A DNA stretch of 38,085 nucleotides from Dysgonamonadaceae bacterium. GTDB taxonomy: Bacteria; Bacteroidota; Bacteroidia; Bacteroidales; Azobacteroidaceae. The notes below the pieces were generated by a model. The model had not been told where the DNA came from. It worked only from the letters and a program-made list of their open reading frames with translations, and did no database searches. Position 1 is the first letter of the stretch; every line of letters begins with the position of its first letter. The translations under genes and the position numbers were made by a program. Positions 1 to 38,085 of the stretch are shown here, piece by piece. The stretch is taken from positions 1-38,085 of the forward strand of contig JAISWH010000170.1 of NCBI GenBank assembly GCA_031271125.1. The letters run 5' to 3'.

Positions 1-55
1 CGAAAACAATCAGAAACAGCAAAAATAAAAAAGATGTTTTTTTCGTCATTTTCAT
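1..55 (-). CDS. N-terminus of a secreted or membrane protein (partial, cut by window edge)
   Basis: Reading leftward from an ATG at position 55, or the second ATG at 49, gives MKMTKKTSFLFLLFLIVF and then the edge of the window. Two lysines followed by an uninterrupted run of Leu, Phe, Ile and Val is a typical signal-peptide or signal-anchor start. Only 18 residues are visible, so nothing can be said about function. The gene points away from ahpC, and the roughly 700-bp gap between them is non-coding. The call rests only on the signal-like start and an open frame to the edge. Confidence 0.5.
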   Translation of the reverse strand, partial: MKMTKKTSFLFLLFLIVF

Positions 56-270
56 TTTTCAATTATTAATTTCACATTTTTTAAGTTTTAATACTTTTTT
101 CAAGAAAAACGCATAAATCCCTGTAAATCAATAGCTTGTCAAATCAACTTTGTGCTTCCAGTGTCTGTCACTATATTGATGACAGACAGCGTTTGTAAAT
201 AGCTGATTTTAAGATATTTAAGAGGCCTAATGTTTTACAAATGTTTAACAAATTGTTAAAATGGAAAATT

Positions 271-338
271 AAGGCGCGAAAAAAATACTTTTAAATTACT
301 GATAATAAGATAGATAAGGACAATTTTCGCCTTTTTTA
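271..338 (+). other. Possible structured RNA end or terminator-like hairpin
   Basis: AAGGCGCGAAAA at about 271 can pair with TTTTCGCCTT at about 323, leaving one bulged base, and the right arm runs straight into a T-run. The loop is about 40 nt, which is long for a simple terminator. It may end a short non-coding transcript from this gene-free stretch. No clear promoter was found upstream, so the call is weak. Confidence 0.25.
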
Positions 339-390
339 CTATTTAAACAAGACTAAAACAACTATGAATCAATAAGTTAAGAGGTGTTCG

Positions 391-411
391 TATTTAGAAT
401 GATTCTAAATA
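391..411. promoter_or_regulatory. Fur/PerR-family operator (7-1-7 inverted repeat)
   Basis: TATTTAGAAT, a central G, and ATTCTAAATA form a perfect 21-bp palindrome. Its core TTAGAATGATTCTAA has the 7-1-7 layout of Fur-family boxes and resembles the PerR box (TTATAATNATTATAA). A peroxide-responsive site upstream of ahpCF makes functional sense. However, it lies about 340 bp before ahpC and about 265 bp before the predicted ahpC -33 element, so it may instead control an unseen transcript in this gap or the divergent gene at the left edge. Confidence 0.55.
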
Positions 412-605
412 AGGCGGCTGAAAAAGTTTGCGGGACAAAGAAAAGTTGTTGCAAGTAGATAGTAATCAATTAGATAGGTATTAGTAATTTTAGAGTGAAT
501 TAAAATGCGAAAAATGAAGTGTCTGTCATCAATATAGTGACAGACACTTTTGTTAAAAAATTAACACGCGTTTTTGATAATTATTGTTTTGATTAACTCG
601 CTCGG

Positions 606-651
606 CGAAGGCTGGAGCCTTCACCATGTACAGAGTTTAATAGATTTTTTT
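606..651 (+). terminator. Small GC-rich hairpin followed by a T-run
   Basis: GAAGGCT, a 2-nt loop and AGCCTTC form a perfect 7-bp stem at about 607-622. A run of T residues follows some 20 nt later, at about 644-652. The stem and the T-run are too far apart for a classical intrinsic terminator, but the hairpin is clear. It sits just before the ahpC promoter and could separate an upstream transcript from ahpCF. Confidence 0.3.
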
Positions 652-674
652 TATGTGAAGATAAATAATATTCA

Positions 675-706
675 TTTGACGGGTATTATTAAAGCAAGTA
701 AATTTG
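675..706 (+). promoter_or_regulatory. ahpCF promoter, Bacteroides type
   Basis: TTTG at 675-678 and TAAATTTG at 699-706 are separated by 20 nt, matching the Bacteroidota primary sigma consensus (-33 TTTG, -7 TAnnTTTG). Transcription would begin near 712, giving a leader of about 40 nt before the ahpC ATG at 754. Confidence 0.7.
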
Positions 707-753
707 CACTGTAAAAGAACAAATAATATTCACAAATTAAAAAATTAAAGATT

Positions 754-1320
754 ATGCAATCAATTATCAATTCTCAATTACCTGAATTTAAAGTACAAGC
801 GTACCACAACGGGAGTTTCAAAACAGTAACGAACAAAGATGTATTAGGAAAATGGGCGATTTTCTTCTTTTATCCGGCCGATTTTACATTTGTTTGTCCG
901 ACGGAATTGGAAGATATGGCAAATAAATACGCCAAATTCCAGGAATTAGGCGTAGAAGTTTATTCCGTAAGCGCCGACACGCATTTTGTGCACAAAGCAT
1001 GGCACGACGCTTCCGAAACCATCCGTAAAATCAAGTATCCGATGTTGGCCGATCCGACCGGTGCATTGATCCGCGCCTTTGGCGTTTATATCGAAGAAGA
1101 CGGAATAGCTTATCGCGGAACATTTGTCGTAAACCCCGAAGGTCAAATCAAAGTGACCGAAATTCACGATAACGGTATTGGTCGCAATGCCGACGAACTC
1201 TTACGCAAAGTGGAAGCCGCTCAATTCGTTGCCGCTCATCCCAACGAAGTTTGTCCCGCCAAATGGAAAAAAGGCGACACTACTTTGAAGCCGAGCATTG
1301 ATTTGGTTGGGAAAATTTAG
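754..1320 (+). CDS. ahpC: Alkyl hydroperoxide reductase subunit C (2-Cys peroxiredoxin)
   Basis: AhpC reduces hydrogen peroxide, organic peroxides and peroxynitrite in the cytoplasm and is itself re-reduced by AhpF, encoded next. The 188-residue length is standard. The peroxidatic cysteine is Cys48 in DFTFVCPTELEDMA, and the resolving cysteine is about Cys167 in NEVCPAKW near the C-terminus, which identifies a typical 2-Cys AhpC/Prx1-type enzyme. ahpF starts 23 bp downstream in the same direction, so the two form an operon. A Bacteroides-type promoter sits just upstream and a PerR-like palindrome lies further up. In Bacteroides fragilis ahpCF is under OxyR control; here the visible palindrome points rather to a Fur-family regulator. 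Confidence 0.97.
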   Translation: MQSIINSQLPEFKVQAYHNGSFKTVTNKDVLGKWAIFFFYPADFTFVCPTELEDMANKYAKFQELGVEVYSVSADTHFVHKAWHDASETIRKIKYPMLADPTGALIRAFGVYIEEDGIAYRGTFVVNPEGQIKVTEIHDNGIGRNADELLRKVEAAQFVAAHPNEVCPAKWKKGDTTLKPSIDLVGKI

Positions 1321-1343
1321 GAATTCCTAAAATTATTTCAATT

Positions 1344-2888
1344 ATGTTGGATTCAACTTTAAAAGAACAATTAATATCCATCTTCTCCGGATTAGAGGCG
1401 GATTACACGCTCAACATCACCGTTTCGCCACAGCACGAAAGCAAAGGCGAATTGCTGGAGTTGTTAAACGATGTGGCCGCCACTTCCGAAAAAATTACTT
1501 GCCGGGTGGAAGACGGAAAGGATTTGTCGTTTTCTCTGTTGAAAAATGGGGAAGATACAGGCATTCGGTTTCGCGGCGTCCCAAACGGACACGAATTTAC
1601 TTCTTTGCTTTTGGCTATTTTGAACGCCGACGGCAAAGGAAAAAATATTCCCGACGAAGCGGTCGTCCGGCGGATTCAGGCTCTGAAAGGCGATATACGG
1701 TTGACGACTTATGTGTCGCTTACCTGTACCAATTGCCCCGATGTAGTGCAAACGCTTAACCTCATGGCGCTATTGAATCCTCGCATTCGTCACGAAATGA
1801 CGGATGGCGCTATTTATCAGGAAGAAGCAAACGCCTTGAAAATACAAGCGGTTCCCACTGTTTTTGCCGATGGACAATTGTTGCACGTAGGCAAAGCCGA
1901 TTTGGGAGAATTGCTTGATAAATTAGAGGCTCATTATGGATCAACAGCCGAAACTTTGGAAACGTCCGAAAAGCATTACGATATAATTATTGTCGGAGGC
2001 GGGCCGGCCGGAAGTGCGGCCGCTATTTATTCGGCGCGTAAAGGTTTGAACGTCGCTCTTGTAGCGGAACGAATCGGCGGACAGGTGAAAGAAACGCTTG
2101 GCATCGAAAATCTGATTTCCGTTCCATACACCACCGGCAACCAGTTGGCAGATAACCTGAAAACGCATCTTCAACGCAATGCTGTCGATTTACTGGAACA
2201 TCGCAAGGTGGAAAAATTGGAAACAAACGGCAAGGAAAAAATTGTTTCGGCAACCGGAGGTGAGAAATTCATTGCGCCTGCCGTAATTGTTGCAACGGGC
2301 GCAAGTTGGCGCAAACTGAACATTCCCGGCGAATCGGATTACATCGGTAGAGGCGTAGCTTTTTGTCCGCATTGCGACGGGCCTTTTTATCAAGGCAAAC
2401 ACGTTGCCGTCATCGGCGGCGGTAATTCCGGTATTGAAGCGGCCATAGACCTTGCGGGCATTTGTTCGAAAGTAACCGTTTTTGAGTTTCTCGACGAATT
2501 GAAAGCGGATAATGTTTTGCAGGAAAAAGCAAAAAGTCTGCCGAATGTTGAGATATTCATGTCTTCGCAAACCGTGGAAGTGCTCGGCGATGGCGAAAAA
2601 GTAACCGGCATCCGCGTCAAAAACAGGAAAACTGACGAAGAACGCAGGTTCGATTTAGACGGTATTTTTGTTCAAATCGGTTTGTCGCCCAACAGCGCCG
2701 TCTTCAAGGAAATCCTTACTACCAACCGTTTCGGCGAAATAGAAATCGACACCTATTGCCACACCAATCAACCGGGTATTTATGCCGCAGGCGACGTAAC
2801 TACAACGCCTTATAAGCAAATTATCATTTCAATGGGTGAAGGAGCCAAAGCGGCCTTGAGCGCTTTTAACGACCGAATACGGACGTAA
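1344..2888 (+). CDS. ahpF: Alkyl hydroperoxide reductase subunit F (NAD(P)H-dependent, FAD)
   Basis: AhpF passes electrons from NAD(P)H through FAD and two disulfide centres to AhpC. The 514-residue protein has the full family layout. An N-terminal tandem thioredoxin-fold region (about 1-200) carries the CxxC centre CTNC at 128-131. The thioredoxin-reductase-like part has the FAD motif GGGPAGSAAAIYSARKG near 218-234, the second redox centre CPHC at 341-344, the nucleotide-binding motif GGGNSGIEAAIDLAG near 358-372, and the C-terminal FAD signature GIYAAGDVTT. No key residue is missing. The gene ends at a large repeat hairpin facing the convergent DUF1080 gene. Confidence 0.97.
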   Translation: MLDSTLKEQLISIFSGLEADYTLNITVSPQHESKGELLELLNDVAATSEKITCRVEDGKDLSFSLLKNGEDTGIRFRGVPNGHEFTSLLLAILNADGKGKNIPDEAVVRRIQALKGDIRLTTYVSLTCTNCPDVVQTLNLMALLNPRIRHEMTDGAIYQEEANALKIQAVPTVFADGQLLHVGKADLGELLDKLEAHYGSTAETLETSEKHYDIIIVGGGPAGSAAAIYSARKGLNVALVAERIGGQVKETLGIENLISVPYTTGNQLADNLKTHLQRNAVDLLEHRKVEKLETNGKEKIVSATGGEKFIAPAVIVATGASWRKLNIPGESDYIGRGVAFCPHCDGPFYQGKHVAVIGGGNSGIEAAIDLAGICSKVTVFEFLDELKADNVLQEKAKSLPNVEIFMSSQTVEVLGDGEKVTGIRVKNRKTDEERRFDLDGIFVQIGLSPNSAVFKEILTTNRFGEIEIDTYCHTNQPGIYAAGDVTTTPYKQIIISMGEGAKAALSAFNDRIRT

Positions 2889-2893
2889 AATGT

Positions 2894-2970
2894 AGAATGT
2901 AGAATGCAAAATGCAAAATGTAGAATGGTGAATAATCATTTTACATTTTGCATTTTGCATTTTACATTCT
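2894..2970. repeat. AATGNNN heptamer repeat forming a 29-bp-arm hairpin (likely bidirectional terminator)
   Basis: The left arm (2894-2922) and right arm (2942-2970) are 29 bp each with one mismatch around a 19-nt loop. The arms are built of 7-bp units such as AATGTAG and AATGCAA in tandem. The element fills the gap between the convergent ahpF and DUF1080 genes, so a hairpin on both strands could end both transcripts. There is no long T-run, so the terminator role is inferred from position. Confidence 0.75.
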
Positions 2971-2975
2971 CAAAT

Positions 2976-3881
2976 CTAATCGGTAATCTTCACCTTGATG
3001 TTTTTGTACCAAACAACATCGCCATGATCTTGGAAACCGATGTACCCTTCATGGTTTTCACCGCCTAATTGAGACAGGAAAGTAAATGCCAAGGGGAAAC
3101 TGCCGCCTTTTTTGAATTTACCGCTGTTGATCAATTCGTCCCATTGTGGCGTCCACAAATGATATTCAACCACTTTTTTACCGTTTTGGAAATGGAAAAC
3201 GCTGCCTTTGAAAACAACGATTTCACCGGTATTCCATTCGCCGTATGGCTTGGAGTTTTGCGGTACGGCAGGAATCATATCGTACAGGGAAGCCGATTGG
3301 CGATTGCCGTTATCGGTTGCGATAGCGTCGGGATGATTGACATTATCCAGAATTTGGTATTCGGGGGAAGAAATGTAAATGGGTTCGCCTTTCACTTCGC
3401 GAGCCAAAAAGAATACGCCTGAATTAGCTGCTTTATCCACTTTCCATTCGAATTTCAAATGGAAATTCTTGAACTTGCGAGCGAAAATTATATCGCCGCC
3501 TTCTGCGGCTTGGGCTTCGCCGGCGCCGGAACCTGAGAATTTAATCGCTTCATCTTCAATAACCCATTTGCCCGGAACAGCGTCTTTTCCGTAACCTCTC
3601 CAGCCGTTGAACGTTTTTCCGTCGAAGATTGCGATGAAACCGTCTTTGTCTTTGGCCAATTCATCAATACTTACCTGGGGTTTTTCGATCAGAACGTAGG
3701 CGGGATCGTCTGCCGTAGCCGGAATTAAAATTTCATACGGGCCTTCGGCAACTAATTTCGGGTCAACCTGAGACGCTTCATCTGCTTGAGCTTCGGAACC
3801 TTGTTCCGCTTTTTTCGGTGTACAAGCCAAAATCATGCTTACCGCTGCAATAATGCTTACAAAATAACTGATTTTTTTCAT
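2976..3881 (-). CDS. DUF1080 lipoprotein (3-keto-disaccharide hydrolase family)
   Basis: The fold is a concanavalin-like jelly roll; family members are described as 3-keto-disaccharide hydrolases or sugar-binding proteins. I start at the ATG at 3881 (MKKISYFVSIIAAVSMILAC), because it opens a clean lipoprotein signal ending in LAC. The track start at 3905 would add eight residues before the lysines. The mature part has the DUF1080 hallmarks GFIAIFDGKTFNGWRGYGKD, FKNFHLKFEWKV, NSGVFFLA, and a C-terminal GYIGFQDHGDVVWYKNIKVK. It is probably anchored to a membrane facing the periplasm or the cell surface. It follows the Tat-exported oxidoreductase gene by about 90 bp and likely shares its mRNA. 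Such pairs are common in Bacteroidota and fit oxidation of a glycoside at C3 followed by cleavage of the 3-keto sugar; that link is inference here. Confidence 0.88.
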   Translation of the reverse strand: MKKISYFVSIIAAVSMILACTPKKAEQGSEAQADEASQVDPKLVAEGPYEILIPATADDPAYVLIEKPQVSIDELAKDKDGFIAIFDGKTFNGWRGYGKDAVPGKWVIEDEAIKFSGSGAGEAQAAEGGDIIFARKFKNFHLKFEWKVDKAANSGVFFLAREVKGEPIYISSPEYQILDNVNHPDAIATDNGNRQSASLYDMIPAVPQNSKPYGEWNTGEIVVFKGSVFHFQNGKKVVEYHLWTPQWDELINSGKFKKGGSFPLAFTFLSQLGGENHEGYIGFQDHGDVVWYKNIKVKITD

Positions 3882-3943
3882 GTTTACTTTATTATTTTTA
3901 ATCATTTTATTGTGAATAATTGATATTGTACTACTGTACTCAC

Positions 3944-3968
3944 AATTCCTAAATTCTTAATTCCTAAT
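3944..3968. repeat. Short AATTCNN heptamer repeat
   Basis: Three units (AATTCCT, AATTCTT, AATTCCT) with one extra A lie between the oxidoreductase stop and the DUF1080 start. The same unit appears inside ilvD and at the end of the small lipoprotein gene, so this is the shortest copy of a window-wide repeat family. Confidence 0.65.
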
Positions 3969-3971
3969 CAA

Positions 3972-5453
3972 TCAAGGCATCGCCGGTAAAGACCAACCGC
4001 TACGGTAAGTATGTTTGATCAATTCGGACGCAAATTGTTTGGCAGGAATCGGGTCCGTCCATTCTTTATTGAATGTCGGGTGTCCGTCGTGAATGGAGAA
4101 ACCGTCTTTTTTACAAATTTTGATTTGTTCCTCATCGGTCAGGTTGGTAAATTCCATTTTTTGACCGTTCCAATGAAGTTCTTTGTTCAGGCTTTGCAGA
4201 CGAACAGCCAATACGCCCATCACAACCATTTCGTTGAAAGGACCGGCGTCGCTGAAAGCGGAAGATAACTTGCGACGGCTTTCGGGTGATTCTTTGCAAG
4301 CGCCCACCCAGTCCATTTCGTGGCTGTCGTTGATGCGGCGGCGGAATTGAGGTGCATTCGGTTTGCGGCCGGACAACAACCAGGGGTCGGCTCCGTAGCA
4401 ACCGCAAATCAGTTTGTCCTTCGTTCCATGGAAACAAACGTAACCGCCTTGATGGTTCGGGTTTTGACCGGCAGGCCATCCTTTGGGAAGCATCGGTTTG
4501 ATACCGCCGTCCGTCCAGGTAACTTCGACTTCGGGAAGTCTGATTTTCATTTTTCTCTTCGGAGTTCTTGCCGGGAATGTCAGGGAAACGGATTGTGCCA
4601 CAGGAGCGCAATCTTCAAGCAACAGCGTTGAGTTGCCTTGTACTTTGGTCGGATAACCTAATTCCAGACCCATGAATACCGGATGTAAGATGTGGCAAGC
4701 CATATCGCCGAGTGCGCCGGTGCCGAAATCCCACCAACCGCGCCAATTCCACGGGTGATAGATTGCGTTGTAAGGACGCATTTTAGCAGGTCCGATAAAC
4801 AAATCCCAATCCAGATATTCGGGCACCCAGTGTCCCTGTTCGGGATTGTTCAATCCCTGCGGCCAGATCGGGCGGTCGGTAAATGTTTCGACTTTCGTTA
4901 TTTCACCGATTTCGCCGTTGGCAATCCATTCGCAGACGAGGTTGACGCCTTCGCCCGATGCACCTTGATTACCCATTTGTGTGGCTACTTTGTATTTGTC
5001 GGCCAGACGGGTTAACAAACGGGATTCATACACCGAGTGTGTCAACGGTTTTTGCACATAAACGTGTTTCCCTAAAGTGATGCCGGTGGCTGCAACAATC
5101 GCATGGGTATGGTCGGCTGTCGCCACAATAACCGCGTCGATTGATTTGCCCGCTTCATCGTACATTTTCCGCCAGTCTTTGTATTGCTTGGCTCTGGGAT
5201 GTTCTTCGAATGTTTTTTTTGCATATTTCCAATCCACATCGCACAGGGCAACAATATTTTCCGAACCTTTTACGACACCGATATTGGCACGTCCCATACC
5301 ACCGATACCAACAGCGGCGATATTCAGTTTATCACTCGGCGCTGTTTGGCCACTAAATTTTTTACCCATGGCTACGCTCGGAATAATCGTCATTCCGATA
5401 GCTGCCATACCGCTTTTTTGAAGAAAAGATCTTCTTGACATTGAGTTTGACAT
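3972..5453 (-). CDS. Gfo/Idh/MocA family oxidoreductase with Tat signal
   Basis: This is an NAD(P)-dependent sugar dehydrogenase-type protein of 493 residues. The start MSNSMSRRSFLQKSGMAAIG is a twin-arginine signal, so the protein is exported folded, probably with its cofactor bound. The Rossmann motif follows as NIAAVGIGGMGRANIGVVKG, and the family lysine motif appears as VYVQKPLTHSVYESRLL (EKP in many relatives, QKP here). The C-terminal half is the typical Gfo/Idh substrate domain of the larger Bacteroidota/Planctomycetes subgroup. Its own Bacteroides-type promoter lies upstream, and the DUF1080 lipoprotein gene follows in the same direction. The substrate cannot be read from the sequence; a periplasmic glycoside is the likely target. 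Confidence 0.9.
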   Translation of the reverse strand: MSNSMSRRSFLQKSGMAAIGMTIIPSVAMGKKFSGQTAPSDKLNIAAVGIGGMGRANIGVVKGSENIVALCDVDWKYAKKTFEEHPRAKQYKDWRKMYDEAGKSIDAVIVATADHTHAIVAATGITLGKHVYVQKPLTHSVYESRLLTRLADKYKVATQMGNQGASGEGVNLVCEWIANGEIGEITKVETFTDRPIWPQGLNNPEQGHWVPEYLDWDLFIGPAKMRPYNAIYHPWNWRGWWDFGTGALGDMACHILHPVFMGLELGYPTKVQGNSTLLLEDCAPVAQSVSLTFPARTPKRKMKIRLPEVEVTWTDGGIKPMLPKGWPAGQNPNHQGGYVCFHGTKDKLICGCYGADPWLLSGRKPNAPQFRRRINDSHEMDWVGACKESPESRRKLSSAFSDAGPFNEMVVMGVLAVRLQSLNKELHWNGQKMEFTNLTDEEQIKICKKDGFSIHDGHPTFNKEWTDPIPAKQFASELIKHTYRSGWSLPAMP

Positions 5454-5517
5454 AATAAAGATTTTAAAAAGATTTTTAAAAATATTACTTGTTTTTTTGT
5501 TTGAATAACAATGGCCT

Positions 5518-5549
5518 CAAAGTTAGCATATTTAATTGATATGATGAAA
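5518..5549 (-). promoter_or_regulatory. Promoter of the Gfo/Idh-DUF1080 pair
   Basis: On the minus strand TAACTTTG (5525-5518) fits the -7 element TAnnTTTG. A near match to TTTG (TTTC, 5549-5546) lies 20 nt further upstream. Predicted leader is about 55-60 nt. The surrounding 5454-5585 gap holds no other recognisable feature. Confidence 0.5.
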
Positions 5550-5585
5550 TAATCACGCTGTTTTTTTGCAATTTTTTGCTAACGC

Positions 5586-6797
5586 TTACTTCAAATTCCG
5601 TAATATATGCCCCATTCGTTCCTTTTTAGTCCACATATAAAATTCATTGTAAGGATTCGTAGTCATTTCGATGGGAATATTTTCTACGATTTCCAAACCA
5701 TATCCTTCGAGCGCCGCCCGTTTGACCGGATTGTTGGTGATTAACCGGATTTTGGATATGTTCAGATCGCGAAGTATCTGGGCGCCCACGCCATATTCCC
5801 GTTCATCGGAATCGTGTCCCAGATGCAGATTCGCCTCGACCGTATCAAGACCTTGTTCCTGCAATTTATAAGCCCGCATCTTGTCCATCAAGCCGATACC
5901 GCGTCCTTCCTGGTTCAGGTAAACCACAGCGCCTTTTCCCTCTTTTTCAATCATTTCCATGGAAACGTGCAACTGTTCGCCGCACTCGCAACGCAAAGAG
6001 CCGAAGATATCGCCCGTAGAGCAGGAAGAGTGCATCCGCACCAGCACCGGTTCGTCTTTCGTCCATTCGCCTTTTATCAGCGCGATATGTTCCAAACCAT
6101 TGGATTTTTGACGGAAAGGGATCAGTTTGAAGTGACCGTACAGGGTCGGCATATTCACTGTTTCGCCTTTTTCAAGCAGTGATTCGTATTTCAGTCGATA
6201 GACGATCAAATCCTTGATACTGATTATTTTAATGTCAAATTTCTTCGATACTTCCAACAAATCCGGTAAACGAGCCATTGTGCCGTCTTCCTTGATGATT
6301 TCAATCAAAGCCCCTGCCGGATAAAGCCCTGCCAAACGCGCCAAATCGACGGTGGCCTCAGTATGTCCCGCTCTTTTCAGGACGCCTTTGGAACGGGCGC
6401 GCAAGGGATTGACATGCCCAGGACGCGCCAAATCGGCCGGTTTTGTGTTGATGTCTGCCAGGGATTTAATGGTCTCCGCACGGTCGAACATCGAAACGCC
6501 CGTTGTACATTCTCCACCTATTTTATCTATGGTAACGGTAAACGGCGTATCGAAAATGGATGTGTTTTTTGATACCTGCATTTCCAATTCCAATTCTTCA
6601 CAACGTTCTTCGGTAACCGGAGCGCAAAGGAGTCCGCGCCCGTAAGTCATCATGAAATTTATTTTTTCCGGCGTAACTTTCTCTGCGGCAATAATAAAAT
6701 CGCCTTCATTTTCCCGGTCTTCGTCATCGACTACAATCAGGAATTTTCCTTCCCTGAAATCCTCAATCGCTTCTTCAATTCTGTTTAATTTATCCAT
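5586..6797 (-). CDS. ribBA: Bifunctional 3,4-dihydroxy-2-butanone-4-phosphate synthase / GTP cyclohydrolase II
   Basis: This enzyme supplies both riboflavin precursors: DHBP from ribulose 5-phosphate and the pyrimidine product of GTP ring opening. In the 403-residue protein the RibB half (about 1-200) shows [36 protein letters not shown] and [15 protein letters not shown]. The RibA half (about 205-400) shows [20 protein letters not shown], with the zinc-binding cysteines, and [22 protein letters not shown]. Both active sites look intact. The start codon lies inside the last codons of the upstream lptF/G-like gene (13-bp overlap), so the two are translated from one mRNA. No FMN riboswitch is visible upstream, as expected for a gene inside an operon. 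Confidence 0.97.
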
Positions 6798-8665
6798 AAT
6801 TCTTTTTCTATTTCTTCATTCACTTTCATCGAAATGCTGAGGTCATTATTTATTTGTCTCTGTTTGAATGTGTAAAATAAATATAAACTTATTCCTAACG
6901 GGAATAGCAAAAAGCATATCCGGCGGACGGAAGGTTTATCCAAAACAGGCCATTTTAATTGATTAATAACCGGATAATCCATCAATTTTCCGATGATCAA
7001 ATTTTCTTCCGAATTTCTCAAATCTTCTATCCAGGTTTCCATCCGGGTAACGAGATTATCCAACTCTTTGTCTTCAAAACCGTTCTTCCAGAATGAAAAT
7101 TTCCTGTCTTTTTGTAAATATTGTTTGGCGTCGTTGTTCCAAGTTTGCATGGCATGTACATCTTCCTCATAATCAGGTGAAACCATGATAACTTCTTTCC
7201 GGCTGTAATTTCGCATTTCGCGTTTTCCGATAAGTCGTTGCAAAACGTTTTTCCATACATCGGGATTCATTATAACCGAATCATTCACTGCTTTATAGGT
7301 AAAGAAAGCGCCCAACCCAACAAGGAGCAGGTTACTCAACCACATGCCTTGCCAAACCGGCCAAACGCCTTGTCGAGCCATCTTCAAACCAAATAAATCA
7401 ACAGTATAATACAAAATAAATATGAAAACGGACAATACGGTGGGTACACCTAACCCGCCTTTGCGGATAATCGCGCCCAAAGGCGCCCCGATGAAAAAGA
7501 ACAACAAACAGGCCAAGGAATAGGAAAACCGCCGGTTTAATTCGATCCGGTGCCCTCGAAATTCTTTTTTCCGCGTCGTTTGTTCCATCAGCCGGAAATT
7601 GAGATCATTGTTCAACATATTGGCTTTTGACCGGGCGCTTTCGAGTATCCGCATTTGATCGCCAAGAGAAGCCTGTTTGAAATATTTCTCAAAATCATTC
7701 GTATATATAGTGTCTTTTTTCAAAAAATTTGTTTTGCCATAAGCCGGTTGAATAAAGGAACCGGCATAAACCCGATTAATGAAAAAAGGACTTTCCGCCT
7801 TCCTGATACTGTCGTTGACCACTTTGGCCGAATCGATAAATGAAACTAATTCCAGGGTGTTCTTGGTAAAATCTCGATTTTGCATAAACGATTCATCCGC
7901 CATGTTGAAATTCGAATCGAAAGGAATCAGGATTTGCCGGAAAGAAAAAGATTGCCGGACGTAAGGAATTTGTTCCGGCGCTCTGCGATTAGATTGCCGG
8001 AAGTTCATATTTTGAAACTGTTCGCCGGTGTACAACGTAAGCGCTAAATGTTTTTTGTCGTCCGACGTTTTTAAACGTCCCGAATCGGCCACGATCACGA
8101 CAGCATTGCCGTAACCACCCGAAAAATCGTAAATCATCATGTCTTTGAGGAGGCCGTTTTTTTCTTTTTCCCGGACATAAACGTTATAATTCGGAATCTC
8201 TTTGCAAAACGAGCCTTCGGGAATGTCCAATTCCGGCGATTTCTGCCTGAGCGACCATAGGATAGTCCACAATTTGCCTTGCGCTTTCGGAGCGATTTGG
8301 TTTTGAAAGACAAAATCAATTACCGCAATAAATGCAATCAGAATGATCAACGGTTTCATGATTCGCATCAAAGAGATTCCGGACGACTTAATCGACAGCA
8401 ATTCAAGATGTTCTCCTAAATTTCCGAAAGTCATCAGCGAAGCCAGAAGAATGGATAAAGGCAATCCCAACGGCACCAAATAGAGCGCCGCATAAGCAAG
8501 CATTTCTATCAGCACCTTAATCTCAACGCCTTTACCGACCATATCTCCCACGTATTTCCAGATGAATTGCATCAGCAGGATGAAAAGACACACGCTGAAC
8601 ATTACCAGAAGTAACGGCAAAAAAGTTTTTATCAGAAAAGAATAGAGTTTTTTAATGCGAAACAT
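6785..8665 (-). CDS. LptF/LptG-family permease (lipopolysaccharide export)
   Basis: This is a YjgP/YjgQ family inner-membrane protein of the LPS transport machinery (LptB2FG), which lifts LPS out of the inner membrane. The 626-residue length is much greater than the roughly 360 of E. coli LptF or LptG, as is usual for the Bacteroidota version. Hydrophobic segments near the N-terminus ([56 protein letters not shown]) are followed by a periplasmic beta-jellyroll region, then a second membrane cluster ([22 protein letters not shown]). A cytoplasmic stretch and one last membrane helix near the C-terminus complete it. Whether it acts as LptF or LptG cannot be told. The 3' end overlaps the ribBA start. 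Confidence 0.92.
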
Positions 8666-8682
8666 AAACTGTTATTTGCCTG

Positions 8683-8690
8683 CAAAAATA
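8683..8690 (-). promoter_or_regulatory. -7 element upstream of the lptF/G-ribBA operon
   Basis: On the minus strand TATTTTTG fits TAnnTTTG and lies 18 bp before the permease ATG, giving a very short leader. I see no good TTTG at the expected -33 distance, so this is a partial match. The rest of 8666-8785 holds only a weak GCTTG/CAAGC hairpin (about 8740-8778) just past the end of the GH20 gene, possibly ending the large operon. Confidence 0.4.
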
Positions 8691-8785
8691 CATTTTTTTT
8701 TTTTCTAATCCTCTAAAAAAATAACTTTTTGCTTAAAAGATATGCAAACCGGAGGCTTGCTTTTAGACTACGCCAAGCGGGGAAT

Positions 8786-11221
8786 TCAAATTATGCGATA
8801 CCTGTTTTTACTATTAAGAACCCGTAAACCTTTGAGACTGAAAGAAAACTCCCATTCATCGGGCGTTTTTTCTATTTTCAGCAATATCCGGTTTTTACCG
8901 GGTATCAGTTTCAAGGGACATTGAAATTCATCAACAAGTAAATGGGTGTTATTTCGCTCCTGAAATACAAGCGATCCGTTGAGGAATACCGTAATACCCT
9001 TGCTCGTTCCGATGTTAGCGACGACCGTCTGTTCGCCGGATGATTCCAAAGTGCAAAACGCATAAGCGATAGCCTTTTTTCCGGTATCCAAAACAGTATT
9101 CAATGAAACTTTGTCCGACAAGGGGGAAGCATATTTTATCCATTTGATGTTTTTCCCTTTGTGATCGAAAGAAAAACCGGGAAAAGGCGAAGCTGTCCGC
9201 TCACCGCCCATGCCTTGCAAAAAATCGAAACCGGCGTCTTGTGTATTCTCTAACGGAAAGGCCGGCGAAATCAACCAATACGTGAAATATACTTCATTCA
9301 TCGGGCGAATGTCGAGCCGGATATCCGCAGGGGCAGCCAAAGGAAAACCTTGCTCAAAATAACGGAAGGATTTTTCAAATGAACGAATCACATCGTCATA
9401 TTCATTCAAAACTTTCTCAAAAGGATCCATCGCATAATCGTGCCAATAGTCGCGATTCTCCCGTTTCCAGATTGTGTCGAAAGCATTTTTTAATTCGCTG
9501 AATTTCAACCTGCAATAGCGTATATTTTCCTCCGCATTTGCCAATAAGTTACGAGCTTCATCTTTGTTTTCAAATTGAATGCAACAGGATCCGGCGTAAA
9601 GCGCGGCGGCCTCAGCCATCTTTAATTTGGCCTGAGACAAGTATTTATATTCATCCGAAACAATCCGGAAAGCTTCGTATTCACGTTGGTAAGGCCCGGC
9701 TGATTTCCGGTTAAGGATAGAATCAACTTCCAGACAGGTTTCATACAATGTTTCCCAATCCGACAAACCGTAACGGACAAACTTCCCTCTTTCGGGGATG
9801 ATTGTTTTCCAAAAGATTAATTCATTCATATTGTCGATAGCCGGTATTTCTCCCATCTCCGTTAATTTATGAATGGCTGCAAAAAGCGCTTCGCCTTCGC
9901 CGCCATAGATACCGGCCGATAAGCGGACGTCAAAGTCTTCAACAGGTTCAGTATTGGGATTCCAGGACTGTTCCGCACCATAGGCCACTCCGTACCAGTC
10001 GCGGTCGAAAGTATGCAGCCCGCCATCATCCCAAACGGTATTCAACACGCCCATAGCGCCTTTTTCCACACCTTCGCGCACGAAATTGCGGATATTCGCC
10101 AAGGCTTGGTCATAGTTCGGAAACAAGCGGAGCGAGTTAAGCACCCCCGGACATACCATAAAATCAAACCCTTTTCCGGCAAAAGGCTCAATCCATTTCG
10201 CAAAAGAAGGTTGATCGCCATATTCCCAGGTCATCATCACCGCATCAGACGGCAAAAGCGACAGTGTTTCAGGATGTTGCAATGCGATATCTCCCCACAT
10301 CATCATCCGCTTCCGGTTGTTGCGAAGAAGACCGGCCAACGTGTTCATATAACCGGCATACAAACGGGCTATACCTATACTGTCCGCCAGGGATTTGGAA
10401 GGTCCCCGTCCCAAATCAAAAGTTTCGTCACAATTTACATGAAAAAAATCCGAAGCAAAGGCCGGACACATTTCATCGTATATATCTTTCAGAAACAGAA
10501 CGGTTTCCGGATTCACGGGCGAGTACATACCGTTGCTTTCCGCCAGATGACGATATTTCGGATTAAGCAATACCTTTTCGGCATGTCCGAGCGATTGGAA
10601 GTTCGGCACCAATTCGATGTAATGCGCTTCGGCATAATCTCCTATCTCTTTCCATTCTTCGATAGTAATACCACCATGCGGCGGTGCAAATCCGGGATGT
10701 TTTTGTGTCTGTACAATGTGTTCCGTATAATAACACAGCATATTTAATTTCAATTCCGCCATTCGCCTGATTTGGTATTTCATATATTCTTTGGAAGGAA
10801 CAGGTCCGCGGCTGATATCATCCATGACGCCCCGGTACTTACAGGCAGGTCTGTCAATAATATGCAAACCCGGCAAACGATTATTTCGTGAAGCGCGAAT
10901 CAGTTGAATCAGTGATTGTTTCCCGTAGAAAAGACCTCGTTCGGTATGTGCGGACAGCACGATTTTAACTTTGCTAATCAGCAATTCATATCCTTCCTCC
11001 CCAAAATCCTGCTTTCGGTTCCTGTCTACAATATTTATATGGAAAGATGGTATTCCGGGTAATTTTTCTTCCATCAATTTCTTTTCATAGTCAATATTTT
11101 TCGACAAAACAAAAACGTCTCCCGTGTGCTTTACGTGATAAGGCAACGGAACAATATCCACAGCCCACAAATTGCAGTAGATTATGCTCAAAAGTAAGAA
11201 ATAAGCGAATCGTTTTTTCAT
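8786..11221 (-). CDS. GH20 beta-N-acetylhexosaminidase, secreted, with C-terminal accessory domain
   Basis: GH20 enzymes release terminal GlcNAc or GalNAc by substrate-assisted catalysis. I take the ATG at 11221 (MKKRFAYFLLLSIIYCNLWA), which opens a signal peptide 7 bp after the upstream stop; the track start at 11269 would add 16 residues and overlap the previous gene. The 811-residue protein has an N-terminal GH20b-like alpha/beta domain (about 20-125), then the TIM barrel with FHVNCDETFDLG, whose Asp-Glu pair (about D265/E266) is the catalytic pair. Barrel motifs YRGVMDDISRGP and MTWEYGD are also visible. The C-terminal about 180 residues form an all-beta domain with VFLNGSLVF, similar to part of the beta-helix/GH105 protein encoded just upstream. 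It is the last gene of the seven-gene operon and probably trims hexosamine ends from imported oligosaccharides. Confidence 0.88.
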   Translation of the reverse strand: MKKRFAYFLLLSIIYCNLWAVDIVPLPYHVKHTGDVFVLSKNIDYEKKLMEEKLPGIPSFHINIVDRNRKQDFGEEGYELLISKVKIVLSAHTERGLFYGKQSLIQLIRASRNNRLPGLHIIDRPACKYRGVMDDISRGPVPSKEYMKYQIRRMAELKLNMLCYYTEHIVQTQKHPGFAPPHGGITIEEWKEIGDYAEAHYIELVPNFQSLGHAEKVLLNPKYRHLAESNGMYSPVNPETVLFLKDIYDEMCPAFASDFFHVNCDETFDLGRGPSKSLADSIGIARLYAGYMNTLAGLLRNNRKRMMMWGDIALQHPETLSLLPSDAVMMTWEYGDQPSFAKWIEPFAGKGFDFMVCPGVLNSLRLFPNYDQALANIRNFVREGVEKGAMGVLNTVWDDGGLHTFDRDWYGVAYGAEQSWNPNTEPVEDFDVRLSAGIYGGEGEALFAAIHKLTEMGEIPAIDNMNELIFWKTIIPERGKFVRYGLSDWETLYETCLEVDSILNRKSAGPYQREYEAFRIVSDEYKYLSQAKLKMAEAAALYAGSCCIQFENKDEARNLLANAEENIRYCRLKFSELKNAFDTIWKRENRDYWHDYAMDPFEKVLNEYDDVIRSFEKSFRYFEQGFPLAAPADIRLDIRPMNEVYFTYWLISPAFPLENTQDAGFDFLQGMGGERTASPFPGFSFDHKGKNIKWIKYASPLSDKVSLNTVLDTGKKAIAYAFCTLESSGEQTVVANIGTSKGITVFLNGSLVFQERNNTHLLVDEFQCPLKLIPGKNRILLKIEKTPDEWEFSFSLKGLRVLNSKNRYRII

Positions 11222-11228
11222 CTGTGCA

Positions 11229-14200
11229 TCATTTATTTTCAATCGGGGATAAATACATTTCAGCGGCAAGGGTCAAGACTGCACCCAACCCTCGCGGATC
11301 GTTTTCCGATGTTTTCTGATTCAAATAATAACCGGCATCCGGCGATAATTCCGTACTTCGGCAAATACCGCTCACATTTCCTTTTTCGTCGATCTGCCGG
11401 CATATAACATTCCAAGCGCGGTTGAGTCGCAAAGAATAATCTTTTGATAACCAACCCATCCGGATAGCCCGCGCCAAACCAATAGCAAACATGGCTGTTC
11501 CGGATGTTTCCAAAAAGGAAGCGGGATGATCCAATATTTGACGCCACCTGCCGTCTTCCGATTGGTAAACCGAAATGGCTTTCAGCCGCCGGATAAAAAT
11601 TTCTTTTACTTTTTCGTAATCTGTGTGTGTGGAAGGTATTTGCAAAAGCGCTTCCGACATTGCCCAAATAATCCATCCGTTGGCGCGCGACCAGGCGACC
11701 GGGGCTAAAGTCTGTGTGTCGTCAAACCAACCGTGTTTATATATATTCGTTTGCGGATCGGCCAGATGTTTGTCAAAAAGAAGAATCTGCCGGATGGCTT
11801 CGTCATATAGTTTAGCGTCGTGATTGAGCGTAGCCATCCGCACCAGAAACGGAACAGACATGAACAAATCGTCGGCCCATACGGTATGCTCGACCGGTTC
11901 GGGACGGCAAAGCGTTCCATCGGTCAAACGAGACTGTTTATGAAGCACATAATCCAACGTACGGTTCAAAATATCCGACGATAAACTGTCCGGCCGGTTC
12001 ATCAGAGCCATTTCCGCAAAAGGGAGTATGGCGCCGCCCGTATCGTCCAGCATCGTCGCCCGGAACAACCGGAAATAAGCGCCCCGCATGATCCTTTTCG
12101 AAAAATATTGTTCCTTGAAAAAGTCGTAGTTATCAATCACCGATTGGTTGTACATTTCGACAAAACGTTTGTACCGGTAGTCGCCATACGCATGATACAA
12201 ATTGAGGATGCCAAGTAGCGTATTCGAATTGGCATAATGCCAATCGGCATTGAATCCTTTCTTATTTGTTTGGAAATGCGGGACGACAAATGCTTGCCGA
12301 ATCATCGGTTTCCACTCGCGAATTGCAACCTCCGTATCATATAATCTGTCGGGCTTCAGTACGCAACAGGAAAAAGTAACACCTTTCATTCCTTCCGTAC
12401 CTTCCACCAACAATTCATTTTCACCTTTCCGTAACTCAATATTTTGCTCATTGGCAAACCGAAACCTGTTATAAGCATATTCCCGGAAATCTTCCTTCCC
12501 GGACATCCCTGAATAAATAAGTTTTTTATTCAAAAAAACCCGGATATTCCCTTTGAAAGAAAAGCCTAACAGGGCTGATTTTTCATTTTCCGAATAGATA
12601 ATAATACTACCGGACAAAGAGTCAATATCCAAATGGGCAACATTTGCATTGAATGTAACTTCTTGAGGCTCAAAATCAAATGTAGTAGTAGCCATTAAAT
12701 GATCCGCTATTTTCCGGCTTATTTCCCGGATTTGTTCTGCTTTGGAAACGGGAGCCGAAGGAAGCGCCGAAGCCCAGAAAGTCATTTCTTCCCCGTTGGT
12801 TCCTTTCGGTTTTTGGCGAGTGGCGAGTGAAATATTTTCGAGCGGCATCGTTTGAGCAGCTTCTAAAACCAACAAATATCCGTCTTCCTGCAAAGTATGG
12901 CGGTGAAAAGAGATGGAATTTCCCATGCTATTCAAACAGAAATTTTCAGCTTGTATGCTTGCAGGGGCTAACGGATAAGAAAACCATAGTTTTAAACGCT
13001 TATTCTCTATCTTATACCGTACAATACGCGGTTTTTCCTTATCCGGCATTTCTATTCCCGGATCTTCGTAACGAAAAGGCGGACCTTCCACCAAACAACC
13101 ATCATCGTAAGCTCCGATATCCAATTTTTCACCGGTGAAACCAATGGGTATATTTTCGGGAATGATACCCTTGTTCCGGCAAGGCGATCCCTCTTTCAAT
13201 AAAAAATTTCCATGCTTTCCATCAAGAAACATAGGATCCGAAGCAATTTCAGGATACTTGGCCTGTTGAACAATCCGGCCCGGAAACGGGATATTTGCGC
13301 AGTCATTTTCAAACCTGTTGTCAAGCCCCGAATAATAAATGCCTACCGTATCTGCATTGGAAATAAAATACGCATTGTTGAAATGATAGATATGATCATT
13401 ATGCCAATGATTTTCCTGTTTGCGGCCTAAAATATCGGAATCTACCTGCCAACTGTTATTGAAAATATACAAGGGTTTCGTCATTCGCCTTTCTTTACCC
13501 ATGAACTTAAAAACAGTCCATCCGTCCCGGCAATCAGGCAGTTTAACACCGGTATTCCCATAAAACCATAACGGTCCCCCTCCTACTTCCGTTACGGAAA
13601 TGAAAGCATGACTATTTATCATTTTATTGTGGTAAAAATGAAGATTTTTGCAATAAACCTCCGGTTCAAAAGCATTATCGGCGCTATTTTCAATTACATT
13701 CCGATAAATTTCGCCATTGGTGCAAGCCAGGGTATCCAATCCGGTTGTTTCATCCATGACCGAAAGCCGGATTCCGTTATAGACATTTTTTATATAATTA
13801 TCCCGAATAACAAAAGAGCCGCCGATTTGTTTCCCCTGAAACAAACTTCCGTTGTAATACCGGTATTGGCCATGATGCAATTCCGCCCAGGAATATTCTT
13901 TTTCTTTTTTCCATACATGCTCGCCTTGCTCCCAATAGCACTGCTCAATAAGAAAATGATGACTGTTTCTGCCTTCGGCAAAAAAAGCCCGCCTTCCACC
14001 TGTTATATGGGAGTGAGTCAAGGAAATATAACCGGAATTTTTCACGCGGATCACATCCAGCCAACAATTCCGGAAAGAAAACTGTGAAACCGTAATCCAC
14101 GAACAGTTATCGAAATAAAAGCCGTATTTATCCATCTCTGTTCCTGGTTTTTCCGCTCCACCGTCCAGAATCGTATTGCCGCGGTCTTCCCCCATGATAA

Positions 14201-14429
14201 CAACCGGATTATCGGGCAATCCGTGTTTATCCCGCATCAGTAGATTCATCCGGTAATGCCCTTTCCTGAAAAAAACAGTATCGCCGGCCTGCGCCTCTTT
14301 CAAATAACGATTAACCGTTTTTTCCGGCATTTTGTCCGTCACAAAAACACATTTGGCACAGATCGATTGAACAGACAGCATAAAAAACAGCAATGTCAAT
14401 CCGAATCTTATTTTTTGCATAGCTCTCAT
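11229..14429 (-). CDS. Fusion of right-handed beta-helix (lyase-like) and GH105 unsaturated uronyl hydrolase
   Basis: This is a 1066-residue secreted protein with three parts. After the signal peptide (MQKIRFGLTLLFFMLSVQSICA) comes a right-handed parallel beta-helix (about 27-440): it begins like PL6/chondroitinase-B proteins (AGDTVFFRKGHYR), carries repeated IRVKN/IRDNYIKN/IYRNVIENS rungs, and ends with SPCRNKG and LDIGAYDDG. A beta-rich linker (about 450-690) includes RVFLNKKLIYSG. The C-terminal (alpha/alpha)6 domain (about 690-1060) has the GH105/GH88 signatures HTVWADDLFMSVPFL (acid near 853), WSRANGW, and LETSGTAMF. GH105 enzymes remove the 4,5-unsaturated uronic acid that lyases create, so a lyase-like helix joined to the next enzyme in the pathway makes sense. 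The helix family is not certain. The ATG at 14420 is an equally good start. Confidence 0.83.
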   Translation of the reverse strand: MRAMQKIRFGLTLLFFMLSVQSICAKCVFVTDKMPEKTVNRYLKEAQAGDTVFFRKGHYRMNLLMRDKHGLPDNPVVIMGEDRGNTILDGGAEKPGTEMDKYGFYFDNCSWITVSQFSFRNCWLDVIRVKNSGYISLTHSHITGGRRAFFAEGRNSHHFLIEQCYWEQGEHVWKKEKEYSWAELHHGQYRYYNGSLFQGKQIGGSFVIRDNYIKNVYNGIRLSVMDETTGLDTLACTNGEIYRNVIENSADNAFEPEVYCKNLHFYHNKMINSHAFISVTEVGGGPLWFYGNTGVKLPDCRDGWTVFKFMGKERRMTKPLYIFNNSWQVDSDILGRKQENHWHNDHIYHFNNAYFISNADTVGIYYSGLDNRFENDCANIPFPGRIVQQAKYPEIASDPMFLDGKHGNFLLKEGSPCRNKGIIPENIPIGFTGEKLDIGAYDDGCLVEGPPFRYEDPGIEMPDKEKPRIVRYKIENKRLKLWFSYPLAPASIQAENFCLNSMGNSISFHRHTLQEDGYLLVLEAAQTMPLENISLATRQKPKGTNGEEMTFWASALPSAPVSKAEQIREISRKIADHLMATTTFDFEPQEVTFNANVAHLDIDSLSGSIIIYSENEKSALLGFSFKGNIRVFLNKKLIYSGMSGKEDFREYAYNRFRFANEQNIELRKGENELLVEGTEGMKGVTFSCCVLKPDRLYDTEVAIREWKPMIRQAFVVPHFQTNKKGFNADWHYANSNTLLGILNLYHAYGDYRYKRFVEMYNQSVIDNYDFFKEQYFSKRIMRGAYFRLFRATMLDDTGGAILPFAEMALMNRPDSLSSDILNRTLDYVLHKQSRLTDGTLCRPEPVEHTVWADDLFMSVPFLVRMATLNHDAKLYDEAIRQILLFDKHLADPQTNIYKHGWFDDTQTLAPVAWSRANGWIIWAMSEALLQIPSTHTDYEKVKEIFIRRLKAISVYQSEDGRWRQILDHPASFLETSGTAMFAIGLARAIRMGWLSKDYSLRLNRAWNVICRQIDEKGNVSGICRSTELSPDAGYYLNQKTSENDPRGLGAVLTLAAEMYLSPIENK

Positions 14430-14440
14430 TTCTTTATCAA

Positions 14441-16309
14441 TTACAGGATTTTAATAATCAACCGGACAGTTTGCCTGATATCGGAAGTATCGTTCCTGAT
14501 ATTCAGCCCGACAGGATAAGCCTGTAAAGCCGGGTACGGGAAACGATATTCGGAAGCATCCTTTCCAAGTTCCAATTCCACTTTACCGGAAACAACATGT
14601 ATTTCGATCTGTTTATTCCGGGCGCGAATGGAAACGGTTCTTTCATCTGTTTGGATAAAAGACATTCCGGGATAATAAATGATTGGTTCTACAATCCTAA
14701 CCCGATCGTTTGCATCGTGATAAAACAACTCTATTTCCTTGCATAAAGCACTGTCTGTAAATTCATAACTTATGCGATAAGCGATGCCCCCTTCCTGTTG
14801 TTTGCTGTTTTTTAATTCGCCGAAGCAGTTGACGGTATAAATCCCGGATACGTCGCTGTATGTCAGATGAGCGTCGAACTCGTACAAATTTGTAAAATAA
14901 CCCGATGGGTTTGTAAATTCTATTCGCGGCGTCAAAGGTTTTGTATCAGGCATTTCCGGGAAACTCATCGGCTCCCATCTTTTATAAATGGTTTGCGAAG
15001 AAGCCTGAAAATAACCGTGATCTTTAAGCCACAGGTTACAGATTGAACCGCCGGTCGGCCGGTGCATGTATTTACTTTTTTCACCGGCGGGATCTTTATA
15101 GGTATATGCGGAAATCGTCGAACACCATTCGGCTGTCCGGAGCGTTACCACATTTAATGTAGGAAAATAGCGAATCCCCTTTTGCTCCGAAGGAAGAGGC
15201 GCTGATATTCCTTCATCAGCCCGCATAAACGCAATAGCCATCGCTATATTCTTCGCTTTGGCAAAAGTCGGGTATATGCAAGGCGGACTCTCAAAAATAT
15301 CAAAATATAAGGGGCCGAATCCTACAATTCCATCACGCATACAGGTACGCAAATATTGGATATTTTTAATAGCCGCCCTCCGGTATTGATCGTTTTTATC
15401 CATAAACAAGCTGAATAACAGGATACTCCCATCAGAGGTACCGCTACCGAAACAAGTCCATTTGTTGGATCGTATTCCCCAGGAAGCATCCAAAGAACCG
15501 TCGGGATAGACAAAAGGCAAATGCTTTTCCAAGGATTTTTCCACACATTCATATACCTCTTTATCATTGGCAAGAAGCGCATACAGGGTTAATCCCCATA
15601 ACGACATTTCCATATTGTAACCCAAATCTACTCCGTACTTCACGCCAAAGACACGGCCTCCTTCACCCGTTAAAAAATAATCGGGGTCCATCTTGGCAAT
15701 TACCCGGTGCGCAAGTTCCCGCGCTTTCACCCGGTAAGATTCCTTGCTTATCAACCGGTCTACAAACAAAAGTGTAGTCGTAGTCGTTGCACAATAATTG
15801 ATACTTGCAAATTGCGGAGACATGACACGTTCGAGATAATCGCCGGCCTTTTCAATCGCCCGCAACCATTTATCGGATTCTCTTTTTGTCAAATGAGGCC
15901 GCAATATCGGATAAGCCAATGCCATCATTAGGGCCTGATCGGTCGTCGTTCCCGTCCATTCTTCCGGCGTTTCGGGCCAGGCGCCGGAATCCTGTTGTTG
16001 CTTAATCAACCAGTTCCCAACATCAATCGCTGCCCGCAAATACACTTTATTTCCCGTATGCTGAAATTCAAATGCAAACGGATAAACCGCTTCAGCCGCC
16101 CGGGTGTGATAAAGCCGGCAATGCGGACATCCAACCGCTCCGTAATCCCCCGATTGCTTATCCGTTTGAATCTGTCGCAAAAGCGCCGCATTTAAATCAG
16201 ATAACATTTCCCAGGCATGTACACTCAGTTTATCAATCATTTGTGTACATGCAGGGAAAGTCGAAAGAAAAAACATACTTACTATACAAAAGAAAGTCTT
16301 CAAGTACAT
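14441..16309 (-). CDS. Secreted alpha/alpha-toroid plus beta-sandwich protein, putative polysaccharide lyase or hydrolase (unassigned)
   Basis: I do not recognise a named family with confidence. The 622-residue protein starts with a signal peptide (MYLKTFFCIVSMFFLSTFPAC); the cysteine could be lipidated, though the box is not classic. Residues about 25-360 consist of helical hairpins with repeated Trp/Tyr-rich turns (YHTRAAEAVYPFAFEF, LGYNMEMSLWGLTLYALL, YPDGSLDASWGIRSNKWT), as in (alpha/alpha)-toroid lyases and glycosidases. Residues about 390-620 are beta-rich, as in the C-terminal sandwich of heparinase- and hyaluronate-lyase-like enzymes. It lies between the hexuronate transporter gene (3 bp away) and the beta-helix/GH105 gene (11 bp away), so a depolymerising role, perhaps lyase, is likely. 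Alternatives are an epimerase-like or GH88-like hydrolase. Confidence 0.6.
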   Translation of the reverse strand: MYLKTFFCIVSMFFLSTFPACTQMIDKLSVHAWEMLSDLNAALLRQIQTDKQSGDYGAVGCPHCRLYHTRAAEAVYPFAFEFQHTGNKVYLRAAIDVGNWLIKQQQDSGAWPETPEEWTGTTTDQALMMALAYPILRPHLTKRESDKWLRAIEKAGDYLERVMSPQFASINYCATTTTTLLFVDRLISKESYRVKARELAHRVIAKMDPDYFLTGEGGRVFGVKYGVDLGYNMEMSLWGLTLYALLANDKEVYECVEKSLEKHLPFVYPDGSLDASWGIRSNKWTCFGSGTSDGSILLFSLFMDKNDQYRRAAIKNIQYLRTCMRDGIVGFGPLYFDIFESPPCIYPTFAKAKNIAMAIAFMRADEGISAPLPSEQKGIRYFPTLNVVTLRTAEWCSTISAYTYKDPAGEKSKYMHRPTGGSICNLWLKDHGYFQASSQTIYKRWEPMSFPEMPDTKPLTPRIEFTNPSGYFTNLYEFDAHLTYSDVSGIYTVNCFGELKNSKQQEGGIAYRISYEFTDSALCKEIELFYHDANDRVRIVEPIIYYPGMSFIQTDERTVSIRARNKQIEIHVVSGKVELELGKDASEYRFPYPALQAYPVGLNIRNDTSDIRQTVRLIIKIL

Positions 16310-16312
16310 AAT

Positions 16313-17740
16313 TTACAAATCCGTAATAGGAGCATACCGGGGAACCAGGGCTTTCATTACCACCCATCCGAGAAGATGCGATACCGCACAAATCGAAAAG
16401 ATAATAAAATAACCGGCTTCCACTCCTTTGAAACCCATGAACAACATTTGTGTCTGTTCGGCATAATCAAACAAAACGCCCGATGATTTATTAATAATAA
16501 ATGCACCGATTCCACCACTCATACCGCCTATGCCGATAATTGTCGCTATCGCTTTTTGCGGAAACATATCTCCTACGGTAGAAAAAATATTCGCCGACCA
16601 AGCCTGATGTCCCACAATGGCAATGCCGATGGATACGATGGGCAACCAATAAGAAATATGTCCCAAAGGTTGAGCCAGCAATGCAACCAACAGGAAAAAG
16701 GCAAAGATAAGCATTGTCTTCATTCGCCCGTCGTACGGATTCATTCCTTTTTTATCGACAAAGTAAGAAGGTAGCCAACCGCCGATAATCGAAAATAAAG
16801 ATATGAAATAGAGCACAAAAATGGCTAATTGTCCCTTGGGATCGGACGATTTAATGCCATATACCGAACTCAGATAGGCTGGCGTCCAAAACAAGAAAAA
16901 GAACCACACGCCATCCGTCAGGAATTTTCCCAAAGCAAAAGCCCAAGTCTGCCGGTAGCAAAAACAACGCCGGAAAGAAGTCTTTTCCTTTATCGCTTTA
17001 ATTTCCGGTTTATCCGAATCCTGTTGTATATATGCCAATTCATTTGGATTGACTTTCGGATTCGATTCCGGTTTCTTATAGACAAACAACCAGATTCCCA
17101 TCCAAATAAATCCGAGTGCGCCGATAACAAAAAAAGCCATTTCCCACCCCCAAACCTTTGCAATCAGGGGAATGGAAAGAGGGGCTAACAACGCGCCGAT
17201 AATGGAACCGGTATCGAAAAGGCTTGTCGCCAGCGCACGGTCTTTTTTGGGAAAATATTCTGCCGTCGCTTTAATGGCAGCCGGATAATTTCCCGATTCT
17301 CCCAGCGCGAGAATAATACGTGCAAAAATGAACAAAACGACGCTGACATTCGTAACAAGTGCAACATTTTTAGCCAAACCGATGGCTTCCCGTGCGCCGG
17401 CAAATCCGACAAACCACTCATGAGTAACAATGCCGGAGGTCGCAATGCCGCAAAATCCGTGTAAACAAGCTCCAACCGACCACACGCCTATTGCGCAAAG
17501 AAAACCTTTTTTCGTATCCAGTTTATCGACAAGGCGTCCTGCAAACAACATACATACGGCATACACAATAGAGAAAATCGCTGTAATATTGCCATAATGA
17601 TTATTGCTCCAATGAAATTCGGGCGCTATGAAATCTTTCCACGTCAGGGAAAGCACTTGTTTATCCAAGTAATTTATCATAGTTGCGAAAAACAACATAC
17701 AACAGACGCCCCATCTGAAATTTGTTTTCTTGTTATTCAT
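16313..17740 (-). CDS. MFS transporter, hexuronate:cation symporter (ExuT) type
   Basis: This is an inner-membrane carrier of the anion:cation symporter branch of the major facilitator superfamily, whose members import hexuronates and other sugar acids. The 475 residues begin with the family-typical first helix RWGVCCMLFFATMINYLDKQVLSL and show about twelve hydrophobic segments. The loop between helices 2 and 3 contains GRLVDKLDTKKG (MFS signature), and ALGESGNYPAAIKATAEYFPKKDRALATSLFDTG is the strongly conserved ExuT-type segment in the first half. The gene is 15 bp downstream of the TonB-dependent receptor gene and 3 bp upstream of the toroid protein. This supports uronic acid (or an unsaturated uronate product) as one component of the substrate. 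The exact substrate is not readable. Confidence 0.87.
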   Translation of the reverse strand: MNNKKTNFRWGVCCMLFFATMINYLDKQVLSLTWKDFIAPEFHWSNNHYGNITAIFSIVYAVCMLFAGRLVDKLDTKKGFLCAIGVWSVGACLHGFCGIATSGIVTHEWFVGFAGAREAIGLAKNVALVTNVSVVLFIFARIILALGESGNYPAAIKATAEYFPKKDRALATSLFDTGSIIGALLAPLSIPLIAKVWGWEMAFFVIGALGFIWMGIWLFVYKKPESNPKVNPNELAYIQQDSDKPEIKAIKEKTSFRRCFCYRQTWAFALGKFLTDGVWFFFLFWTPAYLSSVYGIKSSDPKGQLAIFVLYFISLFSIIGGWLPSYFVDKKGMNPYDGRMKTMLIFAFFLLVALLAQPLGHISYWLPIVSIGIAIVGHQAWSANIFSTVGDMFPQKAIATIIGIGGMSGGIGAFIINKSSGVLFDYAEQTQMLFMGFKGVEAGYFIIFSICAVSHLLGWVVMKALVPRYAPITDL

Positions 17741-17755
17741 TCGATCGAACTTGTA

Positions 17756-20686
17756 TCAGAATCTGTAAACCAAACCGGTACGGCAATTTATTCCGTTGTA
17801 TTGCAAGGAATAAACCCTGTTTTTATTTCCAAAATAATTGTAATATTCGTTGTCAAGTACATTGACAACTTCAATCCAGAATGTCAAATCTTTGTAAATT
17901 TTAACCGACCCATTGATATCCAATTGCCAGCGACCGTCCTGCCAGATATCGCGTTCCGAATTAGCTCCCAAAGCGACAATATAAGAACCGTTATAGTTTG
18001 ATGAAGCCTGAATCGTCAATAACTTCGTCGAATAAGCCAAAGCAAAATTCGCGCTGTGTTCGGCTTGTCCCGGAAGGCGCGTTTTACCTCTGCTGATATC
18101 GGTTGTTGCATCGGAATGAACATATGTATAATTGCTGGTAAACACCAGGTTCTTCAAATACGACGGCAAAAACGTAAGACTGGAATTGAGCGTAAGTTCA
18201 AGGCCATATACCTTAGCGGCGTCGCCGTTTTTAGTCTGGATGATTTGCCATTCGTTGTAACTGCTTGTAGGATCATTGATAATACCTTCGCTCAGATATT
18301 GAAAATCGGCGATATGTTTATAAAATACACCTCCGGAAATAAGCCCTACATTAGAAAGATATTGTTCGAAAAGCAAATCGAAATTATTGGAATAAGCGGC
18401 TTTCAAATCCGGATTCCCTACGGTTACACGTTCCAAATCCTGGGAAATATCCTGTTTCGGGACGATGTCGGTCACATTAGGTCGCGAATACCCGGTCGTC
18501 CATGCCAGACGGAAAATAGATTTGTCCGTCAGGTCATACTTGAATTGAAGATTCGGCAACAGCTTCGTATAATTTGTCGTTTTACTCACCGGTGTTGATG
18601 TAAAATCATTAAACAAACTCGGATCATCATTTTGAACAGGCGCATTGGGATTTACAAAGCGATCAATTCTGTTGGCTTTATATTTAACCGTCGTATGCTC
18701 TACCCGCAAGCCTGCAAGCATCATCAGTTTGTCGAATTGAATTTTGTTCATGATGTAGGTTGCCGTAACATCTTCCTGAGCATCGTAATAGAACAATTCA
18801 ATCGCCGCTTTCGAGAAATAGTCATTGCGAACTATGTCTCCGGCATTGGCAGGATTTGCCAAGTATTGATGAACTTTATCCATATCCGGTAATATGCCGA
18901 AAAGAATTTTTTTATGCAAAAAATCAGGAACGGAAAAGTTGTTGTTGATCATATTGCCGAGATTATTCGCTTCACTCGAATTGAAACTATAAGTCCATGT
19001 ATTGTCGGGTACATGTCCCGAATTATCCATAAATTTTCCCTTTACACCAAAGGAAAGCGTAGAAGCATAATCTTTTATAAAATAATTCTTCGACACATTC
19101 AGCCTGGCGGTAAAACTTTCCCCGCCGGTAATGGCATTGTTATTTTCTATTGTATATAAATTAAACCGGGAAACCGCGTCGGGAATTTCCGTTCCCATCG
19201 CTCCGGTAGGCGTATAGATATACTTGGAAGTCAAATACTTGGAATTAATATCCGGTACGACGCCGACAATAGTGCCTTTGGGTATCGTCACTCCATTCAC
19301 CTTTTTTCCGGCCCTCCATTCGGGATTTTGGAATCCTACCATTTCGCTGACATAATCGCGATTAGACTTTGTATAAAAAAGTCCGCCATCGATTTTCCAA
19401 TCGCCGAAAGTCGTTTCTCCGTCAAGATTAATATTTAAGTTGTCAATCTTTTCATTTTGAGTTGATACCTGCGTGATATTCCTCATTCTTTCCGAACCGA
19501 TTGAGCCGTCTTCAAGCAGTGCATAACCGGAGCCGTTGTCACGGAAACGCGTCCTGTTCCGGTAACGTATATCGTCATTTTTCCGAAGGTTATAGACCGT
19601 ACTCAGAACAAACTTTGTGTTTTTGGTCGGCGCCCAATCCAATGCGGCCGTCATCCCCTGGCGTTTGGATTCCCGGGACTGATAACGATAACGGAAATCG
19701 GTCGGCATGTATGCATCTTCCGAAATGACATTGCCCGAACTTTTTTCGGTCAGCGTATAAGGTTCCCACGCTTGCGCTTCCAGGCGGTCGTATCCGTTAT
19801 TTGTTCTGAGGAAACTATAATTGGCTGTGAAACCTAAAGTTCCGTCCGGATTCTTTTCCGTTGGGAAAAAACGTTGAGCATATCCGGCTTTTGCATTGTA
19901 AATAACCTTCTCCCTTAATCCGTTGTACCCGCTTCCCAAATCAATGGAAAAACGGGGCTTAAGCGTGCGGGCGGTACTGGTTCGCATATTGATTACACCG
20001 GAAATGGCGTCCCCATCGTTAGAAGGAAGCAAAGTCTTCTGAACCTCCAAAGAAGAAAGAATATCCGAAGGAATCACGTCCAAAGCTTCGTTTCGCCGGC
20101 CGTCTTCCTGGCTACCCATAATTTGTTCGCCGTTCACATTGATATTGGTAAAATTCGCAGGCGTACCGCGTAACTGAACATTTGTCCCGTCGGTCGTTAC
20201 CCCGCCGAGCCGTTTCAAAGCATCCGATACATTCGGGTCGGGAAACCGGCCGATTTGGTCGGCCGAAATCACCTGCAACATATTGTCAGCCATTTTTTGC
20301 TGGTTCAAAGCACGTTGTTGTCCGCCGACAATGGTAGAAATGACCACTTCTTTGATTGATAAAGTGTTTTCGTCAAGTTCAAAATTCAGAATCACATTCT
20401 TGTCGGCAATAATCCGTACTTTTTGGACTACCGTCACAAATCCCAGATAATTGACTTCAATTTCAACTTCCCCTGCAGGAATACCCCGAAGAATATAACT
20501 GCCTTCCAAGTCCGTGGCAACTCCTAATGTCGTGTTTTTCACGGTAATAGCAGCTCCCGGCAATGTCGCTCCAGTATTGTCTTTCACAATTCCGGACAGA
20601 TTTCCTTTACCTTGCGCATAAGAAGACGTGACAAGCCCAAAACTCATCACAATAACTGATAACAATAGAAAAAAACAGTTTCTCAT
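17756..20686 (-). CDS. TonB-dependent outer-membrane receptor (TIGR01782-like) with N-terminal carboxypeptidase-regulatory-like domain
   Basis: This 976-residue protein has a signal peptide (MRNCFFLLLSVIVMSFGLVTSSYAQ), a CarboxypepD_reg-like domain (about 28-110, GIVKDNTGATLPGAAITVKN), a plug domain, and a beta-barrel ending in GLVYRF with the terminal aromatic typical of barrel insertion. The plug carries RFPDPNVSDALKRLGGV, LRGTPANFTNINVNGE and SNDGDAISGVINM. This series resembles the Xanthomonas/Caulobacter-type receptors (TIGR01782) more than SusC. No susD gene is next to it; its neighbours are nagB-like (14 bp upstream) and exuT-like. It presumably imports oligosaccharides produced by the locus enzymes, powered by TonB-ExbBD encoded elsewhere. 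Confidence 0.88.
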   Translation of the reverse strand: MRNCFFLLLSVIVMSFGLVTSSYAQGKGNLSGIVKDNTGATLPGAAITVKNTTLGVATDLEGSYILRGIPAGEVEIEVNYLGFVTVVQKVRIIADKNVILNFELDENTLSIKEVVISTIVGGQQRALNQQKMADNMLQVISADQIGRFPDPNVSDALKRLGGVTTDGTNVQLRGTPANFTNINVNGEQIMGSQEDGRRNEALDVIPSDILSSLEVQKTLLPSNDGDAISGVINMRTSTARTLKPRFSIDLGSGYNGLREKVIYNAKAGYAQRFFPTEKNPDGTLGFTANYSFLRTNNGYDRLEAQAWEPYTLTEKSSGNVISEDAYMPTDFRYRYQSRESKRQGMTAALDWAPTKNTKFVLSTVYNLRKNDDIRYRNRTRFRDNGSGYALLEDGSIGSERMRNITQVSTQNEKIDNLNINLDGETTFGDWKIDGGLFYTKSNRDYVSEMVGFQNPEWRAGKKVNGVTIPKGTIVGVVPDINSKYLTSKYIYTPTGAMGTEIPDAVSRFNLYTIENNNAITGGESFTARLNVSKNYFIKDYASTLSFGVKGKFMDNSGHVPDNTWTYSFNSSEANNLGNMINNNFSVPDFLHKKILFGILPDMDKVHQYLANPANAGDIVRNDYFSKAAIELFYYDAQEDVTATYIMNKIQFDKLMMLAGLRVEHTTVKYKANRIDRFVNPNAPVQNDDPSLFNDFTSTPVSKTTNYTKLLPNLQFKYDLTDKSIFRLAWTTGYSRPNVTDIVPKQDISQDLERVTVGNPDLKAAYSNNFDLLFEQYLSNVGLISGGVFYKHIADFQYLSEGIINDPTSSYNEWQIIQTKNGDAAKVYGLELTLNSSLTFLPSYLKNLVFTSNYTYVHSDATTDISRGKTRLPGQAEHSANFALAYSTKLLTIQASSNYNGSYIVALGANSERDIWQDGRWQLDINGSVKIYKDLTFWIEVVNVLDNEYYNYFGNKNRVYSLQYNGINCRTGLVYRF

Positions 20687-20700
20687 AAACCACTTAAATT

Positions 20701-21477
20701 TTAAAGTTTTAACAATTTTGCAGCATCTATATCTAAAAAAAGCGTTACATTCGGATGTCTCCGAAGTATAGAAGCCGGACAGGTTTCGGAAACCGGTCCG
20801 TAGATCATATCATAAACAGCTTTCGCTTTACGTTCGGTCGGAACAATCCCAACAATGTACCTGCACGACATCAGTGCAGGAATGGTGAGTGTCAGCGCCT
20901 GACGCGGAACTTCATTTATGCCGGAAAATTCGCCGTCGTTTACTTGCTGTTGCCGGCATATATCATCAAGTGTCGTTTCCCTTACCCAGCGGGGATCCGT
21001 AAAGCTCGCCTCATGCGGATCGTTAAACGCAATATGCCCGTTTTCGCCGATACCCAAACTGACAATATCCAGCGAGGCTTCCTTTAATAAAGCTTCATAA
21101 CGGGCACATTCCGCCGAAATATCATCCGCATCGGATTGCACATAATTGACCTTTCGGAACGGTCTTTTGGAAAAAATCGCTTTCCTGAGAAAATTCCCGA
21201 AATTTTGCGGCGCATCCTTCCCCAGACTCATGTATTCATCCATGTGGAAAGCCTCAATCCGGTCAAAATCAATATCATTGTCTTGCGAGAGTATTTCCAG
21301 AAAGTCATTTTGGGAACGTGCGGCTGCAAAAACAGAGCGGATAAACGCCTGTTTTTCCAGCATCCGTTGTACGTGAGATTTGTAGCAATGATAAGCCGCC
21401 AACCCCATTCCGGCCCGGGAACCGTACACGTAAACTTGTAATTCGTCGATTTTAAAACTTTGAATAGCTTGATTCAT
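20701..21477 (-). CDS. NagB-family amino-sugar 6-phosphate deaminase/isomerase (variant active site)
   Basis: Members convert glucosamine 6-phosphate to fructose 6-phosphate and ammonia in the cytoplasm. The 258-residue length fits. Two family motifs are visible: FHMDEYMSLG, with the proton-transfer Asp, and LGIGENGHIAFNDPHEASF. In E. coli NagB the second motif is GNDGHIAFNEP. Here the base Asp is Asn, which is seen in some other NagB proteins, the His is kept, and the Glu is Asp. The gene overlaps the upstream GH28 gene by 4 bp (ATGA), so they are translationally coupled. Galactosamine-6-phosphate isomerase activity (AgaI-type, same superfamily) is a real alternative. Its presence shows that the imported glycan contains an amino sugar. 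No deacetylase (NagA) or kinase gene is in the window. Confidence 0.82.
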   Translation of the reverse strand: MNQAIQSFKIDELQVYVYGSRAGMGLAAYHCYKSHVQRMLEKQAFIRSVFAAARSQNDFLEILSQDNDIDFDRIEAFHMDEYMSLGKDAPQNFGNFLRKAIFSKRPFRKVNYVQSDADDISAECARYEALLKEASLDIVSLGIGENGHIAFNDPHEASFTDPRWVRETTLDDICRQQQVNDGEFSGINEVPRQALTLTIPALMSCRYIVGIVPTERKAKAVYDMIYGPVSETCPASILRRHPNVTLFLDIDAAKLLKL

Positions 21478-24104
21478 TTCTGTGTATTATTATATTTTAG
21501 TTGATAATAAGCAGATAAGAAACGAAGTCCGAACGAAGTTCCTACATCCCTGTGTGTAAGCCAGATAGACCCGTTTTTCATACGCATACGCGTGTTTACG
21601 ACGCCGCTCCTGAGATTGGGATCGGAATGATCGACAGCATAACGATTGTTTAAAATCCAATGCACACTGCGTTCTACAGCCGGAAGAAATTCCGGATACC
21701 CATAACCGGCTAAACGAATCCATACAATACCGGCAAAGGCTACCGCCGATCCGCAAATCGAACCTTTGTCGGATGGTTTTCCATCTGTGTAATTCACATA
21801 ATAAATAGTGCCGTCTTTCTTTTGCGCTTTCATATAAGTACGCGCAGTGATTGCCGCCGCTTCGAGATATTTCCGGTCTTTCGTCAATTCGTAGGCTTCC
21901 AGCAAAGACTCGGCATACCATAAATTAAAACGAGGATGGAACGATGCATCTTCCTGATGATTAGGCATGTAACGCATCCAAATCCCATCCTTATCCTGTT
22001 TTTCAATCAAGGAATTACACAGAAGGATATGGGCGTCTTTAAATTTCCTTTCGTGTGTAAATTCATAAGCATCTTTGAATGGCGAGCCTTCCGTATTCGG
22101 ACGGGAAACATCTTCCAAGGTCTGCGATTCCTTATCTTTATAAAAGGGACTGTTTTCTTTCACCACCTCGCCGGTCTTCAGGTCTACCAAGTCGTAGCAT
22201 ACGCCTTTTTCCGGATAATACATATTTTCCAATAACCAGCGCGACGACGAAACGGCTACTTTTGCGTATTTCATATCGCCTGTGACACGGCTTAATTCAT
22301 AGACGCCCGGCAAACCGTCGGAAGTCGTGGCAAACACAATACAGTCGTTCCCTATGACATCCCCATGCGTGGCGGCAACCATTCCTTTGAAGCGGGGATT
22401 ATCTTTGATTTCCAAGTTAATCCACCAGTCGCCGGCTCTTTTAGCAGCGGCCAAAGCTCGCTTGTTCCCGCTTACTTTGTAGCCTTCCAGCAAACCCAGA
22501 ATCAATTGCCCCGTATGCCACGGTTCTTCGTAAGGATACCATTTTCCGTCAATTGTATTATAATCGCAACGGGATTTCCCATCGTCGTCCAACAATACAT
22601 TCGAAGCATAGTCGATACATTCGTTAATTGCCTTCAAAAGCTCATCCGCTTCGGGGGTTTGAGCCTGTAGCGGCAAAATAGAAACAGTAGAATTTTTAAG
22701 CGTTTTGACTGTTCCGGAACCTTTCGCTCCGTAGACCGATATATCCCGGATACTCCCTTCCTGCACATCATCGCAGACAATAGCCGGACGGCTATCAGCC
22801 GCTTGAAGCTCAAAAGAAAGCCCTTGTAAATAAATATGGTTTGCGTGCCGGACGTATAAACCGAATGCCGGTAAGAGGCCAAACATCGTGGATTCCGGAT
22901 AAAGCTCCGGAAGTTCTTCAACCCGTTTCCCGCTAAAATCATCGCTTACATTGCCGGGACAAAAGAAACGAATATTCGTCAAGCTAACTCCTTCTATTTT
23001 ACCTTCGGGAATACCGCTGATACTGCAACCGACAGGCGAAGAGGCTTTAGCTATAATATTGCTCAACAGGATGTTGCGCATTTTCCCTACGGAAGGTTCC
23101 GGCGCCTCGTCAAAATGTTTGCGCGCCCGGTTGCCCAAACGTATAAATATAGGTACGCGCGGCCCGTCGATACTGATGTTGGAAATTACAACATTTTCCA
23201 TAATTCCGCCATCAACCATTTCCAAGGCAAGGCCGCATATCCCTTCGGGAAATCCGGTTAGCGCCGTCGTATGGGCAGACTTCCGAATCACGCAATTGCT
23301 GATCGTAATGTTACGAAAACCGGCGGTTGTTTCCGTCCCGAACTTAATCGCATTGCAATGGCTACTGATCACACAATCCGAAACGACGATATTCTCGCTT
23401 ATCCTGTCCGAAGTGCTTTTGAATGTAATCCCGTCATCGTCGGCATCCCCGACAACACCGGTAATCACAACATCTTTACATCCGTCGATATCCATCAAAT
23501 CATTGTTTTTATTCGAATGATTATAGACTTTAATTCCCTCAATCCTCAGATTTTCGCACCGGATATAGGACTGCATCCACATGGCGGAATTTCTCAATTC
23601 TATGTCGCGGATACATACATTTTTACATCCGGCAACCCATAGTAAATAGGGACGGTTACGGTAACGGTCGGGCTTCACCGTTGTTTTTACCGGAAAAGCG
23701 CTTCCACGGCCATCAATGATTCCTTGTCCTTCTATCGTAATATTATTGACATGATGGGCAATAATCAACGAACGGTCCACCCAGGTATCTCCATAAAAAC
23801 GAAAGTCGACTTTTGTCTGCGGATAATCCGCCAGGTCGGTGGAACCCAGCAGACAAGCATTTTTTTCGAGCAGTATACCGGTGTTTTCTTTCAGGAAAAG
23901 CGTACCGGTAACGAAATTCCCGGCAGGAATTACAACCCGGCCTCCTTGCTTCGAACTTTCATCTATCGCAGCCTGAATGGCAGCCGTACACACTGTATGA
24001 CCATCGGCAACAGCTCCATAAGAGGTGATATTGTAATCAGCAGCTGTTACAAAATTCACTTGAAACATACAAATTCCAAACAGAAATTGCAGCATTTTTT
24101 CCAT
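21474..24104 (-). CDS. GH28 polygalacturonase-family enzyme fused to an alpha/alpha-toroid domain
   Basis: This is an 876-residue secreted protein (signal about 1-22, ending VTAAD). Residues about 22-470 are a right-handed beta-helix of the GH28 type: YNITSYGAVADGHTVCTAAIQAAIDE at the start, GRVVIPAGNFVTGTLFLKENT, NNDLMDIDGCKDV, DADDDGITFKS (paired Asp), and SHCNAIKFGTETTAGFRNI in place of the usual GHG...RIK region. GH28 enzymes hydrolyse galacturonan-type bonds; the variant C-terminal motif suggests a different uronide or exo-acting specificity. Residues about 485-870 form a helical toroid with repeated WW and aromatic turns (YEEPWHTGQLILGLLEGYK, FNLWYAESLLEAYEL), similar to six-hairpin glycosidases, GlcA epimerases or lyases. 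It is the first gene of the operon, about 110 bp from the predicted promoter. Confidence 0.85.
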   Translation of the reverse strand: MEKMLQFLFGICMFQVNFVTAADYNITSYGAVADGHTVCTAAIQAAIDESSKQGGRVVIPAGNFVTGTLFLKENTGILLEKNACLLGSTDLADYPQTKVDFRFYGDTWVDRSLIIAHHVNNITIEGQGIIDGRGSAFPVKTTVKPDRYRNRPYLLWVAGCKNVCIRDIELRNSAMWMQSYIRCENLRIEGIKVYNHSNKNNDLMDIDGCKDVVITGVVGDADDDGITFKSTSDRISENIVVSDCVISSHCNAIKFGTETTAGFRNITISNCVIRKSAHTTALTGFPEGICGLALEMVDGGIMENVVISNISIDGPRVPIFIRLGNRARKHFDEAPEPSVGKMRNILLSNIIAKASSPVGCSISGIPEGKIEGVSLTNIRFFCPGNVSDDFSGKRVEELPELYPESTMFGLLPAFGLYVRHANHIYLQGLSFELQAADSRPAIVCDDVQEGSIRDISVYGAKGSGTVKTLKNSTVSILPLQAQTPEADELLKAINECIDYASNVLLDDDGKSRCDYNTIDGKWYPYEEPWHTGQLILGLLEGYKVSGNKRALAAAKRAGDWWINLEIKDNPRFKGMVAATHGDVIGNDCIVFATTSDGLPGVYELSRVTGDMKYAKVAVSSSRWLLENMYYPEKGVCYDLVDLKTGEVVKENSPFYKDKESQTLEDVSRPNTEGSPFKDAYEFTHERKFKDAHILLCNSLIEKQDKDGIWMRYMPNHQEDASFHPRFNLWYAESLLEAYELTKDRKYLEAAAITARTYMKAQKKDGTIYYVNYTDGKPSDKGSICGSAVAFAGIVWIRLAGYGYPEFLPAVERSVHWILNNRYAVDHSDPNLRSGVVNTRMRMKNGSIWLTHRDVGTSFGLRFLSAYYQLKYNNTQK

Positions 24105-24156
24105 GATATTTCCGTGTTAATATTAAATTCTGTTGTATATTTTATATGTAATAATC

Positions 24157-24178
24157 TGTTTATAAAATATTTATAACA
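24157..24178. promoter_or_regulatory. Imperfect AT-rich palindrome, possible operator of the LacI-type regulator
   Basis: TGTTTATAAA, a short centre, and TTTATAACA form an imperfect inverted repeat with one extra base in the left arm. It lies downstream of the predicted start of the large operon, between that promoter and the GH28 start codon. Its position would suit repression, but LacI-family operators usually have a central CG, which is absent here, so the assignment is tentative. Confidence 0.25.
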
Positions 24179-24214
24179 AATCAAATTACCGTGCTTTTTC
24201 CGTGTACTTTTCAA

Positions 24215-24245
24215 CAAAGATATATATAATAATTTAAAATACAAC
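24215..24245 (-). promoter_or_regulatory. Promoter of the seven-gene polysaccharide operon
   Basis: On the minus strand TATCTTTG (24222-24215) fits the -7 element, and GTTG (24245-24242), one base off TTTG, sits 19 nt upstream. The predicted mRNA leader before the GH28 ATG (24104) is about 100 nt. Confidence 0.55.
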
Positions 24246-24262
24246 AATATTTTAAGAAAAAA

Positions 24263-24293
24263 TTGCACAATTTGCAAAATAACTCTATATTTG
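24263..24293 (+). promoter_or_regulatory. Promoter of the LacI-type regulator gene
   Basis: TTGC at 24263-24266 and TATATTTG at 24286-24293 are 19 nt apart, a good Bacteroides-type promoter. The TTG used by the ORF track as a start (24291) lies inside the -7 element and cannot be in the mRNA. This settles the true start as the ATG at 24318. The promoter is back to back with that of the large operon. Confidence 0.6.
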
Positions 24294-24317
24294 CAGCATA
24301 AATGCAAGGATAGTGAA

Positions 24318-25370
24318 ATGGCAAAAAAAAACAGAATAAAAGATATTGCCGAATTAGCCGGCGTTTCGGTTGGGACAGTCGATCGTATTATCCATAACCG
24401 GGGAGACGTTTCGCTCGGTAGCCGTGTGAAAGTTGAAAAAGTTTTAGCGGAAATAAACTATTCGGATCGTTTATCCACTTATCTACCTGAATATAAAGGT
24501 CAGGTCAAACTGTTGATTATATTGCCCCAGCACACGTCCGGAGAATATTGGGAATCCATCGAAAAAGGGATTAACACAGCCGTACGGGATTTTGCCAATG
24601 TCAAATTGAAAATTAAATATCTGTATTACGACCAGTTTAATTTATATTCCTGCCGGCAAGTTTTTGACGAAGCGCTGACAATCCGGGCGAATGGCGTGAT
24701 CATAGGCCCTTCGTTTTATGACGAAACCGTACTTTTTGCTAATCAGCTTTTCCTGAAAAATATCCCTTATGTCTTTGTAGATACAATAGTCAATAATACC
24801 AAGCCGCTCGCATTTTTCGGACCTCATCCGTTTCAGACCGGCACGGTTCAGGCAAAATTACTTACGACCGTTTTAGAACCCGGAAAAGACATTGTTCTTT
24901 TTCAAGCAAAAAGAATCGGCGATGCAACTTCGGTTCAATCTTTAAGCCGGTCATACGGATTCATGTCGTATCTCAAAGAACATGATCCGGAAATAAAAGT
25001 ATTTTCCGCCTTGTATGACAATGCCGATAAAAACGAAAACAGAAAACTTATGGAACAGTTCTTCGCGGAACATTCCAACATCGGCGGCGCCGTTGTTTTC
25101 GACACAAGAGCATACGTCATAGCGGAATATTTAAAAACACAGAACATACCGCATATCAAACTGATTGGCTACGGAACCGATAAACAAAACATTACCGACC
25201 TGAAAGAGGGCTATATCGACTTCCTGATATCCGAAAGACCCGAATATCAAGGTTATTCGTCAATAAAAGTAATTCTCGAATATTTGTTGTGCAATAAAAC
25301 CGTCAATGTAGAAAATTATACGCCTATTGATATCCTTATTAAAGAAACTGTTGATTTTTATTTGGTTTAA
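24318..25370 (+). CDS. LacI-family transcriptional regulator
   Basis: This is a DNA-binding regulator with an N-terminal helix-turn-helix ([27 protein letters not shown], about residues 4-30) and a periplasmic-binding-protein-like sugar domain (about 60-350). The start is the ATG at 24318 ([13 protein letters not shown], 350 residues), because the track start is inside the promoter. The hinge region lacks the usual long LacI hinge helix sequence but has the [11 protein letters not shown] form common in Bacteroidota members. The ligand-binding half resembles the ribose-binding type ([21 protein letters not shown]). It is divergent from the polysaccharide operon, and the shared 213-bp gap makes it the likely regulator, responding to a sugar or sugar phosphate released by the pathway. 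Its stop overlaps the convergent ilvD stop by 4 bp. Confidence 0.9.
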
Positions 25371-27196
25371 TTCCGTATAGCTCCCTTATCAGCCGAACTA
25401 ACCATCGAAGCATAAACTCTCAGGGCTTTGGAAATAATCCGGTTACGGTCTTTGGGCGTCCAGGCGTCTTTACCTCGTTCGGTTTCTTCCAAACGTCTTT
25501 TTGATAATTCTTCATCGCTAAGCAAAACATTAATACTGCGCGAAGGAATATCTATTTCGATGAGGTCGCCGTCGCGCACCAGGCCGATGGCGCCGCCCGA
25601 AGCTGCTTCGGGAGAGATGTGTCCGATGCTTAAACCCGACGTGCCGCCCGAAAAACGTCCGTCGGTAATCAATGCACATTCTTTTCCCAGATGGCGGGAT
25701 TTGATGTAAGACGTCGGATACAACATTTCCTGCATTCCGGGTCCTCCCTTCGGTCCTTCGTACGTGATGACCACCACATCGCCGCTTTGCACTTTTCCGT
25801 CGAGAATACCGTCGCAAGCCGCTTCCTGCGAAGTGAAAACTTTTGCTGTTCCCTTGAAATGCAAGATGCTCTCGTCTACGCCGGCTGTTTTTATCACGCA
25901 ACCGTCCCGAGCGATATTTCCTTTCAGGACGGCCAGGCCGCCGTCTTTGGAGTAAGCATGGGCAATGTCGCGGATACAGCCGTTTTCCCTGTCCAAATCC
26001 CAGGTGTCGTAAAAATTGGATTGAGATCCCATCGCCAAATTAAATTCATTCCCCGGCGCCTCCGGCTTACCATTCACAATTCCTAATTCACAATTCCTAA
26101 TTCCTAATTCGTAATTCTTAATTCGATTAACCGTCGTATCAATCAACCCGCCTTTGGCAAGTTCCGCCAAGATTCCCATAATTCCGCCGGCGCGATGAAC
26201 ATCCTGGATATGATACTTTTGCGTATTGGGCGCCACTTTGCAAAGGCAAGGCGTTCGACGCGAAAGCGCATCAATATCGTCCATCGTGAATTGTACGCCC
26301 GCTTCGGCGGCAATCGCCAAGAGATGCAAAACGGTGTTCGTCGAACCGCCCATGGCAATATCAAGCGTCATCGCGTTAAGGAAAGCGGGACGGGTAGCAA
26401 TGCTTCGGGGCAAAACACTGTCGTCGCCGTCGCGGTAGTATTTATAGGCGTTTTCAACGATCAATCGCGCCGCATCTTTGAAAAGATTGAGGCGATTCGT
26501 GTGCGTAGCGACGATTGTGCCGTTGCCCGGCAATGCCAGACCGATCGCTTCGTTCAGGCAGTTCATCGAATTGGCGGTAAACATACCGCTGCATGAGCCG
26601 CAGGAGGGACAAGCCGCCTGTTCGATTTTTGCAACTTGCTCATCCGAAACGCTTTCGTCCGCACTCTGAATCATTGCATCAATCAAATCCAGTTTTTGTC
26701 CGTCCAGCAAGCCGGCTTCCATAGGACCGCCGGAAACGAACACAGCGGGAATATTCAGCCGCATGGCGGCCATCAACATGCCCGGCGTAATTTTGTCGCA
26801 ATTTGAGATGCAAATCATGGCGTCGGCTTTATGGGCCTGTATCATATATTCTACGCTGTCGGCAATCAGATCGCGGGAAGGGAGGGAATACAACATGCCG
26901 TCGTGTCCCATGGCGATACCGTCGTCGATAGCAATGGTATTAAATTCGGCGGCGAAACAGCCCAAGGTTTCAATTTCACGTTTGACATATTGCCCGATTT
27001 CATGCAAATGCATGTGTCCGGGAACAAACTGCGTAAAGGAATTGACGATAGCGACGACCGGTTTTCCCATTTGTCCGGGTTTCATGCCGTTGGCTTTCCA
27101 CAAGGCGCGCGCACCCGCCATCCTGCGGCCGGAAGTCGAGATGCTGCTACGCAAACTTATAGCATATATTTCTTTGTTGCGTACTGTTGTTTCCAT
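25367..27196 (-). CDS. ilvD: Dihydroxy-acid dehydratase, with a repeat-derived insert
   Basis: IlvD carries out the third common step of branched-chain amino acid synthesis, dehydrating 2,3-dihydroxy acids with an iron-sulfur cluster. The 609 residues are normal in length for the family. Motifs [83 protein letters not shown] and [21 protein letters not shown] are all intact. Between DTTVNRI and MGSQ, where relatives have a loop beginning like VDGLTLGEA, this protein has [15 protein letters not shown] encoded by an AATTCNN repeat. The frame is kept. The gene stands apart from other ilv genes, 21 bp downstream of topA. Sugar-acid dehydratases share the fold, but the motifs and length favour IlvD. 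Confidence 0.92.
26071..26126. repeat. Eight-unit AATTCNN heptamer repeat inside ilvD
   Basis: Eight 7-bp units in a row (CATTCAC, AATTCCT, AATTCAC, AATTCCT, AATTCCT, AATTCGT, AATTCTT, AATTCGA). Because three units make 21 bp, the minus-strand translation is itself a heptapeptide repeat ([14 protein letters not shown]). The total of 56 bp is not a multiple of three, so flanking changes must have kept the frame. Confidence 0.88.
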
Positions 27197-27217
27197 GTTT
27201 GGATATATGTTTTACAA

Positions 27218-29545
27218 CTATTTCTTTTTCCTTTTTGCCGTTTTCGAAGATTTAGCCGGCGCCGCATTAATAATTTTCATTGTTTCTTCAAAACTCAATT
27301 CGGTAGGTACAACGCCTTTGGGGACTCTGAAATTGACTCTGTTATAAGAAATATAGGGGCCGAAACGACCGTTCAGGATTTGTAGTCCGGCGTCTTCGGG
27401 GAAAAGTTTGATATACTTATTCGCTTCTTTTTCTTTTTTTTCCGTAATAAGTTTTTCCGCTTCTTCAAGGGTAATATGATAGGGATCGTATCCTTTGGGA
27501 ATGGAAATAAACATATTATCATATTTAAGATAGGGGCCGAAACGACCAACGGCCGCCTCAATCGGTTTTCCTTCCGATTCTCCTACTTTACGCGGTAATT
27601 GAAACAGCCGTAAAGCTTCTTCCAAAGAGATGGTTTCTATCGACTGCCCTTTCGCCAAAGAGGCAAACAGCGGTTTGGCTTCATCTTCCGCCGAACCGAT
27701 TTGTACAAAAGGTCCGAAGCGTCCGATTTTTACGGACACCGGTTTACCTGTTTTCGGGTCTGTACCCAAAATTTTTTCTCCGACCTTCAATTCGTATTTC
27801 GAAGCGGATACGGTTTGTACTACGGGATGAAACAAGTCGTAAAATTTGTGAAGCGTATCCGTCCAACACATTTCGCCGATGGCGATTTTATCAAATTCTT
27901 TTTCCAGGTTGGCAGTGAAAGTGTATTCCAATACCTGCGGAAAATTTTCCGTCAGAAAATCATTGACAATGATTCCGGAATCGGTAGGCAAAAGTTTACC
28001 TTTATCAGCTCCTACCGTTTCTGTTTTCGTCGTTTTTGCAATGTGCTTATTTTTAAGCGTAAGTGTGATAAACAACTTGGATTCACCCTCTTTGTTCCCT
28101 TTGGTAACGTATCCTCTGTGCTGTATGGTAGAAATGGTCGGCGCATAAGTAGAAGGACGGCCGATGCCCAATTCTTCCAATTTATGCACTAAACTTGCTT
28201 CGGTGTAACGCGCCGGTCTTTGTGTCAGTTTTTCAGCGGCGGTTGCTTCCGACAAATTCAGTATTTCTTTCACTTTCATCGGTGGAAGGAGCGCTTCCAT
28301 CTGTTCATCCTGATTTTCGTCGTCGCTGTCTTCCATATACACGCGCAAGAAGCCGTCGAATTTGATCACTTCACCGTTTACGATAAACTTTTCGTTTTGA
28401 CGGTTACTGATACCAATGGTTACTGTTGTCCGTTCCAATTCCGCATCAGCCATTTGCGAAGCGACGGTGCGTTTCCAAATCAACTCGTAGAGTTTTTGTT
28501 CCGGCACGCTTGTTTTGACGGCCTTCCGGTCAATATATGTAGGGCGAATGGCCTCGTGAGCTTCCTGCGCTCCTTTGGTTTTTGTATGATATTGGCGGAT
28601 TTTCACGTAATTGTCGCCAAAATCATTTTCGATTTCTTTCCTGGCGGCGTTCAGCGCCAAAGTTGATAAATTCAAAGAATCCGTACGCATGTATGTAATA
28701 AAACCTGCTTCATACAATTTTTGAGCGACCGACATGGTCTGGGCAACCGAAAAGCCGATTTTGCGGGCGGCTTCCTGTTGCAAAGTAGAAGTAGTGAAAG
28801 GCGGTGTGGGCGATTTTTTGCCCGGTCGCGTGTTGATGTCTTCAATGGTAAAGGTCGCATCCTTCAGGCTTTCCAGAAATGCTTTCGCTTCGGTTTCGGA
28901 AGGGAAGCGTTTATTTAATTCCGCTTTCAGCAAGGTTTTACCGTCGGAAAGGATAAATTCCGCAACGACTTTGAAATAAACTTCAGCATTGAATTGGTTG
29001 ATTTCCCTTTCCCGCTCGACAATCAGGCGCACGGCAACCGATTGGACGCGTCCGGCGGAAAGCGAAGGCATAATTTTTTTCCAAAGAACCGGCGATAATT
29101 CAAAACCGACAATCCGGTCTAAAACCCGGCGCGCTTGTTGAGCGTCGACCAAGTTCAAATTAATATCCCTTGGATTTTCTATGGCATGAAGTATGGCGTT
29201 TTTTGTTATTTCGTGAAAAACAATCCGCTTCGAATCCTTCTTGGTCAGTTCCAATACTGTGGCAAGATGCCAGGCAATAGCTTCTCCTTCCCGGTCTTCA
29301 TCGGAAGCCAACCAGACCATTTGAGATTCTTTGGCCGCTTTTTTAAGTGTTTTTACTAAAGCCTCTTTGTCGGACGCTATGACATAATCGGGCTTGAAGT
29401 TATTTGCTACATCAACACTCAAGCCTTTTTCTTTCAAATCGCGGATGTGTCCGTAGCTTGAAAGTACTTTATAATCACCGCCTAAAAATTTTTCTATGGT
29501 TTTAGCTTTAGCCGGCGATTCTACAATAACGAGATTTTTCTGCAT
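27218..29545 (-). CDS. topA: DNA topoisomerase I (type IA)
   Basis: Type IA topoisomerases relax negatively supercoiled DNA through a tyrosine-linked single-strand break. I start at the ATG at 29545 (MQKNLVIVESPAKAKTIEKFLG), which begins the Toprim domain directly; the track start adds nine residues. The Toprim motif WLASDEDREGEAIAWHL is present, and the active-site tyrosine lies in AGFITYMRTDSLNLS. The C-terminus has three GRFGP repeats (IGRFGPFVQIG, VGRFGPYLKYDN, NGRFGPYISYN) and a basic tail (KTAKRKKK) in place of the four-cysteine zinc ribbons of E. coli TopA, as is normal in Bacteroidota. A -7-like TAAATTTG lies at 29577-29570 without a clear -33. Confidence 0.96.
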   Translation of the reverse strand: MQKNLVIVESPAKAKTIEKFLGGDYKVLSSYGHIRDLKEKGLSVDVANNFKPDYVIASDKEALVKTLKKAAKESQMVWLASDEDREGEAIAWHLATVLELTKKDSKRIVFHEITKNAILHAIENPRDINLNLVDAQQARRVLDRIVGFELSPVLWKKIMPSLSAGRVQSVAVRLIVEREREINQFNAEVYFKVVAEFILSDGKTLLKAELNKRFPSETEAKAFLESLKDATFTIEDINTRPGKKSPTPPFTTSTLQQEAARKIGFSVAQTMSVAQKLYEAGFITYMRTDSLNLSTLALNAARKEIENDFGDNYVKIRQYHTKTKGAQEAHEAIRPTYIDRKAVKTSVPEQKLYELIWKRTVASQMADAELERTTVTIGISNRQNEKFIVNGEVIKFDGFLRVYMEDSDDENQDEQMEALLPPMKVKEILNLSEATAAEKLTQRPARYTEASLVHKLEELGIGRPSTYAPTISTIQHRGYVTKGNKEGESKLFITLTLKNKHIAKTTKTETVGADKGKLLPTDSGIIVNDFLTENFPQVLEYTFTANLEKEFDKIAIGEMCWTDTLHKFYDLFHPVVQTVSASKYELKVGEKILGTDPKTGKPVSVKIGRFGPFVQIGSAEDEAKPLFASLAKGQSIETISLEEALRLFQLPRKVGESEGKPIEAAVGRFGPYLKYDNMFISIPKGYDPYHITLEEAEKLITEKKEKEANKYIKLFPEDAGLQILNGRFGPYISYNRVNFRVPKGVVPTELSFEETMKIINAAPAKSSKTAKRKKK

Positions 29546-29586
29546 AATTTTATCATCTTTTTGCGGCGGCAAATTTAATAAAAAAT

Positions 29587-31362
29587 TTAGAACATTATGC
29601 TTATTCCTCCCATAATGTTGAATTTTTGTGTCGGATAACCATACAAAATGTCATATTTTTGAAATAATAAGTTATTTGTTGAAAGGTATATGGAGAAAAA
29701 CGGAGTGAGGGCATAACTTGTCTTTATGGATAAATCATACACGTCTTTCATGTTAAAATAAGGTTTGGCCGAAAACGGTTCAATCGCTTTTCTTCCAAAT
29801 AAACCCTTAAATGTCAAATCCATACGCAACGGAATATCCGGCGCATGAAAATAGATGTCTGTTTCGGCTTCAAACCGCGGTTTGTGGGATGCTTCCATGT
29901 CATATTCCGCTATACTTCCATCTTCATTGTTATGGACTTTGGTAACATTCCAATTATAGAAAGTTCCTTTTACATTGACGCCTAAAAGGTCTTGGAAGGT
30001 ATAATTCATCCGGGCGCCGAATTTGATGACATTGGCTGTTCCGTAATTTCCGAACAGGACTGTTTTCCCTGATGTCCACTCATAGGAAGGAGTGAAAAAA
30101 TGCTCATCCTTGGTTATGCGGTATCCGGCGAAAACGTCCAGACTGAGATTGGAAACCGGTAAATACCTGAAACCGGCCGTTCCATCCAAATACGTTCTCG
30201 AATCCCGTATTCTTTCGAAAGGATATATGTACCGGTTTTCGTAAAACAGGTTGTAATTGCTATTGTCGTTGCGTCCGCCAAGCGCCGATGCGTAAAAAGC
30301 AAATGCGTCCGAGGGGTTGTAGTTGAAACGGATGTTCGGCGAAACCACATTTTTCTTCCTGCCGCCCAATTCAAAATCGGCTCTCAATCCGAGCGTAAGG
30401 TTCAGGTTGTCGCCTTCCATATAATAATAAGGATTCAGCGAGAGAACCGAAAAAAGCATAATATCATCGTTATCGGCGTAAGTCCGGAAAGCTTCGGAGT
30501 TATACTTATAGGTTTTGTAAAAACCGCTCAATCCGAATCCGGAAGTGGAATTATAATCGTCATGCAAATCCCATTCGATAATTATGCGATTTTCTTTTAC
30601 GCCCGGAGTTGTTTCAGTTAAATATTTTTGCTTGAAACCGGTATATCTCACATTGACTTTGTAATTCAATTTGTCGGGTGTATCCGAAGAAATTCCGGCA
30701 TGGGCTTCCAACATGTTGTTTACTTGATCGGGATAGTCTCTGATTTCGTAGACCGGAGGATCTGATGGCCACATAGACGATAACATGATTTGCTGCCCAT
30801 TGGTAACCGTCAATCCCGAATAATTAAACGAGGAATAAGTGTATTTCAAACCGGCAGACAGTTTCGCATTGTCGAAATTGTGACTGAAATTGATCCCTCC
30901 CCAATTATCGTTCATAAAGAATTTCTGCGATTCGGAAGGGAGTTGAAGACTCGGATTTTTGGAATTACTCGAACGATGCGAAAAATAAACGGACAAAAAG
31001 TCCTTGCCGGTATTCAAAATCTGATAAGCGGCGTCGCCATCGAAGTTCAAAATGGTACTTAACCGGAGGCTTGCGTACCCGGCATATTTCGAGGTGTTCA
31101 AATCCGAAAGCATCGACTTGGGTATCAAGTAATTAAGTCCGGGTTGGGCCTCGTAAGCCGTTGAATAGTTTGAGAACTCCACTTTGGATTCAGGCGCTTG
31201 AGGCTCACGCAATTTCGGCAGGTGATTGATTTTAGCCGCAGACTCGATAGTAGGGCTGTATTCCTTTTCCAAAGTCATTTCGCGATTCAGTACGGAATCT
31301 TTTTGGGCTTGCAGAGGTAATGCGCAAAGCCACGCCAACAATAATATGTAGATTGATTTCAT
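29587..31362 (-). CDS. Outer-membrane beta-barrel protein (TonB-receptor-like, no plug)
   Basis: This 591-residue protein has a signal peptide (MKSIYILLLAWLCALPLQAQ) and then alternating hydrophobic and polar stretches with many aromatic residues (YAGYASLRLSTILNF, LNLTLGLRADFELGG, FIYPF-type turns) typical of a large beta-barrel. It ends in GGISIMF with the terminal Phe that marks barrel proteins. There is no recognisable plug domain and no CarboxypepD-like start, so it is not a complete TonB-dependent receptor. It follows the TPR gene by about 70 bp and is probably cotranscribed with it. I do not recognise a specific function; partnership with the TPR protein is inferred from adjacency. Confidence 0.78.
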   Translation of the reverse strand: MKSIYILLLAWLCALPLQAQKDSVLNREMTLEKEYSPTIESAAKINHLPKLREPQAPESKVEFSNYSTAYEAQPGLNYLIPKSMLSDLNTSKYAGYASLRLSTILNFDGDAAYQILNTGKDFLSVYFSHRSSNSKNPSLQLPSESQKFFMNDNWGGINFSHNFDNAKLSAGLKYTYSSFNYSGLTVTNGQQIMLSSMWPSDPPVYEIRDYPDQVNNMLEAHAGISSDTPDKLNYKVNVRYTGFKQKYLTETTPGVKENRIIIEWDLHDDYNSTSGFGLSGFYKTYKYNSEAFRTYADNDDIMLFSVLSLNPYYYMEGDNLNLTLGLRADFELGGRKKNVVSPNIRFNYNPSDAFAFYASALGGRNDNSNYNLFYENRYIYPFERIRDSRTYLDGTAGFRYLPVSNLSLDVFAGYRITKDEHFFTPSYEWTSGKTVLFGNYGTANVIKFGARMNYTFQDLLGVNVKGTFYNWNVTKVHNNEDGSIAEYDMEASHKPRFEAETDIYFHAPDIPLRMDLTFKGLFGRKAIEPFSAKPYFNMKDVYDLSIKTSYALTPFFSIYLSTNNLLFQKYDILYGYPTQKFNIMGGISIMF

Positions 31363-31399
31363 ATTTAAATAAACTAAAAGTTAAATACTAATTACTCCT

Positions 31400-31429
31400 A
31401 AAGCCTTGCTCCCGCGTGGAGTAGGCTTT
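31400..31429. repeat. Interrupted hairpin between the TPR and barrel genes
   Basis: AAAGCCT pairs with AGGCTTT and the inner CTCC with GGAG around a CGCGT loop. The hairpin begins 4 bp after the TPR stop. No T-run follows on the minus strand, so it is more likely an mRNA-processing or stability element, or a dispersed palindrome, than a terminator. Confidence 0.5.
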
Positions 31430-31432
31430 ATG

Positions 31433-34423
31433 TTATAATTTTTCTAATCGGTCATTAATCATGCTTTTAATATCGTCTCCCTGCTGTTTATAATTGTTTA
31501 GCAAACTTTCCAGATATTGGCGAGCCTGTAATTTATCACCTTCGGAAAGGCAAATATCCGACATCAGGATAAAACTCCGCGCCAACCAGTAAGCATGCGG
31601 CGTTCCTTGCTTGATATAATCCGAAATGACGTCTTTGGCGCGGCCGGTTTGCTTATTGTCAAAATAATTTTGCGCCAATAAATATTTGGCTTCCGCGCCG
31701 AATATCGTCCTTGTGTCTTTCGATAAATCCAGCAAATCTTTTTCGGCGAGTGTTTTTTCGCCCAATTCCAAAAAGGCTTTTGCCCGATAGTATTTGGCTT
31801 CTTCCTTGATTCTCGGATCGGAAATTTCACTTTTCAACAAAAGATTGGCGGAAGTAGCCGTTTGGTTAGGTTTGTGCAGGCGGGCAGCCGAACGCATTGT
31901 TCCCAAAGCGCCTTCTTCGCGGTTGGATTTGTTTTCGGCCATATTTTGCAGGCGTTCGTAGTACGGCAAAGCGCTATCGTAGTTGCCCTCGTTATACAAT
32001 AACTCGGCCATCCGGGCAAGGGATTCTTCGGTAAACCGGTTGTTTCCTGCATCCAAAACTTTTTGAAATTCACGTTTTGCCGCCGGATAATCCTTTTCCA
32101 TGTAATACGTTTGAGCGAGATAGTAGTGGGCATTTGTGCCGAATGTGCCGTTGGGAAAAGATTGCAGGTAATTAATCATTCCGGTTTGCGCTTGTTTCAC
32201 GTTGTCTCTCATGAAAGAACGTTCGGCAGCTATGTATGTCAATGAATCCTGTTCCGTTACATCGAACTTGACGGCGCCGCCTAAAGACTCAATATATTGC
32301 GCATATCCGGTGATATTGTTCATATCAAGATAAATCGATTTCAAATCCTGAACGGCTGTTACCGCTTCTTCGCTGCCCGGATATTTTTCGATTACTTTTT
32401 TGTAAGCCTGTACCGCATTTTCCAACTGATTGGTTTTGAAATAGAGTAAACCGATTTGCAGTCCGGCTTTGCGGGCATTACTGTTTTCGGGAAAGCGATC
32501 CCACAGGTTTTGATAGGTGTTTATGGCTGCAACTTCATTTTCCATTAACATATAAGTGCGTCCTTTTTCGTAGAGTGCGTCCGGCACGTAAGGCGATTCG
32601 GGATAATCGCCGATTAATTTGTCCATCAGGTTGATTTTCCCGGTGTAATCTTTTTGCAACCCCAAAACATATCCTTTCCGGAACAAGGCGTAATCACCTG
32701 CCGAAGGCATGAGGCGGATCGATTGGTTGTACGCGTTTTCAGCCTCACTCAAACGCCTGTTGTGGAAATAGCAATCGCCCAAACGTGCGTATGCATCCGC
32801 CAATACAGCCGATTTGCTTTTTTCCATATTGATATACCTGAGGAAATTGATTTCCGCCGCATTGTATTGCTGCCGGTTGAAAGCGCAATATGCCAAACCG
32901 TAAACAGCTAATCCAGAAAGGTTTCCGGCATTACTTCCTGTGTTCAGGCAGGCTTGAAAATCATTTGCCGCTTGCGTGTAATTATTTGTTTTATAATAAG
33001 ATTCGGCACGCCAATAAATGGATTCGTTTTTTTCGTTTACCGCATAATTTCCGGCGTTTATCGCTTGGGTGAAATATTGAATGGCTTTGCCGTAATTTTT
33101 ATTGGTAAAATGTACGGTTCCTAAATAATAATAGATTTTCTGGGCGGCTTCGCGGATTTTAGTTCCGGGGTTTTTGATTTTGGCAATGGAAGCCAAAGCC
33201 GTTTCGTAATTCTTAGTTGTCAGGTAAACATCTATTAATGCGTCGTTTACATTGTCGGTATAAATGGATTTCGGATAAGTATTGAGGAAATTTTCCAACA
33301 CCGTGACCGATTCTCCAAACGCGGAAACCGAATTTTGATGCAGAAGCATGGCATAATTATATGTGGCTGCTTCCTGGGCCTGCAAATCGAAATCCATACG
33401 GGAAGCCGATTGGAAAGCCATCAACGCTTTACCGGTATCGGCTTGCTTCAGGTATGCTTGTCCCAAATATAAATAGGCGCTTTGACCGCGCAAGTTGTTG
33501 CCGGGTTCGCTTTTACTCAGATACTCAATGGCTTTCGGATAATCTTTTTGAAAAAAACAGCTCAGTCCCAGAGTGTAAAAATCTTCGGGTTGCGGATTTT
33601 CCGCTGTTGTAAAATATTTTTTCAAATACTCAATGGCTTTCGAATAATCTGCTTGTTGATAATAAGATAAGCCAACCAAACGATTCATTTCCATATTGTA
33701 ATCGTGGGAAGGATAAGCGCTTAAAAGTTTCCGGCCTTCGGCAATCGTCCGATCGTAACGTCCTTGCGCAAAATTGATTTGTGCCAGATAATATAGAACG
33801 TCGGGATTAAATTCTTTTTTATTTTTAATTTCATTGAACAGAGGTAAGGCTTGTTTGTAATCTTCCTCTGTATAAGAAATATAAGCAGAATAATAAATAG
33901 CTTCGTCGCGGTAGTTTACGCTGTTTTTCCTTAATAGGAAGAATAGGCGTTTGGCTTCTTTGTTCTGCTGCATTTGCAGGTAAGAATATCCCAAACGGTA
34001 GGCGTAATCTTCCTGTTCCTGCACCGAAAGTTTATCCAAATCGGCTTGTGAAAACCAATAAATAGCTACCTTGTAATCTGCTTGTTTATAGTGAGTTGAA
34101 GCAATCATAAAACAAACTTCGTCCCGGTGCCTGTTGACCGGGTAATCATCTAAAAAACGCATTAATTCAAGCCTTGCATTCGTTTTTCCCTGGTGGTATA
34201 AGGAAGCCGCCAACAGAAAAGCGGATTCCTGAATCAATGCTTCATCCGTAGCTATTTGTCCGAATTGAAGTAGCTTATTGGTACAGCCGGCATAATTTTG
34301 ATTGTCGTACAACCATTTGCCTTCTTTAAAAAGCCGATCGGGGGAAATATAACTAACCGAACGTTGCGCTACGGTTATTTGCATGCAAAACACACTGCAC
34401 AAGAGGAATAATAATTTTTTCAT
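31433..34423 (-). CDS. Large periplasmic tetratricopeptide-repeat protein
   Basis: This is a 996-residue protein with a signal peptide (MKKLLFLLCSVFCMQITVAQ) followed by TPR units over nearly its whole length. Typical examples are YYLGTVHFTNKNYGKAIQYFTQAI, AYARLGDCYFHNRRLSEAENAYNQSI and HYYLAQTYYMEKDYPAAKREFQKVL, each with the small-residue and aromatic spacing of a helix-turn-helix TPR. There are probably more than fifteen units. TPR arrays of this type act as scaffolds in the periplasm or at the outer membrane. A strong promoter lies just upstream, and the barrel protein gene is downstream in the same direction. No enzymatic motif was seen. Confidence 0.9.
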   Translation of the reverse strand: MKKLLFLLCSVFCMQITVAQRSVSYISPDRLFKEGKWLYDNQNYAGCTNKLLQFGQIATDEALIQESAFLLAASLYHQGKTNARLELMRFLDDYPVNRHRDEVCFMIASTHYKQADYKVAIYWFSQADLDKLSVQEQEDYAYRLGYSYLQMQQNKEAKRLFFLLRKNSVNYRDEAIYYSAYISYTEEDYKQALPLFNEIKNKKEFNPDVLYYLAQINFAQGRYDRTIAEGRKLLSAYPSHDYNMEMNRLVGLSYYQQADYSKAIEYLKKYFTTAENPQPEDFYTLGLSCFFQKDYPKAIEYLSKSEPGNNLRGQSAYLYLGQAYLKQADTGKALMAFQSASRMDFDLQAQEAATYNYAMLLHQNSVSAFGESVTVLENFLNTYPKSIYTDNVNDALIDVYLTTKNYETALASIAKIKNPGTKIREAAQKIYYYLGTVHFTNKNYGKAIQYFTQAINAGNYAVNEKNESIYWRAESYYKTNNYTQAANDFQACLNTGSNAGNLSGLAVYGLAYCAFNRQQYNAAEINFLRYINMEKSKSAVLADAYARLGDCYFHNRRLSEAENAYNQSIRLMPSAGDYALFRKGYVLGLQKDYTGKINLMDKLIGDYPESPYVPDALYEKGRTYMLMENEVAAINTYQNLWDRFPENSNARKAGLQIGLLYFKTNQLENAVQAYKKVIEKYPGSEEAVTAVQDLKSIYLDMNNITGYAQYIESLGGAVKFDVTEQDSLTYIAAERSFMRDNVKQAQTGMINYLQSFPNGTFGTNAHYYLAQTYYMEKDYPAAKREFQKVLDAGNNRFTEESLARMAELLYNEGNYDSALPYYERLQNMAENKSNREEGALGTMRSAARLHKPNQTATSANLLLKSEISDPRIKEEAKYYRAKAFLELGEKTLAEKDLLDLSKDTRTIFGAEAKYLLAQNYFDNKQTGRAKDVISDYIKQGTPHAYWLARSFILMSDICLSEGDKLQARQYLESLLNNYKQQGDDIKSMINDRLEKL

Positions 34424-34450
34424 CCGGACATAAATTTATTCTTAATTATG

Positions 34451-34482
34451 CAAAAGTAGTAATTAGCATGAAATAAACCAAA
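34451..34482 (-). promoter_or_regulatory. Promoter of the TPR-barrel (and perhaps topA-ilvD) transcript
   Basis: On the minus strand TTTG (34482-34479), 20 nt, and TACTTTTG (34458-34451) match the Bacteroides consensus perfectly. The leader before the TPR ATG at 34423 would be about 22 nt. Confidence 0.7.
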
Positions 34483-34500
34483 TTTAGTGAAATCGGGATT

Positions 34501-35937
34501 TCAGATTCTTTTGACGACAACAAGTCCTTTCTCCCCAGCCGTTTTCAATAAGAAATCATAGACTGCATCGTATTCGTTGGGAATGAGTCCGTCGAGAATT
34601 GCATCTTTGACAGCCGATTTCAATTCCCCAACCATTCTACCGGGCGGAAGATCAAACATTTCCATAATTTGCAGGCCGTCGATGGGCGGTTGGAAATTGC
34701 GGATTTTGTCTTTTTCTTCTATTTCCTTTAATTTGCTTCGCACCAGCTTGAAATTAGCAAGAAACCGCCGCACTTTTTCGGGATTCTTGGAAGTAATATC
34801 CGCTTCGCACAAAAGCATCAAATCGTCGATGTCGTCGCCGGCTTCAAAAAGCAAACGGCGAATGGCCGAATCGGTCACCTCTTCATCCGACAAAACAATC
34901 GGGCGCATGTGCAAAGCAACCAGTTTCTCGTTGTATCTTAATTTCTCGTTGAGCGGAAATTTCATTCGTTGAAAAATTCCTTTCAACATCTTCATTCCGA
35001 AAAATTCGTGGGCATGGAAAGTCCAGCCCGTATGGGGATCGAAGCGTTTACTACGAGGTTTCCCGATGTCGTGAAACAACGCCGCCCAACGCAACCACAA
35101 GTTGTCGCTTGTCCGCGCCAGATTATCCAGAACCTTCAGCGTGTGGCTGAAATTGTCTTTGTGGCCGACGCTTTCTTTGGTTTCGACGCCTTTCAAAGCC
35201 GTCAATTCGGGAAGAATCATTTCCAACAAGCCGGTTTTGTCCAACAGATCAAATCCGACCGAAGGACAGGGTGACAGGATAATCTTATTCAATTCATCCG
35301 TGATCCGTTCTTTGGAAATAATCTCAATCCGGTTTTTGTTTCGTTCTATCGCTTCAAATGTTTCGGGATAAATGAAAAATCCCAATTGGGAGGCAAATCT
35401 TACGGCGCGTAACATCCGCAAAGGGTCGTCGCTGAAAGTAATATCCGGATCCAGGGGCGTACGAATCAAAAGGTCTTCCAGATCCTGCAAACCGTTGAAC
35501 GGGTCAATCAATTCTCCGAAATGTTCTTTATTGATGCGGATAGCTAAGGCGTTTATCGTGAAATCGCGGCGTTTCAGGTCATCTTCCAGCGTGCCGTCTT
35601 CTACAATCGGCTTGCGGGAATTGCGGTCGTAGGATTCTTTCCGTGCGCCGACAAACTCTATCTCAGTGTCTTTGTATTTGACTTGGGCTGTTCCGAAATT
35701 TTTGAAAACAGATAAATTGGCTTTCTTTCCCAGATTTCCGGCAACCGCTTGCGCTAGCCGAATACCGCTCCCCACACAGACGACATCAATGTCTTTGGAA
35801 GTCCTGCGCAGAACCATATCCCTAACATATCCTCCTATAATATAAGTTTCTGCTTGAAGTTGATCCGCTTCTTCCGCAATAACTTCAAATATTTTGCCTT
35901 GTAATTTTTTTTGTATTTCGTTAAAATTTAATTCCAT
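34501..35937 (-). CDS. CCA tRNA nucleotidyltransferase / poly(A) polymerase family with HD domain
   Basis: Enzymes of this class II nucleotidyltransferase family complete tRNA 3' ends with CCA. The head domain shows TYIIGGYVRDMVL and the metal-binding KDIDVVCVG, then FGTAQVKY and DDLKRRDFTINALAI, and the neck motif DPLRMLRAVRFASQLGF. The C-terminal half carries an HD-type phosphohydrolase signature (RWAALFHDIGKP), as in many bacterial CCA enzymes with 2',3'-cyclic phosphatase-type activity. The 478-residue length is normal for Bacteroidota. CCA addition is favoured over poly(A) polymerase, but the two cannot be separated by sequence alone. The gene is divergent from the small lipoprotein, and its -7 element lies so close to the ATG that the mRNA may be almost leaderless. 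Confidence 0.92.
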   Translation of the reverse strand: MELNFNEIQKKLQGKIFEVIAEEADQLQAETYIIGGYVRDMVLRRTSKDIDVVCVGSGIRLAQAVAGNLGKKANLSVFKNFGTAQVKYKDTEIEFVGARKESYDRNSRKPIVEDGTLEDDLKRRDFTINALAIRINKEHFGELIDPFNGLQDLEDLLIRTPLDPDITFSDDPLRMLRAVRFASQLGFFIYPETFEAIERNKNRIEIISKERITDELNKIILSPCPSVGFDLLDKTGLLEMILPELTALKGVETKESVGHKDNFSHTLKVLDNLARTSDNLWLRWAALFHDIGKPRSKRFDPHTGWTFHAHEFFGMKMLKGIFQRMKFPLNEKLRYNEKLVALHMRPIVLSDEEVTDSAIRRLLFEAGDDIDDLMLLCEADITSKNPEKVRRFLANFKLVRSKLKEIEEKDKIRNFQPPIDGLQIMEMFDLPPGRMVGELKSAVKDAILDGLIPNEYDAVYDFLLKTAGEKGLVVVKRI

Positions 35938-35942
35938 AGCGG

Positions 35943-35972
35943 CAAAGGTACGAACTTTTTTTACTATTTTTG
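35943..35972. promoter_or_regulatory. Back-to-back -7 elements for the CCA enzyme and lipoprotein genes
   Basis: TACCTTTG on the minus strand (35950-35943) and TATTTTTG on the plus strand (35965-35972) both fit TAnnTTTG. They are 14 bp apart in the 54-bp gap, so the two promoters must overlap. The minus one ends only 6 bp before the ATG at 35937. No good -33 TTTG was found for either, so both are partial matches. Confidence 0.5.
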
Positions 35973-35991
35973 CGGTCTAAAAAACAAAATC

Positions 35992-36696
35992 ATGAAACTA
36001 CATCTGTTTTTCATCGGCATCCTTTTGCTTTCGTATGCTTGTAATAAATTGGAAGTTCGGAAAGAAAGTTTACAATCAGACCGCTTGGCCGACCTGAAAC
36101 AACAATCCCAAAATTTGGCTTATTATGATAGTTTATTGCAAATCCGCTTGTCGCAGCGGGATTCCATGAAATCGTATTTTTTATTTGAAAAAAATCCGGA
36201 ATATGACGAAATCGGGAAATATTATGCTAAATCGCAGAAATTGGAAAACAATTTGCGGCGTTCATATATTCGAAGTGTAGTTAATGAATTGGGAATTATG
36301 GAATTAGCGAGTATTTATTACGGCGCTCAACCGATTCGGCATACCGGTCTGAAAGTATCCGGTTCCGAAGGAGAATATACCGAAACCGAAGTGATTCCTT
36401 ACGACGGCGGCATGAATTATTCATTCACCAATTTGAACATGACAACGGAAACGGTTACCTATGCCGGAGGAAAAGATAATGGAGTTATACAATTCATTTA
36501 CAATAACATGAGCATTCCACTCAAAGCCGAATATACGGGAGGAAACAAAAAATACAGCTTCACCATTTCTCAGGCCGATAAAGCTGCGTTGGTTGATATA
36601 CGCGATTTTTCCGTTGTGCTTTCCGATATTGATCGCTTGAATAAAGAGATGGAAAAGTCTAAACTTAGGAATTACGAATTAGGAATTGAGAATTGA
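35992..36696 (+). CDS. Small lipoprotein of unknown function with repeat-derived C-terminus
   Basis: I do not recognise the family. The 234-residue protein begins MKLHLFFIGILLLSYACNK, a lipoprotein signal with Cys17. Residues about 20-95 are helical and rich in Leu, Gln, Lys and Ser (KQQSQNLAYYDSLLQIRLSQRDS), with coiled-coil-like spacing. Residues about 105-215 look beta-rich (YTETEVIPYDGGMNYSFTNLNM). The last residues, LRNYELGIEN, come from the AATTCNN heptamer repeat that follows, so the native C-terminus probably ended near MEKSK. The protein is likely membrane-anchored on the periplasmic side. It is divergent from the CCA enzyme gene. Confidence 0.78.
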   Translation: MKLHLFFIGILLLSYACNKLEVRKESLQSDRLADLKQQSQNLAYYDSLLQIRLSQRDSMKSYFLFEKNPEYDEIGKYYAKSQKLENNLRRSYIRSVVNELGIMELASIYYGAQPIRHTGLKVSGSEGEYTETEVIPYDGGMNYSFTNLNMTTETVTYAGGKDNGVIQFIYNNMSIPLKAEYTGGNKKYSFTISQADKAALVDIRDFSVVLSDIDRLNKEMEKSKLRNYELGIEN

Positions 36697-36718
36697 GAAT
36701 TTTGTAATTCCTAATTCC
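36661..36718. repeat. AATTCNN heptamer repeat and hairpin at the end of the lipoprotein gene
   Basis: Tandem units of the GAATTNN type run across the stop codon. TTAGGAATTAC (36665-36675) and GTAATTCCTAA (36704-36714) are perfect 11-bp complementary arms. The element both extends the reading frame and forms a hairpin that could end the transcript. Confidence 0.75.
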
Positions 36719-36764
36719 AAGACTTATTTGGGGATAATTATTTTCCTGTGATGCAGGCATGGGT

Positions 36765-36792
36765 GTAGGGGCAAGGCGCGCCTTGCCCCTAC
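36765..36792. repeat. Perfect 28-bp palindrome (REP-like)
   Basis: GTAGGGGCAAGGCG is followed directly by its exact reverse complement, with no spacer. It is much more GC-rich than its surroundings. Similar GGGGCAAGGCGCGCC-type palindromes occur as dispersed intergenic repeats in many bacterial genomes. The rest of 36697-37005 holds two small palindromes (about 36902-36918, AATCTG/CAGATT, and about 36917-36931, TTTCCC/GGGAAA), a -7-like TATCTTTG at 36975-36982, and no gene. Confidence 0.75.
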
Positions 36793-37005
36793 GTCGGGTT
36801 TTGTAAATAAAAAGAAAGGCGGGGCATTAAAACATCCGGTAAATGGAATACGTCGCCACACCAAAGCGGCGAAGTCCCGGTATATTTGCCAAAATCGCGA
36901 GAATCTGATTTGCAGATTTCCCGAAGGGAAACCTGCGGTTGGGGGGTGCAATTCAAATTGTCGCGTCAAATAAGTATCTTTGTGTGCAAATAAAAACAGT
37001 ATGTT

Positions 37006-37645
37006 ATGAACAAGGAAGAATTTTTATCGGTAGCATCACAAACGGAAAACAGACGTAAAAAAAAACGCTCACCCGGTTTGGATAAATAGCCATCATCAAG
37101 ACAAATCCATATATGGTAGGCGTCAGACATGGCTTTGGGATAAGCCCTTACATGCAGGAGTTGATGACATATGCAGGACATTTGGAGTGTTATGCCCGCA
37201 GCCATGAGATACTGAAACAGTTCCTGTCGATAAAAGTGAGTCCGTCCCAGGTTTACCGGGTGACGGATCATGTATCGGACTCATTGAAAGGGGAAGATGC
37301 GATGCCGGAACGTACCCTCCCTCCCGTTTCACAGACGGATGTTCTGTATGTTGAAATAGATGGTTCGATGATATGTACACGCAATAAGGAGAGTTGGAAA
37401 GAGATTAAACTGGCCCGTCTGTTCAGGGGAAGCGACTGTCTGAATCCGAATAGTGATTCATCATATCTGACAAGCTCACAGTATGTTGGTCATTTTGGTA
37501 ATAGTGTCGACTTTGGTGAAAAACTCCAAAAGATAATTGATTCATACGGGGACTTGAAAAACCGTCTGGTATTCTTAACCGACGGTGCGGCATGGATCAG
37601 AGAATGGATTACCGATCAGGCATTTCCAAGCCTATACATCGCTGA
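37006..37645 (+). pseudogene. Frameshifted and truncated DDE-type transposase remnant
   Basis: An ATG at 37006 opens 27 codons (MNKEEFLSVASQTENRRKKKRSPGLDK) that stop at 37089. The frame continues one base off as AIIKTNPYMVGVRHGFGISPYMQELM and on to FPSLYIAE. A single-base deletion near 37083-37089 explains this. The body contains SPSQVYRVTDHV, DVLYVEIDGSMICTRNKESWKEIKLARLF and VFLTDGAAWIREWI, where the DG residues look like two of the catalytic acidic positions of a DDE transposase. The last third, with the final catalytic residue, is missing after about 37645. It resembles ISLre2/ISKra4-like elements, but I cannot fix the family. It has its own -7-like element at 36975-36982. Confidence 0.75.
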
Positions 37646-37713
37646 AATTGTGTACCTTTGTTCTCAGGAATGTGCTTTTTTCATTACAATATAAAAGTGG
37701 AAATTTTTTCCTA

Positions 37714-37755
37714 AGAGTGTGTCAAAACAAAGCTTTTGATCCACTCTCTTTTTTT
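37714..37755 (+). terminator. Rho-independent-type terminator
   Basis: AGAGTG and TCAAAA on the left pair with TTTTGA and CACTCT on the right around a 6-nt loop, with two mismatched positions between the two halves of the stem. A run of seven T residues follows after CTC. It lies just past the truncated transposase. The outer sequence GAGTGTGTCAAAA also looks like an insertion-sequence end, so this could be the leftover edge of another element. Confidence 0.6.
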
Positions 37756-37822
37756 GAGTATTTTTCCAAAAAGGTTTTAAGCGGGAGCACCCGTCCCGAT
37801 GAGCGAAAAGGGAAGAAAAGAA

Positions 37823-37864
37823 ATTTGTCCAGAGTAATGTTAAAAATACCAAACCTGGACAAAT
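37823..37864. repeat. Inverted repeat of 10 bp, possible insertion-sequence remnant
   Basis: ATTTGTCCAG (37823-37832) and CTGGACAAAT (37855-37864) are perfect complements 22 nt apart in non-coding DNA. It could be a hairpin or a remnant of IS ends. Nothing else is recognised between 37756 and 37944 apart from a small hairpin (TTTCTT/AAGAAA, 37926-37941) next to the stop of the leftward gene at the edge. Confidence 0.4.
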
Positions 37865-37944
37865 AATCTCGTTAAGAATTTGCAGAGGAGACTTAGAATT
37901 CACCCTCCCCTCTCCCTAATAAAACTTTCTTACGGAAGAAAACT

Positions 37945-38085
37945 TCATTTCCCTTTTTGGGTCACTCGAAGTTCTCCATCTCCACTCGAAGTTGCCTCTA
38001 TTCTTATCAGCAATTTCCGTTCGTACTTCACATTTTCGCTCAGTTGAATATGGATCTCCGCCCCTTTTTTTTCGATTGAGAACCC
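37945..38085 (-). CDS. C-terminus of a leftward gene cut by the window edge (beta-rich, function unknown)
   Basis: Reading leftward from the edge, one frame is open for 46 codons and ends in TGA at 37945: GFSIEKKGAEIHIQLSEN, then VKYERKLLIRIEATSSGDGELRVTQKGK. The composition is protein-like, with alternating strands. The ending (RIEA...GELRVTQKG) resembles the last strands of BACON-type or similar Ig-like domains found at the C-termini of Bacteroidota surface proteins. That resemblance is weak. The ORF track misses it because no start codon is inside the window. The hairpin just beyond the stop may be its terminator. Confidence 0.5.
   Translation of the reverse strand, partial: GFSIEKKGAEIHIQLSENVKYERKLLIRIEATSSGDGELRVTQKGK

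Follow-up and report, generated by a model that had tools for sequence, protein, structure and literature searches.

A rare fusion of a beta-helix domain with a GH105 unsaturated uronyl hydrolase in a Dysgonamonadaceae bacterium

The window analysed here is a stretch of 38,085 nucleotides from a Dysgonamonadaceae bacterium (assembly GCA_031271125.1, contig JAISWH010000170.1); loci in other genomes are denoted by L numbers. The window features an operon in which the genes lie on the minus strand, with no more than about 15 bases between neighbours. In order, these genes encode a fusion of GH28 and a GH127/GH88-like barrel (21474..24104), a NagB/6-phosphogluconolactonase-like protein (20701..21477), a TonB-dependent receptor (17756..20686) with no recognised SusD adjoining, an MFS transporter (16313..17740), for which the nearest NCBIfam model, of the D-galactonate transporter type, scores below cut-off, a 622-residue enzyme-like protein (14441..16309), the fusion protein that is the subject of this report (11229..14429), and a GH20-like enzyme (8786..11269). 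The listed TTG start of the GH20 gene overlaps the fusion gene, and its start is likely close to 11221. A gene encoding a LacI-type regulator (24291..25370, plus strand) is divergent from the operon. The GH28 and barrel halves of the upstream fusion are encoded by separate genes in L025. The window also encodes a glycoside 3-dehydrogenase of the BT_2158 family (3972-5453, minus strand), whose NCBIfam score exceeds the cut-off; near the helix gene in L021 lies a protein related to it at 48%.

The fusion gene is an intact single ORF on the minus strand, which begins with ATG and encodes 1066 residues. An apparent cleavable signal peptide (aa 1-25; 14355..14429), in which no lipobox was seen, was read from the sequence. 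It is followed by a right-handed beta-helix domain (aa 26-445; 13095..14354), recognised by AF2 modelling and by Foldseek matches to GH136 and PL6 proteins, and by an Ig-like domain (aa ~463-560; 12750..13043), which is found likewise in unfused helix genes. Downstream, a beta-sandwich domain (aa ~588-711; 12297..12668) resembles the N-terminal part of the separate GH105 genes of L022 and L028, and precedes a GH105 (alpha/alpha)6 domain (aa 726-1059; 11253..12254) assigned by Pfam, PDB sequence match and fold. The full-length AF2 model has a pLDDT of 87 and a pTM of 0.69. The initial annotation had described a lyase-like beta-helix and a GH105 enzyme joined in one secreted chain. ORF, Pfam and AF2 domains confirm this union, to which the Ig-like and beta-sandwich domains, unmentioned at that stage, must be added. 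With its apparent signal peptide, the protein is read as secreted, and its location is probably periplasmic.

GH105 enzymes remove 4,5-unsaturated uronate residues. Both sequence and fold make the GH105 assignment of the C-terminal half certain, and we take this half to be a real unsaturated uronyl hydrolase. Pfam PF07470 (GH88/GH105) matches aa 726-1059 well above threshold (E=1.3e-69; 235.3 bits, cut-off 26.6). The best match in PDB sequence searches is 3k11 (E=3.8e-48), followed by YteR. The same structures were retrieved by Foldseek with the full-length model, as 3k11 (3.7e-23) and 2gh4 (1.8e-21), the latter being the complex of YteR D143N with unsaturated-GalA-Rha. The motifs WADD (aa 851-854) and WSRANGW (aa 913-919), reported earlier for this half, were both located, and the active-site aspartates are kept. 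D853, within D853-D854 of the WADD motif (11868..11873, minus strand), aligns with D143 of YteR, which is replaced by Asn in 2gh4. D795, within D795-D796 (12042..12047, minus strand), aligns with the second active-site aspartate of YteR, which we take to be D88. Both residues are present in all of the 11 aligned GH105 rows.

The helix half is less readily classified. The Pfam Beta_helix model scores 25.4 bits, under its cut-off of 25.9. An AF2 model of the domain, built on an alignment of 38 homologues, shows a right-handed parallel beta-helix (pLDDT 90.1, pTM 0.92). GH136 lacto-N-biosidases are the top Foldseek matches (E=4.8e-9 and 3.6e-8), PL6 lyases follow (from 1.9e-7), and further matches include PL9 Pel9A, RbmB, GH110, GH87 and PfbA. 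Query-normalised TM scores of ~0.3-0.5 and identities of 10-15% in these matches do not fix the chemistry. D251, N252, E255 and E257 are invariant in 38/38 homologues, a count biased upwards as the DNxxEPE pattern was partly a seed of the genome scan. These residues belong to the motif DNAFEPE (aa 251-257; 13659..13679, minus strand), a putative metal-binding or active-site acid cluster. Lys308 (13506..13508, minus strand), which lies outside both scan seeds, is equally invariant (38/38) and is a candidate catalytic or carboxylate-binding residue. S278 and an asparagine ladder are also invariant.

According to the initial annotation, the helix is PL6/chondroitinase-B-like at its start but not clearly assigned. 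The likeness is indeed confined to the start, as the Pfam Chondroitinas_B match covers aa 37-118 only and reaches 15.8 bits against a cut-off of 24; the model is matched at E<=0.01 by 10 of the 38 homologues. PDB sequence searches with aa 45-155 retrieved PL6 alginate lyases only at E ~0.015. Comparison of the helix profile with collected PL6 sequences gave a probability of 98-99%, but the readable alignment mostly involves the N-terminal cap, a motif common to PL6 and PL9. The collected PL6 sequences read NGExEIISxK...RHG, and PL6 lyases require their Lys and Arg (PMC6879350). An ExE pair, E255 and E257, is invariant in the 38 homologues and is a candidate counterpart of the calcium-site ExE of PL6, with the metal being putative. 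At the position of the catalytic Lys, five residues after ExE, Asn262 is found in 33 of the 38 homologues and Lys in none, and the Arg-His of the next coil is absent from all 38, which feature an invariant Ser278 and Asp, Glu or Thr at position 280. PL6 membership was thus rejected on the sub-cut-off Pfam score and the missing Lys and Arg-His, and the PL6/chondroitinase B affinity does not hold as an identity.

PL9 membership was not supported either: the profile alignment between the helix and PL9 covers the N-terminal cap alone. PL9 lyases combine a DDxxD calcium site with a catalytic Lys; their sequences show NSDDGxD and then NGFK, and the helix has a similar order (DNxxE, then Lys308), in terms of sequence order only. 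The DNxxEPE plus Lys order is therefore reminiscent of metal/Lys beta-helix lyases such as PL9, a resemblance that is unproven. Other catalytic sites exist among beta-helix lyases, as in PsAly, which uses Tyr/Lys and a cation (PMC6796002). Most likely, the helix belongs to an uncharacterised and unclassified beta-helix family. Of the earlier lyase reading, the carbohydrate-enzyme-like beta-helix stands and the PL6 identity falls; lyase chemistry is likely but putative, and the best fold match is a hydrolase, GH136.

Genome contigs of ~85,000 species were scanned with two peptide patterns of the helix family, yielding 63 loci. The same fusion was found in three other genomes, those of Bacteroides oleiciplenus YIT 12058, Dysgonomonas sp. 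BGC7 and the Prevotella MAG SUG954, in which the helix and Ig-like regions are 65, 64 and 52% identical, respectively, to those of the window. As the scan is pattern based, this number is a lower bound; the architecture, a count of which among Bacteroidota had been proposed, is not common. The fusion is real and rare, and its recurrence in three other genomes argues against an assembly artefact. It was found in no other genome among 393 sampled from the order or 48 from the family, and the helix occurs, unfused, in only one (G394) of 396 genomes of the phylum besides the window's own. No relatives were found in viral contigs. Searches of open-licence papers directed at the architecture and at B. 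oleiciplenus revealed none whose title or abstract describes the fusion, and no characterisation of the fused homologues was found.

In L017, L022, L024, L025 and L028, the last of which belongs to Gemmatimonadota, the helix plus Ig-like protein and GH105 are encoded by separate genes of one cluster. The GH105 proteins of these five loci are 42-45% identical to the GH105 of the window, and unlinked ones 25-35%. In trees of both halves, the fused forms make up one clade (support 100/99). The fused GH105s are placed within the group of linked ones; of the unfused helices, that of L021 is the closest. The clade and the placement among linked genes point to one fusion of two genes, and the history reads as a single event joining members of one cluster. 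Since the two genes remain separate in one cluster elsewhere, helix and GH105 probably belong to one sugar-breakdown pathway (a Rosetta-stone link). The earlier proposal that the fusion couples consecutive steps is upheld as to the shared pathway, which the linked genes suggest in another phylum too; a lyase step of the helix is likely but putative. In L022 (7845-11953) and L023 (7851-11683), two helix genes lie in tandem within one cluster, and the second of each pair is extended at the C-terminus. Helix homologues from L032 to L080 derive mostly from Alphaproteobacteria (Rhizobium and the Roseobacter group). No GH105 was found in the fetched neighbourhoods of these loci, and the few alphaproteobacterial helix neighbours scanned are not polysaccharide genes and give no useful functional hint.

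Gene order around the fusion is partly conserved. L018 and L019 keep the succession MFS transporter, 622-residue relative, fusion and GH20, with one extra gene inserted, which encodes GH97 in L018 and, judging from gene position and length, probably also in L019. The 622-residue protein has no above-cut-off match in Pfam or NCBIfam. Relatives at 66% accompany the fusion in L018 and L019, and one at 48% lies in the L024 cluster, where helix and GH105 genes are separate; the protein is possibly the representative of a new enzyme family. Related clusters also carry SSF transporters. A GH2 beta-glucuronidase (PRK10150, above cut-off) is encoded in L017, and GH2 genes are found in L023, L025 and L026; in addition, L025 has a PL22-like gene and L020 a heparinase II/III-like one. 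The GH2, PL22-like and heparinase II/III-like genes point to a substrate with uronates, and cluster content as a whole suggests a glucuronate-containing polymer, perhaps with hexosamine.

We propose that the helix performs an elimination at a uronate and that GH105, as part of one polypeptide with it, clears the resulting unsaturated residue, a reading to which we assign a probability of roughly 0.45. The protein would be a two-step secreted, probably periplasmic enzyme. The helix would cleave a uronic-acid glycan by beta-elimination, using the acidic metal-binding cluster D251, E255 and E257 together with Lys308. The new non-reducing end would carry a 4,5-unsaturated uronate, which the GH105 domain would remove with D853/D795. 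We infer that the helix is catalytic, that it acts by elimination over hydrolysis, and that a metal, the uronate substrate and a periplasmic setting are involved. In favour of a lyase are the fold, which is like those of GH136, PL6, PL9 and RbmB, and the invariant acids and Lys in a PL9-like order. Against it are the absent PL6 Lys and Arg-His, the top fold match to a hydrolase (GH136), and the aligned alphaproteobacterial homologues, which keep the same invariant residues with no GH105 in the fetched neighbourhood. A tentative extension of this reading is that the helix represents a new family of polysaccharide lyases, which has a metal/Lys site of its own and was fused once to a product-removing GH105.

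The GH136 matches would also suit a glycoside hydrolase, GH136-like or of another beta-helix type, that uses two of D251, E255 and E257 and acts beside GH105 on one glycan, once a separate lyase of the pathway has cut it. Matches to GH110 and GH87, the invariant carboxylates, and the GH20 and NagB-like neighbours, which fit a hexosamine-containing substrate, are consistent with such an enzyme. However, the GH136 matches involve 12-13% identity and rmsd values of 7.7-10.6 A. The catalytic aspartates of ErLnb136, D568 and D575, are seven residues apart (PMC7335108), a spacing that is absent in DNxxEPE and, compared by sequence spacing, from the whole invariant set of the helix family. GH136 enzymes also depend on an additional helical part, either a domain or a subunit (PMC8106489), and none was recognised within the fusion chain in the full-length model. 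We regard a hydrolase as rather unlikely.

The missing PL6 catalytic residues, along with the fold match to PfbA, a reminder that beta-helices can be adhesive, would agree with a non-catalytic helix that binds carbohydrate or acts as a scaffold, holding substrate for GH105. Such a role is improbable given the polar cluster and Lys, invariant across phyla, and the stand-alone helix genes that share a cluster with GH105 genes. A helix that dehydrates or epimerises the non-reducing-end uronate, with no chain cut, would likewise make a GH105 substrate. The ulvan oligosaccharide dehydratase P29_PDnc does so, acting upstream of its GH105 (PMC8511951). A secreted chain and a TonB receptor with no recognised SusD might suit oligosaccharides. 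Nevertheless, we know of no beta-helix oligosaccharide dehydratase, and consider this activity quite improbable.

The helix defines an uncharacterised family distributed among Bacteroidota, Gemmatimonadota, Verrucomicrobiota, Chloroflexota MAGs and Alphaproteobacteria, and the link to GH105 suggests a testable role for its Bacteroidota branch. Should the helix be a lyase, as we favour, its site would be a new catalytic arrangement among beta-helix lyases. The fusion would then be a natural enzyme that treats uronate glycans in two steps, coupling elimination to the removal of the unsaturated residue.

Among known systems, YteR and 3k11 (GH105 unsaturated rhamnogalacturonyl/glucuronyl hydrolases) share with the fusion the GH105 fold, the D88/D143-equivalent aspartates and the WSRANGW region, but in the fusion this domain stands after beta-helix, Ig-like and beta-sandwich domains. 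The fused homologues of B. oleiciplenus, Dysgonomonas and Prevotella have the same architecture; L018, and probably L019, differ from the window operon in the GH97 insertion. PL6 enzymes (chondroitinase B and alginate lyases) resemble the helix in the right-handed beta-helix, the cap motif and the ExE pair, and differ in the Lys, replaced by Asn262, in the Arg-His of the next coil and in the Pfam score, which the helix leaves under cut-off. PL9 pectate lyases (Pel9A) similarly combine a beta-helix with an acid cluster (DDGxD, versus DNxxE in the helix) followed by Lys, although this Lys is farther along the chain in the helix and the profiles align only at the cap. GH136 lacto-N-biosidase is closest in overall fold, but differs in catalytic Asp spacing and in the accessory domain, unrecognised in the fusion chain. 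RbmB, a Vibrio polysaccharide lyase, has 11% identity to the helix, yet matches its beta-helix fold with a target-normalised TM of 0.64.
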